From Parahoeflea alexandrii (GTDB lineage Bacteria > Pseudomonadota > Alphaproteobacteria > Rhizobiales > Rhizobiaceae): a DNA stretch of 64,000 bases. Made by a program: the position numbers and the translations under genes. The notes beneath the pieces were generated by a model that was not told where the DNA came from, ran no database searches, and was given only the letters and a program-made list of their open reading frames with translations. Location: NCBI RefSeq assembly GCF_024105735.1, contig NZ_JAAAML010000001.1, forward strand, positions 1,187,809-1,251,808, written 5' to 3'. Below, one piece after another: positions 1 to 64,000 of this stretch; position 1 is the stretch's first letter, and the number at the start of each line of letters is the position of its first letter.

Positions 1-1313
1 AGACTGTCGACGCGGATGAAATCCGCCATCGCCTCGACCGACATCCTGGAAGCGAGAAGCTTGGACTTCTCCGGTGTATCGACGCCGTAAAAACACGAAG
101 ACATCGTCGGCGGCGAGGCAATGCGCATGTGCACTTCACGGGCGCCGGCCTCGCGCACGAGCTTGACGATCTTCTGGCTGGTTGTGCCGCGGACGATGGA
201 ATCATCGACCAGAACCACGCGCTTGCCCTCGATCATGTTCCTGTTGGGATTGAGCTTGAGCTTGACCCCCATGTGGCGGATTTCCGAGGACGGCGCGATG
301 AAGGTGCGGCCGACATAGTGATTGCGGATGATCCCGAGCTCAAAGGGCAGGTTGGCCTGCTGGGCAAAGCCGATGGCCGCAGGTGTTCCCGAATCCGGCA
401 CCGGAATGATCACGTCGGCGTCGACCGGGCATTCCTTTGCCAGTTCCTCGCCGATCTTCTTGCGGGCCTCGTAGACATTGCGGTTCTCGATGGTCGAGTC
501 GGGGCGCGCGAAATAGACATATTCGAAGATGCACAGCCGCGGCGGCTGCTTCTCGAAGGGAAAGTGGCTCTCGATTCCCTTGTCGGTAATGACCACAACC
601 TCGCCTGGCTGAACGTCGCGGACGAAGCGGGCGCCGATGATGTCGAGCGCGCAGGTTTCCGACGCCAGGATATAGGCGCCGTCGAGATCGCCGATGCACA
701 GCGGCCGGATGCCGAGCGGATCGCGCGCGCCGATCATCTTCTTCTCGGACAGTCCCACCAGCGAATAGGCGCCCTCGATGCGCGATAGCGCATCGATGAA
801 CTTAGGCACGATCCGGGTTTTCTCGCTGACGGCGATCAGGTGCAGGATGGTTTCCGTGTCCGAGGTCGACGAGAAGATCGAGCCGCGCTGCTGCAATTCG
901 CGTTGCACGGTGAGCGCGTTGGTGATGTTGCCATTGTGGGCGATGGCGAAACCGCCGCCGGCAAATTCCGCGAAAAAGGGCTGCACGTTGCGCAGGCCTT
1001 CGCCGCCGGTGGTCGAGTAGCGGGTGTGGCCGATGGCGCGGTCGCCGGGCAGACGGTCCATGACAGAGCGCTTGGTGAAGGTGTCACCGATCAGGCCGAC
1101 ATGACGTTCAACGGAAAACTGCTTGCCGTCAAAAGCGACAATCCCTGCGGCTTCCTGGCCGCGGTGCTGAAGCGCGTGCAGTCCGAGTGTGACCACGGCG
1201 GCAGCTTCGGGCTTGCCGAAAATGCCGAACACACCACACTCGTCATGAAAGCAATCTGCTTCGTTGTCGTCCGGTTTCAAGCCATTGTCTGTCATCGGCG
1301 TCGAACCCTTCAT
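1..1313 (-). CDS. purF: Amidophosphoribosyltransferase (C-terminus beyond left edge)
   Basis: First committed step of purine synthesis: transfers glutamine amide nitrogen to PRPP, giving phosphoribosylamine, in the cytoplasm. My translation of the minus strand gives about 437 residues with no stop before the window edge, so the C-terminus is missing. The N-terminal class II glutaminase domain carries the catalytic cysteine in HDECGVFGIFG and the GHTRYSTTG segment. The phosphoribosyltransferase half carries a PRPP loop, VVLVDDSIVRGTTS. The ATG at 1313 has GGAGG six bases upstream; an in-frame ATG at 1295 is a less likely start. The next gene upstream on this strand is cvpA, which is also paired with purF in enterobacteria. 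Function is certain; only the start is slightly open. Confidence 0.95.
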   Translation of the reverse strand, partial: MKGSTPMTDNGLKPDDNEADCFHDECGVFGIFGKPEAAAVVTLGLHALQHRGQEAAGIVAFDGKQFSVERHVGLIGDTFTKRSVMDRLPGDRAIGHTRYSTTGGEGLRNVQPFFAEFAGGGFAIAHNGNITNALTVQRELQQRGSIFSSTSDTETILHLIAVSEKTRIVPKFIDALSRIEGAYSLVGLSEKKMIGARDPLGIRPLCIGDLDGAYILASETCALDIIGARFVRDVQPGEVVVITDKGIESHFPFEKQPPRLCIFEYVYFARPDSTIENRNVYEARKKIGEELAKECPVDADVIIPVPDSGTPAAIGFAQQANLPFELGIIRNHYVGRTFIAPSSEIRHMGVKLKLNPNRNMIEGKRVVLVDDSIVRGTTSQKIVKLVREAGAREVHMRIASPPTMSSCFYGVDTPEKSKLLASRMSVEAMADFIRVDS

Positions 1314-1347
1314 ATAGATCCTCCGGACTGATCCCGGAAGGAATTTG

Positions 1348-1905
1348 TCATCCGCTGGTGGCGGGTGCTGCCTCGGATCCAGGCTCTCCGGAGCCGCCGC
1401 GCAGGCGCTCCAGAATCGTTGCATCGGCGTCATCGGGCAGCATGTTGACCAGCTTCGCGCCGAGCGAATCCAGCATCGGCTTGGATTTTGCGGTGACCAC
1501 CCACTCCGGCTGCTTCGGCGTGGGCACCAGCCAGTTGAAGAACAGCATGGCCACGACGACCAGCAGGATGCCGCGGGCCGCGCCGAAGACGAAGCCGAGG
1601 GTCCGGTCGAGCGCGCCGATGCGGCTGTCGATGATGAAGTCCGCGATCCGCATGGTGATGTAGGATACCACGATCAGCGCGATCAGGAACACCACTGCGG
1701 CTGAGCCGATCATGGCGATCTTGTCGGAGGCGGTGTATTTCAGCGCCAGCGGGGTGAGCAGCGGGTAGAGAAAATAGGCTGCCGCGGCCGCAGCGATCCA
1801 GGATGCGACGGCCAACACCTCGCGCGAAAATCCCCGGACCATGGCAAGCACCGCCGAAAACAGGGTGATACCAAGCAGGATGCCGTCAAGAAGGGTTATA
1901 GGCAT
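1348..1905 (-). CDS. cvpA: CvpA family inner-membrane protein
   Basis: Small inner-membrane protein of 185 residues in the CvpA (colicin V production) family. Four hydrophobic segments are visible at roughly residues 8-25, 30-50, 63-85 and 105-125, followed by a polar C-terminal tail. The family is linked to envelope homeostasis and colicin V export, but its biochemical activity is unknown. It lies 34 bases upstream of purF on the same strand, the conserved cvpA-purF arrangement, so co-transcription is likely. It starts at an ATG with the typical family opening MPITLLDG. Confidence 0.9.
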   Translation of the reverse strand: MPITLLDGILLGITLFSAVLAMVRGFSREVLAVASWIAAAAAAYFLYPLLTPLALKYTASDKIAMIGSAAVVFLIALIVVSYITMRIADFIIDSRIGALDRTLGFVFGAARGILLVVVAMLFFNWLVPTPKQPEWVVTAKSKPMLDSLGAKLVNMLPDDADATILERLRGGSGEPGSEAAPATSG

Positions 1906-1966
1906 GAAATCGCGTTCCGTTCAGGCTCTGCCCATCCCTGCCAATCGGCGTCCGGATAGGCTGCAT

Positions 1967-3376
1967 TCAGTTTTCGTCCCCGTCACTCCCGGCCAGAAGG
2001 GCACCCTTGGATCCGGCAATGCGCGCAACCAGATCCGCCAGCGTTTCCATCTGGGCCAGGCCCGCGCCCGATTTGGACGGCAGATCGGCTGATCCCGACG
2101 GCAAGACCGCGTTGGCAAAGCCCAGTTTTTCGGCCTCCTTCAGCCGCAAACCTGTTTGCGCCACCGGCCGGATGGCCCCCGACAGGCTGACTTCGCCGAA
2201 ATAGACGCAATCGGCGGGAAGGGCAAGCCCGGCGAGAGAGGAAACCAGCGCTGCAGCCACAGCCAAATCGGCCGCCGGTTCTGCAATGCGGTAGCCGCCG
2301 GCAATGTTGAGGTAGACATCGTGGCTTCCGAGCCGCACCCCGCAATGGGCTTCAAGCACCGCGAGGATCATCGACAGCCGCGCCGAATCCCAGCCTATCA
2401 CCGCACGGCGCGGGGTGCCCAGGCTCGAGGGGGCGACCAGCGCCTGAACCTCGACCAGCACCGGCCTGGTGCCCTCGATGCCGGCAAACACCGCGGCCCC
2501 CGGGGCCTTGGCATTGCGTTCTCCGAGGAACAGCTCGGACGGATTGGCGACCTCGCGCAGGCCCTTGTCGGACATTTCGAAGACGCCGATCTCGTCGGTG
2601 GCGCCGAAGCGATTCTTCACGGTTCTGAGAATCCGGTAGTGATGACCGCGGTCGCCTTCGAAATAGAGCACCGCGTCGACCATGTGCTCGACCACGCGGG
2701 GTCCGGCGATCTGCCCGTCCTTGGTGACGTGGCCGACCAGCACCATGGCGGCCCCGGTCTGCTTGGCATAGCGTACCATCGCATGCACGCCGGTACGCAC
2801 CTGGGTGACGGTGCCGGGTGCTGAGCCAGCGAGGTCGCTCCACAGGGTCTGGATCGAATCAATGATGACGAAATCCGGGCGCTTGCCCTCGGCCAGCGTG
2901 GCCAGGATGTCCTCGACATTGGTTTCAGCCGCCAGAAGCACGCCCGAATCCGCTGCGCCCAGGCGTTGGGCCCGCAATCGCACCTGGGCGACGGCTTCCT
3001 CGCCCGAGACATAGATCACGCGGTGGCCCTGTCGTGCCAGTGCTGCCGCGGCCTGCATCAGCAGCGTCGACTTGCCGATGCCCGGATCGCCGCCGACGAG
3101 AACCGCCGATCCGCGGACAAAACCGCCGCCGGTAACGCGGTCGAGTTCGCTCACCCTGGTCGAAATGCGCGGCGCTTCCTCGATCTCGCCGGCCAGGCTG
3201 GCGAGCGCCACCGGCCGGCCCTTGCGGGCTGCCGTGCCGGGGCCGCCACCGATGCCGCCGGTCGGGTCGTCCTCAACAATGGTGTTCCATTCGCCGCAGC
3301 CGTCACACTTGCCCGCCCAGCGGGAATGGACTGTGCCGCAGGACTGGCAGACGAATTGAACGCGGGTCTTGGCCAA
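1967..3376 (-). CDS. radA: DNA repair protein RadA
   Basis: RecA-like ATPase that processes recombination intermediates and drives branch migration. At 469 residues it is full length. In order: an N-terminal four-cysteine zinc finger (CQSCG and CDGCG around residues 10-30), a Walker A motif GGDPGIGKST near residue 95, the RadA-specific KNRFG motif near residue 255, and a C-terminal Lon-protease-like domain. It lies between alr and cvpA on the same strand, the usual rhizobial order. Confidence 0.96.
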   Translation of the reverse strand: MAKTRVQFVCQSCGTVHSRWAGKCDGCGEWNTIVEDDPTGGIGGGPGTAARKGRPVALASLAGEIEEAPRISTRVSELDRVTGGGFVRGSAVLVGGDPGIGKSTLLMQAAAALARQGHRVIYVSGEEAVAQVRLRAQRLGAADSGVLLAAETNVEDILATLAEGKRPDFVIIDSIQTLWSDLAGSAPGTVTQVRTGVHAMVRYAKQTGAAMVLVGHVTKDGQIAGPRVVEHMVDAVLYFEGDRGHHYRILRTVKNRFGATDEIGVFEMSDKGLREVANPSELFLGERNAKAPGAAVFAGIEGTRPVLVEVQALVAPSSLGTPRRAVIGWDSARLSMILAVLEAHCGVRLGSHDVYLNIAGGYRIAEPAADLAVAAALVSSLAGLALPADCVYFGEVSLSGAIRPVAQTGLRLKEAEKLGFANAVLPSGSADLPSKSGAGLAQMETLADLVARIAGSKGALLAGSDGDEN

Positions 3377-3531
3377 GGGTCGGATACCTCTCTGTTTTAG
3401 CCGGTTTGTCAGGAAGCGGGTGTTTTGTCCACTGTTTGTTCTATTTATTCGAGCGATTCACGCAACAATTCGGATGTCATCTCAGTTCGCCGGGCCTTGG
3501 CACTGGAGCTTGCCCGCGTCTCTCTCGTGCG

Positions 3532-4665
3532 TCAGTCGCGATGCTTGCGCGTGTAGCGGCTTCCGAGGCTGGTCAGCAGTTCGTAACTGACGGTTCCGGC
3601 GGCGGTCGCTGCGTCCTGCAGCGTGATGGTGGGGCCCATGAGCTCTATCCAGTCACCGGCGTTGACGGCGCCTTCGGGCATATCGGTCACATCGAACATG
3701 GTCAGGTCCATGGTGATCTTGCCGATCACCGGGACGCGGGAGCCATCAAAAGCACCAAATGCGCCCTGGGCGACGGCGGAACGGAGCGGCACGCCGGCCC
3801 CGGACGCCGAGCGGTGAAACCCGTCGGCATAGCCCACGCCACAGACCGCGATGCGGCTGTCTCGGGCGAGCGTATGGGCGGCGCCATAGCTGACAGTCTC
3901 ACCGGCCTTTGCCTGCCTCACCATCAGAATTCGTGCTTCCGCCATGACAACCGGGCGCATCGGTGTCAAAGCGCCGGTGCCTGCTTCGCCGCCATAAAGC
4001 GCGATGCCAGGCCGGGTGAGGTCGTGATGGGCGCCGGGGCCAAGGTGGATACCCGCGGAATTGGCGAGGCTCATTTCCGCTGCCGGAAAGCAGTCGCGCA
4101 GCCCCGAGAACATTTGCATCTGGCGGGCATTGAGCGGATGCGCGGGTTCGTCGGCGCAGGCGAAATGGCTCATCACCAGGCAGGGGGCGGCAGCGCTGCT
4201 TTCGGAATGGCGCACTGCCTGTTCCGGCGTCAGCCCGAGGCGGTTCATGCCGGTGTCGATGTGCAGCGCATAGGGCCGGCCGTCGGCATTGCCGCACCAG
4301 AAGGCGGCCTGTTCCGGCGAGTTGATCACCGGTATCAGGTCGTGCGCCAGGGTGTGTGCGAAAGAGCCTTCGAAAACGCCGTTCAGAACATGAATTTTTG
4401 CATCCGGCAGCAGCGGCCGCAGCCGCGCGCCCTCGTTGGCATCGGCAACGAAAAAATCCCGGCAGCCCTCGCGCGCCAGTCTTGGCGCTGCATGACCGGC
4501 GCCGGTGCCATAGGCGTCGGCCTTGACGGCGGCGCCGCAACGGGCGTTGCCCGACAGCTTGCGCATGGTCCGCCAGTTTTCCGCCAGCGCCCCCAGATCC
4601 ACAGCCATCCGCACCGTGGCGGGGGAGGTGGGACCATGGTCCTGCGTGGTCGGGATTGACGCCAA
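3532..4665 (-). CDS. alr: Alanine racemase
   Basis: PLP enzyme that interconverts L- and D-alanine to supply D-alanine for peptidoglycan. The 377-residue protein has the PLP lysine in AAVKADAYGTGAG (about residue 48) and the catalytic tyrosine region SYGAAHTLARDSRIAV in the C-terminal beta domain. Length matches the family. It starts only nine bases after the dnaB stop, on the same strand, so the two are probably co-transcribed. Whether a second, catabolic alanine racemase (dadX) exists cannot be judged from this window. Confidence 0.95.
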   Translation of the reverse strand: MASIPTTQDHGPTSPATVRMAVDLGALAENWRTMRKLSGNARCGAAVKADAYGTGAGHAAPRLAREGCRDFFVADANEGARLRPLLPDAKIHVLNGVFEGSFAHTLAHDLIPVINSPEQAAFWCGNADGRPYALHIDTGMNRLGLTPEQAVRHSESSAAAPCLVMSHFACADEPAHPLNARQMQMFSGLRDCFPAAEMSLANSAGIHLGPGAHHDLTRPGIALYGGEAGTGALTPMRPVVMAEARILMVRQAKAGETVSYGAAHTLARDSRIAVCGVGYADGFHRSASGAGVPLRSAVAQGAFGAFDGSRVPVIGKITMDLTMFDVTDMPEGAVNAGDWIELMGPTITLQDAATAAGTVSYELLTSLGSRYTRKHRD

Positions 4666-4674
4666 GACCTTGGC

Positions 4675-6207
4675 CTATTCGTCGTGGATGAACTGGGCGT
4701 AGGAATTGTCGGCCAGGTCGGCAAAGCGGGTGAACTCGGCCTGGAAGCCCAGCTGCACAGTGCCGGTCGGGCCGTGGCGCTGCTTGGCGATGATGACGTC
4801 GGCGGTGCCCTTGACCTTCATCATCTTTTCTTCCCAGGCGAGGTATTCCGGTGTCTTGATGTCGGCAACGACCTCGTCCTGGCTCCGGCGCGGCTCGCTG
4901 TTCTTGGTGTAATATTCCTCGCGATAAACGAACAGCACGACGTCGGCGTCCTGCTCGATCGAGCCCGATTCGCGCAAGTCAGAGAGCTGCGGCCGCTTGT
5001 CCTCGCGGTTTTCCACCTGACGCGACAGCTGGGACAGGGCGATGATCGGAACGTTCAGCTCCTTGCCAAGCGCTTTCAGGCCGGTGGTGATCTGGGTGAT
5101 TTCCTGCACGCGGTTGTCGGAGGATTTGCCCGATCCGGTCATCAGCTGGATGTAGTCGATGACCAGAACATCGAGGCCGCGCTGGCGCTTGAGTCGTCGG
5201 GCACGGGCCGAAAGCTGGGCGATGGAGATACCACCGGTCTGGTCGATGTAGAGCGGGATCTTCTGCATCATCTGCGAGCAACCGACGAGCTTCTCGAAAT
5301 CGGCTTCCGAGATCTCGCCGCGGCGGATCTTCGAAGACGAGATCTCGGTCTGTTCGGAAATGATACGGGTGGCGAGCTGTTCGGACGACATTTCAAGCGA
5401 GTAGAAGCCGACGACGCCGCCGTTCTTGGCCTTCATCGAGCCGTCGGCCTGGACTTCTCCTTCATAGGCCTGGGCGATATTGAAGGCGATGTTGGTGGCG
5501 AGCGAGGTCTTGCCCATGCCCGGACGCCCGGCCAGCACGATCAGGTCGGAATGCTGCAGGCCGCCCATGCGGGCGTCGAGCGAGGAGATGCCGGTCGAGA
5601 TGCCCGACAGGCCGCCATCACGCTGGTAGGCAGCACCCGCCATGTCGATGGCGAGCGACACTGCGTCGCTGAACGACTGGAAGCCGCCGTCGTAGCGGCC
5701 GGTTTCGGCGAGCTCGAACAGGCGGCGTTCGGCGTCCTCGATCTGGGTCGAGGGCGGCATGTCGAGCGGCGCGTCGAAGGCGATGTTGACCATGTCCTCG
5801 CCGATCGAGATCAGCGAGCGGCGAAGCGCCAGGTCGTAGATGGCGCGACCGTAGTCCTCGGCATTGATGATGGTCACGGCTTCGGTGGCCAGACGGGCGA
5901 GGTACTGTGCCACGGTCATGTCGCCGACCCTGGCGTCGGCGGGCAGGAAGGTTTTGATGGTCACCGGGTTGGCGGTCTTGCCCATGCGCACGATGTCGCC
6001 GCCGACCTCGTAGATCTTGCGATGCAGCGGTTCCTGGAAGTGTTCGGGCTTGAGGAAGTCCGACACACGGTAAAAGGCGTCGTTGTTGACCAGGATAGCG
6101 CCCAGAAGCGCCTGTTCCGCCTCGATGTTGGACGGAGCCTCACGAAACAGCGGGCTTTTTTCCGTGCGGGCCGGAATCGGCTCTATCTTGCGGGCTGCGT
6201 CATTCAT
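4675..6207 (-). CDS. dnaB: Replicative DNA helicase DnaB
   Basis: Hexameric helicase that unwinds DNA 5'-3' at the replication fork and recruits primase. The 510-residue protein has the N-terminal DnaB domain (PSNIEAEQALLGAIL near residue 27), the RecA-like core with Walker A AGRPGMGKTS, Walker B VLVIDYIQLM, and the arginine-finger region near EDKRPQLSDLRESGSIEQDA. I chose the ATG at 6207 (MNDAARKI). The longer open frame begins with TTG at 6249 and has no ribosome site. No intein is visible. Confidence 0.96.
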   Translation of the reverse strand: MNDAARKIEPIPARTEKSPLFREAPSNIEAEQALLGAILVNNDAFYRVSDFLKPEHFQEPLHRKIYEVGGDIVRMGKTANPVTIKTFLPADARVGDMTVAQYLARLATEAVTIINAEDYGRAIYDLALRRSLISIGEDMVNIAFDAPLDMPPSTQIEDAERRLFELAETGRYDGGFQSFSDAVSLAIDMAGAAYQRDGGLSGISTGISSLDARMGGLQHSDLIVLAGRPGMGKTSLATNIAFNIAQAYEGEVQADGSMKAKNGGVVGFYSLEMSSEQLATRIISEQTEISSSKIRRGEISEADFEKLVGCSQMMQKIPLYIDQTGGISIAQLSARARRLKRQRGLDVLVIDYIQLMTGSGKSSDNRVQEITQITTGLKALGKELNVPIIALSQLSRQVENREDKRPQLSDLRESGSIEQDADVVLFVYREEYYTKNSEPRRSQDEVVADIKTPEYLAWEEKMMKVKGTADVIIAKQRHGPTGTVQLGFQAEFTRFADLADNSYAQFIHDE

Positions 6208-6429
6208 TGTCTGGGCGGTCCTGAACTTGATGCGGGCGGTGGCTTGCAATAGCGATTTTGGTTGGCCATGTCAGCGCATGGCCAGCCCAAATCAGAAGCG
6301 AATCGCCGAAGCTTCAATGTTGTGCACGTTGTCCACACTTGTCCACAGCGTTGGCCATGCAAAGTGCCGGCGCAAGTTGAAATGCGCCGGAGACGGGTTG
6401 TGCCGGGAACCGAATCGGAAGTGAGCCGC

Positions 6430-6981
6430 TCACCGGGCGGCGAGATAGCCTGCACAGTCGACGACCGTCGCATAGCTGCCCGAGAGGCCGCTCATGAAGG
6501 CGGCATGAACCTGTGCGGCCGGAACGGCCACGCCGCCGAATTCAGTATCGCGCGCCGCGCAGGCGTCGTGAACAACGGTTACCTTGTAGCCGAGATCGGC
6601 TGCGGCGCGGGTGGTGGCATCGATGCACATCTGGCTCATGGCGCCGACAATGACCAGATTGGAAATGCCGCGTGAGCCGAGCGTATCGTGGAGGCGGGTG
6701 TTGAGAAAGCTGTTGGGCTTGTGCTTGAGAATCACGTCCTCGCCCGCCTGCGGCGCCACTTTCGGATGGATTTCGGCGCCTTCGCTGCCGGGACGGAAGA
6801 AGGGCGCGGTATCCGAGGGGATCTCGTGGTGGATGTGAACGATCATGTCGCCGGTGGTGCGGGCATGGGCGAGAACCTTGGCCGCGTTGTCGCTGGCCTG
6901 GTCCATCTTGCTCAGCGTCCAGCGGCCGCCATCGAAATAGTCTTTCTGAATGTCGACGAGGATCAGGGCGGTATCAGTCAT
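6430..6981 (-). CDS. Isochorismatase-family cysteine hydrolase
   Basis: Cytoplasmic hydrolase of the isochorismatase/nicotinamidase fold, 183 residues. The catalytic Asp sits in LILVDIQKDYFDGG (D9), a Lys in ILKHKPNSF, and the nucleophilic Cys in the GAMSQMCIDATTRAA segment, with the preceding cis-peptide region. The substrate cannot be told from sequence; such proteins cleave nicotinamide, isochorismate, ureido acids or peroxyureidoacrylate. It is divergent from a GlxA-type AraC regulator whose start is 95 bases away. That pairing is common and suggests the regulator controls it. Confidence 0.88.
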   Translation of the reverse strand: MTDTALILVDIQKDYFDGGRWTLSKMDQASDNAAKVLAHARTTGDMIVHIHHEIPSDTAPFFRPGSEGAEIHPKVAPQAGEDVILKHKPNSFLNTRLHDTLGSRGISNLVIVGAMSQMCIDATTRAAADLGYKVTVVHDACAARDTEFGGVAVPAAQVHAAFMSGLSGSYATVVDCAGYLAAR

Positions 6982-7075
6982 CTTGGCTCTCCTTGCTTTG
7001 GTGGATCTGATTTACAGGTGATGGCGGTCCGGTTAAATTGGCGGATATGACAAAGATCATGCGGAATTCGCCACA

Positions 7076-8014
7076 ATGACATTGCCCGGAAAATCACTTG
7101 CCATTGTCGCCTACCAGGGAGTCCAGGAAGCAGCCGTGCTCGGGCTTGCCGATCTGCTTGATGCGGCGAACCTGATCAGCAGGCGGCGCAATGGTGTCGT
7201 GGTTGATGTTCACACGATCAGGCCGAATGAATGGACACAAACAGCGGCTCCCTATGATGCGATCATCCTGCCGCCCAACCGCAGCGGTGCCCGGGGCGCG
7301 GAGGATGTTGAGCTGCACGCCTGGATAAGGCAACAGCACAGGGCAGGGACGCTGACGGCGTCGGTGTGTGCCGGGCTTTTCTGGCTCGGTCATGCCGGAC
7401 TGCTCGCCTCGCGCCCGGTGACAACACACTGGGGGCTGGAGGAGGAGGTCCGGTCGACCTTCCCGGATGCGGACCTGCAGCCCGAGCATCTGCTGATCGA
7501 TGACAATGATATTGTCACCGCCGGCGGCATGATGGCCTGGGTCGATCTCGGGCTGTTCTTCGTCGAACGCTGGCAGGGGGTTGATGTGCTGACGGCGACC
7601 GCGCGGCACCTGCTGGTTGATCCGGGAAAGCGCGAGCAGCGCAATTATCGCAGTTTCCGGCCCAACCTCAATCATGGTGACGAGACGATTCTGACGCTGC
7701 AGCTGTGGATGGAAGGCCATGTGCGGGATGATTTGAGTGCCGATGCGTTGAGCAAGCGCAGCAGGCTGTCCGGGCGGACCTTTCTGCGCCGCTTCAAGGC
7801 CGCGACGGGAAAAAGCCCGAATGCCTATGTTCAGGCGCTCAGGGTCGAAAAAGCCCGCGGACTGCTCGAGCGGACCCGGGACACGGTGAGCGCGGTGAGC
7901 TGGGCGGTGGGGTATCAGGATGTCTCAGCCTTCGGCCGGGTGTTCCGGTCGGTGACCGGGCTGAGCGCTGTCGACTACCGTCAGCGGTTCAGTGTTCTGG
8001 ACGTGCGGGCTTAG
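7076..8014 (+). CDS. GlxA-family AraC-type transcriptional regulator
   Basis: Two-domain regulator of 312 residues. The N-terminal half is a DJ-1/PfpI (class I glutamine amidotransferase-like) sensor, with SVCAGLFWLGHAGLL holding the nucleophile-elbow cysteine. The C-terminal hundred residues form an AraC double helix-turn-helix (LSKRSRLSGRTFLRRFKAAT, then AVSWAVGYQDVSAFGRVFRS). Such proteins usually sense small metabolites and activate a neighbouring gene. The divergent isochorismatase-like hydrolase is the obvious target. The ATG at 7076 directly follows the shared promoter region. Confidence 0.9.
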   Translation: MTLPGKSLAIVAYQGVQEAAVLGLADLLDAANLISRRRNGVVVDVHTIRPNEWTQTAAPYDAIILPPNRSGARGAEDVELHAWIRQQHRAGTLTASVCAGLFWLGHAGLLASRPVTTHWGLEEEVRSTFPDADLQPEHLLIDDNDIVTAGGMMAWVDLGLFFVERWQGVDVLTATARHLLVDPGKREQRNYRSFRPNLNHGDETILTLQLWMEGHVRDDLSADALSKRSRLSGRTFLRRFKAATGKSPNAYVQALRVEKARGLLERTRDTVSAVSWAVGYQDVSAFGRVFRSVTGLSAVDYRQRFSVLDVRA

Positions 8015-8069
8015 GCGCTTAACCGATCACCTGATCGGCCGCTCGGCTCGCGGTGTCCGCACTCCGCTG

Positions 8070-8579
8070 CTATTGCCGGGTGCTGCAGGGTGCCTGACCC
8101 TGGGCAAGTCCGGGTGAGAGCGGATTGTCGATCGGCAGCAGCATCTCGCTTTCAAAGGCGATGTGGCGGCGCATGGCTTCGAAGAAGCCGCGCAGCATGT
8201 AGCCGATCGCCTCGATGTTGACGTCGGGATTGCCGGTGCCGAGCGCGTTGAGCGCCTCGGTCAGTTCCTCGGCGAAACACTCGTCCTCGCAATGCTCGAA
8301 GCGCAGCCGGTTGAGCGTCGTCTCGATCTTGTCGTCGGCGCCATGCTGCGCCGCGATGAGCGGGAACACCACATCTTCTTCCAGGCGGTGGACGCCCTTG
8401 ATCATCGGGCCGAGGGCGCGGGCGGCATACATGCATTTCTGACGGTTGATGCCGTCCGGAAGGGAGTCGGCGATTTCCTCAAGCCGGTCGCATAGCAGCA
8501 ACTGATCCTTGTGTGCCTTTCGCAAGGCAGCGATCGGATCTTCGCCATGCGCCAGTCTGATTGTGGCGATGTCTGTCAT
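8070..8579 (-). CDS. Hemerythrin-like HHE-domain protein
   Basis: A 169-residue helical protein with histidines and acidic residues spaced as in hemerythrin HHE domains: RKAHKDQ near residue 24, GVHRLEEDVVFP in the middle, RFEHCEDE, and RRHIAFESEMLLP near the end. Family members bind O2, NO or iron at a diiron site. It is divergent from ccoNOQP, and an FNR/FixK-type box (8668-8681) lies between them, so low-oxygen or nitrosative induction is plausible. I prefer the ATG at 8579 over the TTG seven codons upstream. Confidence 0.85.
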   Translation of the reverse strand: MTDIATIRLAHGEDPIAALRKAHKDQLLLCDRLEEIADSLPDGINRQKCMYAARALGPMIKGVHRLEEDVVFPLIAAQHGADDKIETTLNRLRFEHCEDECFAEELTEALNALGTGNPDVNIEAIGYMLRGFFEAMRRHIAFESEMLLPIDNPLSPGLAQGQAPCSTRQ

Positions 8580-8667
8580 GACTTTCTCATCCCAGTCCAA
8601 GAGCGATCTTGTTGTTCAGTCCGTCTCCCTCATTACCGGAAGGTAGGGTCGGATTCGGCGGGCGTCC

Positions 8668-8681
8668 TTGACTTGGATCAA
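8668..8681. promoter_or_regulatory. FNR/FixK box between hemerythrin and ccoN
   Basis: TTGACTTGGATCAA matches the FNR/FixK consensus TTGAT-N4-ATCAA at nine of ten specified positions. It is centred 130 bases before ccoN and 95 bases before the hemerythrin start. ccoNOQP operons of alphaproteobacteria are classic FixK/FnrL targets, so oxygen-limited activation of ccoN is likely. The shared position makes control of the hemerythrin gene possible. Confidence 0.8.
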
Positions 8682-8804
8682 TGCGCTGCGGCGGGCGGTC
8701 TGCGAATTGTGCGACAGTCCGGTGAAGTTTCGCAGCTTGTCTAAAGGGGGCAGGCAGCGCGGTTTTCTCCGGCTTTATTCCGATACCCCTGGGGGATACC
8801 AACC

Positions 8805-10424
8805 ATGAAATACGCTTTCGAAACAATCGCCGTGGGCATAGGCGCCTTCCTGGCGTTGCTCGGCGTGGCTTTCGCCAAGGACGACCTGTTCGCGGCCCAT
8901 ATGTGGGTCCTGTTCTTCGTCCTGCTGGTGAGCACCGTGCTGCTGCTGCGGCGAGTCACTTTCTCACCGGCCACTGGCCAATCGGCTGATGACAAATCAG
9001 GATATTTTGACGAGGTGGTGCGCTATGGCATCATCGCAACGACCTTCTGGGGTATCGTCGGGTTTCTGGTCGGCGTTGTCGTCGCCTTGCAGATGGCCTA
9101 TCCGGACCTGAACATTGAGCCTTGGTTCAGTTTCGGTCGGATGCGTCCGCTGCACACCTCGGCAGTGATTTTCGCCTTTGGCGGCAATGCGCTGATCGCA
9201 ACGTCGTTCTACGTCGTCCAGCGCACCTCTCGCGCCCGCCTCTTCGGCGGTGATCTGGGCTGGTTCGTGTTCTGGGGCTATCAGCTGTTCATCGTCATGG
9301 CGGCAACCGGCTACCTTCTGGGCATCACCCAGGGCCGCGAATATGCCGAGCCGGAATGGTATGTCGACCTGTGGCTGACGGTTGTCTGGGTCGCCTATCT
9401 GATCGCCTTCCTCGGCACCATCATCAAGCGCAAGGAACCGCATATCTATGTGGCCAACTGGTTCTACCTTGCCTTCATCGTCACCATCGCGATGCTGCAT
9501 ATCGTCAACAATCTGGCCATGCCGGTGTCATTCCTCGGGGTGAAGAGCTATTCGGCCTTTGCCGGTGTGCAGGATGCACTGACGCAATGGTGGTACGGCC
9601 ACAATGCGGTTGGATTCTTCCTCACCGCGGGCTTCCTGGGCATGATGTACTATTTCATCCCCAAGCAGGCCAACCGTCCGGTCTATTCCTACCGGCTGTC
9701 GATCATCCACTTCTGGGCGCTGATCTTCCTGTACATCTGGGCCGGTCCGCATCACCTGCATTACACGGCGTTGCCTGACTGGGCGCAGACGCTCGGGATG
9801 GTGTTCTCGATCATGCTGTGGATGCCCTCCTGGGGCGGCATGATCAACGGTCTGATGACGCTGTCGGGCGCATGGGACAAGATCCGCACCGATCCGATCA
9901 TCCGGATGATGGTGATCGCGGTGGCCTTCTACGGCATGTCGACCTTCGAAGGTCCGATGATGTCGATCAAGGCCGTCAACTCACTCAGCCACTACACCGA
10001 ATGGACCATCGGTCACGTTCACTCCGGCGCGCTTGGCTGGGTCGGCATGATCTCGTTCGGCGCGATCTACTACCTGGTGCCCAAACTGTGGAACCGCCCG
10101 CGGCTGTACTCGATGCGGCTGGTCAACTGGCACTTCTGGCTCGCCACGCTCGGCATCGTTGTCTACGCGGCGGTTCTGTGGGTTGCCGGCATCCAGCAGG
10201 GTCTGATGTGGCGCGAATACAATGACCAGGGCTTCCTGGTGTATTCCTTCGCTGAATCCGTGGCGGCCATGTTCCCCTACTACCTGCTGCGCGCAGTTGG
10301 CGGGATCATGTATCTGGCCGGCGGCATCATCATGGGATGGAACGTGTTCATGACCATCCGCGGCTATGAACGGGACGAGGCCCCGATCCCGGGCAACGAA
10401 CCTGTCATGCAGCCGGCAGAGTAA
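8805..10424 (+). CDS. ccoN: cbb3-type cytochrome c oxidase subunit I
   Basis: Catalytic haem-copper subunit of the high-affinity cbb3 oxidase, in the inner membrane. It reduces O2 and pumps protons at low oxygen. The 539-residue protein has about twelve transmembrane helices. Conserved histidines for haem b, haem b3 and CuB are visible: [35 protein letters not shown] and the [10 protein letters not shown] segment. It is first of a four-gene operon, with ccoO 11 bases downstream, and an FNR/FixK box lies upstream. A GGGGGA ribosome site precedes the ATG. Confidence 0.96.
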
Positions 10425-10435
10425 GGAGACAAACA

Positions 10436-11167
10436 ATGTCACTCATTGAAAAACACGGCATTATCGAGCGAAATGCGACGCTGCTTCTTGTCGGCTCGCT
10501 CGTGGTGGTCTCCATCGGCGGTATCGTCGAGATCGCGCCGCTCTTCTATCTCGAAAACACCATCGAGAAAGTGGAGGGGATGCGTCCCTACGCACCGCTG
10601 GAACTTGCCGGCCGCAACATCTACATCCGCGAAGGCTGCTATGTCTGCCACAGCCAGATGATCCGTCCCTTCCGGGACGAGGTCGAGCGCTACGGCCATT
10701 ACAGCCTTGCGGCGGAATCGATGTATGATCATCCGTTCCAGTGGGGATCGAAGCGGACGGGGCCTGACCTCGCCCGCGTCGGCGACCGCTATTCGAACGA
10801 ATGGCATGTCGCGCATCTGATCGAGCCACGCTCGGTCGTGCCCGAATCGATCATGCCGAGCTACTCGTTCCTGGCGACGACCCCGCTCAAGGTGTCCAAT
10901 GTCACGGCCGATCTCACCTCCAGCCTTGCCGTCGGTGTGCCTTACACCGAAGACATGATTGCCAATGCGGAAGCCGACCTGATTGCGCAAGCCGATCCCG
11001 ATGCGGATACGTCCGGGATCGAGGAACGCTATCCGAAGGCGAAGCTCGGCGATTTTGACGGCAACCCGGCTTTGCTCACCGAGATGGATGCGCTCGTGGC
11101 ATATCTGCAGATGCTCGGCACGCTGGTCGATTTCTCGACCTACGATGAAGCCTCCGGCTACCGGTAA
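10436..11167 (+). CDS. ccoO: cbb3-type cytochrome c oxidase subunit II
   Basis: Membrane-anchored mono-haem cytochrome c subunit that passes electrons from CcoP to CcoN. The 243-residue protein has one N-terminal transmembrane anchor (about residues 14-36) and a periplasmic domain with the haem site [13 protein letters not shown] downstream methionine in SIMPSYSF is the likely axial ligand. It sits between ccoN and ccoQ in the operon, with an AAGGAG ribosome site. Confidence 0.96.
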
Positions 11168-11179
11168 GGAGAACGCGTG

Positions 11180-11332
11180 ATGGAAACCTACACTGCAATG
11201 CGCCAATTTGCCGACAGCTGGGGGCTGGTCTTCCTGTTTGTCGTGTTTGTCGGCGCTGTCCTCTTCATGTTCCGGCCCGGCGGCAAGGCTGCCGCCGATC
11301 GGGCCGCGCAAATTCCCTTCAAGGAGGACTGA
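11180..11332 (+). CDS. ccoQ: cbb3-type oxidase small subunit CcoQ
   Basis: A 50-residue protein, METYTAMRQFADSW at the N-terminus, with one transmembrane helix (about residues 15-32) and a short polar tail. CcoQ/FixQ stabilises the CcoNOP complex. It is identified by size, topology and position between ccoO and ccoP. It starts 12 bases after the ccoO stop behind AAGGAGAA, and ends three bases before ccoP. Confidence 0.92.
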   Translation: METYTAMRQFADSWGLVFLFVVFVGAVLFMFRPGGKAAADRAAQIPFKED

Positions 11333-11335
11333 GAC

Positions 11336-12199
11336 ATGTCCGAAAAACACATTGATGACGTGTCCGGCGTCGAGACCACCGGTCATGAATGGGATGGCAT
11401 CCGTGAGTTGAACAACCCCCTGCCGCGCTGGTGGCTGTGGACGTTCTATGCCACCATCGTCTGGGCGATCGGATACATGATCGCCTATCCGGCGATTCCG
11501 CTGATCAATGGAGCCACCCCGGGGATGCTTGGCTATTCAAGCCGCGCCAATGTGGTCGCGGACCTGGCCGACGCCAAGGCCGAGCAGGGTGTTCTGCTCG
11601 AAAAGGTCGCAGCGACTCCGATCGAGGAGATCGCCTCCGATCCCGAACTGCTGCAGTTCGCCATTGCCGGCGGGTCTTCCGCCTTCAAGGTCAATTGCGC
11701 GCAGTGCCATGGTTCGGGTGCTGCCGGGTCCCCCGGCTATCCCAACCTCAATGACGACGACTGGATCTGGGGCGGAACGATCGACCAGATCTACCTGAGC
11801 ATCGCGCACGGCATCCGCTACGATGGCGACGAGGACACCCGCGTGTCGGAAATGCCGGCCTTCGGAGACATTCTCGAAGCCGAGCAGATCAACCAGGTGG
11901 CGGCCTATGTGGTCAGCCTGAGCGATACACCTGCCGATCCGTCCATGGTCGAGCCTGGCCAGGTGGTCTTTGCCGAGAACTGCGCTGCCTGTCATGGCGA
12001 CAATGCTGAAGGCCTTGCCGATTTCGGCGCGCCGCGGCTGTCCGACGGCATCTGGCTGAAGGGGTCGACCGAGGCGCAGATCGTCCAGCAGATCCGCAAC
12101 CCCAAGCACGGTGTCATGCCTGCCTGGGTGGACCGCCTCGGCGAACCGACGATCAAGCAGCTTGCCGTCTTCGTCCATACGCTGGGCGGCGGTCAGTAA
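11336..12199 (+). CDS. ccoP: cbb3-type cytochrome c oxidase subunit III
   Basis: Di-haem cytochrome c subunit that takes electrons from soluble cytochrome c or the bc1 complex. The 287-residue protein has an N-terminal domain with PLPRWWLWTFYATIVWAIGY leading into the membrane anchor. Two periplasmic haem sites follow, CAQCH and CAACH, each with a downstream axial methionine (SEMPAFGD, GVMPAW). It is the last gene of ccoNOQP. The stop is followed by an apparent terminator at 12238-12270. Confidence 0.96.
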   Translation: MSEKHIDDVSGVETTGHEWDGIRELNNPLPRWWLWTFYATIVWAIGYMIAYPAIPLINGATPGMLGYSSRANVVADLADAKAEQGVLLEKVAATPIEEIASDPELLQFAIAGGSSAFKVNCAQCHGSGAAGSPGYPNLNDDDWIWGGTIDQIYLSIAHGIRYDGDEDTRVSEMPAFGDILEAEQINQVAAYVVSLSDTPADPSMVEPGQVVFAENCAACHGDNAEGLADFGAPRLSDGIWLKGSTEAQIVQQIRNPKHGVMPAWVDRLGEPTIKQLAVFVHTLGGGQ

Positions 12200-12237
12200 A
12201 ACCTGAACCGGTCCCGACCAGGACCCGCGAAAAACCG

Positions 12238-12270
12238 AACCCGCCGGATGCAAGTCTGGCGGGTTTTCCC
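12238..12270 (+). terminator. Likely terminator of ccoNOQP
   Basis: An eight-base inverted repeat (AACCCGCC at 12238-12245 and GGCGGGTT at 12258-12265) closes a 12-base loop and runs into TTTT. It begins 38 bases after the ccoP stop. Confidence 0.75.
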
Positions 12271-12411
12271 TGTCGCGACATGGCGCGGTCGCCTCCGGTG
12301 CAATTCCGGTGTGTTGGTGATAGTGGTCTGCGATGGCCGGACCGTCAGCCTGCGCCATGCGCGGAGCTGGAGGGGTTTTGGATCTCGATCAAAAGCTGCC
12401 TCAGAGCGGGT

Positions 12412-12648
12412 TCAGCTGATCGAAACGGGTGCTTTGTCCCGAAAGCGCGTATCCGCCGACGCCAGTCTGTAGTGAAATCCATTGCACATCTTGTTGTGTG
12501 CCAAACGACCTGCCTCAACAACCGCAGCGTCTACCGATGCAAATTCAGCCGAATTCTTTTCCTGCAATTCATTGGATCTGTATGTCTCGCAAAGAACCCG
12601 TGCGCCTGTTTGAGCCCCGGTCTCAATTGTGATCGTGTACACTGTCAT
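12412..12648 (-). CDS. Small hypothetical protein
   Basis: A possible 78-residue protein beginning MTVYTITIETGAQTGARV and ending near SADTRFRDKAPVSIS, in an AT-richer stretch. The N-terminal alternation of hydrophobic and polar residues looks like a real beta-strand opening, and the sequence has normal amino acid balance, unlike shadow frames. A longer frame begins at 12765. I do not recognise the family, and no neighbour helps. It could be a chance open frame. Confidence 0.4.
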   Translation of the reverse strand: MTVYTITIETGAQTGARVLCETYRSNELQEKNSAEFASVDAAVVEAGRLAHNKMCNGFHYRLASADTRFRDKAPVSIS

Positions 12649-13076
12649 CGCGTTGTTTAAGATTCGTTCCAGGAAAATTGTGTGAAATATTTCCTGAACG
12701 CTGGAGTTGTTCGTATCCGCGAGAATTGGCATAAGTACGTCGAACAGATTTTCCGAGCATCGCATTCGAAGCTCCCGCCGAATCGGTTGCAGTAAACACC
12801 CAAACGCTGTTTGTATTTAAGTTCTCCATAAAATTCTTAAACAGGTCAATTTGCCAGAAGTATTCACTAAATTCTGACAGGGCCGGCTCTCGTTTCGTGC
12901 AAGGCGACAAGCTGAAGCCTGTCCCTTACGGCTGCATCATCTGCCTTGAGATCACGCGCGCGCGGTCGCATCGATCAGGCTGCATTCTCCATCCGAACTC
13001 CTCCGAGTTCGAAAGCAAACCATCAGTCTGTCGTGGTTGGCACTCCTACCTGCAGGCGGAGCCACCTATCCTTTGC
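12649..13076. other. Intergenic stretch without a recognisable gene
   Basis: This AT-richer stretch lies between the small open frame and the DUF4198 gene. Open frames exist on both strands but none has a convincing ribosome site or recognisable motif. I see no RNA gene. Confidence 0.5.
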
Positions 13077-13904
13077 TTACTCCACGCCAAATGTCAGTGA
13101 GGCCCAGTAACTCTGCCAGTCGGCATTGCGGTCGGGCGCGGCTTCTATCATGTGCACGGATGCGGCCATGTAGGAGCCGGAAGCGGGCAGGGTGAAGCTG
13201 GCGCGGCCATTGCCGTCGGTGCGGGTGAGGGTTCGCGTGGCCTCGTCAGCTGTTCCCTTCTTGTAAAACAGGGCCACTTGCGTGTCCGGCAGCGCCCCTC
13301 CCTCCCATAGCAGGGTAAAGCTGATCTCGGCTCCGGGAACGAGCTTTGAGGGGGTGTCCGCGGCGACGAGTTCGAGCCGCATGCCGATGGCTCGATCCTG
13401 GTCGGCCTCGGCATCCCCGACGGCGACCAGCGTCTTGGCGCAGCGCGTGTAGATTTCACGGATGTCATCACGCGGAAGCCCGCGGGCGTCGTGAACGGCG
13501 GCAATCTTGTCGAGACCCTCGTAGTCCAGATAGAACTGGAACTTGTCCCACTGCCGGAACCGGATGCGTTCGCCGGCAGAGACATAGGTGAAGATCGACA
13601 GGCCCTCGGTGCGCGGCAGCAAGCTCAGTGCCGGCAGGTCGCCGGTGACGCCCTCCACATCCGCCGCGCCAAGCCGGTCATGACGCTCGAAGGCGGCGAA
13701 ACGGGACGGGATGTAGGGGAAGGCGTCGCCGGTGAAATCCTGCCCGACACGGAGGTCGGCCTCGATGGTCGCACCCGCTTCGATTGAAAAATCGGCGGGC
13801 TCGATCCAGAATTCATGGGCAGAGACTGGACTTGCGGCCAGTATCGCTCCAATTAGTGCCGATGCCGTCCCAAGATACGGGCTGCGACGTGCCGGTCGTT
13901 CCAT
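13077..13904 (-). CDS. DUF4198-domain periplasmic protein
   Basis: A 275-residue exported protein. A signal peptide is clear: basic MERPARRSPYLG, a hydrophobic core, then ASPVSAHEFW with cleavage after SA. The mature start with His-Glu-Phe-Trp-Ile-Glu-Pro is typical of DUF4198/NikM-like proteins, which are linked to transition-metal uptake. The C-terminal part (FTLLWEGGALPDTQVALFYK, then TDGNGRASFTLPASGSY) resembles a beta-sandwich. It is divergent from a HupE/UreJ gene whose start is within about 30 bases, suggesting a shared metal-related role. I chose the ATG at 13904, preceded by GGAGA. Confidence 0.8.
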   Translation of the reverse strand: MERPARRSPYLGTASALIGAILAASPVSAHEFWIEPADFSIEAGATIEADLRVGQDFTGDAFPYIPSRFAAFERHDRLGAADVEGVTGDLPALSLLPRTEGLSIFTYVSAGERIRFRQWDKFQFYLDYEGLDKIAAVHDARGLPRDDIREIYTRCAKTLVAVGDAEADQDRAIGMRLELVAADTPSKLVPGAEISFTLLWEGGALPDTQVALFYKKGTADEATRTLTRTDGNGRASFTLPASGSYMAASVHMIEAAPDRNADWQSYWASLTFGVE

Positions 13905-13931
13905 TGTGATTTCTCCAAAGTGGCTTTCCAG

Positions 13932-15089
13932 ATGAAGATGTGTTCCCGTACAATAAATCAAGTGTTTGCGAGCCTGTTGGTCGCCGTTCTCATGGTTGTC
14001 GCGGGGTCTTCAGCCTTGCGTGCGCACGAGATCCGGCCCGCGATCGCCGATCTGGTTTTTGACGGAGACGGCACGGTCCGGCTCGACATGTCGCTGATCC
14101 TGGAAGCGGCCTTGGCGGAAATCGGGGCGGAACACAGCGACACCGACGAGAGCCCCAATGCCGCGCGCTATGACGACCTGCGGCTTCTCGACGAGAGTGC
14201 ACTGGCAGCGGAGTTCGAGCGCTTCAAGCCACGCTTTCTCGAGGGGGTCAGCCTGAGCGCGGACGGCGTCCGCATTCCGCTCGAGGTCACGACTGTGGAG
14301 CTCGACCCGGTCGGGGACACGGATTTTGCCCGGTTGAGCCGTCTGCAACTTGCCGGTCCGGTTCCGGAGGGGGCCGAAAGCGTTGTCTATTCCTTCGACC
14401 CCGCGTTTGGCCCAAGCGTTATCCGGGTGCCCGATGGGCAGGGCGAGATCAGCTATTCCGCCTATCTGGGTGACGGCGGTCCGAGCGAGCCGATCCCGGT
14501 TGTGGGCGGGCTCACGGTGAGCGCCGCGCAGGTGTTCTGGGACTACATCGGCGTCGGTTTCACCCACATCGTTCCCAAGGGGCTCGATCACATCCTGTTC
14601 GTTGTCGGGCTGTTCCTGCTGTCGCCGCGGCTCAAGCCGCTGTTGATCCAGATCACCTCGTTCACCATCGCGCATTCGGTGACGCTGGCGCTGGCGATGA
14701 TGGGGCTCATTTCTGCCCCGGCCAGCATTGTCGAGCCACTGATTGCCGCCTCCATCGTGTTCATCGCGGTCGAGAACCTGGCAACCAACCGGCTCAGTCC
14801 GTGGCGGCCTTTCGTGGTGTTCGGCTTCGGGCTGCTGCACGGCCTCGGCTTTGCCGGCGTGCTGACCGAGTTCGGGCTGTCGCCGGCGCATTTTGCCAGC
14901 GGGCTGATCGGGTTCAACATCGGTGTGGAAGTCGGGCAACTGGCCGTGGTGGCCGCCTGTTATGCTCTGTTCGGCGCCTGGTTCTCGGATAAGAGCTGGT
15001 ACCGGGCGCGCGTGACCATGCCGATGTCGCTGGCCATCGCCTTCGTGGCCGTGTGGTGGTTTGCCGAGCGCACGGGGCTCGTTGCCTGA
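13932..15089 (+). CDS. HupE/UreJ-family membrane protein
   Basis: Probable nickel or cobalt permease of the HupE/UreJ type, 385 residues. A signal-like N-terminal helix precedes ALRAHEIRPAIADL; a periplasmic domain of about 190 residues follows; then comes a membrane domain of roughly six helices. HupE motifs are visible: GFTHIVPKGLDHILFVVGLF, SFTIAHSVTLALA, and GLLHGLGFAGVL, with the histidines expected to handle metal. A GTG at 13920 and ATGs at 13932 and 13938 are all possible starts. No hydrogenase or urease gene is in the window, so the metal's use is unknown. Confidence 0.85.
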   Translation: MKMCSRTINQVFASLLVAVLMVVAGSSALRAHEIRPAIADLVFDGDGTVRLDMSLILEAALAEIGAEHSDTDESPNAARYDDLRLLDESALAAEFERFKPRFLEGVSLSADGVRIPLEVTTVELDPVGDTDFARLSRLQLAGPVPEGAESVVYSFDPAFGPSVIRVPDGQGEISYSAYLGDGGPSEPIPVVGGLTVSAAQVFWDYIGVGFTHIVPKGLDHILFVVGLFLLSPRLKPLLIQITSFTIAHSVTLALAMMGLISAPASIVEPLIAASIVFIAVENLATNRLSPWRPFVVFGFGLLHGLGFAGVLTEFGLSPAHFASGLIGFNIGVEVGQLAVVAACYALFGAWFSDKSWYRARVTMPMSLAIAFVAVWWFAERTGLVA

Positions 15090-15198
15090 CCAAAAATAGT
15101 GATGCCATGGCGCGATTTGGCGCGCCTTCGATGAAACGTCGCATCTAGTCTGCCGGAACACCCCGTTTCAGGGTGTGTTTTGCTGGGGGAGACTTGCA

Positions 15199-16305
15199 AT
15201 GCCACCGTTCCTGTCGATTTCGCGCCGTACCCGGCGCACACCGTTCACTGACCGCGTCACCGCCGCGGGCGTGTCGGCCTACACCATCTACAATCACATG
15301 CTGTTGCCCACCGTGTTCCGGTCGGTGACGGAGGATTACCGGCATCTCAAGACCGCGGTGCAGGTCTGGGACGTGGCCTGCGAGCGGCAGGTGGAAGTGC
15401 GCGGTCCCCAGGCGGCTGAACTGGTGCAGATGCTGACCCCGCGCGATCTCTCGGACATGATCATCGGCCAGTGCCTTTATACACCGATGGTGGATGAGAC
15501 CGGCGGCATGCTCAACGACCCGGTAACCGTCAAGCTTGACGAGGACCGCTACTGGGTGTCGATCGCCGACAGCGATCTTCTGTTCTGGGTCAAGGCGCTG
15601 GCGCACGGGTTCAGGCTCGCCGTCGACGTGTTCGAACCGGATGTCTCGCCGCTTGCGATCCAGGGCCCGCAGGCCGACGAGCTGGCTTCCCGGGTGTTCG
15701 GCGACGCGGTGCGGTCGATCCGCTTCTTCCGCTACAAGCGGCTGTCCTTCAACGGCGCAGAGCTGGTGGTGGCGCGCTCGGGCTACTCCAAGCAGGGCGG
15801 CTTCGAGATCTATGTCGAGGGAGCCCAGCACGCAGAGCCGCTGTGGGATGCGCTGTTCGAGGCGGGCAGGGATCTCGACGTGAGGGCCGGATGTCCCAAT
15901 CTGATCGAACGGATCGAAGCGGGGATGCTGTCCTACGGCAATGACATGACCCGCGCCAATACGCCGCATGAATGCGGGCTGGGGCGGTTTTGCGACACGC
16001 GCTCGGCCATCGGCTGCGTCGGGCGCGATGCATTGCTGCGGGTCGCAAAGGAAGGTCCGCTCAAGCAGATCCGCTATCTCGAGATCGAGGGAGATGCGGT
16101 CCCGCCATGCACGGAACCATGGCTTGTCAGGGCCGGAGACGAGGTTGTCGGCCAGATAACATCGGCTGCCTTGTCGCCGGATTTCGGGACAAATGTGGCG
16201 ATTGGAATGATTGGCCGCGACTTCTGGGAAGAGGGGACACTGCTTGATGTCATGGCTCCCGATGGCGGTCGCAGGGCACGGGTGCGGGCAGGCAGCTGGC
16301 TGTGA
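15199..16305 (+). CDS. dmdA: DMSP demethylase-like GcvT-family protein
   Basis: A 368-residue member of the glycine-cleavage T-protein superfamily. Its N-terminal signature (LSISRRTRRTPFTDRVTAAG, then YNHMLLPTVF) and internal segments (VQVWDVACERQVEVRGP, VARSGYSKQGGFEIYV, CPNLIERIEAGMLSYGND) agree with my memory of marine DmdA proteins. DmdA moves a methyl group from dimethylsulfoniopropionate to tetrahydrofolate, giving methylmercaptopropionate. The ATG at 15199 follows GGGGGAG. It lies between hupE and fixG, with no other DMSP gene in the window. A related aminomethyltransferase paralogue is the main alternative. Confidence 0.72.
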   Translation: MPPFLSISRRTRRTPFTDRVTAAGVSAYTIYNHMLLPTVFRSVTEDYRHLKTAVQVWDVACERQVEVRGPQAAELVQMLTPRDLSDMIIGQCLYTPMVDETGGMLNDPVTVKLDEDRYWVSIADSDLLFWVKALAHGFRLAVDVFEPDVSPLAIQGPQADELASRVFGDAVRSIRFFRYKRLSFNGAELVVARSGYSKQGGFEIYVEGAQHAEPLWDALFEAGRDLDVRAGCPNLIERIEAGMLSYGNDMTRANTPHECGLGRFCDTRSAIGCVGRDALLRVAKEGPLKQIRYLEIEGDAVPPCTEPWLVRAGDEVVGQITSAALSPDFGTNVAIGMIGRDFWEEGTLLDVMAPDGGRRARVRAGSWL

Positions 16306-16309
16306 CGGA

Positions 16310-16323
16310 TTGATCTTGATCAA
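16310..16323. promoter_or_regulatory. Perfect FNR/FixK box upstream of fixGHIS
   Basis: TTGATCTTGATCAA is an exact match to TTGAT-N4-ATCAA. It begins five bases after the dmdA stop and is centred about 60 bases before the preferred fixG start. If it acts at -41.5, transcription would begin near 16358. That would favour the ATG at 16377 for fixG. Confidence 0.88.
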
Positions 16324-16376
16324 GGCATATGGGAGGTCGCGGATGCATGGTGCGCTCCAAACCAACGGTGCCCGAT

Positions 16377-17960
16377 ATGAACACGCAGACTCCCGTAGAC
16401 CCTTCAGCAGATCCCGATGAAATCGAACGGCTAGAGGCCGAGGCGGTCAATGCCGCCTGGAAACGCAAGCCGCTCTATGAGGCCCGCAAGAAGATCTTCC
16501 CGAAGCGGGCGGAGGGCACCTATCGCCGCTTCAAGTGGCTTATCATGCTGGTGACGCTGGGCATCTACTACATCACGCCGTGGCTCAGGTGGGATCGCGG
16601 GCCGTTCGCACCCGACCAGGCGGTGTTGCTCGACCTCGCCAACCGGCGGTTCTACTTCTTCTTCATCGAGATATGGCCCCAGGAGTTCTTCTTCGTCGCG
16701 GGCCTGCTGGTGATGGCCGGGTTCGGGCTGTTCCTGATCACCTCGGCCGTCGGCCGCGCCTGGTGCGGCTACACCTGTCCGCAGACCGTCTGGGTCGATC
16801 TGTTCCTGGTGGTCGAGCGGGCGATCGAGGGCGACCGCAATCAGCGCATGAAACTTGACAGTGCGCCCTGGAGTGCCTCGAAACTCGGCAAACGCGTGCT
16901 CAAGCACGCGGTCTGGATCTTCATCGGGGTCGCCACCGGTGGCGCCTGGATCTTCTATTTTGCCGATGCGCCGACGCTGCTGATGAACTTCCTGACCGGC
17001 AATGCCGCGCCGGTTGCCTATATCACCGTGGCGATCCTGACGGCGACGACCTACACGTTCGGCGGGCTGATGCGCGAGCAGGTCTGCATCTACATGTGCC
17101 CCTGGCCGCGCATCCAGGCGGCGATGCTCGACGAGAATTCGCTGGTGGTGACCTACAATGACTGGCGCGGCGAACCGCGCGGTCGCCACGCCAAGAAGGC
17201 GGCGTCCCAGGGGCTGGTCCAGGGGGATTGCGTCGATTGCAATGCCTGCGTGGCGGTATGTCCGATGGGAATCGACATCCGTGACGGCCAGCAGCTTGAA
17301 TGCATCACCTGTGCGCTGTGCATCGATGCCTGCGACAACATCATGGACAAGCTCGACCGGCCACGCGGCCTGATCTCCTACGCGACGCTTTCGGATTACG
17401 CCGACAACATGGCGCTGGCGCAGGATCCGGAGACCGGGGCGCTGGATCCGACCCGTGTGCGGACCGCCGATGGCGGTTTCGTCGATGCGGTGAAGCATTT
17501 CAACTGGCGTATCGTCTTCCGGCCGCGGTCGCTCCTGTACATGGGCGTCTGGTCGCTGGTCGGAATTGGTCTCCTGGTGGCGCTGTTGTCGCGCGACCGG
17601 CTCGAGGTCAATGTGCTGCATGACCGAAACCCGCAATATGTGCTGGAATCCAGCGGCGACATCCGCAACGGCTATTCGGTCAAGATCCTCAACATGATCC
17701 CGGAACCACGCGTCATTTTCCTGTCGATCGAGGGGCTCCCCGGTGCGACCATGAGGATCCCCGGAATCGATCAGCCTGCGGGGGTTACCTTCGCAATCCC
17801 GGTGGAGCCAGACCGGATTCGTGAACTCAGGGTCAATGTGCTGCAGCCGAAGGATTTCGTCGCTCCCGAAACCGCGACATTCCGCTTCATCGCCGAAGAC
17901 AAGTCGAGTTTCGAACGTGACGCCTATACTGCCAACTTCCATGGCCCGGAGACGAAATGA
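16377..17960 (+). CDS. fixG: cbb3 oxidase accessory ferredoxin CcoG/FixG (RdxA)
   Basis: Membrane iron-sulfur protein needed for cbb3 oxidase assembly, thought to reduce copper. The 528-residue protein has about five transmembrane helices. Two 4Fe-4S clusters are evident from CVDCNACVAVCPMGID and CITCALCIDACDNIMD (around residues 290-330), and a membrane-embedded CGYTCPQTVW motif also appears. A C-terminal immunoglobulin-like FixG domain begins near residue 420. In-frame ATGs at 16329 and 16347 are alternatives; the one at 16347 has GGGAGG upstream. The stop overlaps fixH by four bases (ATGA). Confidence 0.94.
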   Translation: MNTQTPVDPSADPDEIERLEAEAVNAAWKRKPLYEARKKIFPKRAEGTYRRFKWLIMLVTLGIYYITPWLRWDRGPFAPDQAVLLDLANRRFYFFFIEIWPQEFFFVAGLLVMAGFGLFLITSAVGRAWCGYTCPQTVWVDLFLVVERAIEGDRNQRMKLDSAPWSASKLGKRVLKHAVWIFIGVATGGAWIFYFADAPTLLMNFLTGNAAPVAYITVAILTATTYTFGGLMREQVCIYMCPWPRIQAAMLDENSLVVTYNDWRGEPRGRHAKKAASQGLVQGDCVDCNACVAVCPMGIDIRDGQQLECITCALCIDACDNIMDKLDRPRGLISYATLSDYADNMALAQDPETGALDPTRVRTADGGFVDAVKHFNWRIVFRPRSLLYMGVWSLVGIGLLVALLSRDRLEVNVLHDRNPQYVLESSGDIRNGYSVKILNMIPEPRVIFLSIEGLPGATMRIPGIDQPAGVTFAIPVEPDRIRELRVNVLQPKDFVAPETATFRFIAEDKSSFERDAYTANFHGPETK

Positions 17961-18469
17961 TGCAGATGATCCGCGCAATCTTCCAGCCCACCGAGTTCAC
18001 CGGCAAGCACATGCTTGGCGCCATGGTGGCTTTCTTCGGGGTGATCATCACCGTCAACATGATCATGGCCCGGTTCGCAGTCACCACCTGGAGCGGACTG
18101 GTGGTTCCGAACACATATGTCGCCAGCCAGCAATTCAATGGCAAGGCTGCCGAATCGCGGGCGATTGCGGCTCTCGGCTACAAGATCGTGCTGGGTTCGA
18201 ACGCCGACGGGCTTTCGATCAGGCTGACAGACCCTGATGGCGCGGCAGCCGTTGCCGACAGCCTGGTCGCCGAATTGCGGCGGCCGGTCGGAACCCACCA
18301 GGACAGGCAAATGCAGTTGATCCGTGGTTCCGACGGCGTTTACCGGGGCGCGGGCGAACTGGCGGAAGGCGAATGGATCGCCACGGTCACCGCCACAAGC
18401 GGCGGCCAGACCATCTACAAGCGCGGACACCGGTTTCACGTCAGGGCGGACGGGAGCCTGAGGCCGTGA
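17957..18469 (+). CDS. fixH: FixH/CcoH family protein
   Basis: A 170-residue membrane protein of the cbb3 maturation set. It has one N-terminal transmembrane helix (about residues 18-40, MLGAMVAFFGVIITVNMIMA) and a periplasmic domain ending HRFHVRADGSLRP. FixH/CcoH interacts with the oxidase during assembly. It overlaps fixG at its start and fixI at its stop (GTGA), so translation is coupled. Confidence 0.92.
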   Translation: MMQMIRAIFQPTEFTGKHMLGAMVAFFGVIITVNMIMARFAVTTWSGLVVPNTYVASQQFNGKAAESRAIAALGYKIVLGSNADGLSIRLTDPDGAAAVADSLVAELRRPVGTHQDRQMQLIRGSDGVYRGAGELAEGEWIATVTATSGGQTIYKRGHRFHVRADGSLRP

Positions 18470-20784
18470 GTTGTTGCGCAGCGGGCACCGAAAGCGCTGC
18501 GGAACTTGAGGCGCTGAAGTCCGAAGCACCGTCGCCGGAGGAATTGTGGCTTTCGAGCCGCAAGCTGGACGAGGGGTTGCGGCAGGTGGACCTGATCGTG
18601 CCCGGCGTGCATTGCGGCGCCTGTATTGCGCTTCTTGAGCGCGAGCTTCCGAGGGTTCCGGGCGTGGACCATGCCCGGGTCAATCTCTCCACCCGGCGCG
18701 TCTCGGTGGTGTTCGAAGACCGCAAGGAACCGGAGCCGCTGCTGGCTGCGCTCGGCGAGAAGTTCAATGCCCTGGGCTACCCGGCACATCTGCCGGGCGG
18801 TATCGACGAGAAGGGCGATCCTGCGTTCCGCGAACTGCTGAAAGCCCTTGCGGTGGCTGGCTTTGCCTCGATGAATGTGATGCTGCTGTCGGTCTCGGTC
18901 TGGTCCGGGGCTGAGGCTGCGACGCGTGACCTGTTTCACTGGATTTCGGCGCTGATTGCTGCGCCCGCGCTGATCTATTCGGGCCGGATCTTCTTCGTCT
19001 CGGCCTGGGGTGCGCTCCGGCATGGCCGCGCCAACATGGATGTGCCGATCTCGCTTGGCGTGATCCTGGCCTATGCAATCTCCCTGCACGAGACGATCAC
19101 CCATGGTGCGCATGCCTATTTCGATGCGTCGGTGACGCTTCTGTTCTTCCTGCTGGCCGGGCGCACGCTTGACCACATGATGCGCGAGAAGGCCCGCTCG
19201 GCGGTGCGCAACCTGGTGCGGCTGTCTCCGCGCGGGGCGATGCTGATCAAGGATGATGGCAGCCGTGAGTATCTGGCAATCGACGAGATCGAACCGGGAA
19301 TGCGGCTGGCGATCGCGCCGGGCGACCGGATCCCGGTGGACGGGCGGGTCGTTTCGGGCCGCTCCGACATGGACTTTGCCGTCGTCAACGGCGAGAGCGC
19401 ACCGCAACTTGTCGAGGCCGGATCACTGACGCCGGCGGGCACGCTCAACCTGACCGGCCCGCTGGTGCTGGAGGCAACGCGCAGCGCGCAGAACTCGTTC
19501 CTGGCCGAAATGGTTTCGATGATGGAGGCTGCGGAGAGCGGCCGCGCCGGCTATAGGCGCATCGCCGACCGCGCCTCGGCCATATACGCGCCGGTGGTGC
19601 ATCTCCTGGCGCTCGGCACCTTCATCGGCTGGATGGTGGTTTCGGGCGACTGGCGCATGGCGATGATGACGGCCGTTGCCGTGTTGATCATTACCTGTCC
19701 TTGCGCGCTCGGTCTTGCGGTTCCCGTCGTCCAGGTCATTGCCGCGGGACGCCTGTTCGAGAACGGCATCATGGTCAAGGACGGCTCGGCGATGGAGCGC
19801 ATGGCGCAGACCGACCATGTCGTGTTCGACAAGACCGGAACGCTGACCCAGGGCAAGCCGCGGCTGATCAATTCCGATGCGGTGGCGGCTGATCATCTCG
19901 CCATTGCCGCGCGGATCGCGCGGGCATCACGGCATCCGCTGAGCCGTGCGCTTGCAGCGTTTGATACCGCCGTAGCCGATCTTCCGGACTTCGACATCGT
20001 CGAGATTCCCGGCGACGGGGTGGAGGCCAGGCTGGCCGACGGGACGGTCTACCGGCTGGGCCGCGGGGCGTTCGCGCTCGAAGGTCAGGGGGAGAGCTAC
20101 GAGCGGGCCGCTGATGCGAGCCAGGTGATCCTGTCGCGCAACGGACAGTTCCTTGATGTGTTTCTGTTTTCCGATCAGTTGCGCCGGGGTGCCGCACAGG
20201 CCGTGGCGCGGCTCTTGGAACTCGGCGTTCAGGCCGAAATTCTTTCCGGAGACCGCGAGGCGCCGGTCAGGGGACTTGCGGCGGAACTCGGCGTTACCGA
20301 GTACATGGCGGGAGTGCGTCCGCGCGGCAAGGTCGACCGGGTCCAGTCGCTGTCCGCAGCCGGCGGCAAGCCGCTGATGGTCGGCGATGGTCTCAATGAC
20401 GCGCCCGCATTGTCGGCAGCGCACGTGTCGATGGCGCCGGCGAGTGCCGCCGATGTCGGGCGGATGGCCGCGGATTTCGTCTTCCTGCATGATTCGCTTG
20501 AGGCCGTGCCTCTGGCAATCGCGGTCTCGCGCAAGGCCGGCACGCTGATCCGGCAGAATTTCGCGCTGGCGATCATCTACAATTGCATCGCGGTGCCGGC
20601 GGCGGTTCTGGGACATGCCACGCCGCTGATTGCAGCCCTGGCGATGTCGTCCTCCTCGGTGCTGGTGGTGCTGAATTCGCTGAGGTTGCGGCGCAAGACC
20701 CGGATCGAGAGCTTTGCCCGCCCGGCGGTCGACCAGGCCTCCGATGTCGCGGTTCCGGGTGCCGGTTTGGGGGCATCGGCATGA
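18466..20784 (+). CDS. fixI: Copper P1B-type ATPase for cbb3 assembly
   Basis: Copper-exporting P-type ATPase (CcoI/FixI) that delivers copper for CuB of the oxidase. The 772-residue protein has an N-terminal heavy-metal domain with GVHCGACI (Cys50, Cys53), eight predicted transmembrane helices, the CPC motif in TCPCALGLAVP, the phosphorylation motif DKTGTLTQG, and GDGLNDAPAL. A cysteine pair at residues 3-4 may also bind metal. The start is a GTG at 18466 that overlaps the fixH stop; the frame is open further upstream but lies inside fixH. Confidence 0.93.
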   Translation: MSCCAAGTESAAELEALKSEAPSPEELWLSSRKLDEGLRQVDLIVPGVHCGACIALLERELPRVPGVDHARVNLSTRRVSVVFEDRKEPEPLLAALGEKFNALGYPAHLPGGIDEKGDPAFRELLKALAVAGFASMNVMLLSVSVWSGAEAATRDLFHWISALIAAPALIYSGRIFFVSAWGALRHGRANMDVPISLGVILAYAISLHETITHGAHAYFDASVTLLFFLLAGRTLDHMMREKARSAVRNLVRLSPRGAMLIKDDGSREYLAIDEIEPGMRLAIAPGDRIPVDGRVVSGRSDMDFAVVNGESAPQLVEAGSLTPAGTLNLTGPLVLEATRSAQNSFLAEMVSMMEAAESGRAGYRRIADRASAIYAPVVHLLALGTFIGWMVVSGDWRMAMMTAVAVLIITCPCALGLAVPVVQVIAAGRLFENGIMVKDGSAMERMAQTDHVVFDKTGTLTQGKPRLINSDAVAADHLAIAARIARASRHPLSRALAAFDTAVADLPDFDIVEIPGDGVEARLADGTVYRLGRGAFALEGQGESYERAADASQVILSRNGQFLDVFLFSDQLRRGAAQAVARLLELGVQAEILSGDREAPVRGLAAELGVTEYMAGVRPRGKVDRVQSLSAAGGKPLMVGDGLNDAPALSAAHVSMAPASAADVGRMAADFVFLHDSLEAVPLAIAVSRKAGTLIRQNFALAIIYNCIAVPAAVLGHATPLIAALAMSSSSVLVVLNSLRLRRKTRIESFARPAVDQASDVAVPGAGLGASA

Positions 20785-20939
20785 GCAACCTGATCTACCT
20801 GATCCCGATTGCCCTGTTTCTGGGCGCTCTGGGCCTGGGCGCATTCCTCTGGTCGATGAAAAGCGGGCAGTATGAAGATCTCGACGGCGCCGCCTGGCGG
20901 GTGCTTGACGATGGTGACGACAAGCCAAAGTCGGACTGA
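20781..20939 (+). CDS. fixS: cbb3 oxidase assembly protein CcoS/FixS
   Basis: A 52-residue single-span membrane protein beginning MSNLIYLIPIALFLGALG, with the FLWSMKSGQYEDLDGAAWR signature of FixS. It is needed to insert haem and copper cofactors into CcoN. It overlaps the fixI stop by four bases (ATGA) and ends the fixGHIS operon. Confidence 0.95.
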   Translation: MSNLIYLIPIALFLGALGLGAFLWSMKSGQYEDLDGAAWRVLDDGDDKPKSD

Positions 20940-21185
20940 CCTTCCATCCCTATTCCGGGGCCTGATCCCGTACCGTGCAGCAAAACTGTGGTAACCGGCC
21001 CTGACAGGGTTCTTGATGCTTGCCGCCCGGCGCGGTGTGGGTCACAGTCAGGCTTGGCTATACCTGTGTCCGGCGCTGCAACCGGCGTTGATAAGATATT
21101 GTAAAGTCAGCATGTTTATGTGCAGCCGATCCCCCGAGTTCGCTCAGGTCAGGTACCGGCTGCAGCAATCCGGGAGAGGCTTTGC

Positions 21186-22604
21186 ATGGCTGCAGCGGAA
21201 ATTGGTGTGATCGGTCTGGGCGTGATGGGCGCCAATCTGGCGCTTAACATTGCCGACAACGGCTATCATGTGGCCGTCTTCAACCGGACGGCCGCGCGAA
21301 CGGAAGAATTCGCGGCCGCCGCCGGCAGTCTTGGCGACCGGGTGACAGCCTGTGCGACGCTCGAGGACTTCGTTGCCGCCATCCGCCCGCCGCGGCCGGT
21401 CATCATCATGGTCAAGGCGGGAGAGCCGGTCGATCAGCAGATTGCGGCGCTCAAGCCGCTGCTTGAAGCCAATGACATTATCATTGATGCCGGAAACGCC
21501 AATTTCCGCGACACCATGCGCCGCTTTACCGATCTCGATGGCTCGGGCCTGACCTTCATCGGCATGGGCGTGTCGGGCGGCGAGGAAGGCGCGCGCCACG
21601 GGCCTTCGATCATGGTCGGCGGTGCCGAAGAAGCCTGGAACCGGGTCGAGCCTGTTCTCACCGCGATCTCGGCCAAGTACCAGGGCGAACCCTGTGCCGC
21701 CTGGCTTGGCGAGAACGGGGCCGGGCATTTCGTCAAGACCATCCACAACGGCATCGAGTATGCCGACATGCAGATGATCGCCGAGGTCTATGGCGTGATG
21801 CGCGATCATCTTTCCATGGATGCCGAGACGATTGCGGCGGTGTTTTCGGCATGGTCGACCGGGCCGCTCGATTCCTACCTGATCGATATCACCGCGGACG
21901 TGCTGATGGTCCACGATGCGGCCACGGGGCGTCCGATCGTCGATGTGATTGTCGATGCGGCGGGCCAGAAAGGCACCGGTCGGTGGTCGGTCATCGAAAG
22001 CCAGATGATGGGGGTTCCGGCGACCGCGATCGAAGCGGCAGTGGCGGCGCGCAGCCTGTCAGCCATGCGGGCCGAGAGAGCCAAGGCGCACAAGCGTTTC
22101 GGGGTTCCCGGGCAGCAGAACCGGCGCGAGGGACAGCTTGTTGTCGATGATCTGGAAAAGGCGCTGCTGGCGGGCAAGGTTGCCGCCTATGCCCAGGGGT
22201 TTGCGGTGATGGCGGCGGCTTCGAGGGAGTTCGGCTGGAACCTGCCGATGGCCACCATCGCCCGTATCTGGCGGGCGGGCTGCATCATCAGGTCCCGGTT
22301 TCTCGACGAGATCGCCACGGCCTTCACCGAAACACCCGATGTCGAGAACCTGGTGCTGAGCCCGGCCTTCTCCAGCATGCTGGTGGAGACCGATCCATAT
22401 CTGAGGCGGATTGTCGCCGAGGCCGCGCTCAACGGTCTGCCGGTTCCCGCACTTGCCGGCGCGCTCGGCTATTTCGATACCTACCGGCGCGAGCGCGGCA
22501 CCGCCAACCTGATCCAGGCGCAGCGCGACTTCTTCGGCGCGCATGGGTTTGAACGGCTGGATGCGGATGGCGAGCATCATGGTCCGTGGGGTGGGCAGGG
22601 GTGA
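21186..22604 (+). CDS. gnd: 6-phosphogluconate dehydrogenase (decarboxylating)
   Basis: Oxidises 6-phosphogluconate to ribulose 5-phosphate and CO2 with NADP+, in the oxidative pentose phosphate pathway. The 472-residue length fits the long, dimeric form. The Rossmann motif GVIGLGVMGANLALNIADNG is at the N-terminus. The substrate-binding segment GVSGGEEGARHGPS and the catalytic lysine region HFVKTIHNGIEY are intact. The ATG at 21186 has GGGAGAGG upstream. It is monocistronic, with 246 bases separating it from fixS. Confidence 0.96.
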   Translation: MAAAEIGVIGLGVMGANLALNIADNGYHVAVFNRTAARTEEFAAAAGSLGDRVTACATLEDFVAAIRPPRPVIIMVKAGEPVDQQIAALKPLLEANDIIIDAGNANFRDTMRRFTDLDGSGLTFIGMGVSGGEEGARHGPSIMVGGAEEAWNRVEPVLTAISAKYQGEPCAAWLGENGAGHFVKTIHNGIEYADMQMIAEVYGVMRDHLSMDAETIAAVFSAWSTGPLDSYLIDITADVLMVHDAATGRPIVDVIVDAAGQKGTGRWSVIESQMMGVPATAIEAAVAARSLSAMRAERAKAHKRFGVPGQQNRREGQLVVDDLEKALLAGKVAAYAQGFAVMAAASREFGWNLPMATIARIWRAGCIIRSRFLDEIATAFTETPDVENLVLSPAFSSMLVETDPYLRRIVAEAALNGLPVPALAGALGYFDTYRRERGTANLIQAQRDFFGAHGFERLDADGEHHGPWGGQG

Positions 22605-22771
22605 TGCAGGCCGGGTGAGCCCCGGTTTGGAAGGCCGGCTGGTATCTCTATTGAAATCGGTTGAAGGGGTGGTTCCGGCCCTTTGCGGACCTTCCGATCG
22701 TCCACATCAAGACATCGCTTGGTCCAGCGCGGAGCCTCCAGATGTTATGCCGCAAGTGTTCTTGATATTCA

Positions 22772-24376
22772 TCAGTTGCTAATCCGTACACCCGATACCG
22801 ATTGTCCGATCGCTGAGAAAGCCTGCTTAAGGGCCACGACATCCTTGGCCATGAAGAAGTTGTCTTTACGGCTTGCGCAATTTGAAAAAAGATTGACCAC
22901 ACCGGATGCGGTCGTCTTGTAGACAACTGTGTAGACTTCGACACCGAGCTTTTTGATGTCTACACACATTTTTGCCGTCGACGCGTCCAAATAGTCCTCG
23001 GCTTTTGACTGCGTGTTGGCGGAGTTAATTCGACCATCATTCAGAAAGCCATATGAGCCGTAGTCCGATTTGTTGATGGTGCTTGACGCGCCAAATGAGA
23101 CATTTGCACCATCAGTCATGACAACCAGAATTTTAGTAGCGGCATCTGGATCAAATGGTGCAGCTTGAGTGTAAGGAGCCGCTGGCGAGAGAACACGCCA
23201 ACCCCATGCCAAGCCTTCCGCAATGTTGGTTCCTGAACCATTCCAGAACTGCATTGCATCGATGCCATCGCGGACTTTTGAAATGTCACTTGTCAAAGGA
23301 ACGATCGGGGTCGGACAAGCGCGATTGGGACCCAATGTAAGGGGGCCATCATCGTCATTGTGATTGCTGATAACAGGCTTCTGGGTCTTGTACTTTTTGA
23401 TTGATCTCTGAATCTCTTCATCGCTACCTGACGCGTCATCATCGAGCCAGGAGTTGTTGAATCCCGAGCCGCTGTTCCCACCTTTCGAAAAACGGTTCCC
23501 CGGCTCATCAGGTGCGAAATAGGGCACAAATAGGGTGTCAGGATTGCTGGAATCAGGCGGGGTGAGATCAGTGTTGTAAGGTGCGGGACGAGCTTCAACA
23601 CATCCCTTCCATGTTGCTCCCGACCATTTAAAGAGATTGGAATGGTGCGGATAAGATCCATTGCCAAAATCCGCATTGCTATTTCCCGATGATTTCCTCG
23701 TAGACCGTTGGGTGTCCGTCAAGAATGTCCAGCCGTTGTATAGAGAGTCCCCATCTTCGTCGATCCAGCTCGTGTCGTAGCCTTCACCCTTCACGTTGAC
23801 GGATGTCACGAATGGTATGAGACCAACCTTCAAACTCTGCTGGGATGTATTGATCCCGCCGAGCGCATCTACCAGAGCATGTGATGCTTGCTTCAGGGCT
23901 GAGATGCCGCCTGACCCCATGGAACCGGTGTTATCCAGCGCGATTGCGATTTCGATGCTGCGCGTTGAAAAAGTTGTCGATGCAACAACTGAGACCTTGT
24001 TCGGTATGAATTTGCCCAAGAAAGCAAGAGGAACACTCGCTGTCGCGCGGGCATCGGTTTGAATGTAGTTCACGCCAACCGTCTGTTCCAAGCGCTGATC
24101 GACCAGGGTGATATTGGTGTTTGATGCCAACTGTGCGGTTAGAAACTGGCCAAACACCGCCGAGCGATTTTCATCTGTAACGTCTTTCCTTGATACCGCC
24201 ACAACTGCAGCGTCGACCGAGTTCTGCAGTTCGGACCTTGCGCTCGCCAAATTGACGTAGTCGACAGCGAAACCAGCAGAGACGAACAGCACTGGGAGCA
24301 AAGCTGCTGAGAACAAGCCGAAGTTTCCCTGCTTGCATTTGCCGAACTGTGAAAGCAGTTTTTTTGAGACACACAT
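22772..24376 (-). CDS. TadE/TadG-type pilus-associated VWA protein
   Basis: A 534-residue secreted or membrane-tethered protein. An N-terminal TadG-like segment (GNFGLFSAALLPVLFVSAGF) forms one hydrophobic helix, as in Flp pilus minor pilins. A von Willebrand A domain follows with a MIDAS-like IALDNTGSMGSGG and later ILVVMTDGANVSFG. Between them lies a long insert rich in Ser, Asn and Asp. No other tad genes are nearby, so it is an orphan. Base composition is clearly more AT-rich than its neighbours, consistent with acquisition. I took the ATG at 24376, preceded by AGGAG. Confidence 0.8.
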   Translation of the reverse strand: MCVSKKLLSQFGKCKQGNFGLFSAALLPVLFVSAGFAVDYVNLASARSELQNSVDAAVVAVSRKDVTDENRSAVFGQFLTAQLASNTNITLVDQRLEQTVGVNYIQTDARATASVPLAFLGKFIPNKVSVVASTTFSTRSIEIAIALDNTGSMGSGGISALKQASHALVDALGGINTSQQSLKVGLIPFVTSVNVKGEGYDTSWIDEDGDSLYNGWTFLTDTQRSTRKSSGNSNADFGNGSYPHHSNLFKWSGATWKGCVEARPAPYNTDLTPPDSSNPDTLFVPYFAPDEPGNRFSKGGNSGSGFNNSWLDDDASGSDEEIQRSIKKYKTQKPVISNHNDDDGPLTLGPNRACPTPIVPLTSDISKVRDGIDAMQFWNGSGTNIAEGLAWGWRVLSPAAPYTQAAPFDPDAATKILVVMTDGANVSFGASSTINKSDYGSYGFLNDGRINSANTQSKAEDYLDASTAKMCVDIKKLGVEVYTVVYKTTASGVVNLFSNCASRKDNFFMAKDVVALKQAFSAIGQSVSGVRISN

Positions 24377-24773
24377 TCGAACGCTCCTGACGCCAGACGC
24401 CATGTTCGGACCAAAGCCTGATTGCGAGGACAAATAAGCAGTTGGCGTAAAGCGAACCTTAAAGACTTGTCTTTCGGAGCGCTCAATAGAGCCGTTTCGG
24501 TAGGACTGGTTAAGAACAAGTAATGGCTTAATGGCGGAAACGTACTGAAGAATTCTCGGTTATGAGTTCGACTGCAAAAGGTATCACATCGCCCTCATCA
24601 CTCTCGCCCAAAGATGCCGATGCCTTCCTTCTTGGAAATGCACTGAGTTTTTCATTCGTGGTGAGTGGCTGCGGTGCGCTTCGTCATCCGAGGTGTGAAA
24701 GTCCGTGCCGGGTAATGTGCCAGTGGATTTTCGCATCTGCAGCGAACGTCCGCTCCCCGCCCAAAAACTCTGC
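24377..24773. other. Intergenic, no gene recognised
   Basis: This AT-richer stretch separates the TadG-like gene from the marR-family gene. One plus-strand frame (24562-24825) runs into the marR gene on the other strand, has no recognisable motif, and looks accidental. It presumably holds the promoter of the TadG-like gene. Confidence 0.5.
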
Positions 24774-25250
24774 TCACGCCTCCCCAATCCTCGTTTCGAT
24801 GGCGCTGATGCCGGCCTCGAGCTGACCGGCGCCGGTTTCTCCGAGCGTGTCGATCAACCGGGCTTCGTAGGTCCGGGCAAGAACGACCAGATCCCGGTAA
24901 CGGCTGCGGCCTTCGCGGGTGAGTTCGATATGCTCGATCCGGCGATCGGTCTGATCGATCTCCCGGGTGATCCAGTTACGGTCTTCCAGTGCCCGGATGG
25001 CGCGGCTGACTTTGGTCTTGTGCATGGAGGAATGCGCCCCGATCTCGGTGGCGGTGATCCGCTTGAATTGTCCGATCGTGGCCAGCGTCCGCCATTCGGG
25101 CCGGGTCAGCCCGTGCCGCTCGCGGTAGAGCGTGGCAAACTGACGGCTGATGATCTCGGCCGCGCGGGCAAGCCGGTAGGGAAGAAATCCTTCGAGCGCC
25201 AGCGCGTCGGTGTCGGGCTTTTCCGTGGGTGATCTTTGAGCCAGGGTCAT
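24774..25250 (-). CDS. MarR-family transcriptional regulator
   Basis: A 158-residue dimeric winged-helix repressor. The recognition region ITATEIGAHSSMHKTKVSRAIRALEDRNWI and the wing with the conserved DQTDRRIEHIELTREG are clear. The C-terminal helices form the dimer interface. It is divergent from the lyxose isomerase-like gene, with 176 bases between the starts, making that gene a possible target. MarR proteins usually respond to phenolic ligands; the effector here is unknown. Confidence 0.88.
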   Translation of the reverse strand: MTLAQRSPTEKPDTDALALEGFLPYRLARAAEIISRQFATLYRERHGLTRPEWRTLATIGQFKRITATEIGAHSSMHKTKVSRAIRALEDRNWITREIDQTDRRIEHIELTREGRSRYRDLVVLARTYEARLIDTLGETGAGQLEAGISAIETRIGEA

Positions 25251-25426
25251 CGTCGTGTGTCGTTCCTGCCATGGTTGCTACTGCAACTGTTATGTGGCTT
25301 CAACTGTTCTGCGGACCTCACATAGCGTGAAACTTGCCCTGGTGCAATTGCCATGCCGGGACCGGGCTTCTAAATCAGGCTTTACCCAATCGGCCAGCAG
25401 GCCGGCTCAGGCCGCGAGGAGGTGTG

Positions 25427-26113
25427 ATGGAGCGTAGCCAGATCAACGAAATCCTGGAGGAAAGCGATCGGTTCATCCGCTCCTTCGGTTACGTCATGCC
25501 GCCCTTTGCCTATTGGGATCCGGAGCAGATGCGCAGGCGCACGGCATCGGATGCGGCCAGCATCCGCGACAACCGGCTGGGCTGGGATATCACCGATTAC
25601 GGCCAGGGAAGGTTTGATGAGCTGGGCTTGTTCCTGTTCACCGTCCGCAACGGCTCGGCTGCAGACCTGGCCGCGGGCAGGGGCATGCTCTATGCCGAAA
25701 AGATCATGATCTCGCGCAAGGATCAGCTGTCGCCGATGCACCGGCACAACATCAAGGCCGAGGACATCATCAACCGCGGCGGTGGCAAGCTGGTGCTGGA
25801 GTTGTTCGCGGCCGCAGAGGATGGCTCGATCGATGATGCAGCCAGGGTTTCGGTGCCGACTGACGGTGTGATGCGCACGCTTCCCGCCGGTGGATTGCTC
25901 AAACTCGATCCGGGCGAGAGCGTCACGCTGATGCCGGGTGTCTGGCACGCGTTCTGGGGGGAGGGCGACGATGTGCTGATCGGAGAGGTCTCGACCGTCA
26001 ATGATGACTTGACCGACAATGTCTTCCGCGAACCCATCGGCAGGTTTTCAACGATCATCGAGGATGAGCGACCGCGGCATCTGCTGGTGTCGGATTACGA
26101 CAGCTGGCTTTAG
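25427..26113 (+). CDS. D-lyxose isomerase-family cupin protein
   Basis: A 228-residue cupin of the D-lyxose ketol-isomerase family, cytoplasmic. The metal-binding histidines and acid are in SPMHRHNIKAEDIINRGG and PGVWHAFWGEG, and a further glutamate lies in LIGEVSTVNDD. These enzymes interconvert D-lyxose and D-xylulose, or D-mannose and D-fructose. GAGGAGG lies four bases before the ATG. No sugar transporter is adjacent, so the physiological substrate is open. A perfect 16-base hairpin follows the stop. Confidence 0.8.
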   Translation: MERSQINEILEESDRFIRSFGYVMPPFAYWDPEQMRRRTASDAASIRDNRLGWDITDYGQGRFDELGLFLFTVRNGSAADLAAGRGMLYAEKIMISRKDQLSPMHRHNIKAEDIINRGGGKLVLELFAAAEDGSIDDAARVSVPTDGVMRTLPAGGLLKLDPGESVTLMPGVWHAFWGEGDDVLIGEVSTVNDDLTDNVFREPIGRFSTIIEDERPRHLLVSDYDSWL

Positions 26114-26142
26114 CCGTTGAGGGCGATTGTGCCGGAGAGGTC

Positions 26143-26180
26143 GACATCAGCCGGAGCCCCGCATGGCTCCGGCTGATGTC
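26143..26180. terminator. Perfect 16-base hairpin after lyxose isomerase gene
   Basis: Two exactly complementary 16-base arms (26143-26158 and 26165-26180) flank a six-base loop, CCGCAT, starting 30 bases after the stop. There is no T tract, so it may be a transcription or mRNA-stability hairpin serving the convergent genes rather than a classic terminator. Confidence 0.6.
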
Positions 26181-26249
26181 CGGGGAAACCGCGCCGCAGA
26201 TCCTTGATCCGCCCCCGGGGCAAGGACTGGCTGCGGTTTTCCGTGTCGG

Positions 26250-26483
26250 TCAGCAGTCGATCTGGTCGACCAGGCCCAGTCGGCCCGCCTTGGCCAGACC
26301 GGCCAACCGGTTGGGCACGCGCAGCTTCAGCATGACGACATTGAGCACGGAGGCGACTTCGCCCGCCGTCAGTTCCAGTTCCAGACCGATCTGAAGATCA
26401 GTCTTGCCCATGGCGCACTTGCGAAGGCATTCCAATTCTGTACGGGTAAAGGGTAACAACCCCCGATCCTTGCCGAGATCCAC
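26250..26483 (-). CDS. Solo LuxR-type helix-turn-helix protein
   Basis: A 77-residue protein that is little more than a GerE/LuxR DNA-binding domain: FTRTELECLRKCAMGKTDLQ, then ELELTAGEVASVLNVVMLKL and VPNRLAGLAKAGRLGLVDQI. There is no sensory domain. I prefer a GTG start at 26483 because AAGGA lies eight bases upstream; the TTG at 26489 is too close to it. Dedicated single-domain LuxR regulators are common in rhizobia. A dyad element lies upstream at 26535-26571. Confidence 0.75.
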   Translation of the reverse strand: MDLGKDRGLLPFTRTELECLRKCAMGKTDLQIGLELELTAGEVASVLNVVMLKLRVPNRLAGLAKAGRLGLVDQIDC

Positions 26484-26534
26484 GTTCAAAGTCCTTTTGT
26501 CAGGAATGTCTGACGTTGCTGCAGCCGATCCTCA

Positions 26535-26571
26535 GAACACGTCAGGGCGTCGAGCCCGACGTGAAGTGTTC
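26535..26571. promoter_or_regulatory. Dyad element upstream of solo LuxR gene
   Basis: GAACAC (26535-26540) and GTGTTC (26566-26571) are exact inverted repeats. Nested inside, CACGTC and GACGTG, and GGGC and GCCC, also pair with one bulged base. This makes a 37-base dyad about 50 bases before the luxR-type start. It could be an operator or a leader hairpin. Confidence 0.45.
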
Positions 26572-26714
26572 AGCGCAACAATTGCAGATTAGGTGGCGCT
26601 TATGCGCTTCCCCGGCCGGAAACACATTCACCGGTCGCGCCAAAATGCTGCTGTTGAGATAAACTTTAACTACCTGCCATTTAAACCGTTTGAATGTGAT
26701 CTCTCGGTCCGACT

Positions 26715-27743
26715 TCAGCTCTTGGCGTGGTTCTTCTGGCGGAATTCGCTCGGTGTCATCGCGTACCAGCGGATGGCGGATCGCGTGAAGGCGGCTGGCG
26801 CCGAGAAGCCCAGCTTGTAGCCGATGCTGGACAGTGTCAGCTTGGTCTCCAGCAACAACCGTGTTGCCATTTCCCTGCGGCAGTCATCAATGATGGCCTG
26901 CATGCTTGTTCCCGCTTCGTTGAGCCGTCGCTGCAGCGTGCGGGAACTCATGCCGAGCCGCTCGGCTTCGCTGGCCAGCGTCGGTGTGTTGTGTTCCAGG
27001 TTCTCGGCCACATGCAGCCTGACGGCGGCAACCGGATCGGTCGCATCTGTCCGGCGCAATTCGATGGCATCCATCTGTTGAGACATCATCCCAAACAGTT
27101 GCGGATCGGCATTCGGATTGGCCCGATTGAGGAGTTCCGCGGGAATGACGAGTGCGTTGACAGGCGCCCTGAAATTGATCTTTCGGGTCAGCAACTGTTT
27201 GTGGTAATTGACGTTTTTTGGCCTGTCCCGCTCGAGTTCCAGTTGCATCTGTTGCACGTCGTCACCAAGGAAGGCGCGGAAGTGATTGAAGGTCTGTGCG
27301 GTACTCATATCGACATACTGGTCGCGATGCAGGATCAGTGGTGAGTAAGTCCATTCAAAATGTGCGGTTCTCGGGCCAATTTCCAAAGTACAGATGGCCG
27401 TTTCGCTTACCTTTTGAAGGTTGCGGCCCATGAAAACCAGGCAATCGCGCAGGGTGGGCGCATTCATCATCGCATAGCCGAAGGGCCCCGTTGATCCCTT
27501 CACGAACATCGCCGCCGATTTGAGCCCGAACAACTCGTCACCGGAGATCAGCGCAAGTGCCTCCATGTAGCGGCACACCCGGTCGAGGCTGACGCGCTGG
27601 TTGATGATTCCAAACCGTTCCGGGTCGAGTCCGCAGGCTCTGGCGATCGGGTCTGAATCAATGCCGATGCTTGCTGCATGCCGGTTGATGCCGGAGGCGA
27701 TTCCGGCGGCGACTTCAAACTGGTCTGCCAGAGTTGGCTTCAT
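26715..27743 (-). CDS. AraC-family transcriptional regulator
   Basis: A 342-residue regulator with an N-terminal arabinose-binding-like domain (PF12625 type, as in OruR) and a C-terminal AraC HTH: EAERLGMSSRTLQRRLNEAG, then LSSIGYKLGFSAPAAFTRSA and the WYAMTPSEFR signature. The ATG at 27743 opens MKPTLADQFEVAAG. It is divergent from a PAS-like gene starting 117 bases away. The target is unknown. Confidence 0.87.
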   Translation of the reverse strand: MKPTLADQFEVAAGIASGINRHAASIGIDSDPIARACGLDPERFGIINQRVSLDRVCRYMEALALISGDELFGLKSAAMFVKGSTGPFGYAMMNAPTLRDCLVFMGRNLQKVSETAICTLEIGPRTAHFEWTYSPLILHRDQYVDMSTAQTFNHFRAFLGDDVQQMQLELERDRPKNVNYHKQLLTRKINFRAPVNALVIPAELLNRANPNADPQLFGMMSQQMDAIELRRTDATDPVAAVRLHVAENLEHNTPTLASEAERLGMSSRTLQRRLNEAGTSMQAIIDDCRREMATRLLLETKLTLSSIGYKLGFSAPAAFTRSAIRWYAMTPSEFRQKNHAKS

Positions 27744-27860
27744 GAAATGGCGTCCAAGGTGAAGACATCGGCGTATCAAGTAAACGCTGAACCGGCGACC
27801 TTGTCGAGATCAAAGCTATTGTGTCGCCATCGAGTGCCTTGAAAAGAGTGCATTACTGCA

Positions 27861-28331
27861 ATGAACAACCATAATCCCGACACAGCTTTGCACCTATCGT
27901 CAAAAGTGCATCCCAGGATCCGGGCCTTTCATGCTCTTTGGCTCGCAAAAGCCGGGCAGGGGCTGCCTCTCTCGTCCGATTTCGACGTGACCGCGCTGAG
28001 CGGGGAATATCCTTTGCTTGCGCGGATTGGTGTCGATGGGGATGAGTCGCTTGTCTGGCGTGAGGTTGCCGCTGGCCAGCGCTGGCCTTTCGGACCGCCG
28101 GTCACCGGAAGACCGGTGCAGGAAGCTGTTCCGCCGCTGAGCATCAGGCGGGTGATGAGTTCCTTCAGGCAAACATTGTCGGCTGGAATCCCGGATTATT
28201 TCGAAACGACATCGTGGATGCACGGTGGACGCACCGTCTCGCTGGCAAGGCTGGTCGCGCCGCTGGCGGCCGGGGCCGGTCGAGAGTTGATCGCCTTCTG
28301 GGAGGTGATGGAGCCTCCGGCTGTGCTGTGA
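27861..28331 (+). CDS. PAS_5-like hypothetical protein
   Basis: A 156-residue cytoplasmic protein. The pattern FHALWLAKAGQGLPLSSDFD, then YPLLARIGVDG and SLVWREVAAG, resembles the PAS_5 (PF07310) sensor fold common in alphaproteobacteria. No output domain is attached. It is divergent from the AraC regulator. Role unknown; small stand-alone PAS proteins may act as partners for other regulators. Confidence 0.55.
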   Translation: MNNHNPDTALHLSSKVHPRIRAFHALWLAKAGQGLPLSSDFDVTALSGEYPLLARIGVDGDESLVWREVAAGQRWPFGPPVTGRPVQEAVPPLSIRRVMSSFRQTLSAGIPDYFETTSWMHGGRTVSLARLVAPLAAGAGRELIAFWEVMEPPAVL

Positions 28332-28494
28332 CCAACTGTCGCCTCCTGCCCGCAGCCGCGGGAAACGGCTTTCCGAAATTTATTTTAAGCCTATAGTATC
28401 TCGGGTATTCCGTGTTAAAGAAGACGCAGAGGCTGTAACATGCCCTTGAACAGGGGCGGAACGCTGCCCTTCTGGATCAAATTGGAGTCTTGCA

Positions 28495-29709
28495 ATGTCC
28501 GTTTCTCCCGCCGTATCGATCAAATCCGCGAAATCGTCCTTTCAATGGGAGGATCCGTTTCTGATCACTGATCAGCTCACCGAGGAGGAACGGATGATCG
28601 CCGACGCGGCGCGGGCGTTCGCTGCCGACAAGCTGATGCCACGGGTGACGGATGCGTATCTCAACGAGGTGACCGACCGCGAGATCTTCTCGGAAATGGG
28701 GGAGGCGGGTCTGCTCGGCGTCACGGTTCCCGAACAGTATGGCGGGGCAGAGGCCGGCTATGTTTCCTACGGCCTGGTGGCGCGTGAAGTCGAACGAATC
28801 GATTCCGGTTATCGCTCGATGATGAGCGTGCAGTCGTCCTTGGTGATGTACCCGATCCAGGCTTACGGCAGCGAAGAGCAGCGGATGAAATACCTGCCTA
28901 AACTCGCCAGCGGCGAGTGGGTCGGCTGCTTCGGCCTGACCGAACCGGATGCGGGGTCCGATCCGGGCGGCATGAAGACCCGCGCCAAAAAGGTCGATGG
29001 CGGCTATGTGCTCAATGGTTCGAAGATGTGGATCTCGAATGCGCCGATTGCCGATGTGTTCGTGGTCTGGGCCAAGTCGGAAGCCCATGGCGGCGAGATC
29101 CGCGGCTTCGTGCTGGAAAAGGGCATGAAGGGGCTGTCGGCGCCGAAGATCGGCGGCAAGCTCTCGCTTCGCGCCTCGATCACTGGCGAGATCGTCATGG
29201 ACAATGTAGAAGTTGGTGAAGACGCGCTGCTGCCGAACGTGTCGGGCCTGAAGGGACCTTTCGGCTGTCTCAACCGGGCCCGCTACGGCATCTCCTGGGG
29301 TGCGATGGGTGCGGCGGAAGACTGCTGGCACCGGGCGCGGCAGTATGGTCTCGACCGGCACCAGTTCAACAAGCCGCTGGCCGGCACGCAGCTCTATCAG
29401 AAGAAGCTCGCCGACATGCAGACCGAAATCGCGCTCGGGCTTCAGGGCTCGCTTCGCGTCGGTCGGCTGATGGACGAGGGCCGCTTCGCGCCGGAAATGA
29501 TCTCGATCGTCAAGCGCAACAATTGCGGCAAGGCGCTCGACATCGCCCGGATGGCGCGCGACATGCACGGCGGCAACGGCATCCAGGCCGAGTACCACGT
29601 CATGCGCCACGCGCAGAATCTGGAAACCGTCAACACCTACGAGGGCACGCATGATGTTCATGCGCTGATCCTCGGACGGGCGCAAACCGGCATTCAGGCG
29701 TTTTTCTGA
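28495..29709 (+). CDS. gcdH: Glutaryl-CoA dehydrogenase
   Basis: FAD enzyme that oxidises and decarboxylates glutaryl-CoA to crotonyl-CoA in lysine, tryptophan and benzoate catabolism. The 404-residue protein has acyl-CoA dehydrogenase motifs [16 protein letters not shown] and [18 protein letters not shown], the catalytic glutamate in [16 protein letters not shown], and an arginine-rich substrate region typical of GCDH. A terminator follows at 29737-29762. No lysine-degradation genes are adjacent. The monocistronic layout is common in rhizobia. Confidence 0.93.
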
Positions 29710-29736
29710 GCGCTTCGGCTTGGTGAAATCTGACAG

Positions 29737-29762
29737 GGCGGACCCTCGGGTCCGCCTTTTTT
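29737..29762 (+). terminator. Rho-independent terminator of gcdH
   Basis: GGCGGACC (29737-29744) and GGTCCGCC (29749-29756) form an eight-base stem with a CTCG loop, followed by six T residues. It lies 28 bases after the gcdH stop. Confidence 0.92.
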
Positions 29763-29802
29763 GTTGGCTGTAGCGCAAGATGCAGTTTCAGCGTGGAAAA
29801 GG

Positions 29803-29830
29803 CCGCTGCGAGATGATCTCGCGGCGTTTT
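29803..29830 (+). terminator. Second hairpin downstream of gcdH
   Basis: GCGAGAT and ATCTCGC pair around a single base, with GCC/GGC and a wobble extending the stem, followed by TTTT. It may back up the first terminator. Confidence 0.5.
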
Positions 29831-29992
29831 GTACCATTCTGCAGGCGTGAGTCTCGCCTCAGGCAGCCAGCAAGCTGAAATCCGACAAAATCCACCTAAA
29901 AAGAACATGCTAAAATTCACGCTTCCGCAATACCTGCTGACATATGCATAATACGGCATGCAAGAATGCATCCGGTTTGTTCAGGTCACCAA

Positions 29993-30919
29993 ATGCTCAC
30001 ACGCATTCCAAAGACTGAAGTCAGAAGAGGCATGTATGTTGAAGCCGTGGAGTGTCCGGTCGTGTCCTTCGGCAGACGCCGCTTCATTCTTGACTCCGAC
30101 GATGAACTGGCGGAAATCCTGAAAAGTCCCGCAGATTATGTTCTCATCAATACGGCTCGCGGAGCTGTTGGCAGCGCCCTGGCGAAAGGGGCAGCCACCG
30201 AGCAAATGCGCCCGCCTCTTTCGCCAGAGCAGGCACGCAGCGAGGCCGCGGCCACGGTGGCGCGCTCGACAAAGATTCTCAAGGCCGAACTCATCGGTCT
30301 GGTTACCGGCGATCCCTTCGACCTGGCAAGCATCAAGCCGGTGGTGGAAGAAATCACCCAGGCGGATGATCAGACGTCGTCGTTCTTCTTCGAGGTCACC
30401 CGGCTCAAGCACAAGGACGAAACCACATTCCAGCATTCGCTGGCGGTGAGCATCCTGATGGGAAAACTCGGCGATGCGCTGGATCTTGATTTTGAAACCG
30501 TTGAACTGCTGATCGTTGCCGGTTTGCTGCACGATATCGGCAAGCTGACGATTGCGACGGGGATCCTGCAGAAGCAGGGCTCGTTGACTGTGTCCGAGCG
30601 CGCCACAATCAAAAGCCACCCGAGGCGTGGCCACCGGATCCTCAAGTCCCATTCCGCTATCCCCGAAGAGGTGCTGGAAATCTGCCTGCACCATCATGAA
30701 TCGCTTGACGGCCGCGGTTATCCATCGCGGCTGGCCGGGGCCGATATCAACCAACTGGTGCGGATTTGCACCGTCTGCGATGTCTTCGATGCGCTGACCT
30801 CGATCCGGCCCTACAAGCAGGGCTGGAGTGCAGGCAAGGCGCTTGGGTGGATGTTCGAGCGCAACAATCAGTTCGACCGCAAGTTGGTGCTCCGTCTTGG
30901 TGCCATCATCAAGTCCTGA
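29993..30919 (+). CDS. HD-GYP domain phosphodiesterase
   Basis: A 308-residue soluble protein likely to hydrolyse cyclic di-GMP. An N-terminal DUF3391-like domain (VRRGMYVEAVECPV) precedes the HD-GYP domain with VAGLLHDIGKLTIATGIL and HHHESLDGRGYPSRLAG, including the intact GYP triplet. No receiver or membrane domain is present. The ATG at 29993 fits the usual DUF3391 opening. The next gene is a chemoreceptor, hinting at motility or surface-lifestyle control. Confidence 0.88.
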   Translation: MLTRIPKTEVRRGMYVEAVECPVVSFGRRRFILDSDDELAEILKSPADYVLINTARGAVGSALAKGAATEQMRPPLSPEQARSEAAATVARSTKILKAELIGLVTGDPFDLASIKPVVEEITQADDQTSSFFFEVTRLKHKDETTFQHSLAVSILMGKLGDALDLDFETVELLIVAGLLHDIGKLTIATGILQKQGSLTVSERATIKSHPRRGHRILKSHSAIPEEVLEICLHHHESLDGRGYPSRLAGADINQLVRICTVCDVFDALTSIRPYKQGWSAGKALGWMFERNNQFDRKLVLRLGAIIKS

Positions 30920-31189
30920 GGCTTGGCGGTGAGCTTCGAAAGTCTTCGTCCCGCGACACGAATGCCGGTTTGCTTGTGCGGGCATGGGCTTTTTGATGAC
31001 CGCGAAATCAACGCCTGTTGCTGCTGCTGCGACGGCGGGAGCACATAGGCTGCGTGGCGGTGTCGAGCTCGTCAAAAAACTCGTTCTGACCGCCGTTGCC
31101 GATAAGTTTTGGTTAACAAAGGCTAATTAAGAGTAGCGAGAACTTGGGTTGGAGAAAACCCACGCGTTTCTTGGTTTGAGGAGAATGAA

Positions 31190-32542
31190 GTGGGCCTTCC
31201 AGCAAGTGTCAGTGTTCAGGCGGATGTTTCGGAAACGGAAACCCTGCTCGAGTGTATCAAATCGGCCATCAATGACGATTTCACGCGTGAGCCGCAGGGG
31301 TCGGATGAACTGTCGCGGTCCGTTGCCGCGCTTATTCGCCGCTGCCGCGACCGGTCCTCGTCCGAGCTTGACGATGTCGTCAAGACCTCGATCAGTGTCA
31401 ATGAGACCGCGGCGATGTCGGCCAAGCTGCTCTATGACCTGCGTCATATCGATGGCGAGGCACAAGGGATTGCTGCCGCTGCGGAAGAGATGGCTGCCAC
31501 TGTGAACGAGGTGGCGCAGCATGGCGAGGAGATCAGGAACAATGTCCGGCGCGCCAATGAAGCCAGCAGCATCAGCGAAGAGGCTCTGAGCGAAACTGCC
31601 AAGAGCATGTCGACCATCAACCAGGCGCTGGTGGAAACCAGCGCCGGCATCGGCGTGGTCGAGGAACTGGGCACCAACATCTCGGCGATTGCCGCCGACA
31701 TCCGCAAGATCGCCTCGCAGACCAACATTCTGGCGATCAACGCGGCTGTCGAGGCTGCCCGCGCTGGCGAGGCCGGTCGTGGCTTTGCGGTGATCGCCGC
31801 CGAGGTCAAGGCACTGTCCGACCGGACCGCGGTCGCAACACAGGAAATCGGTGAAATCGTCACTCGCCTGCACAGCGGACTGAGCGGCATGGTGAGCGCG
31901 ATGGATACGAGCCGGGCCTCGGCACAGAATGGCGATGCGGCGCTTGCCAATCTTCGCACGGCGCTTTCAAAGGCATCTCAGGAACTCAGTGATGTGATTG
32001 CCAATGCGGACCACATCGCGGTGGCGCTGGAACAGCAAAAGGAAGCGTCGCAGAGCGTCGCCAGTGGAATCGGTACCGTTGCCATGAGTTCCAGCAATTC
32101 GCTGGAACAGCTGGAAAACCTGGTCGACTGCATGGATGACGCGCAGGCGGGTATCAACTCGCGGCTGCTCTATCTCGGCAAGGCGAATTTCCCCAACAAG
32201 ATCGTCAAGCTGGCGCAATCGGACCATGTGATCTGGAAGCGGCGTCTGGCCAACATGATCATCGGGCGGGAGGGGCTCAAGGCGGACGAACTTGCCAATC
32301 ACCACAATTGCCGGCTGGGCAAATGGTATGACGGGCTTCGCAACACCGTCATCGGCTCCAACTCTGATTTCATCGCGCTTGAGGCGCCGCACGCAGCTGT
32401 CCACCAGCATGGCATCGAAGCAGCACGGAAGTTCAACGCCGGCAATGTGAAAGGTGCCCTGGGCGAGATCGACATGGTCAACGTGGCTTCGGAAAAGGTG
32501 CTGGCCGGGCTGAAGAAACTCGAGCGAATCCCGATCGATTGA
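31190..32542 (+). CDS. Soluble chemoreceptor with zinc-binding CZB domain
   Basis: A 450-residue methyl-accepting chemotaxis protein without transmembrane helices. The signalling domain is clear: a coiled coil around [20 protein letters not shown] and the hairpin tip [20 protein letters not shown]. The C-terminal CZB domain has the expected His and Cys residues in [13 protein letters not shown] and [13 protein letters not shown], and these bind zinc. In related proteins this senses oxidants such as hypochlorous acid. Start is GTG at 31190, after GAGGAGAATGAA. Confidence 0.9.
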
Positions 32543-32664
32543 TCGGGGCGAGCGCTGCGGTCGCTTTCCTTCGCGTCCTCGATCGGGTCGTGTCGCGGGT
32601 TTTTCCGGTGGATGGTATTCGTCAGATTGCATGTGTAGGATGATCTCCGGGAAGGAGACAGGCC

Positions 32665-33999
32665 TTGCATGGAGCGAGACTGACGGGCATTGCGCTGATT
32701 TTCGTATGCCAATTGCTGGCGGCCATCGGCAGCCGGGCGCAGGAGACCGCATCCGAGGTCGGTGCCTCCGGTGATGCGGTGGCGCGCATCGGCGTGCTGG
32801 CCTATCGCGGCAACAGGGCCGCAATTGCGGACTGGACACCGCTTTCGGCCTATCTCAGTGACAGTGTCGATGGCTGGAGGTTCGAGCTGCTGCCGGTGAC
32901 CCTGTCATCTGTGGAGGGCGAGATCGAAGCCGGAAGACTGCATTTCCTGATCACCAATCCCGGTCATTATGTTGCGCTTTCCGCCCGGCATGATCTCAGT
33001 GCGATTGCCACAAGGGAGCGCTGGGCGGAACTCTCCGGTTCGCATTTGTCGCGGTTCGGAACCGCGATCATTGTTGCGAAAAACAGCGCGGTGGCCTCGC
33101 TCAACGATCTGAAGGGCAGGAAGGTGGCTGCGGTCAGTCCGGATGCGTTCGGCGGGTTCCAGATCGCCTGGAGCCAGATGCAGAAACAGGGGGTCGATGC
33201 GTTCCGCGATCTTGCTTCGCTGCGCTTCATGGGGTTTCCCCATGACGAGGTGATCGCCGCGGTGGCGCGGGGCGAGGTTGATGCCGGCATCATCCGTGCC
33301 GGGCTTCTGGAAATTCTCGCCGGCGACGGGCAGATCAAACTCGATGATTTCCGGGTTCTCAATCAGCAGGATCATCCCGGTTTTCCCTACAGGTCCAGCA
33401 GTCCGCTGTTTTCCGAATGGCCCTTCGCGGCGCTGCCGAAGGTTGACAAGAAACTGCGCGAGACGGTGTTGCTTGCATTGCTGCGAAGCCAGGAGACGGA
33501 GATCTCGGCCCGTTACGGATTGCGCGACCTGTGGTCGGCACCGCTTTCCTACGAGAACACGCGCAAGCTTGTTGGAAGCTACCAGGCAAGGGTAGCGCTT
33601 GCGACCGCCTCCAGTCCGGCTTCGCCGGTGCTTACGCCGGGGCTCCTGTTCGGCCTTGCGGCGCTTGCTGTCATGGGCGTGTCGGCGGCCCTGTTCCGTT
33701 CGCAGCGCCGGGTGGCGGCGCCCACCGCGGCAGCACATCAGCCTGAACCGCGCATGCCCGCGGAGTTTGAAGTCTACGAGGACCGGATGAAGCGGCTGAC
33801 CCAGCGCGAACGCGAGATCCTGGAGCTGATCTGCAACGGCAAGCAGACCCGGGCGATTGCCGTTGCTCTGGGGATCAGTCCGAAAACCGTCGAGTTTCAC
33901 CGGACCAATCTGCTGCACAAGACGGAAGCCGGAACCATGGCGCATCTGGTGCAGATCGCCACCCGCCTGGGCTACGACCAAGGGGTTTCCCTAGGCTGA
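32665..33999 (+). CDS. Membrane-spanning PhnD-type sensor fused to LuxR DNA-binding domain
   Basis: A 444-residue one-protein signalling design. Residues 1-25 look like a signal or anchor segment ending in ASRAQ-like sequence. Residues 40-300 match PhnD/TtrS-type periplasmic binding proteins (ARIGVLAYRGNRAAIADW, LKGRKVAAVSPDAFGGFQIA). One transmembrane helix lies at 324-344. A GerE/LuxR HTH occupies 376-436 (LTQREREILELICNGKQTRA, SPKTVEFHRTNLLHKT). PhnD-type domains normally feed a histidine kinase such as TtrS; here the kinase and receiver are absent. The start is TTG at 32665 with GGAG seven bases before it. Ligand and target are unknown. Confidence 0.85.
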   Translation: MHGARLTGIALIFVCQLLAAIGSRAQETASEVGASGDAVARIGVLAYRGNRAAIADWTPLSAYLSDSVDGWRFELLPVTLSSVEGEIEAGRLHFLITNPGHYVALSARHDLSAIATRERWAELSGSHLSRFGTAIIVAKNSAVASLNDLKGRKVAAVSPDAFGGFQIAWSQMQKQGVDAFRDLASLRFMGFPHDEVIAAVARGEVDAGIIRAGLLEILAGDGQIKLDDFRVLNQQDHPGFPYRSSSPLFSEWPFAALPKVDKKLRETVLLALLRSQETEISARYGLRDLWSAPLSYENTRKLVGSYQARVALATASSPASPVLTPGLLFGLAALAVMGVSAALFRSQRRVAAPTAAAHQPEPRMPAEFEVYEDRMKRLTQREREILELICNGKQTRAIAVALGISPKTVEFHRTNLLHKTEAGTMAHLVQIATRLGYDQGVSLG

Positions 34000-34114
34000 G
34001 AACGCGCAAAACACGCAGTCCTTCCAGTTAAGTTCGATCCTTGCTGATGCGACACTGTGAAGCGCGACGTTGTTACCCAGCGACGCGCGTCACAGTCACA
34101 TTCGGGAGGAACTC

Positions 34115-34579
34115 ATGCGACTTTTCACGAGACTTTTCACCGCGGTCACGATCACACTCGGACTGGTGCTGGCCATTGCCGGCAATGCGAGCGCCAATGA
34201 GCGCTATGGCAAGCAGAAGGTTGTCTACCACATCAATTACAATGGCGGCGAGGACGACAAGGCCTACCGCGGCGCGCTCAGAAACATCCAGAACCACATC
34301 AACGCGGTCGGCGCGGAGAACATGGAAATCCGGGTGGTGCTGCACGGCAACGGCCTGGGCCTGCTATCGCATGCCAAGACCAATGAGGCTCTGCAGGGTC
34401 AGGTGCTGAGCCTGAAGGGCCAGAATGTGGCGATCAATGTCTGTAACAATACGCTCAAGGGCCGCAAGATCAGCTACCAGGACGATCTCTTCGACGTGTT
34501 CGAGGAAGACATCGTGCCAAGCGGCGTGGCCGAACTCTCGCATCTCCAGCAGATGGGCTACACCTACATCAAGCCTTGA
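34115..34579 (+). CDS. Exported DsrE-family protein
   Basis: A 154-residue protein with a signal peptide (MRLFTRLFTAVTITLG, hydrophobic core, cleavage near GNASA-NE). The mature part is DsrE/DsrF/YchN-like: KVVYHINYNGGEDDKAYRGA, RVVLHGNGLGLL and NVAINVCNNTL, with one cysteine. Exported DsrE proteins are often linked to sulfur relay or thiosulfate metabolism, but none of those genes is nearby. GGGAGGA precedes the ATG at 34115. A strong terminator follows. Confidence 0.82.
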   Translation: MRLFTRLFTAVTITLGLVLAIAGNASANERYGKQKVVYHINYNGGEDDKAYRGALRNIQNHINAVGAENMEIRVVLHGNGLGLLSHAKTNEALQGQVLSLKGQNVAINVCNNTLKGRKISYQDDLFDVFEEDIVPSGVAELSHLQQMGYTYIKP

Positions 34580-34587
34580 AGTCGACT

Positions 34588-34619
34588 GGCCCGGTCCCGT
34601 GACGGGGCCGGGCCGTTTT
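34588..34619 (+). terminator. Rho-independent terminator of the dsrE-like gene
   Basis: A 12-base stem with one wobble (34588-34599 with 34603-34614), loop TGA, followed by GTTTTG. It starts nine bases after the stop. Confidence 0.88.
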
Positions 34620-34926
34620 GCCGCTGGCTTCTTCCAAGCTGCCCGGTGATTTCATGCACGCCGATTTCTCGAGGGCAAAACATTCGCCGGCGGTTTTTCG
34701 TGCTGGCCGCATCTGCTCTCCGAAGCGGCCAAGACCTGGCGCAGCGCAAGGGCGGCCTGCCTTGGGATTGGCTCTGGCCGCTTGGCTGCGCATGTTTCCG
34801 CACAGATGCGATCTGGGCATGCTCCGTGGCAGAGATGCCGCGAGCCAGCACCAAAAGCTTGTTATTCTGCAAATATTTGCCAAAGCTGCGGTGAGTGATC
34901 CTACGGCGAAGCTTGGGGCGATTCGA
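34620..34926. other. Upstream region of the HNH gene
   Basis: The frame of the HNH gene is open here, but the translation has no family resemblance and looks random until residue 104. I read it as a promoter region with falling GC content. No separate gene is seen. Confidence 0.5.
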
Positions 34927-35808
34927 ATGGTTGCGGCGGTTTTCTATCACAAGGCGGACAGTGCCTATGACGACCTGCCAGCACTCTATTACCATTTTCC
35001 CAGGCAATATCTTTCGAGGGTCGAGCAGGTTGTTGGGCGGTCTATCGTCTATTACGGCCCTTTGGGAAGCCAAGCGGGGCGTTTCTATTGGGCAACGGCA
35101 CTCTTGACGGGTATCCGCCAGGATCCGTTGCGAGCGGACCATTATTACGCAGATCTTGATCACTACATCGATTTCGATCGGATGGTTGGGTATCGAGAAA
35201 ACGGCGGCTTTGAGCGAAAACTGATCCTTGCAGATGGCAAGGTGAGCGGGGGGCGCGCGGTTCAGGCTGTTCGAGTGATCGGTGATGAAGAGTTTGATGC
35301 CATATTGACTGCAGGTTTGAGTGAACGGACACCCTGGCCCGAACGCTATGATGATGTCGAGCCTGGCATTGGATTTGACGACCAACCCCAAACGCCGCTT
35401 GTCCGCCCTTTCGTCGAGCAGTTGCTCAACCGACGTTTCCGGGATGTGAAATTCCGGCAGCACGTTCGGATTGCTTATGACCGGCGCTGTGCATTCACAG
35501 GCTTGAGGCTCATTAACGGAAAAGGCCGTCCAGAAGTTGAAGCAGCACACATCATGCCTGTTGAAAAGGACGGGCCAGATTCTGTGCAGAATGGTATCGC
35601 GCTGTCAGGAACGGTGCACTGGATGTTCGATCGTGGCCTGCTCTCGATGAGTGATGACTATACGATCTTGAGATCCCGGCATCTCAATCATGATGTTTCG
35701 CATCTTCTGAGGCCGGACATGAAAGCGCTGGTGCCAGAGGACCCGCGATTGCGACCACATCGGTACTATCTTGATTGGCACCGAACCAATTGTTTCAAGG
35801 CTGCTTGA
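34927..35808 (+). CDS. HNH endonuclease family protein (HNH_2 type)
   Basis: A 293-residue nuclease-like protein. The N-terminal part (DDLPALYYHFPRQYLSRVEQ, then SIVYYGPLG and GHYYADL-like DHYYADLDHYIDFDR) matches a common family of HNH proteins in proteobacterial accessory regions. The C-terminal HNH_2 domain shows YDRRCAFTGLRLINGKGRPE, EAAHIMPVEKDGPDSVQNGI and LSGTVHWMFDRGLLSM, with the H-N-H residues in place. The frame is open upstream to 34618 but only the part from 34927 resembles the family. Lower GC content than neighbours suggests mobility. Role could be defence or restriction. Confidence 0.8.
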   Translation: MVAAVFYHKADSAYDDLPALYYHFPRQYLSRVEQVVGRSIVYYGPLGSQAGRFYWATALLTGIRQDPLRADHYYADLDHYIDFDRMVGYRENGGFERKLILADGKVSGGRAVQAVRVIGDEEFDAILTAGLSERTPWPERYDDVEPGIGFDDQPQTPLVRPFVEQLLNRRFRDVKFRQHVRIAYDRRCAFTGLRLINGKGRPEVEAAHIMPVEKDGPDSVQNGIALSGTVHWMFDRGLLSMSDDYTILRSRHLNHDVSHLLRPDMKALVPEDPRLRPHRYYLDWHRTNCFKAA

Positions 35809-35961
35809 CTGTTCAGCTCCATCCGATCACCCGCGTCCCGCCTCGCTTTGCTTGACGCACTGTCCCTTTCGGCCCTCCAATGCGGTGAGGCCAGCGCAGG
35901 GGCGGGTGCATGAGTGGCGAACACGGAATATGACTTTAGTCACATAAATGTGTGTTGCATT

Positions 35962-35976
35962 TGCTGCATTGCAGCA
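35962..35976. promoter_or_regulatory. Palindrome resembling a PhaR site, upstream of the GNAT gene
   Basis: TGCTGCATTGCAGCA is a perfect 7+1+7 palindrome. It contains CTGC-ATT-GCAG, which fits the CTGC-N3/4-GCAG motif reported for PhaR of Rhodobacter sphaeroides. It lies about 50 bases before the GNAT start. Two phasin genes lie 0.8-1.6 kb further on. A second palindrome, TGACT-TT-AGTCA, is nearby on its left. Confidence 0.55.
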
Positions 35977-36026
35977 TTAGATCGTAGGCAGGATCTTTCG
36001 GGAGGAATGACCGTTGGAGGTCGACA

Positions 36027-36632
36027 ATGCTCTTGAAGTTTCTTTTCAAACCGCGTGAACCGCAAGTTGCTCTAAGCGAAGACATCAGGCTGAGGTATCT
36101 CGGCCCCGCTGACGCGAGTGCCTTCCGCGATCATATTCACGAACTCCACTTCGAGGATTTCCGTGACCGGTTCAACGGTCTGGTGTCGGACGAATGGCTC
36201 GACAAATACATCGCCCGCTCGCTGAACGAAGCCATCGTCATCGGCGCCTTTGCCGATGATCACCTGGTGGCGGTCGCCGAATTGCACACCGGCGGGCGGA
36301 TTGAACCGGGGCAGGGTGAATCGGCCTTTTCCGTGGCGTCGGACTGGCGCCACAAGGGGCTCGGAACGATGCTCTTGAAGGCGCTTCTGCGGGCTGCTTC
36401 TGAAAATGACATTTCTACCATCATCGTCATGACCGGTTCGCAGAACCACGCGATGAAGGCGCTGGCGCGCCGCTTCGGTGCGAAGATGCAGTTTGCCGGA
36501 GACCAGTCGGTCGGGCGGATCAATGTCGCCGACGGGCTCAGGCTCGCCGGCCGCAAGCTCAAGAGCCGTGACTTCGCGCTGCCGCCGCCGGTGGTGGGTG
36601 AGGCGCCCGCAATTTCAGGATCGCTCATATAA
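36027..36632 (+). CDS. GNAT-family acetyltransferase
   Basis: A 201-residue acetyl-CoA-dependent N-acetyltransferase. The acetyl-CoA loop is visible in VASDWRHKGLGTMLLKALLR and the N-terminal strand in DIRLRYLGPADASAFRDHI. The family often modifies proteins or small amines; the substrate cannot be assigned. It has a PhaR-like palindrome upstream and converges with a phasin gene, so a link to polymer or carbon storage control is possible but speculative. The hairpin at 36721-36750 lies between the two convergent genes. Confidence 0.82.
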   Translation: MLLKFLFKPREPQVALSEDIRLRYLGPADASAFRDHIHELHFEDFRDRFNGLVSDEWLDKYIARSLNEAIVIGAFADDHLVAVAELHTGGRIEPGQGESAFSVASDWRHKGLGTMLLKALLRAASENDISTIIVMTGSQNHAMKALARRFGAKMQFAGDQSVGRINVADGLRLAGRKLKSRDFALPPPVVGEAPAISGSLI

Positions 36633-36720
36633 GAAACTGATTCAGCTTGATGCCAATCTGAATCCGTTTCTGTTTGCAAGCTTCTGATATCGCTTGGAAA
36701 TGTCTTCTGTTGAGTGCAGG

Positions 36721-36750
36721 CGCCCGGGAGCGAGGGTCGCGTCCCGGGCG
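36721..36750. terminator. Hairpin between convergent GNAT and phasin genes
   Basis: CGCCCGGGA (36721-36729) and TCCCGGGCG (36742-36750) form a nine-base GC-rich stem with a 12-base loop. No T tract on either side, so it is a weak bidirectional terminator candidate. Confidence 0.55.
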
Positions 36751-36779
36751 TCGTTGTACTGTCTTGTCAGAAACCTGGA

Positions 36780-37310
36780 TCAGGCGGCCGTCTTGGTGAG
36801 GCTCCAGGCTTTGAGCGCAGAGTCCTGCGTTGTGGCGGCGACCTCCGAGGCTGTCTGACGGGCGGTGTCGGTCAGCTCGCGGAAGCGATCGAAATTGGCG
36901 CTGGCGCTGTCGCGCACAAAATCCGCCTGGATCTGCATGGCCTCGGGCAGCGTCTTTGCCGTGGCGAGCCTTTCGGCAGCCGAAAGCGCATGGCCGGAAT
37001 TGGCGGCGGAGATGTCGATCATGGTTCTGGCCAGACCGGCATAGGCGCCGGCGAGGGACATGGCGGCGTTGCCGGCCTGTGCGTTGAGTTCTGTCGCGCC
37101 CTTGCGGGCGTCCTCGACGCGGGCCTGCGCGGTTGCGGCCTGTGCGGCGACGAAGTCGCGTGCGGCGGCGGGCACGTCAAGGCCGGGACGCAATGCGTCG
37201 AGCGTGTCGTTGATGATCCGGCCGGCTTCCGCGGCTGCCATTTCCGGCGTCGTCCCGGACGTGCTGGTGTTGGTCTTTGTATTTGTGTTGGTCCTGGTTG
37301 TCTTGGTCAT
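36780..37310 (-). CDS. Phasin family protein
   Basis: A 176-residue granule-associated protein. The N-terminus is a low-complexity Thr/Asn/Lys stretch (MTKTTRTNTNTKTNTS), followed by amphipathic helices rich in Ala (ARDFVAAQAATAQARVEDAR, LPEAMQIQADFVRDSA), typical of phasins that coat polyhydroxyalkanoate granules. The downstream TARQTASEVAATTQ is also phasin-like. It is divergent from a second phasin. A perfect inverted repeat in the promoter region may bind PhaR. Confidence 0.85.
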   Translation of the reverse strand: MTKTTRTNTNTKTNTSTSGTTPEMAAAEAGRIINDTLDALRPGLDVPAAARDFVAAQAATAQARVEDARKGATELNAQAGNAAMSLAGAYAGLARTMIDISAANSGHALSAAERLATAKTLPEAMQIQADFVRDSASANFDRFRELTDTARQTASEVAATTQDSALKAWSLTKTAA

Positions 37311-37385
37311 GGTGTCATCCTCGTTGTGAGCAATGGTTCGGCTTCGCTCGTTGCGACACGAAGCTTCGATGTGATACCGCAAAAA

Positions 37386-37402
37386 ATTGTGCGATGCACA
37401 AT
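37386..37402. promoter_or_regulatory. Inverted repeat between divergent phasin genes
   Basis: ATTGTGC-GAT-GCACAAT has perfect seven-base arms. It holds TGC-N3-GCA, resembling the core of TGC-rich PhaR sites that repress phasin genes until polymer is made. It is 76 bases from the minus-strand phasin start and 158 from the plus-strand one. Confidence 0.55.
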
Positions 37403-37559
37403 AAATGGTGCGTTGCGATATGGATTCAAGGGTGGAGAAAAAACCTGCCACGGGCGGCGGCGTGATGCCGCCAAGTCTGATAGGATCGGCCGCAGGTGCC
37501 GCTGCGGCGGCCAACCACAGCAACCGGCGGGAGGGCCCGCCACAACCCGGAGGACTTTT

Positions 37560-37994
37560 ATGACCGACAAGAAGAACACCGACGACCTGGTCTCCATGTT
37601 CATGAATTTCGGCAAGGACATGAAGCTTCCTTCCCCCGACCTCGAGGCCATTGTCGAGCGCCACAAGAAAAATCTGCAGGCGCTCGATACCGCGGCCAAG
37701 ACCGCCGGCAGCGGCGCCTCGGAGATCATGGCGCGGCAGCGCGCGATGGTGCAGGAGGCGCTTGAGGAAATCTCGGCCATGGCCGAGACCGTCAAGGGTG
37801 GCGGCGGTCCGCAGTCGCTGATGACCGCCCAGGCCGAATTTGCCAGGCGCTCGTTCGAAGCCGCGATCAAGAACACCAGCGAGATTGCCGGGATCGCGCA
37901 GAAATCCTCGACGGAAGCCTTCAAGGTGCTGCAGCAGAACATGCAGGAGACGCTGGAGGAAGCGCGCCGTGCGATGACGCAGACGAAGAAATAG
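37560..37994 (+). CDS. Phasin family protein
   Basis: A 144-residue phasin of the TIGR01841 type, beginning MTDKKNTDDLVSMFMNFGKD. The segment ETVKGGGGPQSLMTAQAEFA and the Ala/Glu-rich helices (FEAAIKNTSEIAGIAQKSST, LQQNMQETLEEARRAM) fit granule-surface binding. GGAGGA precedes the ATG. It is divergent from the other phasin. It is likely induced when polyhydroxybutyrate accumulates. Confidence 0.86.
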   Translation: MTDKKNTDDLVSMFMNFGKDMKLPSPDLEAIVERHKKNLQALDTAAKTAGSGASEIMARQRAMVQEALEEISAMAETVKGGGGPQSLMTAQAEFARRSFEAAIKNTSEIAGIAQKSSTEAFKVLQQNMQETLEEARRAMTQTKK

Positions 37995-38279
37995 CAGGCG
38001 GCCTCAACCGCAGAGATCCTGTCCGGCCGGTGGCGCAGCGCGCTGCCGGCCGGTTGCCGTTTGCCGGGGCAAGTGCACCGGACGCCCCGGGCGGCGCAGT
38101 TCGGGCGCCGGTTTGGGGCGCGGGGTTGAAAGCGGCGCGCCGGGTCAGTTAGATGCAGGCCGACCGGCCTTCCGGGCCGGGGCCGGGTCAGGGCCGGGTC
38201 GGGAAACGGTCCCCGGGCCTTTTCCGGCACATGCCTGACGGGCCGGATCGCGAGAGTTTTGCAGCGAGAGGGAGTGAAT

Positions 38280-39215
38280 ATGCGCATTGTTACCGGAGAC
38301 GACATTCGATCGGTCTGTTCCTGGCCGTTCGCGGTGGAGGCGCTGAGGGCCGGGCACCTGATGCAGCCCGCTGATCTGCGCGATTCGCTGATCGAGCAGG
38401 CGGGCCGCAAGATGCTGGTGCGCACGGCCTGGATCCCGGGCCTCGCCTCGGGCGTCAAGGCGGTGACGATCTATCCGGACAATCCGTCCCAGACCCCGCC
38501 GATGCCTTCGGTGCAGGGCCAGGTCTTGCTGTTTGACGAGGCGCGCGGCCACGTGGTCGCCGTGCTCGAGGGCGTCGATCTGACGGCCTGGAAGACGGCG
38601 GGGGATTCCGCACTCGGCGCCTCCTGCCTGGCGCGGCCGGATGTCTCCACCATGCTGATGGTCGGCGCCGGCTCGATGGCGCGGCCGCTGATTGACGCGC
38701 ACCGTTCGGTGCGGCCGTCGATCGACAGGGTGATGGTGTGGAACCGGGGCCAGGCCCGCGCCGCCGAACTGGTGGCGCAGCTGACACGCGACGGCATCGC
38801 CGCCGAGGTGGTGCGCGATCTCGACGCTGCTGTTGCCCGCGCCGGGCTGATCTCCTCGGCCACCATGTCGACCGAGCCGCTGATCAGGGGCGACATGCTT
38901 GCGCCGGGCACCCATGTCGACCTCGTCGGCGCCTACACGCCCTCGATGCGCGAGGCCGATGATGCGGCGCTCACCCGCGGGCGGCTGTTCGTCGACAGTT
39001 TCGCCACCACGGTCGGCCATATCGGCGAGGTGATGATCCCGATGGACGCGGGCGTGATTGCGCGCGAGGACATTGAGGGCGACATGCACGCGCTGGTGCA
39101 GGGCCGGGCCGGGCGGCAATCGCCCGAAGAGATCACGGTCTTCAAGAACGGCGGCGGCGCGCATCTCGACGTGATGATCGCCCATGCGATCCATCTGGCG
39201 CTCGAGGAAAAGTAG
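38280..39215 (+). CDS. Ornithine cyclodeaminase/mu-crystallin family enzyme
   Basis: A 311-residue NAD(P)-dependent enzyme of the ornithine cyclodeaminase fold. The N-terminus MRIVTGDDIRSVCSWPFAVE, the lysine in LASGVKAVTIYPDNPS, the Rossmann loop TMLMVGAGSMARPLIDAHRS, and VDLVGAYTPSMREADDAAL support it. Members deaminate ornithine to proline, or reduce pyrroline-2-carboxylate or other cyclic imines. The sequence does not decide between these. GAGGGAG precedes the ATG. No amino acid gene cluster is adjacent. Confidence 0.85.
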   Translation: MRIVTGDDIRSVCSWPFAVEALRAGHLMQPADLRDSLIEQAGRKMLVRTAWIPGLASGVKAVTIYPDNPSQTPPMPSVQGQVLLFDEARGHVVAVLEGVDLTAWKTAGDSALGASCLARPDVSTMLMVGAGSMARPLIDAHRSVRPSIDRVMVWNRGQARAAELVAQLTRDGIAAEVVRDLDAAVARAGLISSATMSTEPLIRGDMLAPGTHVDLVGAYTPSMREADDAALTRGRLFVDSFATTVGHIGEVMIPMDAGVIAREDIEGDMHALVQGRAGRQSPEEITVFKNGGGAHLDVMIAHAIHLALEEK

Positions 39216-39496
39216 GGGCACGTCCGGCGATAGCGCGAACCGGCCTGGCCCTTCTGCCTTCCGGGCTCGAACAGCGCCGGCGCGTTCTCGCGCCAAATTC
39301 ACCGGTTCTGCCGGCCTGCCGCCGGCCTCTGCTGCCGGCCCCGGGCGTGCGCTCCCCGGGCAGGCCGATGGCCTTGCCCGATGGCTCGGCGGGGCCAGCC
39401 CAAATCTCATGGGCCGTTTCTGGGGGGAGGGGTGAAGCAATTGGTTAACCATTTAAGCCGATAGATTTGCTCAGGAAACCGGAGCCCGGGCGCGAA

Positions 39497-40201
39497 ATGT
39501 CGATGTTCAGATACTATGCCGCCAAGTCAAAGGGGCAGGCGCTTGTTCCCGCCAAGGCGATCCACACCAATTTTCTCAGAACCGGGCGGATCAACCGGCA
39601 GGACGACTGGGTCGCGGAAGAACGCCGCTACCTGACCGAGGAGGAAGTGGCGGAGCGCACCGGCAAACGGCTTGAAAAGGCCGGCAGGAAGACGCACCAG
39701 CGGCTCAACGGCTTTCACCGCAAGATCCGCTTTCCCGAGATCATCTTTCACAAGACGCTGGCGACCGCGCCGCATCTCGGCTACGTCCACGTCACCGCCT
39801 CGAAGGCCGATTTCGCCGACCACAAGGATGTCACCTGGGGCTTCTACATCGCCAATTTCTCGGCCGAGATCGGCGCCGAGAGTGGGGACGACATCGACGC
39901 AGGCAAGGCCGTGGTCCTCCCCGCGGAGCCTGTGGCGGCCGGCGCCGGCGACAGCATCACCGAGCAGGCAGCGCGCGAACATTTCTTCCACCACGTCAAA
40001 CCCGGCTACTCCCGGATGTATTTCGCCGTGGCGATGAAAAACGCGGAAGGCGGCGAAAACCGCCGCCAGGTGATCAACCGCGACATCCGCGACAACGGCG
40101 TCCTGTTCCGCACCGCCGACCCGAAGACCGCGCTGAAGAACGTGCTGATGCTCGGCGCCCGGAACGCGGAGCTGAGGAAGATCGTCGAAGCGATCGGGTG
40201 A
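39497..40201 (+). CDS. Hypothetical protein (possible DUF6656-like)
   Basis: A 234-residue basic protein with no signal peptide or membrane helix. The start is MSMFRYYAAKSKGQ. Conserved-looking segments are HTNFLRTGRINRQDDWVAEE, LGYVHVTASKADFADHKDVT and GYSRMYFAVAMKNAE. Codon use is normal for the genome, so it is a real gene. I recall similar uncharacterised proteins in Rhizobiaceae but cannot assign a function. The ATG at 39497 has only a weak ribosome site; an earlier frame opens at 39467. Confidence 0.6.
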   Translation: MSMFRYYAAKSKGQALVPAKAIHTNFLRTGRINRQDDWVAEERRYLTEEEVAERTGKRLEKAGRKTHQRLNGFHRKIRFPEIIFHKTLATAPHLGYVHVTASKADFADHKDVTWGFYIANFSAEIGAESGDDIDAGKAVVLPAEPVAAGAGDSITEQAAREHFFHHVKPGYSRMYFAVAMKNAEGGENRRQVINRDIRDNGVLFRTADPKTALKNVLMLGARNAELRKIVEAIG

Positions 40202-40573
40202 GGGGCTCAAGGTAAGCAATGGGAGCAGGCGGTTGGCGCGTTGGGTACGTACGGCTTCAATGGGGCTGGAAGCGGGCCTTAAAGGGTGGCAAGCACCTGA
40301 AACATAAATTGACGGAGCAGACGTTGGTGGCTCGAACCAAGTTTCCCCAATCAATGATCTCTGCGGTGTTCCGAATTAATTCCCCAACATAAATAGTTCA
40401 AAGTATTGTAAAAAAAATAATAGAGGCCGTCTTTATGATAAGGCTTCTCCGCAGCTGTATATTTTTGAATTTGGTAATTAGTGCTTGATTCTCTAGCGCC
40501 GCTTTCCGCTGGACCTGAAATTCGTTCGAGGTTAGTGTTAAATCATACGTTTCTCAAAGCGAGAGTTGTTGCG
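40202..40573. other. AT-rich left boundary of the accessory island
   Basis: GC content falls sharply across this stretch, with runs of A and T near 40400. It holds the promoter region of the exonuclease gene. A minus-strand segment near 40330 contains GGTTCGAGCC, reminiscent of a tRNA T-arm, but no cloverleaf can be built. Confidence 0.5.
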
Positions 40574-41965
40574 ATGCCGTTCATATTTTATGATTTAGAA
40601 ACTTCTGGCCTCTCAAAACCTTTCGACCAAATACTCCAGTTCGGCGCAATTTATGCCGATGATGATCTGAATGTAATCGATCAGATCGATCTTCGATGCA
40701 GAAGACGGCCGGAGGTTGTGCCTTCTCCTGGTGCGATGCTTGTGACAAACTTAAAACCAAGTGACCTAGAAGAACCCAACCTCTCTCACTACGAGATGGT
40801 CCGGCAGATTGTGGCTTGGATTTCAGATAAAGTTCCAGCAATTTTCATTGGTCACAATAGTTTGGATTTCGATGAAGATTTCCTCCGCCGTTGTTTCTAT
40901 AGAACACTGGAAGCCCCCTACCTAACGCTGCAGAACGGAAACACTCGCGCAGATACGATGATCATTGCGCACGCGCTACATCATCATGACACTAAGAATA
41001 TTGCAGTACCTGAAGTCGGTGGGAAACCCAGCTTTAGACTCGGTCCGCTGGCAAGGCTGAACGGCATCGATTTCGATGAATCGACAGCTCACGATGCCTT
41101 TGCCGACATTGTCGCGACTCTAGAATTGGCCAAGTACATGCGCGATGCATCTCCCGTCGTATGGGACCAAATGCTTAAGAATGTGAATTTGGCGGGAATC
41201 AACGAGCTTCTCAAAGGAAGTTCTCTTAACTATATGTCAGCCGTGTACTTTGGTCGACCTTTTGGCTTTGCTGTGGCAGAGATCGGTCGGAGCGTAGATA
41301 ATCAGAAGGAAATCGCGCTCTTTGACCTAGCGCACAATCCCGATGATTACGTGAACCTCGGCGTAATGCAGTTGATTAGGGTCCTAGGAAAATCCCCTAA
41401 AGTGATTCGAGTAGCGCAGGCAAACAAACAGCCAATTCTCATGCCTCCGACGCTTCCGGGAGCTTTTTTGAAACCTAATGGGCCCGACCTTCAAGAGTTG
41501 CAACGTCGGGCAAATGTGGTGGTGAATGCCACCCACTTTTCCGAAGCCGTCGGGGAGGCCTTGCCGCAACGATATTTGCCAAAGGATAAGTCAGCATACG
41601 TCGAAGAGCAGATATTCGATGGTTTTTTCGCCGACGAAGACGTCGCCCTCATGAATCTTTTCCATCATTCAGATTGGCCTGAACGTACTTCGATCGTCAC
41701 AAAGTTCTCAGATCAACGCCTTCACGAAATTGGCAATATGATTATCTGCGAAGAAGCACCTCAATTTGCAACAGAAACCCAACTTGATGAGTATGCTCAA
41801 TGGGTGAGTTATCGCAAAACCACGAGCGATGCAGTTCCATGGACAACGGTAACAAAAGCAGTTGTCGAAGCAAACGACCTAATGAATGCCAACCCCGAAA
41901 AGGCCGATCAAATTTCAGAAATCAAGGACTACCTGATTTCGCTTGCAGATGGTGCCTTTGAGTAA
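40574..41965 (+). CDS. Exodeoxyribonuclease I-like DEDDh nuclease
   Basis: A 463-residue protein similar in length and layout to E. coli ExoI (SbcB), a 3'-5' single-strand DNA exonuclease. The DEDDh catalytic set is visible: Asp7 and Glu9 in IFYDLETSGL, Asp98 in GHNSLDFDEDF, His173 and Asp178 in TAHDAFADIVATLELAK. A middle SH3-like region (NYMSAVYFGRPFGFAVAEIG) and a helical C-terminal part follow. The gene is markedly AT-rich compared with flanks, so it is probably acquired. The ATG at 40574 has a weak ribosome site. Its stop lies just before the next gene. Confidence 0.85.
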   Translation: MPFIFYDLETSGLSKPFDQILQFGAIYADDDLNVIDQIDLRCRRRPEVVPSPGAMLVTNLKPSDLEEPNLSHYEMVRQIVAWISDKVPAIFIGHNSLDFDEDFLRRCFYRTLEAPYLTLQNGNTRADTMIIAHALHHHDTKNIAVPEVGGKPSFRLGPLARLNGIDFDESTAHDAFADIVATLELAKYMRDASPVVWDQMLKNVNLAGINELLKGSSLNYMSAVYFGRPFGFAVAEIGRSVDNQKEIALFDLAHNPDDYVNLGVMQLIRVLGKSPKVIRVAQANKQPILMPPTLPGAFLKPNGPDLQELQRRANVVVNATHFSEAVGEALPQRYLPKDKSAYVEEQIFDGFFADEDVALMNLFHHSDWPERTSIVTKFSDQRLHEIGNMIICEEAPQFATETQLDEYAQWVSYRKTTSDAVPWTTVTKAVVEANDLMNANPEKADQISEIKDYLISLADGAFE

Positions 41966-41969
41966 GGCA

Positions 41970-43004
41970 ATGGCAGTTTATCAACTAACACTACCGGCAA
42001 GAGTAGATACTCCGGCGTCACTACGTATCGCACGAGAGTTGATTGATCACTCCGACGCGGATGCGATCATGCTTGATTTCGGCAATGTCTCTTGGGTTGA
42101 GCCATTTGGAATGTTGTACATTTCAATGACCATTCAGTCAGTTCGTGTGAGGTTTCCAAGACTACGCGTTTTTGCTCAAAAATATCATGATCAGGGCTAT
42201 GCTATTCATATGGGCTTTCTACAGCACTGCGGAATTTCTGTAGGTAACCGTTGGAGATCTACCCCTGGTAGCGAGACTTATTCACCAATTACAGAAATTA
42301 AGCTGTCTGAATTGGAAGCGAGGGCTTTCTCGAACAAAACGGTTGTGCAGGATGAGATTGAAGCCGCCGCGCAAAAACTGGCGGCTCTTTTGATCCGCGA
42401 CCCAACCGAAACCAATTTGATCGACGTTGTTCAATATTCAATTCGCGAGTTGGGGAGGAACATTGCAGAACACAGCAGCTCTCCCAGCCTGCTTTATTGC
42501 GCTCAATTCTGGCCAACCAAGCAGCGGATTGAGGTTTGCATAGCGGACTGCGGTGTCGGATTGCTTGAGACACTAAAAGAAAATCCACATCTGACAATCG
42601 AAACCGACGCCGATGCTATTAAAGCAGCCATTTTGCCGGGAATTTCAGGCAAACCAATATCGAGAAAGGCCAGCTATGAAGACCCGTGGGCAAACTCCGG
42701 TTTTGGGTTGTTCATGTTAAGCCGGTTGTGCGCTCGCGGTGGTAACTTCTTCTTGGCCAGTGGTAATAACGGCCTTCTCATAAGTGAAGGTTCCGAGCAT
42801 TTAGTCGAGGCTGGATGCCAAGGCACGGCTGTTCGCATGGTTATGAACACTAAGGAGGTCGGAGGTTTGTCAGAATCTCTGCAACGGATTGCAGCTGAAG
42901 GTTCTGCAGTTGCAAAGGAAATCACTGGTAGCGAAACGGTCGGACCTTCAAGGGCGTCATCAATGGTGCGCCGGGTTTTTCACATCAAAAGTCCAGATGA
43001 ATAG
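41970..43004 (+). CDS. STAS-like plus GHKL ATPase two-domain protein
   Basis: A 344-residue protein. Residues 30-95 look like a STAS domain (DAIMLDFGNVSWVEPFGML). Residues 125-290 resemble a GHKL/histidine-kinase-type ATP-binding domain: N-box IRELGRNIAEHSS (Glu160, Asn164), G1 box IADCGVGLLETL (Asp193, Gly195, Gly197) and G2 box NSGFGLFML (Gly244, Gly246). No phosphoacceptor histidine, sensor or nuclease domain is seen. It directly follows the exonuclease gene; an ATG at 41949 would overlap its stop, suggesting translational coupling. It shares the low GC content. Role unknown; a switch or ATP-driven regulator of the nuclease is my inference. Confidence 0.7.
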   Translation: MAVYQLTLPARVDTPASLRIARELIDHSDADAIMLDFGNVSWVEPFGMLYISMTIQSVRVRFPRLRVFAQKYHDQGYAIHMGFLQHCGISVGNRWRSTPGSETYSPITEIKLSELEARAFSNKTVVQDEIEAAAQKLAALLIRDPTETNLIDVVQYSIRELGRNIAEHSSSPSLLYCAQFWPTKQRIEVCIADCGVGLLETLKENPHLTIETDADAIKAAILPGISGKPISRKASYEDPWANSGFGLFMLSRLCARGGNFFLASGNNGLLISEGSEHLVEAGCQGTAVRMVMNTKEVGGLSESLQRIAAEGSAVAKEITGSETVGPSRASSMVRRVFHIKSPDE

Positions 43005-44301
43005 ATGCAGACAGCTTCAGTAAAGATTTTGCCATGCCGAAAGCCGCAAGACAGAACAAATCTAGCCCATCATCGAAATGTGTTGGCCCAAGTCGGGTTA
43101 AATTTTGGACAGAAATGTAAGTGACGAACTTGGTAAGCCGCAATTGCTGCTTTCCGCAAAATCAAGATGCGATTCTAGTTATGCCAAATGGCGGCTCTCC
43201 GCCTTGTCAGGGCTTAAGCGCGGTCAATGGCGAATGCTGCAAACGCGTACTCGGTGCAAAATCGCGAAAGACCGAGGTGGCGGCGCAAAGCGGTAGCAGA
43301 CGATGATCTCTACTTGGTTGCTTATGCAACAAGGACAGCATGGTTCCTCGGCTCGGAGGCCGAGGATGACGATCAAGAGAGGCTGAGGTTATCGACCGGG
43401 AGGTCGGGTAGGCTCGTGCACTTTCCCAACCCACCACCCCCGCAATCCCGCCCATTCCCCACAAAATTCACCCCATCTTTTCCACACCTCCCATCCCCGT
43501 GGCAGACTCGGTCCGCTCCCGCTGCCGGATGGATCGCGAACGTTTCGAGCCAGGCGGGAGGGAATGCCCCCTGATCTGGTGCGCAAACGTCAGCGTGTCG
43601 GGCAGGGGGAGGCGATGGCCAACGTGGTTCCGCTGGCGGGCGGCGCTCCTTCGGGAGCGCCGTGCAAAGCCAGCCACCGGGCCGGGGTCCTGTTGCCTGC
43701 CTGACGGGCGGGGTGGATCACCGGCGCGGGCCTGTGGCGGACATGGCGCATCTTCTCGCGTCAGGGTCCGTGCCGGAACACGCGCCCAAAGCATCTCCCG
43801 CGGCCCGTCCAGGCCGCGGCCGGGGCAACCCGGGTGGAGGGCCCTGAAGAGGGGCGGGTGAGTAAGCCAACCTCCACGTGCGTGCGAGGCCGACGCCTGT
43901 CGGGTGGGGACACCATCCGGTGAGTTCCGGGCCGCGCGCTGTCAGCGCCACCCAAGTGCATGTCGCGTTCAAATGGTTTCATTTGAACGATAACGTACAT
44001 GCACCACTAAAAACCTCTTACCTGAGGCACTGCCCGCGCGCGGCCCTCCGGACTATCCTTTCCCACATCCCGGCGGCGGTGCCGCGCGGGCCGGTTCCGG
44101 CTGTCCGGATGGCGGCTGGCGATGGCGGTTGGCGATGGCGTCGGGCGATGGCTGCGGGGGACGGCCCGCTGGGCGCCCGAAACCTTCGTCCGAAACCGGC
44201 ATCCGGGCACCTCATCGCCCGGGCCGGCAATTTCGGGTTGCCGGGGGAACATTCGCGGAGCGGTTGAGTTGTCCTCGCTTGAGACACAGGAGAGGCGCAG
44301 C
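43005..44301. other. 1.3 kb stretch without a convincing gene
   Basis: The left third (to about 43300) keeps the AT-rich composition of the island and contains a 28-codon frame (43034-43120) that could be a gene remnant. The right two thirds are GC-rich with long shadow frames of poor composition. A nested inverted repeat lies at 43956-44004. The catalase ribosome site is at the right end. Confidence 0.5.
43956..44004. promoter_or_regulatory. Nested inverted repeat upstream of katA
   Basis: Inner arms CGTTCAAATG (43966-43975) and CATTTGAACG (43980-43989) are exact complements around GTTT. Outer arms GTGCATGT (43956-43963) and ACATGCAC (43997-44004) are also exact. The element lies about 300 bases before the catalase start, in a stretch with no gene, and could be an operator or an RNA hairpin. 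Confidence 0.6.
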
Positions 44302-45831
44302 ATGACGAAGAAGCAAGACATTCCGCACACCACCCCCCACACGACAACCGATGCCGGGATCCGGGTTCAGAGCGACGAGCATTCGCTGACCATCGGCCCC
44401 GACGGACCGATCGTGCTCAACGACCATTACCTTCTCGAGCAGATGGCGAATTTCAACCGCGAGCGCATCCCCGAGCGGCAGCCGCACGCCAAGGGCTCGG
44501 GCGGCTTCGGCCGATTCGAGACGACGCAGGACGTGTCGCGCTACACCAAGGCGAAGATCTTCCAGCCCGGCGCGTCCTGCGAGGTGGCGATGCGGTTTTC
44601 GACGGTCGCCGGCGAGCGCGGCAGCCCCGACACCTGGCGCGATCCGCGCGGCTTCTCGGTCAAGATGTACACCGAGGAAGGCAATTTCGACATGGTCGGC
44701 AACAACACGCCGATCTTCTTCATCCGCGACCCGATGAAGTTCCAGCATTTCATTCGCAGCCAGAAGCGGCGCGCCGACAACGACATGCGCGACCATGACA
44801 TGCAGTGGGATTTCTGGACGCTGTCGCCCGAAAGCGCCCACCAGGTCGCCTACCTGATGGGTGACCGCGGCATCCCGAAGACCTGGCGCGAGATGAACGG
44901 CTATTCCAGCCACACCTATTCGCTGGTCAATGAAGAGGGCGAGCGGTTCTGGGTCAAGTTCCATTTCCACACTGACCAGGGCGACGGCAATGCCTATCTG
45001 AGCCAGGACGAGGCCGACAGGCTGGCGGGCTCCGACGGCGATTTCCACCGCCGCGACCTGTTCAACGCGATCCGCGACGGCGACCATCCGAGCTGGACGC
45101 TGAAATGGCAGGTGATGCCCTTCGAGGACGCCAAGACCTACCGCATCAACCCGTTCGACCTGACCAAGGTCTGGCCGCATGCGGACTATCCGCTGATCGA
45201 GGTCGGCAAGCTGACGCTTAACCGCAACCCGACCGACTTCCACACCCAGATCGAACAGGCGGCGTTCGAGCCCAACAACATGGTGCCGGGCATCGGGTTG
45301 TCGCCGGACAAGATGCTGCTGGCGCGCGGCTTTTCCTATGCGGATGCGCACCGGGCGCGGCTTGGCGTCAACTACAAGCAGATCCCGGTCAATGCCGCCA
45401 GGAGCCCGGTGCACAGCTATTCCAAGGACGGCGCGGGGCGGACGGAGAATGTTTCGGACCCGGTCTACGCGCCCAATTCCTATGGCGGGCCTGCGGCGCA
45501 GCCGGCGCCCGAGGAGGCGGGCCTCTGGCATTCGGACGGCGACATGGTGCGTGCGGCCTACACGCTGCGCGAGGATGATGACGACTGGAGCCAGGCCGGC
45601 GCGCTGGTGCGCGAAGTGATGGACGAGGACGCGCGCGGCCGCCTGGTCGACAGTGTCGTCGGCCATCTCTGCGACGGGGTCAGCGAGAAGGTGCTCGAGC
45701 GCGCCTTCGAGTACTGGCGCAACATCGATGGCGAGACCGGCGAGAAGATCGAGAAGGGCGTGCGCGACAAGCTCGGCGGCAAGTCCGACGCGCCGGGCAT
45801 GGCCTCGGCCGAAAGCATCGGCGGGAAATAG
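44302..45831 (+). CDS. katA: Monofunctional haem catalase
   Basis: Cytoplasmic haem enzyme that breaks hydrogen peroxide into water and oxygen. The 509-residue length is that of a small-subunit (clade 3) catalase. The active-site His is in [15 protein letters not shown], the Asn in [18 protein letters not shown], and the haem-ligand Tyr in [23 protein letters not shown] precedes the ATG at 44302. A 12-base hairpin follows the stop. Whether OxyR regulates it is not visible. Confidence 0.95.
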
Positions 45832-45848
45832 GCCGGAATGAACCGGAC

Positions 45849-45883
45849 CTGGTGAGGCGGGCTCAGGCGGGCCGCCTCACCAG
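45849..45883 (+). terminator. Hairpin after katA
   Basis: Perfect 12-base arms (45849-45860 and 45872-45883) with an 11-base loop start 18 bases after the katA stop. No T tract follows, so termination may be Rho-assisted. Confidence 0.65.
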
Positions 45884-45989
45884 CGGGTCATCTTGCCTGT
45901 TTGCCCGCATGGCCGTAAATTGCGGTGAGCGGTCGAAGGTGCAGCCTGGCGCGATCGCCTGCATATCAGGCCATGGGATGGAGACGGGA

Positions 45990-46298
45990 ATGGGCTTCTG
46001 GCTGGAAAATCCGATGGCGTTCCTGGCCGATTTTATCGCGCCGGCGATCCTGGGCTTCGTCTTCGCCTATCGATGGGGTGCCGTGCGCGGGGTGGCTTTG
46101 GCGCTGGTTCCGCTGCTCTTGGTGGTGGCCGTGCTGTTCTTCCTGCAGGTTTCGCCCGGCGTCAATCCGGACGGCTCGACCCGGCTTGACAGCGCATTGG
46201 GCTACATGAGGTTCGACGCACCGATCTGGGTGCCGGTGTTCGCCGTCGGCGTGGCGCTCGGCTGGGCGCTCGGCCGCAACCGCCGCGCGCCGGGCTGA
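45990..46298 (+). CDS. Small hypothetical membrane protein
   Basis: A 102-residue protein with about three hydrophobic segments: FLADFIAPAILGFVFAYRWG, VALALVPLLLVVAVLFFLQV and VPVFAVGVALGWALG, ending in arginines. The ATG at 45990 has GGAGAC upstream; an in-frame ATG at 45978 is possible. I do not recognise a family. It converges with the paa operon. Confidence 0.6.
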   Translation: MGFWLENPMAFLADFIAPAILGFVFAYRWGAVRGVALALVPLLLVVAVLFFLQVSPGVNPDGSTRLDSALGYMRFDAPIWVPVFAVGVALGWALGRNRRAPG

Positions 46299-46330
46299 GC
46301 TGACCCGTCTGCCTGCAGGATCTCGATTTG

Positions 46331-47419
46331 CTACTGCGCGTCGAAATCCAGCACCAGTCTGTCGGTGTCGGGGCGCGCCTGGCAGGAGAGTGTAAAGCCG
46401 GCCTCGATTTCCCAGGGTTCGAGCGAGAAGTTCTCGTCCATGGTGGCCGTACCCTCGACGATCCTGCAGCGGCAGGTGCAGCACATGCCGCCGGCGCAGG
46501 AATAGGGCAGGTCGAGCCCGGCTTTCATGGCGGCGGTCAGCACGGTGTCGGCGCTTGCGTCGACTTCGATGGTGCGTCGGGCGCCGTCGAGGATGATCTC
46601 GACCGAGGCGCCGTGTTTCGCGCCATTGGCCGCGCCGTTGGCTTTGGCCGGGGCGGGCTTCGGGGTTGAACCGGGCGCGGGGGTGAAGAGCTCGAACTTG
46701 ATCTTGTCCTCGTCAACGCCGAGCGCGGCCATGGCGGTCGAAGCCGAGCGGATCATCGGCTCGGGGCCGCAGATATAGATGGCGTCTGCGGCTTTCGGAT
46801 CGATGACGCCGAGAGCCGCCAGGTTTTCGAGCTTTTCGGCGTCGAGGCGTCCGTTCATGATCTCGACGTCCTGGGTCTCTTCGTCCATCACGTGAAGCAG
46901 CGTGAAGCGGGTGGTGTAGCGGTCCTTGATATCGTTGAGATCGTCGCGGAACATGACGCTCGAGGAATTGCGATTGGCATAGAGCAGGGTGACGCTCGAG
47001 TCCGGCTCGCCGGCCAGCACCGACTTGGCGATCGACAGGCAGGGTGTGATGCCGGAGCCGGCAGCGAGCAGCAGATAGTCATGGTCGCCGCCGATCTCGG
47101 CGGTGAAACGGCCCTGCGGCGGCATCACCTCGATGCGGTCACCCTTCTTCAGTGTCTGGGCGAAGCTCGAGAAGCGTCCGTCGGCGATGCGCTTGACGCC
47201 GACTGTACGGCGGTCTTTCTCGTTCAATGGCGAGCAGATCGAATAGGACCGGCGCATGTCCTCGCCGTCCACCTCAGCGCGCAGCGTCAGGTACTGGCCC
47301 GGCAGGAAGGCGAAGGCGTCGCCGAGGTCCTCGGGGATGGCGAAACTGATGGCCACGGCATCCGGGGTCTCGTTGCGGACAGCGGCGATTTCGAGCGTGT
47401 GGAAGCGGGGTGCGGCCAT
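46331..47419 (-). CDS. paaE: 1,2-phenylacetyl-CoA epoxidase reductase subunit
   Basis: Reductase that passes electrons from NADPH through FAD and a 2Fe-2S cluster to the diiron PaaA subunit of the ring epoxidase. The 362-residue protein has a ferredoxin-reductase FAD motif RRSYSICSPL, a nucleotide-binding AAGSGITPCLSIAKSVL, and a C-terminal plant-type ferredoxin domain with CAGGMCCTCRCRI and a distal cysteine. A low-complexity Pro/Ala/Gly linker joins the two halves. Last gene of paaABCDE, 11 bases after paaD. Confidence 0.95.
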   Translation of the reverse strand: MAAPRFHTLEIAAVRNETPDAVAISFAIPEDLGDAFAFLPGQYLTLRAEVDGEDMRRSYSICSPLNEKDRRTVGVKRIADGRFSSFAQTLKKGDRIEVMPPQGRFTAEIGGDHDYLLLAAGSGITPCLSIAKSVLAGEPDSSVTLLYANRNSSSVMFRDDLNDIKDRYTTRFTLLHVMDEETQDVEIMNGRLDAEKLENLAALGVIDPKAADAIYICGPEPMIRSASTAMAALGVDEDKIKFELFTPAPGSTPKPAPAKANGAANGAKHGASVEIILDGARRTIEVDASADTVLTAAMKAGLDLPYSCAGGMCCTCRCRIVEGTATMDENFSLEPWEIEAGFTLSCQARPDTDRLVLDFDAQ

Positions 47420-47430
47420 CGGTCAGATCC

Positions 47431-47955
47431 TCAGATGCACTTGAAATAATCGAAGGGTTCGGCGCAGTCGTCGCAGCGGTAATGCGCCTTGCAGGCTGTC
47501 GAGCCGAATTCGGAAACCTTGGTGGTGTGCGCCGAGCCGCAGCGCGGGCAGGCGATCACGTCTTCAGCAAAGAAGGCGCGGCGGCCTCCGGAGGATCCCA
47601 CCGGCGGGGCGATGCCGTAGGCGCGCAGTTTCTCTCGGCCTTCCTCGCTGATCCAGTCGGTGGTCCAGGCGGGCGAGATCACGCGCTCGATCCTGGCCTC
47701 GATGTCGGCGTCGAGCAGCGCGGATTGCACCGCCATCTCGATGGCGATCACCGCGGGGCAGCCGGAATAGGTCGGGGTGAGTCTGACCACGATAAGGCCC
47801 GCGTCATCACGGGTGACCGAACGCAGGATGCCGAGATCGGCAACGGTGACGCACGGCACTTCCGGATCAGGCACGCCGCTTGCCACCTCGAGCGCGCGGG
47901 CGAGCTCGAAATCGGCAACGTCGTTGCGCGCACCATTGTCCCGGCCTTCGCTCAT
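47431..47955 (-). CDS. paaD: Phenylacetate epoxidase assembly protein PaaD
   Basis: Accessory protein (also called PaaJ in some annotation) of the MIP18/DUF59 type, thought to mature the iron-sulfur or diiron centre of the epoxidase. The 174-residue protein has VPDPEVPCVTVADLGILRSV and a C-terminal cysteine pair set, CPRCGS and CDDCAEPF. I used the ATG at 47955; a GTG at 47982 overlapping the paaC stop (GTGA) would add nine residues and fits translational coupling. Confidence 0.9.
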   Translation of the reverse strand: MSEGRDNGARNDVADFELARALEVASGVPDPEVPCVTVADLGILRSVTRDDAGLIVVRLTPTYSGCPAVIAIEMAVQSALLDADIEARIERVISPAWTTDWISEEGREKLRAYGIAPPVGSSGGRRAFFAEDVIACPRCGSAHTTKVSEFGSTACKAHYRCDDCAEPFDYFKCI

Positions 47956-47978
47956 GGTCGGTGACTGGCTCACGGTGG

Positions 47979-48743
47979 TCACCACGTATGGCCGGGATAG
48001 GCGCGCTGCATGAACTGCAACTCGGCCAGAAGGTGACCCATGTCCTCGCCATGGTTGCCGTCGCGGCCGCCCTTCTGCATGACGCGGATCTCCGGCAGCT
48101 CGAGTTTGGCGGCGTTGAACACCGTGGCGACGGTCTCGTCCCACTCGGCGCGCAAGGTGTCCGGGTCGGGCAGCAGGCCGTCGGCGATGGCCGCAGCCCG
48201 GGCCGGCGAGGCCATGAACAATTCGCCGGTGTAGCGGTGCAGTTCGATCACGGCGTCCGCCATGCGCGCAGCGCTCTCATCCGAACCGTCGCCCATGCGG
48301 ATCACCCATTCGCCGGAATGGCGCAAATGATAGGCCATTTCCTTCTCGGCCTTGGCGGCGATGCCGCGCAATGTCTCGTCCGACGAAGTGGCGGCGACCG
48401 TGCGCCAGAACGGCTGCATGAAGGCTGCGAAATAGAGCTGGCGCAACATCGTGTGGGCGAAGTCGCCGTTGCGGCGTTCGACCAGCAGGCAATTGCGATA
48501 CTCGCGCTCGCGGCGCAGGAAGGCGAAGTCATCTTCGCTGCGGCCCTTGCCCTCGAGCTTGCCGGCATGGGCATAGAGCGCGCTGGCCTGGCCGAGCAAG
48601 TCGAGACCCATATTGGCAAGCGCCAGTTCCTCTTCCAGGATCGGCGCATGGCCGCACCATTCCGACAGGCGATGGCCGAGGATCAGGCAGTCATCGGCGA
48701 TTTCGAGGATGGCGGGGACGCAGGTTTCCGGCGCGGCCATCAC
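47979..48743 (-). CDS. paaC: Phenylacetyl-CoA epoxidase subunit PaaC
   Basis: Structural partner of PaaA in the epoxidase, a ferritin-like helical protein without an intact diiron site. The 254-residue protein has DDCLILGHRLSEWCGHAPIL, LANMGLDLLGQASALYAHAG and HLRHSGEWVIRMGDGSDES typical of PaaC. Its start overlaps the paaB stop by four bases. Confidence 0.94.
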   Translation of the reverse strand: MMAAPETCVPAILEIADDCLILGHRLSEWCGHAPILEEELALANMGLDLLGQASALYAHAGKLEGKGRSEDDFAFLRREREYRNCLLVERRNGDFAHTMLRQLYFAAFMQPFWRTVAATSSDETLRGIAAKAEKEMAYHLRHSGEWVIRMGDGSDESAARMADAVIELHRYTGELFMASPARAAAIADGLLPDPDTLRAEWDETVATVFNAAKLELPEIRVMQKGGRDGNHGEDMGHLLAELQFMQRAYPGHTW

Positions 48744-49033
48744 ATGTGCCCCACTTCATCGGGAATGTCGTAGAAGGTCGGGTGACGGTAGATCTTGTCG
48801 TCGGCGGGCTCGAAATTCGGTTCGGCAAAGGACGGATCGGAGGCGGCGATATCGGACGAGCGGACCACCCAGATCGAGTTGCCTTCGCCGCGGCGCGTGT
48901 AGACATCGCGGGCGGCCTGAAGCGCAAGCGCTGAATCGGCGGCATGCAGCGAGCCGACATGGCGGTGGTGCAGGCCGTTGCGCGGGCGGATGAAGACTTC
49001 CCAGAGCGGCGTAAGGTCGTGCTTGTCGGTCAT
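48740..49033 (-). CDS. paaB: Phenylacetyl-CoA epoxidase subunit PaaB
   Basis: Small bridging subunit of the epoxidase, 97 residues. The segment [20 protein letters not shown] and the following [20 protein letters not shown] with [11 protein letters not shown] are diagnostic. Start and stop overlap paaA and paaC by four bases each, so the operon is tightly coupled. Confidence 0.95.
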
Positions 49034-50025
49034 TCTGCGGCCTCCCGGGCGATATGCTGATTGTCTGCGCGTTTCTTGGCGTGGGCGAGGGCGGCCTCGC
49101 GCACCCAGGCACCGTCGTCCCAGGCCTTGTTGCGGTCTCGGATGCGGTCGCGGTTCATCTGGCCGTTTCCGGACACCACTGCCTTAAACTCGGCCCAGTC
49201 GATCTCGCCGTGGTCGTAGAGCTTGGTCTCCTCGTTCCACTTGAGATCCGGATCGGGAACGGTGAGGCCGAGATATTCGGCCTGCGGCACGGTGGCGGTG
49301 ATGAACTTCTGGCGCAACTCGTCGTTGGAGAAGCGCTTGATCTTCCATTTCATCGACTGGTCGGAATTGGTGCTGTCGGTGTCTGAGGGACCGAACATCA
49401 TCAGCGACGGCCACCACCAGCGATCGAGCGCGTCCTGTGCCATCTGCTTCTGCTCTTCCGAGCCGCGGGCGAGCGTCATCATGATCTCGTAGCCCTGGCG
49501 CTGGTGGAAGCTTTCTTCCTTGCAGACGCGGATCATGGCGCGGGCATAGGGGCCGAAAGAGCAGCGGCAGAGCGGGATCTGGTTCATGATCGCCGCGCCA
49601 TCGACCAGCCAGCCGATGGCACCGATGTCGGCCCAGGTCGGCGTCGGGTAATTGAAGATGGAGGAGTACTTGGCCTTGCCCGACAGAAGCTCCTCGGTCA
49701 TCTGCTCGCGGGAGACGCCCAGCGTCTCGGCGGCGGAATAGAGATAGAGGCCGTGGCCGCCTTCGTCCTGCACCTTGGCGAGCAGCGCGATCTTGCGGCG
49801 GAGCGACGGCGCGCGGGTGATCCAGTTGCCCTCGGGCAGCATGCCGACGATTTCCGAATGCGCATGCTGGCCGATCTGGCGGACCAGCGTGCGGCGGTAG
49901 CCTTCGGGCATCGGGTCGTTGGGTTCGATCTTTTCCTCGCGGTCGATCCGCGCCTGGAAGGTTGCGAGAAACTCTTCCGATTCCGTGGTGCTTGAATCCG
50001 CGCCGATAAGGCCCTGACTGTACAT
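49030..50025 (-). CDS. paaA: Phenylacetyl-CoA epoxidase catalytic subunit PaaA
   Basis: Diiron monooxygenase that epoxidises the ring of phenylacetyl-CoA. The 331-residue protein begins [13 protein letters not shown]. Glu and His ligands lie in [14 protein letters not shown]-type sequence ([20 protein letters not shown]) and in [19 protein letters not shown]. The ribosome site CGGAGGA precedes the ATG, and a promoter overlapped by a nested palindrome lies directly upstream. paaX is upstream on the same strand. Confidence 0.96.
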
Positions 50026-50043
50026 GGCTGACGTCCTCCGATG

Positions 50044-50106
50044 TTGAGTCCGTTATATGTTACAGGTTTGAAGTATGTCAATACCAACTTGTAACATATG
50101 ACTCAA
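50044..50106. promoter_or_regulatory. Nested palindrome over the paaA promoter (likely PaaX operator)
   Basis: Inner arms ATATGTTACA (50055-50064) and TGTAACATAT (50090-50099) are exact complements 25 bases apart. Outer arms TTGAGTC (50044-50050) and GACTCAA (50100-50106) are also exact. E. coli PaaX likewise uses a dyad with a long spacer, so a PaaX operator is the natural reading. Confidence 0.7.
50052..50081 (-). promoter_or_regulatory. Sigma-70-type promoter of paaABCDE
   Basis: On the minus strand TTGACA (50081-50076) and TATAAC (50057-50052) are 18 bases apart. Both elements fall inside the nested palindrome, with the start site expected near 50045 and the paaA ATG at 50025. Binding at the dyad would block polymerase. 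Confidence 0.7.
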
Positions 50107-50123
50107 AATGGCAGGCCTGTTGT

Positions 50124-51014
50124 TCAGCCGCCGAACCGGGAGGCAAGTCGGGCGTCGGGCGGCGGCAGGGCTCCTGACGGTGTCGTGGCGTTGTCATCAA
50201 GCCACGCTTCAGAAGCGGGCAGCAACTCAGCGTAGATTTGGGCAATGAGTGCGCGGGTTGCGGGCTCGGGATCGTCCGGCTGGATCAGATCGGCGGGGAT
50301 CGACTGAACCCGGAGCGCCACGCGGCGCCATTCATGGATCATCAGGCATCTGAGCGCCATGGCGTCTTCGGGCGAGGGCGCAGGGACCTGCTTGAGGGCC
50401 GCGGCAACCGGGAGATAGGACTGGCGCAGGCTCTCGATTTCATCGGCCTGCCTGACTGCGGCGATGTGAGTGCACATGGATGCGCCGGCAAGGATCACGG
50501 GCGCTTCGGCCAGCGTCGCGCCGGTATGGACCAGATCCGCCGGAAGAGCGTCGAGGCGGGTGAAGACCAGCATCACCTGCGATGCAATCTGCAGCGCACC
50601 TTCCGCTTCCAGCGCCTGCAAGGCCGTTTCCGGCAGAGGTCCCGGTGCGATCACCAGGGTTCGCGGCGTATCGGCAGGCAGCAGCGAGGAAGCCGCATAG
50701 ATGCGGCGTTCGGCAGCGCGGACGGTTTCCCCAACGGCGCCGGAGAGCTGATAGAAACTGTTGCGGCCCTCGCGGCTGCGCTCGATCCAGCCTTCGGCGG
50801 AAAGCCGTGAGACGGCGGTGCGCACTGCGCCCGCCCCGATGCCCATGCGCTGCATCAAGCCCTGCAGGGCCGCAGCCGACACCACGCCGCCGCGCGGCCC
50901 GATCGCGTCACCCATGAAGGTGACGATCATCGACCACGCCGAAAGCTGCTGTGCGGCCTGAAGGGCTTCGAGGCGAGTCGAAATGGCCGCTGTGATTGGA
51001 TCAGGGTCGCGCAT
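50124..51014 (-). CDS. paaX: PaaX-family transcriptional repressor
   Basis: GntR-like winged-helix repressor that is released by phenylacetyl-CoA, 296 residues. The N-terminal HTH (GVVSAALQGLMQRMGIGAGA, TAVSRLSAEGWIERSREGR) and the PaaX C-terminal domain (CLMIHEWRRVALRVQSIPAD) are present. It lies just upstream of paaA on the same strand but separated by the palindromic promoter, so it controls the operon directly. Confidence 0.93.
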   Translation of the reverse strand: MRDPDPITAAISTRLEALQAAQQLSAWSMIVTFMGDAIGPRGGVVSAAALQGLMQRMGIGAGAVRTAVSRLSAEGWIERSREGRNSFYQLSGAVGETVRAAERRIYAASSLLPADTPRTLVIAPGPLPETALQALEAEGALQIASQVMLVFTRLDALPADLVHTGATLAEAPVILAGASMCTHIAAVRQADEIESLRQSYLPVAAALKQVPAPSPEDAMALRCLMIHEWRRVALRVQSIPADLIQPDDPEPATRALIAQIYAELLPASEAWLDDNATTPSGALPPPDARLASRFGG

Positions 51015-51178
51015 GGGGGAAGGGCAATAGCCGGTTTGGTGTCCCTGTGGAAGAGGGTGCCACGCTGATCCATTCCGGATGTTCCGGGTTTGCCGGCATG
51101 CGATAGGGGGCGGCTTTGTTTGACGCTACCAATCCCCCTGCCATACTGCTTGCTCTTTCCGGATTGCGAGGGCACAGG

Positions 51179-51895
51179 ATGAATGCCGATCCGCGCGCCA
51201 TAATGGCGGCGAAAAACAATGCGGACCTTTACGCCGCCGTGTTCTCCGCCCATGGGCTGGAGTTTACGCGAAAGCCGTATGGCTTCATCGGTCAGGACAG
51301 GCCGCCGCCCTATTACTCCAATCTGTCCGTGTCGTTGCCCGGTCATGCCGACGAGGTGACTGCCGAGCTTCGGGCGCTGTCGGAAAAATTCGTTGCAGGC
51401 ATCGGTGTGAAGGACAGTTTTTGCGAGTTGGCTCTTGAGTGGAACGGCTTCGAAGTCCTGTTTGGAGCCTCGTGGATCTGGCGGGGGCCGGGTCGCGACG
51501 AGGTCCCCGGCTGGATCCGGATCAACAGAGCGGCCGGGCTGCAACGCTGGGAAGCGGCATGGAAACAGTCGGGATCGCCGACGCCGCATATCATGTTTCC
51601 TGCAGCCTTGCTGGAACGGGCCGACACGGTCTTCCTTGGCCATGTCGTTGATGGCGCGATCCTGGCGGGCTGCATCGCCTCACTCTCGGATGACTGTGTC
51701 GGCATCTCCAATGTGTTTTCGGTTTCCAATTCAAGCGAGGTTTTTGCGCAAGCCACCGCCGCTGTGAGCGGCCTGGCGCCGGATTCGCCGATTGTGGGGT
51801 ATGAATCCGGCGATGATCTCGCGCATGCGCTCAATGCAGGCTTTTTGCCGGTGGGGAACTTGCGCATTCTGGTGGCGCGGAAGGCGCGGTTCTGA
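51179..51895 (+). CDS. Hypothetical protein, possible acetyltransferase fold
   Basis: A 238-residue cytoplasmic protein beginning MNADPRAIMAAKNNADLYAA. The C-terminal part (ATAAVSGLAPDSPIVGYESG, then ALNAGFLPVGNLRILVAR) resembles the end of a GNAT domain, where a Gly-Phe and a final strand recur. The N-terminal part has no clear family. It is divergent from paaX. A function in phenylacetate metabolism is not supported by anything except position. Confidence 0.55.
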   Translation: MNADPRAIMAAKNNADLYAAVFSAHGLEFTRKPYGFIGQDRPPPYYSNLSVSLPGHADEVTAELRALSEKFVAGIGVKDSFCELALEWNGFEVLFGASWIWRGPGRDEVPGWIRINRAAGLQRWEAAWKQSGSPTPHIMFPAALLERADTVFLGHVVDGAILAGCIASLSDDCVGISNVFSVSNSSEVFAQATAAVSGLAPDSPIVGYESGDDLAHALNAGFLPVGNLRILVARKARF

Positions 51896-52122
51896 ACCTG
51901 CGCAGCGCCTGCGCATAGAACAATTGCCTTCGGTTCAATTCCGGTGACTGGCTGTCGGACTGCAGACATTATGCACCGGCTCACGAAGCTGTGAACTGGT
52001 TTTCTGTGCCTGACGGTAAAGCTGCCTTGGGATTGCCGACATGTGCACTATCCTTTCGGGCATGTACGGTCGCGCGAAGCTTGCGGCCGATCGGCTGACA
52101 CTATGCGACAGGAGAAAGCTGC

Positions 52123-52611
52123 ATGACCGAAGTCTTCACCACACGCCGCAGACTGCTTGCCGCCACGGGTGCGACGGTTGCCGCCGGGATGTCCGGACTG
52201 ATCCTGCCGGCACGGGCCGCAGGCCTGGCTCCGACGCCGACGATGCGGGGCGGGGCCAACAATTATCTTCCGGGCGCGCCGATCGTCGAGCGGATCGGGG
52301 CGGGCGGCTTCTGGATGACCGGCACGGTGCGCCGCGCCGGTGACGGGGCCCCGCTTGCAGGCCAGCGGGTCCAGATCTGGGCGCATACGACCGAGGGCCA
52401 CGAGCGCGATCCCGAAAGCCACGGCGCCACGCTGACAGACGCAAACGGCGAATTCCGGCTGGAAATGCCGCAGATCGTCCCGGCCTTCGGCCAGGCCCAT
52501 GGCCATCTCGCCTATGAGGGTGACGGATTCGAAACCGTGTTTCTGCGTCCGGTGATGGCGAGCCCGAACGATACCACCCTTCATGCAGACTTCGTGCTCA
52601 AGCCCGTTTGA
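52123..52611 (+). CDS. Tat-exported intradiol dioxygenase-like protein
   Basis: A 162-residue periplasmic protein. The Tat signal TTRRRLLAATGATVAAGM ends near LPARAAG. The mature part resembles a short intradiol dioxygenase beta-sandwich: GAPLAGQRVQIWAHTTEGHE, ATLTDANGEFRLEMP, then GQAHGHLAYEGDG, where the His-x-His matches the iron-ligand region. The two tyrosine ligands are not evident, so it may bind another metal or haem. Its stop overlaps the next gene by four bases. Real dioxygenases are longer. Confidence 0.68.
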   Translation: MTEVFTTRRRLLAATGATVAAGMSGLILPARAAGLAPTPTMRGGANNYLPGAPIVERIGAGGFWMTGTVRRAGDGAPLAGQRVQIWAHTTEGHERDPESHGATLTDANGEFRLEMPQIVPAFGQAHGHLAYEGDGFETVFLRPVMASPNDTTLHADFVLKPV

Positions 52612-53228
52612 GCGAGGTGGCTGCAAGAGCCGGCGGCCGGACCCGTTCCATGCTGGTCTGGGCCGTGCTGGCGATCACGATCTGCGTGCCGATTGCCGCG
52701 GCAGCAGCCAGCCCGCTGCTGGCATGGCGGCAGCCGGTCTACATCATTGCCGGTTTCGCGGGAATCGCGGCCATGGCGCTTCTCCTGCTGCAGCCGCTCC
52801 TGGCAGCGGGTCTGCTGCCGGGACTGACGCTCCAGCGCGCGCGCCGAATCCATCGCTGGATCGGTGGTGCTCTGGTCGCCTTGGTGGTGCTGCACGTTGG
52901 TGGGCTCTGGATTACCAGCCCGCCTGATGTCGTTGACGCTCTGCTGTTCACGTCGCCGACACCATTTTCCGCGTGGGGCGTCATCGCCATGTGGGCGCTG
53001 TTTGGCGCTGCCGTCCTGGCCGGGTTGCGGCATCGGCTGCGTCCACGTCTGTGGCGGCGCGTGCACACGGCACTTGCACTGGTCATCGTCGCGGGAAGCA
53101 TCGTGCATGCGCTCTTGATCGATGGAACGATGGAAACCGTTTCAAAGGTCGCACTCTGTGCCCTAGTGCTGGTTGCGACACTCAAGGCCGTGGCCGGGGC
53201 GCGGGCCTGGACGATCAAGCGGCGCTGA
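52608..53228 (+). CDS. YedZ/MsrQ-like ferric reductase-type haem membrane protein
   Basis: A 206-residue protein with about six membrane helices, of the ferric-reductase-like transmembrane fold. Two helices carry spaced histidines (IHRWIGGALVALVVLHVGG and RRVHTALALVIVAGSIVHAL), as in bis-histidine b-haem proteins. The start is a TTG at 52608 that overlaps the preceding stop (TTGA), so the two proteins are likely co-translated. The arrangement of a Tat-exported protein followed by a haem membrane subunit parallels MsrPQ. Confidence 0.75.
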   Translation: MSEVAARAGGRTRSMLVWAVLAITICVPIAAAAASPLLAWRQPVYIIAGFAGIAAMALLLLQPLLAAGLLPGLTLQRARRIHRWIGGALVALVVLHVGGLWITSPPDVVDALLFTSPTPFSAWGVIAMWALFGAAVLAGLRHRLRPRLWRRVHTALALVIVAGSIVHALLIDGTMETVSKVALCALVLVATLKAVAGARAWTIKRR

Positions 53229-53295
53229 AAACCATTGACAATGGACGGTCCACTTCCCCCAGCTTCTGCCGGGAAAACGAGCGGCCCCTTGCCCG

Positions 53296-55332
<2,037 letters not shown>

Positions 55333-55392
55333 GTCTCTCTCCCTTTTGGCGGCTGACCGCCATCTGTCTTGCGCCCATGCGGCGCGGGATGA

Positions 55393-57456
55393 TTATCCCT
55401 GAAATATTTTCGCGGCCTTCCACGAGCCGGGGCTCTGGGCCTCGATCGCGGCAAAGGCCTCGCGCATCCGCTCGATGCCGGTCTCTTCCGCCCAGAACAT
55501 CGGGCCGCCGAGATGCTTGGGGAAACCATAGCCCTCGGTCCAGACGATATCGACCGCGGCATCACTTGTCGCGATGCCCTCTTCGAGGATCAGGTTGGCC
55601 TCGTTGACGATGGCCGCCATGATCCGCATCGTGATCTCGTCGGAGGTAAAGGATTGCCCGCCGGTCGAATGCTCGCTGCGCCATGCGGCGACCATGGTCT
55701 CGATCTCCGGGTCCGGCTGGCCGGCCCCGCCGGTGTGATCGTACCAGCCCTTCTTCATCGGGCTGCCGCGGCCCTGACGGCCGATCTCGCAGAGCCTGTC
55801 GGCGATATCGACATAGCGGCCTGGCCAGGTGCCGGCGGCGAGCTGGCGCTTGCGGTTGGCCCAGCTGATCTGCAGCCCGGTGCGGTCCTGCAGCTCATAG
55901 GGTCCCATCGGCATGCCGAGTGCGCGCATGGCCTTGTCGACCTCGTAGGGCGAGGCGCCGTCGGCGATCATGTAGTCGGCCTGGCGGCGGTAGGCCGAGA
56001 GGATGCGGTTGCCGATGAAACCGTCGCAGACACCGGTCTCGACCGGGATCTTGCCGAGGCCGCGGGCAAAGGCGAAGGCGGTGGCCATGGTCTGGTCGGC
56101 AGTGGCGGAGGTGCCGACGACTTCGACGAGCTTCATGATGTTGGCGGGCGAGAAGAAGTGCAGGCCGAGGAAGCGGCCCGGTCCGGGCAAGCCTTCACTG
56201 ATCAGGTTGGGATCGAGATAGGAGGTGTTGGTGGCAATCAGCGCGTCTTCGGACATGACGGCGGCAAGCTCGGCGAACACGGCGCGCTTGACGTCCGGGT
56301 CCTCGAACACCGCCTCGATGGCGATGTCGGCGTCAAAGGCTGCGGCGTAGTTGGCGCCGGCGGAGAGACTGGCGCGGCGGGCCTCTGCCTTGGATTCGGT
56401 GATGCGGCCCGACTCGAGATCCTTGGCGATTATGGCTTCGACGCGTCCGCGTCCGGCCTCGGCGCTTTCGGTGTCTCGTTCGAGAATGGTCACCCGATGG
56501 CCGGCGGCGAGGCTGGCGGCCGTGATGCCCGCACCCATCAGGCCGCCGCCGACAATGACGACATGGTTGATCGCGGCCGGGGTGAAGGCTTTCAGGCGAT
56601 CGGGCCTGGTGACCGAACGGCTGGCGAAGAACAGCCGGCGCAGCGCGCGTGACTGGGCGCTGGCGCGCAGCTCGAGATGGGTCTGGCGTTCGATCTTGCT
56701 GCCTTCGGCAAATGGAAGCGTTGCCGCCAGCGCCGTGGTTTCAAGCGCGATCATCGGCGCGTCGGCGCCCTTGGCGGATTTTGCGATTTCCGCCTTCAGC
56801 GCCGTCAGGTCGGCGTTCTCGACCGAGCGGTCCGAGGTGTTGACGGGACGGGCGGGCAGAGCGGCGCGGAAAGCCGCGAGGGCCTGCGTCGGATCGCCCG
56901 AGAAGACGAGATCGAGACCGCCGAACTCCTCGAAAGTCTTTGTATTCACCGGGTTGCCATTCGCAGCCATGCGGGCGGCGCGCTCGAGCCCGATCACGCG
57001 CGGCAGGCGCTGGGTGCCACCGGCGCCGGGGATCAGGCCGAGGTTGACTTCGGGAAGGCCGAACCTGGTTTTCTCGTCTGCGATGCGCCAGGCGCAGGCG
57101 AGAGCCAGTTCCAGTCCGCCGCCCAGCACGGTGCCATGCATGACGGCGATGAACGGGGTCGGGCTTGCCTCGATGGCGTCGAGCACGTCGGGCAGGTGCG
57201 GCAATGGTGGCGGGCCGGCGAACTCGGAAATGTCGCCGCCGGCGACGAAGGTGCGCCCGGCGCAAACGATCGCCGCCGTCTCGCATTTGCCCTCGTTGAC
57301 CCGGCGGACGGCGTCCATCAGGCCTTGTCTGACGCTGACCGAGAGGGGATTGACCGGCGGATTGTCGATGGTCACCAGTGCATGGCCATTTTCTATCGCG
57401 ACATCGACCACCTTCTTCTCCTGAATTGTCCGAGAGGTGGATGAAGGCGTGGTCAC
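55393..57456 (-). CDS. Fused enoyl-CoA hydratase / 3-hydroxyacyl-CoA dehydrogenase
   Basis: A 687-residue two-activity enzyme that likely does the PaaF and PaaH steps. The N-terminal crotonase domain has FVAGGDISEFAGPP, MHGTVLGGGLELALAC and GLIPGAGGTQRLPR. The dehydrogenase has a Rossmann VVIVGGGLMGAGITAASLAA, the catalytic His in LGLHFFSPANIMKLVEVV, and a C-terminal helical domain. Separate paaF and paaH genes are absent here, which supports this role. The start is a GTG at 57456 with GAGGAG upstream. It is divergent from paaG. Confidence 0.88.
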   Translation of the reverse strand: MTTPSSTSRTIQEKKVVDVAIENGHALVTIDNPPVNPLSVSVRQGLMDAVRRVNEGKCETAAIVCAGRTFVAGGDISEFAGPPPLPHLPDVLDAIEASPTPFIAVMHGTVLGGGLELALACAWRIADEKTRFGLPEVNLGLIPGAGGTQRLPRVIGLERAARMAANGNPVNTKTFEEFGGLDLVFSGDPTQALAAFRAALPARPVNTSDRSVENADLTALKAEIAKSAKGADAPMIALETTALAATLPFAEGSKIERQTHLELRASAQSRALRRLFFASRSVTRPDRLKAFTPAAINHVVIVGGGLMGAGITAASLAAGHRVTILERDTESAEAGRGRVEAIIAKDLESGRITESKAEARRASLSAGANYAAAFDADIAIEAVFEDPDVKRAVFAELAAVMSEDALIATNTSYLDPNLISEGLPGPGRFLGLHFFSPANIMKLVEVVGTSATADQTMATAFAFARGLGKIPVETGVCDGFIGNRILSAYRRQADYMIADGASPYEVDKAMRALGMPMGPYELQDRTGLQISWANRKRQLAAGTWPGRYVDIADRLCEIGRQGRGSPMKKGWYDHTGGAGQPDPEIETMVAAWRSEHSTGGQSFTSDEITMRIMAAIVNEANLILEEGIATSDAAVDIVWTEGYGFPKHLGGPMFWAEETGIERMREAFAAIEAQSPGSWKAAKIFQG

Positions 57457-57519
57457 AGTGGTGGCTCCTCGATGGCAGGCGGGAAATTTTAAGTGTCAAA
57501 TACCGTACGATTATTAATT

Positions 57520-57534
57520 GACCAACCGGTCGGC
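57520..57534. promoter_or_regulatory. TetR-type operator candidate between the divergent paa operons
   Basis: GACCAACCGGTCGGC contains the near-palindrome CCAACC/GGTCGG centred between 57527 and 57528. It resembles operators of TetR regulators. The region separates the fused hydratase/dehydrogenase gene from paaG, and a TetR gene ends the paaG-paaI-paaK operon. An AT-rich block sits beside it. Confidence 0.55.
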
Positions 57535-57568
57535 TTATGCAACCATTATTTTTCAGGAGGACCCATCG

Positions 57569-58360
57569 ATGAGTGAACCGGTACTGCATTCCTGGAACGG
57601 CGGTGTGCTTGAAATCACGCTGAACCGGCCAGATCGTTTGAACTCTTTCAATGACGACATGCATGTCGCCCTGGCCGAATGTTTCGACATGGCGCGGGAT
57701 GATGCGCGCTGCCGGGCAGTGCTTTTGACAGGTGCGGGGCGCGGGTTCTGCGCAGGCCAGGATCTGTCGGCGCGGGACCCGGCCAAGATGGACGGTCCAC
57801 CGGATCTGGGCGACACGCTGACCCGGTTCTACAATCCGCTGATCCGCCGCATCCGGACGCTGGAAAAGCCCATCGTCTGCGCGGTCAACGGAGTGGCGGC
57901 GGGGGCCGGAGCCAATCTGGCGCTTGCCTGCGACATCGTGCTGGCGGCGCGCAGCGCCAAGTTCATCCAGTCGTTCTCACGGGTCGGGCTCATTCCAGAC
58001 GCCGGCGGTTCGTGGATGCTGCCGCGGCTGATCGGCGAGGCGCGGGCCAAGGCGATTGCCATGACTGCCGAGCCGGTGACCGCCGAGCGCGCCGAGCATT
58101 GGGGCATGATCTGGAAGACCTATGACGACGCCGAGCTGATGGACGAGGCGCGAGCGCTCGCCGCCCGCCTTGCCGTGGGACCGACCTTCGGGCTGGGCCT
58201 GATGAAAGACCTGATACAGGCGGCTGCCGGGCAGGAACTCGACCCGCATCTCGATCTTGAAGCCGAGACCCAGCGCGAGGCCGGCTTCTCCGCCGACTAC
58301 GCCGAGGGCGTGCGCGCCTTTCTTGAAAAGCGAGAGCCCAAGTTCGAGGGCAGCAAATGA
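57569..58360 (+). CDS. paaG: Ring-1,2-epoxyphenylacetyl-CoA isomerase
   Basis: Crotonase-family isomerase that converts the ring epoxide to oxepin-CoA, and also shifts a double bond later in the pathway. The 263-residue protein has LTGAGRGFCAGQDLSARDPA, AVNGVAAGAGANLALACDIV and FSRVGLIPDAGGSWMLPRLI. GGAGG precedes the ATG at 57569. It overlaps paaI by four bases. Confidence 0.92.
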   Translation: MSEPVLHSWNGGVLEITLNRPDRLNSFNDDMHVALAECFDMARDDARCRAVLLTGAGRGFCAGQDLSARDPAKMDGPPDLGDTLTRFYNPLIRRIRTLEKPIVCAVNGVAAGAGANLALACDIVLAARSAKFIQSFSRVGLIPDAGGSWMLPRLIGEARAKAIAMTAEPVTAERAEHWGMIWKTYDDAELMDEARALAARLAVGPTFGLGLMKDLIQAAAGQELDPHLDLEAETQREAGFSADYAEGVRAFLEKREPKFEGSK

Positions 58361-58800
58361 GCCCGATCTCGGATCAGGAACGCGCCGAGCGGTCCTCGGA
58401 GGCAATGCTGAGGGACGATCACACCACCAAGGGCATGGGCATGAACATTGATGCGGTGGGGCCGGGCAGGGCGACGCTGTCGATGGTGGTGCGCAAGGAC
58501 CATCTCAACGGTCATGGATCCTGCCATGGCGGTGCGATCTTTACGCTCGCCGACAGCGCATTTGCGTTTGCCTGCAACAGCCACAACACGATCACCGTGG
58601 CGCAGCACTGCTCGGTGACGTTTCTGGCGCCCGGACGGGAAGGCGACCGGCTGACCGCAACCGCGCGCGAGGTGACGCTGGCCGGACGGTCCGGCGTCTA
58701 CGATGTCAGCGTGACCCGGCAGGACGGGGTGACGATCGCCGAGTTCCGCGGGCTGTCGCGGACCGTATCGGGCACGCATTTCGAGGAGCCTGCCGCCTGA
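58357..58800 (+). CDS. paaI: Phenylacetate-pathway thioesterase PaaI
   Basis: Hot-dog thioesterase that rescues CoA from dead-end hydroxyphenylacetyl-CoA esters. The 147-residue protein has NGHGSCHGGAIFTLADSAFA, the catalytic Asp included, and a beta-helical C-terminus. Start overlaps the paaG stop (ATGA). Its neighbour paaK is 78 bases downstream. Confidence 0.93.
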   Translation: MSPISDQERAERSSEAMLRDDHTTKGMGMNIDAVGPGRATLSMVVRKDHLNGHGSCHGGAIFTLADSAFAFACNSHNTITVAQHCSVTFLAPGREGDRLTATAREVTLAGRSGVYDVSVTRQDGVTIAEFRGLSRTVSGTHFEEPAA

Positions 58801-58878
58801 AGCGGCGGCATAACAGAATTTGGGAGAGGGTGTGCCGGTTTCGCAGGAGCCGCCGCCCCGGTATTGCAGGAGAACCCG

Positions 58879-60189
58879 ATGCTTGATTTGACGCCCGACC
58901 GGGCAAGTCTCGATCCGATCGAAACCGCCTCGCGCGACGAGATTGCCGCGCTGCAGCTCAAACGGATGAAATGGTCGCTGGCCCATGCCTACGAGAACGT
59001 GCCGCACACCAAGGCGTCGTTTGACGAAAAGGGTGTGCATCCGGACGATCTGAAGACGCTGGCGGATCTTTCCAAGTTTCCGTTCACCACCAAGATCGAC
59101 CTGAGGGACAACTATCCCTTCGGGATGTTTGCGGTGCCGCGCGAGAAGGTGGTGCGGATCCACGGATCTTCGGGCACAACCGGCAAGCCCACCGTGGTCG
59201 GCTACACGGCTTCCGACATCGACATGTGGTCCGATCTCGTGGCGCGGTCGATCCGGGCCTCGGGCGGGCGCCCGGGCGATATCGTGCATGTCTCCTATGG
59301 CTACGGCCTGTTTACCGGCGGGCTTGGCGCGCATTACGGCGCCGAGCGGCTCGGCTGCACCGTGGTGCCGATCTCGGGCGGCATGACCGAGCGGCAGGTG
59401 CAGCTGATCACCGATTTCAAGCCGCAGGTGATCATGGTGACGCCGTCCTACATGCTGTCGATCCTCGACGAGTTCCGCCGGCAGGGTATCGATCCGCGCG
59501 AGAGTTCGCTTGCCGTCGGTATTTTTGGCGCCGAGCCGTGGACCAATTCGATGCGCGGCGAAATCGAGCAGGCCTTCGACATGCATGCGGTCGACATCTA
59601 CGGGCTCTCCGAGGTGATGGGGCCAGGTGTTGCCAACGAGTGCGTCGAGACCAAGGACGGGCTGCACATCTGGGAGGATCATTTCTATCCCGAGATCATC
59701 GATCCGGTCACCGGCGAGGTGCTGCCGGATGGCGAGATCGGCGAACTGGTGTTCACGACGCTGTCCAAGGAAGCGTTGCCGATGGTGCGCTACCGCACCC
59801 GCGACCTGACCCGGCTGCTGCCCGGCACCGCGCGCTCGATGCGGCGGATGGAGAAGATCACCGGACGGTCGGATGACATGATCATCCTGCGCGGCGTCAA
59901 TGTGTTTCCGACCCAGATCGAGGAGCAGATCCTCAAATGCGCAGGCCTTGCGCCGCATTTCCAGATCGAGCTCTCCACCAATGGCCGGATGGACGATATG
60001 ACCGTGCATGTGGAGTGCACCATCACGAGTGCGTCCGAAGAGGCGCGCACGGCGTCGGGCAAGGAACTGGCGCACCACATCAAGAGCGTGGTCGGGGTCA
60101 CTGCCCGGATCAATGTCGCCGAGCCGGGCAAGGTGGCGCGCTCGGAAGGCAAGGCCAAGCGCGTGGTCGACAACCGGAACCGGACCTGA
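58879..60189 (+). CDS. paaK: Phenylacetate-CoA ligase
   Basis: First step of the pathway: activates phenylacetate to phenylacetyl-CoA with ATP, in the cytoplasm. The 436-residue protein has the AMP-binding P-loop IHGSSGTTGKPTVVGYT, the motif VDIYGLSEVMGPGVANEC and the C-terminal hinge ITGRSDDMIILRGVNVFPTQ. The start ATG at 58879 follows AGGAGA. Confidence 0.95.
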   Translation: MLDLTPDRASLDPIETASRDEIAALQLKRMKWSLAHAYENVPHTKASFDEKGVHPDDLKTLADLSKFPFTTKIDLRDNYPFGMFAVPREKVVRIHGSSGTTGKPTVVGYTASDIDMWSDLVARSIRASGGRPGDIVHVSYGYGLFTGGLGAHYGAERLGCTVVPISGGMTERQVQLITDFKPQVIMVTPSYMLSILDEFRRQGIDPRESSLAVGIFGAEPWTNSMRGEIEQAFDMHAVDIYGLSEVMGPGVANECVETKDGLHIWEDHFYPEIIDPVTGEVLPDGEIGELVFTTLSKEALPMVRYRTRDLTRLLPGTARSMRRMEKITGRSDDMIILRGVNVFPTQIEEQILKCAGLAPHFQIELSTNGRMDDMTVHVECTITSASEEARTASGKELAHHIKSVVGVTARINVAEPGKVARSEGKAKRVVDNRNRT

Positions 60190-60193
60190 GGCC

Positions 60194-60811
60194 ATGGCCC
60201 GGACCATCGCCAAGGATCATGAGGCAAAACGCGAGGCGATCCTGAAGACCGCCGCGGTGTTCTTTGCCAAACAGGGGTTTGACCGGGCCTCGATGGTCAA
60301 GCTCGCGGATGCATGTGGTGTCTCCAAAGCGTTGATATATCACTACTATCCATCCAAGGACGCGTTGCTGTTCGACATCCTCGACACGCATCTGACCGCG
60401 CTTGTGGAGGTGGTGGAGACAACCGCTGCGCAGCCGGGGACCGCCTCGGAGCGGCTACGGGCGTTGGTCCGCGCGATCCTGATCGCCTACCGGGATTCCG
60501 ACGCCGAGCACAAGGTGCAGCTCGATGCGCTGTCGTCGCTGCCTGAAGACAAGCAGACACATCTGCGGGCGCTGCAGCGGCGGCTGGTTGCGTGCATGTC
60601 GGACTGTGTGCGCGAGATCGAGCCCGAACGCTTCACGGCGCGGCCGGAACTGCTGGCGCCGGTGACGATGTCGGTGTTCGGCATGCTCAACTGGTTCTAT
60701 CTCTGGTACAAGCCGGGCGGGCCGGTGGACCGCGACGCCTATGCCGACATCGTCGCGGATCTCGTCATCGGCGGGCTGCCGGCGGTGTGTTCGGGGGCTG
60801 TCAAGAGTTAG
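60194..60811 (+). CDS. TetR-family regulator (PaaR-like)
   Basis: A 205-residue repressor. The HTH ASMVKLADACGVSKALIYHY follows EAILKTAAVFFAKQGFDR; the ligand domain is all helical. It begins four bases after the paaK stop, so it is in the operon it may control. PaaR-type TetR proteins respond to phenylacetyl-CoA in other bacteria. With PaaX also present, the cluster would have two regulators. Confidence 0.85.
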   Translation: MARTIAKDHEAKREAILKTAAVFFAKQGFDRASMVKLADACGVSKALIYHYYPSKDALLFDILDTHLTALVEVVETTAAQPGTASERLRALVRAILIAYRDSDAEHKVQLDALSSLPEDKQTHLRALQRRLVACMSDCVREIEPERFTARPELLAPVTMSVFGMLNWFYLWYKPGGPVDRDAYADIVADLVIGGLPAVCSGAVKS

Positions 60812-60910
60812 GGACAGCGCCAGCTTATCGATTGGCAACGGATTGCCGCATGTTCACCGCTGCGGGGCATGATCTGTCGCGTGTTTGCAGACACCCCCGA
60901 AAAAAAGGTA

Positions 60911-61516
60911 TCAGCTTGCACCCTTGGTCTTCCGGGGCGCTGCCAGATTACGACCAACTTGATAGCTTTTTTCCAGCAGCGATTGTCGGCGCTTCAATGA
61001 CCCGGTTGAACCGTAGAGCAATTCGAGCCTGCGGGGAGAGAATCCGAAGTAGCCAAAGGTTCCCTTGATCCAGGCCGCTTCCAATGCGGAGAGATAACCG
61101 GACCTCTTCATTTCGTCCGAGCGGGCGCCCGCCGGTATCAGCAGCACTCCGGAACGGGGGCGTTGCAGTGATCCTTCCGGATTGTCCATCTGATCGTAAG
61201 CCCATCCCCAACTCCAGACACGATCAACCCACCCTTTGGTCATAGCCGGCATGCCCCACCAGAACAGGGGGAAGACAAGACAGATGGCATCTGCTCGCGC
61301 TATGCGCTCCTGCTCCTTGCCCACATCTGCCGGTATGATTGCCTGGTTCCCTGCTTCGATGTCGGCCATTGACCAGCGTGGATCAAACCCTTCGGCATTC
61401 AAGTCCGCAAGCTCAACGGAATGACCAGCAGCTTCGGCGCCATCCATGAACCGTTGCGCAACAGCAGCGCTGAATGAGCCAGGGTCTGGGTGATCAAGGA
61501 CAGTCAGTACATGCAT
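60911..61516 (-). CDS. NAD(P)H-dependent oxidoreductase (flavodoxin-like)
   Basis: A 201-residue flavoprotein of the KefF/NQO1/MdaB type. MHVLTVLDHPDPGSFSAAVA and FPLFWWGMPAMTKGWVDRVW show the FMN/FAD-binding loops. Such proteins reduce quinones by two electrons. The start is the ATG at 61516; the longer frame lacks family resemblance. It converges with the TetR gene and is unrelated to phenylacetate as far as can be seen. Confidence 0.88.
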   Translation of the reverse strand: MHVLTVLDHPDPGSFSAAVAQRFMDGAEAAGHSVELADLNAEGFDPRWSMADIEAGNQAIIPADVGKEQERIARADAICLVFPLFWWGMPAMTKGWVDRVWSWGWAYDQMDNPEGSLQRPRSGVLLIPAGARSDEMKRSGYLSALEAAWIKGTFGYFGFSPRRLELLYGSTGSLKRRQSLLEKSYQVGRNLAAPRKTKGAS

Positions 61517-61669
61517 AATCGAACTCCGCAGAAACAAGTGTTCTGGCAACGGGTCAGCAGAAACAGGTGCAGCATCGAATGAACTCCCGGACACGAAAAA
61601 GCCAGGCCACAGCGCCTGTTCCGAGGTAGTGTGAGATCTCAAGCCAACTTGAGGTCAAGAGGAAAATGG

Positions 61670-62866
61670 CTAGGTCTTCTGACGATGAGTGGGGCGTTTG
61701 CCCGTATAAAGCGCCCTCGGTCGGATGAGCTGGTTTGTCGTACGTTGTTCCAGCCCGTGCGCGATCCAGCCGACCGAGCGGCCGATGGCGAACAGCAGGA
61801 AGGCTGATCCTTCGGGGAGTCGCAGATATCTCCTGAGTGCGACAAGGGCGAAATCGATCGACGGGGCAGCGCCGGACAAATCGTCGACAGCGGCCGTCAA
61901 TTTTAAGGCTTCCGGGAAATCAGCCCCCATTGCCGAGAGCAGCGCCCTGGCGCGGATATCGCCGTCCGGATAGAGCGGATGACCGAAGCCGGGAAGCGCG
62001 CCGCCGGCCTGCAGCCGGTCGCGGAGGCTCCTGGCCGGGGCGTCGGGATCGATGCTGGTCCAAAGCGACTCGACGCTTGTCGTTGTGGCGCCGTGCTTGA
62101 TGCCGCTCAGGGCCGCCAGAGCGCCGACAATGACCGCTTTCAGCGAGGCGCCGGTGGAGGCGATACAGCGCGCGGTGAAGCTCGAGGCATTGAGTTCGTG
62201 ATCGGCGCAGAGAACCAGCGCCTGGCGGATCAGGCCGGCGCCCGCGGCGTCGACGCCCCAGCTTGCTGCGAGTTGCTGGTGGACCGGGGCGGAGGAGGGC
62301 GCCTGCCCGATCGCACAGGCCGCCAGGATGCGCACCAGATCCCCGCTGCCGCGCGCCAGCGCCGCCGGATCGGTCCGCCAGGCCGAAGTCGGTTCGTCAC
62401 GTGCCGCCACGGCGAACAGCGGCAGCAGACTTTCGGCGGCCAGGGTGTTGCCCGCCTGCGAGGCGAGTTCGAGATAGGCCTTGATGGTGATGGGCGCGCG
62501 GCGTGGAAAGGCGGTCTCAACCGGCGCCTGCCAGAGCAGGGCGGCGATGTCTTCCAGCGAAGCGCCTTGCGACAACTCGACCGCGCTCTGGCCGCGATAG
62601 TAACACTCGCCATTCTCGATCAGCGTCAGTGACGATTCCAGCACCGGCATGCCCCAGTCGAGCGTCGCCCTGGCGATTTCCCTTGGCTTGCGGCCCCGCC
62701 GCCTTGTTTCGGCAAGCTGTTCGACGGCATCGGCGAGGTAGCGGCTCTGGCGCGGGTCGTCTCCCGGAAGTGCCTTGATCAGGCCGCGGCTGACATAGGC
62801 ATAGAGCGTCTGGCGGGAGACGCCGAGGCGGTGGGCGGCCTGTCTTGCGTCGATGTAATCCGCCAT
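61670..62866 (-). CDS. Helix-turn-helix-citrate synthase fusion protein
   Basis: A 398-residue citrate synthase-family protein with an N-terminal MerR/excisionase-type HTH (DARQAAHRLGVSRQTLYAYV, SRGLIKALPG). Catalytic positions look intact: LSGIKHGATT, CADHELNASSF-region, GFGHPLYPDGDIRA with the second His, and SIDFALVALRRYL with the Asp. It may condense an acyl-CoA with oxaloacetate or act as a regulator that senses it. It is divergent from a CoA-transferase whose start is 91 bases away, a combination I would expect to be co-regulated. Confidence 0.82.
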   Translation of the reverse strand: MADYIDARQAAHRLGVSRQTLYAYVSRGLIKALPGDDPRQSRYLADAVEQLAETRRRGRKPREIARATLDWGMPVLESSLTLIENGECYYRGQSAVELSQGASLEDIAALLWQAPVETAFPRRAPITIKAYLELASQAGNTLAAESLLPLFAVAARDEPTSAWRTDPAALARGSGDLVRILAACAIGQAPSSAPVHQQLAASWGVDAAGAGLIRQALVLCADHELNASSFTARCIASTGASLKAVIVGALAALSGIKHGATTTSVESLWTSIDPDAPARSLRDRLQAGGALPGFGHPLYPDGDIRARALLSAMGADFPEALKLTAAVDDLSGAAPSIDFALVALRRYLRLPEGSAFLLFAIGRSVGWIAHGLEQRTTNQLIRPRALYTGKRPTHRQKT

Positions 62867-62957
62867 TCGGGAAACCTGATAGTTGATTTATATGATCAAT
62901 ATTGACGATATACGGATCTGGCGGTTGTGTGAAGCTCGAAACCGAAAGGAGCCTGCC

Positions 62958-64000
62958 ATGCCGCTGAGATCAACAGCCGAGACAAACGTGGTCTATCCGA
63001 TGATTTCGGAGCTTTGGGACGCGCTCGGCGGAAAGCCGGGGATGTCCGGGACCGCAGAGATCGTGGGGCGCGGTGCGCTTCCGTCGGCCTTTGCCGTGAG
63101 CGATTTCGCTGCGGCTGCCGTGGCTTCGGCGGGGATGGCGCTTGCCGAATGGATCGACGCGCGGTCGGGCACGCTGGCATCCGTCACTGTCGACCGGCGG
63201 CTGGCGTCGCTGTGGTTCGGCTTTTCGATTGCGCCGCAGGGCTGGGCACTTCCACCGGCCTGGGACCCGGTTGCCGGAGATTACGCGTCGGCCGACGGCT
63301 GGATCCGGCTGCACACCAACGCGCCGCACCACCGCGAGGCGGCGCTGAAGGTGCTCGGGACTGCTGCCGAGCGCAGTGCGGTGGCGGCGGCGGTGGCGCG
63401 GTGGCGCGGGGACGAACTGGAAGCGGCCATCGTGGCCGAGCAGGGATGCGCGGCTGCAATGCGCAGCACGCGGCAATGGGCGGAGCATCCACAGGGGCGC
63501 GCGGTATTGGCGGAACCGTTGATGCGGATGGAAACGGGAGATGAAGCCGCGGCTTTTGAGGGCGCGTTTGATCTCTTGCGGCCGCTCAGGGGTCTCAAGG
63601 TGCTCGACATGACAAGGGTGCTGGCCGGACCGGTTGCGACGCGCTTTCTGGCCGGTTTCGGGGCGGATGTGCTGCGCATCGATCCGCCATCATGGCAGGA
63701 GCCGGGCGTGGTCCCGGAAGTCACGCCCGGAAAGCGCTGTGCGCGGCTGGATCTGAAGACCGGCGCCGGCCGGGAGCGGTTCAGGGCGCTGCTCTTAGAG
63801 GCCGATGTGGTGGTGCATGGCTACCGGTCGGAGGCGCTGGAAGCGCTGGGATTGGGGTCGGAGGTGCGCGCATCGATCCGCCCCGGCCTGATCGATGTGT
63901 CGCTCGATGCCTATGGCTGGAGCGGGCCATGGGTCAATCGGCGCGGGTTTGACAGCCTGGTGCAGATGAGTTGCGGCATTGCCGAGCTCGGTATGCGACA
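62958..64000 (+). CDS. CaiB/BaiF family CoA-transferase (cut by right edge)
   Basis: Partial: my translation from the ATG at 62958 (GGAG upstream) gives about 347 residues without a stop. The class III CoA-transferase opening LRGLKVLDMTRVLAGPVATR appears only near residue 210, with the LRIDPPSW and CARLDLKT segments after it. The first 205 residues (DGWIRLHTNAPHHREAALKV, TRQWAEHPQGRAV) look like the C-terminal half of the same fold placed first. This is a permuted or duplicated layout. The enzyme would move CoA between carboxylic acids; the substrate is unknown. Confidence 0.8.
   Translation, partial: MPLRSTAETNVVYPMISELWDALGGKPGMSGTAEIVGRGALPSAFAVSDFAAAAVASAGMALAEWIDARSGTLASVTVDRRLASLWFGFSIAPQGWALPPAWDPVAGDYASADGWIRLHTNAPHHREAALKVLGTAAERSAVAAAVARWRGDELEAAIVAEQGCAAAMRSTRQWAEHPQGRAVLAEPLMRMETGDEAAAFEGAFDLLRPLRGLKVLDMTRVLAGPVATRFLAGFGADVLRIDPPSWQEPGVVPEVTPGKRCARLDLKTGAGRERFRALLLEADVVVHGYRSEALEALGLGSEVRASIRPGLIDVSLDAYGWSGPWVNRRGFDSLVQMSCGIAELGMR

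Follow-up and report, generated by a model that had tools for sequence, protein, structure and literature searches.

The window, which is the whole stretch of 64,000 nucleotides analysed here, holds two tandem genes of low GC content between 40574 and 43004 (Table 1), with the boundaries that a preliminary description of this DNA had given. The GC content of gene 1 is 0.475 and that of gene 2 is 0.483, against 0.618 for the whole window; at third codon positions the values are 0.476 and 0.463, whereas two flanking genes that were measured have 0.853 and 0.889. Among 1112 windows of this length sampled away from the island, none is equally AT-rich, the minimum GC being 0.526. The AT-rich two-gene island is real, and its DNA is foreign-looking. 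There are three candidate starts for gene 2 (TTG 41943, ATG 41949 and ATG 41970), of which the first two fall within gene 1, as had been pointed out before; translation from ATG 41949 gives 351 aa and from TTG 41943 353 aa. An Rfam search of 40000-44200 returned no match, shuffled sequences scored equally well in a promoter and terminator scan around the island, no direct repeat flanking the island was found in 40150-43700, and a degenerate-pattern search returned no match.

Table 1. Positions in the window of the two genes, their domains and motifs, and the flanking genes.
Feature	Position	Strand	Basis or remark
Left flanking gene of the insertion hotspot, outside the module	39467..40201	+	DNA match in 15/18 genomes of the genus (own included)
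Gene 1, ExoI (SbcB)-type DEDDh 3'-5' exonuclease, 463 aa	40574..41965	+	phmmer, Pfam
DNA homology block (71%) to the G151 pair; flanks unrelated	40574..42986	+	blastn
Putative catalytic Asp7 and Glu9, gene 1	40592..40600	+	invariant in 7 aligned sequences (window's own included), position checked
Putative catalytic Asp100, gene 1	40871..40873	+	lines up with the FDD motif in solved ExoI chains; same residue in all 7 aligned sequences, position checked
Putative catalytic His173 and Asp178, gene 1	41090..41107	+	invariant in 7 aligned sequences, position checked
Gene 2, STAS-GHKL kinase, CapK/VapK superfamily, S-free clade	41949..43004	+	structure model, fold matches, tree, alignments
Overlap of the gene 1 and gene 2 reading frames	41949..41965	+	23 nt when the start is TTG 41943
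STAS-like domain, residues about 10-93, gene 2	41976..42227	+	model secondary structure, Foldseek STAS matches
GHKL N box, Glu167-x3-Asn171-x3-His175, gene 2	42447..42473	+	alignment
GHKL G1 box, DxGxG, residues 200-204, gene 2	42546..42560	+	Asp200, Gly202 and Gly204 in 25/25 S-free kinases
GHKL G2 box, NSGFGL, residues 249-254, gene 2	42693..42710	+	alignment
Helix at the C terminus (clade-specific tail; Ser334 and Ser337 conserved), gene 2	42945..42977	+	alignment, model
Catalase, right flank, outside the module	44290..45831	+	same place: 90% DNA identity in G006 and G013, 89% in G014

The assignment of gene 1 as exonuclease I (ExoI, SbcB)-like holds. Its product matches solved ExoI chains in phmmer with E values of 4.7e-32 (4rg8) and 1.6e-31 (4jrp, 4hcb and 1fxx), lies above the Pfam cut-offs for RNase_T and Exonuc_X-T_C, carries the ExoI C-terminal domain (PF08411, 50.3 bits against a cut-off of 27) and shares with exonuclease I its catalytic set and its length; it differs in being divergent, accessory and placed inside an AT-rich island. 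Because its score with the NCBIfam exoI equivalog model, 189.6 bits, is below the cut-off of 260, we regard it as a divergent homologue and name it ExoI-type rather than ExoI. The DEDDh residues proposed earlier stand for Asp7, Glu9, His173 and Asp178; the third acid is Asp100 and not Asp98, which sits two residues upstream. The structure model of gene 1 reached a pLDDT of 41.6 with only four sequences in the alignment. Judged from its sequence, the enzyme is expected to degrade single-stranded DNA (ssDNA) from the 3' end. A homologue, with 33% identity, occurs in only one of 17 other genomes of the genus, and the plasmid-borne ExoI relatives listed are 25-36% identical to gene 1. No second ExoI was found in the host genome, where gene 1 might just supply a general repair nuclease, a point that counts against the sensor-eraser proposal made below. 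Gene 1 also matches the PADLOC profile RTasSbcB (5.5e-91); since the ExoI of L139, which stands in a trx-type core context, scores as well (2.6e-94), the profile is not diagnostic, and membership in the DRT systems by way of that name was rejected. The block conserved with G151 consists of two genes only and contains no reverse transcriptase.

For gene 2 the structure model has a pLDDT of 83.7 and a pTM of 0.85. Its best PDB matches are to SpoIIAB (1l0o and 1tid; TM-score by target 0.69-0.70, best E 2.1e-3), followed by topoisomerase VI-B and STAS proteins, no Foldseek match reaching an E value of 0.001 or less. The model supports the architecture read earlier from the translation, a STAS domain followed by a GHKL domain with N, G1 and G2 boxes, and the tabulated box residues are kept in 25/25 members of the kinase clade described below. 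The Glu, Asn and His of the N box are conserved likewise in 13/13 kinases with an adjacent STAS substrate (S-partnered) and 4/4 with a fused one (S-fused); in the G2 box Asn249, Gly251, Gly253 and Leu254 are invariant in 18 sequences, and the two glycines in 25/25 S-free kinases. No Pfam helix-turn-helix (HTH) match was obtained at the N terminus, where the first STAS strand of the model begins at residue 10. Comparison by eye with 13 STAS substrates, in separate alignments, places Pro52-Phe53 near their phosphoacceptor position. Column 49 is aromatic in 15/25 S-free kinases and column 53 in 23/25, against 1/13 S-partnered kinases for the latter; Trp49 and Phe53 of gene 2 are only candidate counterparts of CapK Trp68 and VapK Phe54, which counts against the sensor-eraser proposal made below. 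Matches to DrmA are weak (2.8e-06, about 100 of 1750 profile positions) and probably reflect the common GHKL fold; membership in DISARM was rejected. Gene 2 is absent from the 60 relatives searched and therefore does not belong to a regulatory network that the genus has as its own.

In the kinase tree the family of gene 2 forms a clade with a support of 98/100, here called S-free. Outside this clade a STAS substrate lies beside or is fused to the kinase in 17 of 18 cases, the exception being L162, where no partner was recognised and which was excluded from the label counts. A search for STAS-substrate frames found none in the window (E up to 10) or in 29 S-free family loci, and recovered 13/13 partners in a leave-one-out control; the host genome gave no match to DUF4325, a model that also scores some true partners, such as that of L013, under its cut-off. 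The alignments indicate that the S-free clade has, instead of a STAS substrate, a conserved C-terminal Ser-x-x-Ser tail: Ser334 is present in 24/25 and Ser337 in 23/25 members, the columns are gapped in 13/13 S-partnered kinases, and the model forms a helix at 333-343 with moderate confidence. For L159, L163 and L165 the STAS partner, and for L160 the fused STAS, was chosen by eye; leave-one-out later recovered the three partners. The kinase-STAS-PIN triads L152 and L157 served as comparators. L005, L025, L039 and L040 (partial or split frames) and L045 are outside the tree and were all kept in the neighbourhood count of 28 loci; L153 and L156 entered the tree and the substrate search but not that count, so the search covers 29 loci and the window. 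The 28 loci are partly dependent, since L004 and L033 share one kinase sequence and L036/L037 and L042/L045 are close duplicates, and at some of them (L033, L041, L044) the DNA on one side extends for 0.5 kb at most. L158, in which no frame matched the kinase profile, was left out, and duplicates were removed before counting (L001, L018-L022, L035, L046, L049, L069, L097, L149, L154 and L167-L169). Four of seven plasmid records of one search were read, the other three being further B. elkanii, and five of eight phage records.

S-free kinases occur on plasmids, in five IMG/VR viral contigs and in defence-like settings, and have no constant partner. In L005 a Shedu SduA gene lies 92 nt upstream, in L004 and L033 a HEPN_RES_NTD1-like gene (below cut-off) lies 6 nt upstream, and in L027 the kinase stands among housekeeping genes such as nusB and thiL (gene names read by eye).

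The insertion site is variable. To the right of the left flanking gene the cargo differs between genomes of the genus, and in two of the eight relatives read the same site holds a retron reverse transcriptase or a TacA-type toxin-antitoxin. The catalase was considered as a member of the module and rejected, as it is the conserved right flank.

The overlapping pair was found in one other genome of the class, G151, whose host belongs to a different family. The two copies share about 80% protein identity in gene 1 and 75-77% in gene 2, and the 23-nt overlap that follows from the TTG start is equally open in G151. Between them pN is 0.128 for gene 1 and 0.148 for gene 2, against saturated pS values of 0.846 and 0.831, and the pair is under purifying selection, with little amino-acid relative to silent change. 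The two genes are co-inherited. When further pairs were sought with the kinase profile in 5 genomes of the order of G151 and 327 of the order of the window, just the two known pairs were obtained, together with one kinase without an ExoI in view (L153); single-protein queries (genome contigs; IMG/VR with P0001) were unproductive. Since only two copies from a single lineage are known, we count the pairing as one event. An ExoI gene stands beside the S-free kinase at 2 of 28 kinase loci; the other 26 show none in the DNA examined, so the kinase does not need ExoI. The co-occurrence of the two families, on which the preliminary description had staked its idea, is real but rare and confined to one lineage.

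That description knew of no named system with this pair, which is incomplete: gene 2 is a relative of the ssDNA-activated kinases CapK and VapK (PMC13373217). CapK, which acts with CapS, is an HTH-STAS-GHKL kinase activated by ssDNA of about 20 bases; mutation of Trp68 in its predicted ssDNA groove abolishes activation, all 443 capK homologues have capS immediately after them, and its authors also compared it with SpoIIAB (PMC13373217). Gene 2 resembles it in joining a STAS domain to a downstream SpoIIAB-like GHKL kinase domain with intact boxes, and both families turn up on plasmids, on viral contigs and in surroundings that resemble defence loci. It differs in lacking an N-terminal HTH, an adjacent capS and a visible downstream immune operon, and in having the clade-specific tail and the ExoI partner; these likenesses and differences are judged against the published description of CapK. 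In VapKSC the CapK-like STAS-GHKL kinase VapK is encoded with VapS and the PIN toxin VapC, and the kinase controls the nuclease (PMC13373217). Gene 2 is likewise a STAS-GHKL protein without HTH beside a nuclease gene, but the nuclease is an ExoI-type DNA exonuclease and not a PIN protein, VapS is missing, and in place of a three-gene operon there are two genes without a STAS-substrate frame. SpoIIAB and RsbW share the GHKL serine-kinase fold with gene 2, next to which no STAS antagonist gene was found. In Escherichia coli, host ExoI is established as a restraint on the ssDNA-making immune system DRT9 (UG17; PMC12483538). The proposal made below would share with it an ExoI that restrains an ssDNA-centred immune system; in DRT9, however, the enzyme is encoded by sbcB of the host itself, and a reverse transcriptase produces the ssDNA.

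We propose, tentatively and as a reading that still falls short of probable, that the two genes of the island form a mobile sensor-eraser module, in which an ssDNA exonuclease encoded alongside an ssDNA-activated kinase sets or erases the trigger of that kinase. The arrangement suggests a small immune or stress module carrying its own alarm and the means of silencing it. By homology, the gene 2 kinase would be switched on by ssDNA arising from phage infection or DNA damage. The gene 1 nuclease, which is probably translated ahead of the kinase from a shared transcript, would keep basal ssDNA low, set the firing threshold and reset the kinase once ssDNA falls. Should ssDNA outrun gene 1, the kinase would phosphorylate its own Ser-x-x-Ser tail or a host protein, targets suggested because the window was found to have no STAS substrate gene, and a protective stress or abortive response may follow. 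In favour of this reading are the ExoI homology and intact catalytic set of gene 1, the SpoIIAB-like model of gene 2, the ssDNA activation of CapK, the recurrence of the pair in G151 with its overlap, the ExoI genes of CapH/CapP-like operons, the DRT9 case and the missing STAS substrate; against it are the single lineage of the pair, the 26 of 28 S-free loci without ExoI in the DNA examined, the separate clade of the kinase-linked ExoI genes, and the 13 of 18 ExoI contexts of the class survey with neither kind of controller. The preliminary description had the control run from an ATP-dependent switch to the nuclease, which would be restrained or triggered; because ssDNA activates CapK, a nuclease restraining the kinase seems at least as likely, and the earlier idea is partly supported. 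ssDNA is emerging as a common alarm of bacterial immune controllers, including CapW, CapP and CapK (PMC13373217), which raises the question how controllers that sense so common a molecule escape constant false alarms; a controller with its own ssDNA-degrading enzyme would answer it directly.

Under a different and rather unlikely arrangement the ExoI-type nuclease would be the weapon, held inactive or activated by the STAS-GHKL protein through binding or phosphorylation upon ssDNA or another cue, with ExoI in place of VapS-VapC. VapKSC provides the precedent of a CapK-like kinase controlling a nuclease (PMC13373217), although the STAS antitoxin by which VapK works has no counterpart among the genes found here. 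The gene overlap kept in both copies of the pair would fit such control, as would the differing candidate effectors (Shedu SduA, and HEPN_RES_NTD1-like below cut-off) behind which other S-free kinases lie; against it stand the 26 of 28 family loci without ExoI and the Pro-Phe of the gene 2 STAS domain near the Ser/Thr position of the substrates. We also know of no toxicity of ExoI. That the island carries two independent cargo genes, a self-sufficient one-gene S-free kinase and an ExoI caught alongside it once, with no joint mechanism, is unlikely in our estimate: the lack of a constant partner, as between nusB and thiL or in viral contigs, and the single known lineage of the pair speak for it, but both genes are intact, overlap and are under purifying selection across about 75-80% protein identity, in different families and between unrelated flanks.

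Far less probable than these is an anti-sigma regulator of the ordinary type that has its STAS substrate or its sigma factor at another place in the genome, ExoI being a bystander. The GHKL fold of gene 2 is nearest to SpoIIAB, which would suit it, whereas gene 2 is an accessory gene absent from the 60 relatives and no STAS substrate was found in the window, at the 29 loci or, as DUF4325, a model that misses some true partners, in the genome, in searches confined to STAS-substrate frames at these loci and to DUF4325 genome-wide. Within that scope no sign was found of a sigma-factor regulator with its partner elsewhere, which the preliminary description had named as an outcome that would undo its idea, and a plain anti-sigma regulator was rejected.

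The S-free clade raises the question what a CapK-type kinase phosphorylates when it has neither CapS nor VapS. A wider proposal, which we consider doubtful as a whole, has two parts. The clade would be an unrecognised group of immune kinases, each encoded by a single gene and triggered by ssDNA, in which the STAS substrate was lost and the kinase's own conserved Ser-x-x-Ser tail would serve as phosphoacceptor or pseudosubstrate. ExoI-type nucleases would have been recruited on two occasions, next to this kinase and in third place in CapH/CapP-like controllers, to remove ssDNA and in this way to fix the threshold of bacterial immune alarms and reset them. CapP is ssDNA-activated (PMC13373217); controllers like CapH and CapP share with our pair an ExoI-type partner, as a third gene, but consist of a protease and a repressor rather than a kinase. 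Other ExoI genes are independently associated with this controller class. In the ExoI tree, which omits L126, where the contig end cuts the gene, as well as the weak L128-L130, the kinase-linked genes form their own clade, and since the CapHP-linked set falls in a separate one, the latter is an analogy for the kinase pair. The defence module suggested earlier stands as regards its setting, from the cargo of two of eight site relatives and from this other clade. The ExoI beside CBASS or ubiquitin-like systems in CapH/CapP-like operons makes a second, separate prediction. Seven of 41 ExoI plasmid records were read, five with HTH-ImmA/IrrE genes and two without; among 18 contexts read of 28 matches in the class survey, three were CapHP-like, two had the kinase and 13 had neither. 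In 9 of 10 rows of the separate clade the ExoI gene takes third place in an operon of the HTH-ImmA/IrrE (CapH/CapP-like) type, and all nine of these loci adjoin CBASS or ubiquitin-like genes.

The second gene of the pair (gene 2) is an S-free member of the CapK/VapK superfamily, that is, it belongs to a kinase clade in which neither a separate nor a fused STAS substrate was found with the kinase. In its structure model (pLDDT 83.7, pTM 0.85), a STAS-like domain (residues 10-93) precedes a GHKL domain, and the C-terminus forms a helical tail. The top PDB match is SpoIIAB (1l0o: E 2.1e-3, probability 1.00, TM by target 0.69); behind it come topoisomerase VI-B, an amidohydrolase-like entry (Mglu) and several STAS proteins, RsbS among them, and no match, the top one included, reached E 0.001. 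The protein has complete N, G1 and G2 boxes; its sole Pfam match, HATPase_c_2, is sub-threshold.

Coordinates and neighbours of the features discussed (L, locus; position within the locus after the colon)
Feature	Position	Strand	Remark
Gene 1 (ExoI type)	40574-41965	+	tandem with gene 2
Gene 2 (STAS-GHKL kinase)	41949-43004	+	alternative open starts TTG 41943 and ATG 41970
STAS-GHKL-STAS fusions, 399-426 aa	L155:366-1565; L160:1015-2286; L164:1111-2385; L166:1105-2385		fused STAS of L160 by eye
Inserted fragment IFa, archaeal prophage psiM100	L015:3448-6240		annotated; STAS-GHKL gene and DUF4325 STAS gene
Retron-type RT at the insertion site, G002	L092:2902-3852		PADLOC RT_II-A, 1.6e-116
Identical S-free kinases	L004:7405-9249; L033:5149-6993		Phaeobacter plasmid; Pseudaestuariivita contig
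S-free kinase adjoining short-Argonaute gene	L002:5025-7508		Bradyrhizobium elkanii plasmid; PADLOC pAgo_I, 1.3e-172
Gene of about 240 aa	L029:451-1170; L039:5263-5997		directly upstream of S-free kinase; no significant Pfam match
Gene of 449 aa upstream of the pair in G151	L023:6126-7475	-	no Pfam or PADLOC match
Maritimibacter kinase and catalase	L028:5992-8758		convergent
CBASS neighbour	L133		HORMA, TRIP13, NucC
CBASS neighbour	L090 (G013)		near-identical copy of L133; G013 assembly has 9% contamination
CBASS neighbour	L007		2TM effector
CBASS neighbour	L134
Ubiquitin-like neighbour	L006		BilD
Ubiquitin-like neighbour	L131		Multi_ubiq and ThiF
Ubiquitin-like neighbour	L008, L009, L011		by annotation

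The STAS-GHKL kinases collected come from plasmid, phage and IMG/VR sequences and from titled and further genomes. Their tree has 43 rows, its deep order being unsure owing to long branches; 25 rows, including gene 2, form one clade (98/100), and the rows outside it comprise 13 kinases with a separate STAS partner, four fused to one and one (L162) with none recognised. Among the comparators are two triads of kinase, STAS substrate and PIN toxin (L152, L157) and a kinase with a STAS protein of weak MarR-like C-terminus (L161). The S-free clade shows Pro-Phe near the Ser/Thr place of STAS substrates (Pro52 invariant in 18 sequences, Phe53 in 22/25), and its C-terminal tail carries Ser334 (24/25) and Ser337 (23/25), where all 13 S-partnered kinases have a gap. 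The four fusions seemingly unite kinase and STAS substrate in one chain; the psiM100 fragment, to the end of which a 492-aa gene extends, carries a kinase-substrate pair in an archaeal virus.

CapK is an HTH-STAS-GHKL kinase activated by ssDNA that phosphorylates CapS (STAS-wHTH), and for VapK-VapS-VapC the authors propose that a PIN toxin is freed by a CapK-like kinase (PMC13373217, EMBO J 2026). In that study capS immediately follows capK in all 443 homologues. A STAS-partner profile made from 13 partner proteins (three first picked by eye) matched nothing, even with E values up to 10 allowed, in the 64-kb window or in 29 family loci (3800 open frames in all); 24 of these loci are also in the kinase tree, with flanks mostly of 5-8 kb, 1.5 kb for L153 and L156, and a few others short on one side. 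In the leave-one-out control, all 13 left-out partners were recovered (E at most 0.0032). DUF4325 has no match at E 0.1 in the host genome and one sub-threshold match (15.8 bits) elsewhere in the genome of G151, the only other genome in which the pair was found. Judged by their defining neighbours, gene 2 is neither CapK nor VapK. A word search of the main text of PMC13373217 found neither "exonuclease" nor "SbcB".

Gene 1 is a divergent ExoI-type protein. It matches solved ExoI chains (4rg8 at 4.7e-32; 4jrp, 4hcb and 1fxx at 1.6e-31), RNase_T and Exonuc_X-T_C of Pfam both exceed their cut-offs, and the NCBIfam ExoI equivalog scores 189.6 bits, under its 260-bit cut-off. The preliminary description had correctly placed Asp7, Glu9, His173 and Asp178 in the DEDDh set; its Asp98 gives way to Asp100, the conserved acid. 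No second ExoI homologue was found in the host genome; of the 61 genomes searched, the host's own counted, 3 have a homologue at E 1e-10 or better.

GC is 0.475 in gene 1 and 0.483 in gene 2 against 0.618 for the window. Among 1112 sampled stretches of equal length that do not touch this AT-rich island, none is as AT-rich (minimum GC 0.526). The left flank gene is matched in 15 of the 18 genomes of the genus, own counted, and the right-flank catalase has 89-90% DNA identity in three relatives; the pair is absent at the site in all eight relatives read. At the same place G002 carries a retron-type RT, and G006 an antitoxin of the TacA type accompanied by a GNAT gene. Because the cargo differs among relatives the site is variable, and we infer an integration hotspot.

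An ExoI gene is present at two of the 28 S-free kinase loci whose neighbourhoods were read, the window and G151 (same class, different family), and no constant partner was found at the other 26. The two pairs share about 80% protein identity in ExoI and 75-77%, by method, in the kinase, and the identical 23-nt overlap is open in both; DNA homology (71%) spans 40574-42986 and then ends, the flanks being unrelated. The two known pairs are one lineage, and none further was found among five genomes of G151's order and 327 of the window's order. Low pN (0.128 and 0.148) against saturated pS (0.846 and 0.831) indicates that both proteins are under purifying selection.

We class the pair as putative within ssDNA-responsive immune control. 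Its simplest joint reading, which we hold tentatively and short of even confidence, is a sensor and an eraser, in which the nuclease would set the threshold for the kinase and would reset it. This reading draws on CapK needing ssDNA, ExoI removing ssDNA, and host ExoI protecting the cell from being killed by the ssDNA-making DRT9 system (PMC12483538). In one E. coli strain, an RT-SLATT system makes sbcB an essential gene (PMC9122126); in contrast, DRT3 is described as depending on RecBCD, not SbcB (PMC13174585).

That the kinase might instead control the nuclease has a precedent in VapKSC, but VapK acts through VapS, and no VapS was found in the window; we consider this reading rather unlikely. 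The ExoI gene could also be a bystander to the kinase, a reading that stands because the pair arose once and that appears unlikely to us.

The ExoI relatives of gene 1 split into several clades in the tree. In one of these (92/98, 10 rows), ExoI stands third after HTH and ImmA/IrrE genes in nine rows (plasmid loci L006-L009 and L011; genomes G401, G383, G421 and G013), the tenth (L010, long branch) lacking them. All nine loci adjoin a CBASS operon or ubiquitin-like genes; these operons (L006-L009, L011, L131, L133, L134, L090) are divergent from them. The names CapH/CapP for such genes come from architecture and context alone. A survey of the class gave 28 ExoI matches in 27 of 385 genomes; among 18 contexts read, three were HTH-ImmA/IrrE, two kinase and 13 neither. 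CapW and CapP are described as binding ssDNA for activation (PMC13373217), and an ExoI-type gene thus neighbours two unrelated kinds of controller whose studied relatives are ssDNA-responsive. No link of ExoI with CapH/CapP-like controllers was found in the literature searched; the original CapH/CapP and ubiquitin-like-operon work may hold it.

Elsewhere, S-free kinase genes are flanked by housekeeping genes (L027 and L036/L037, named by eye), lie 7 nt after an S24/HTH repressor (viral contig L044) or, interrupted by an IS, 92 nt after a Shedu gene (L005). In L004 and L033, the identical kinases each lie 6 nt after a gene of 272 aa whose HEPN_RES_NTD1 match is sub-threshold. The kinase of the B. 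elkanii plasmid also adjoins a divergent gene of 299 aa that has no Pfam match. The genes of about 240 aa come from two Rhodobacterales, and the L039 kinase frame is split. By eye, the 449-aa gene may encode a nuclease of the PD-(D/E)XK type, and the Maritimibacter catalase resembles the window's flanking catalase, probably by coincidence.
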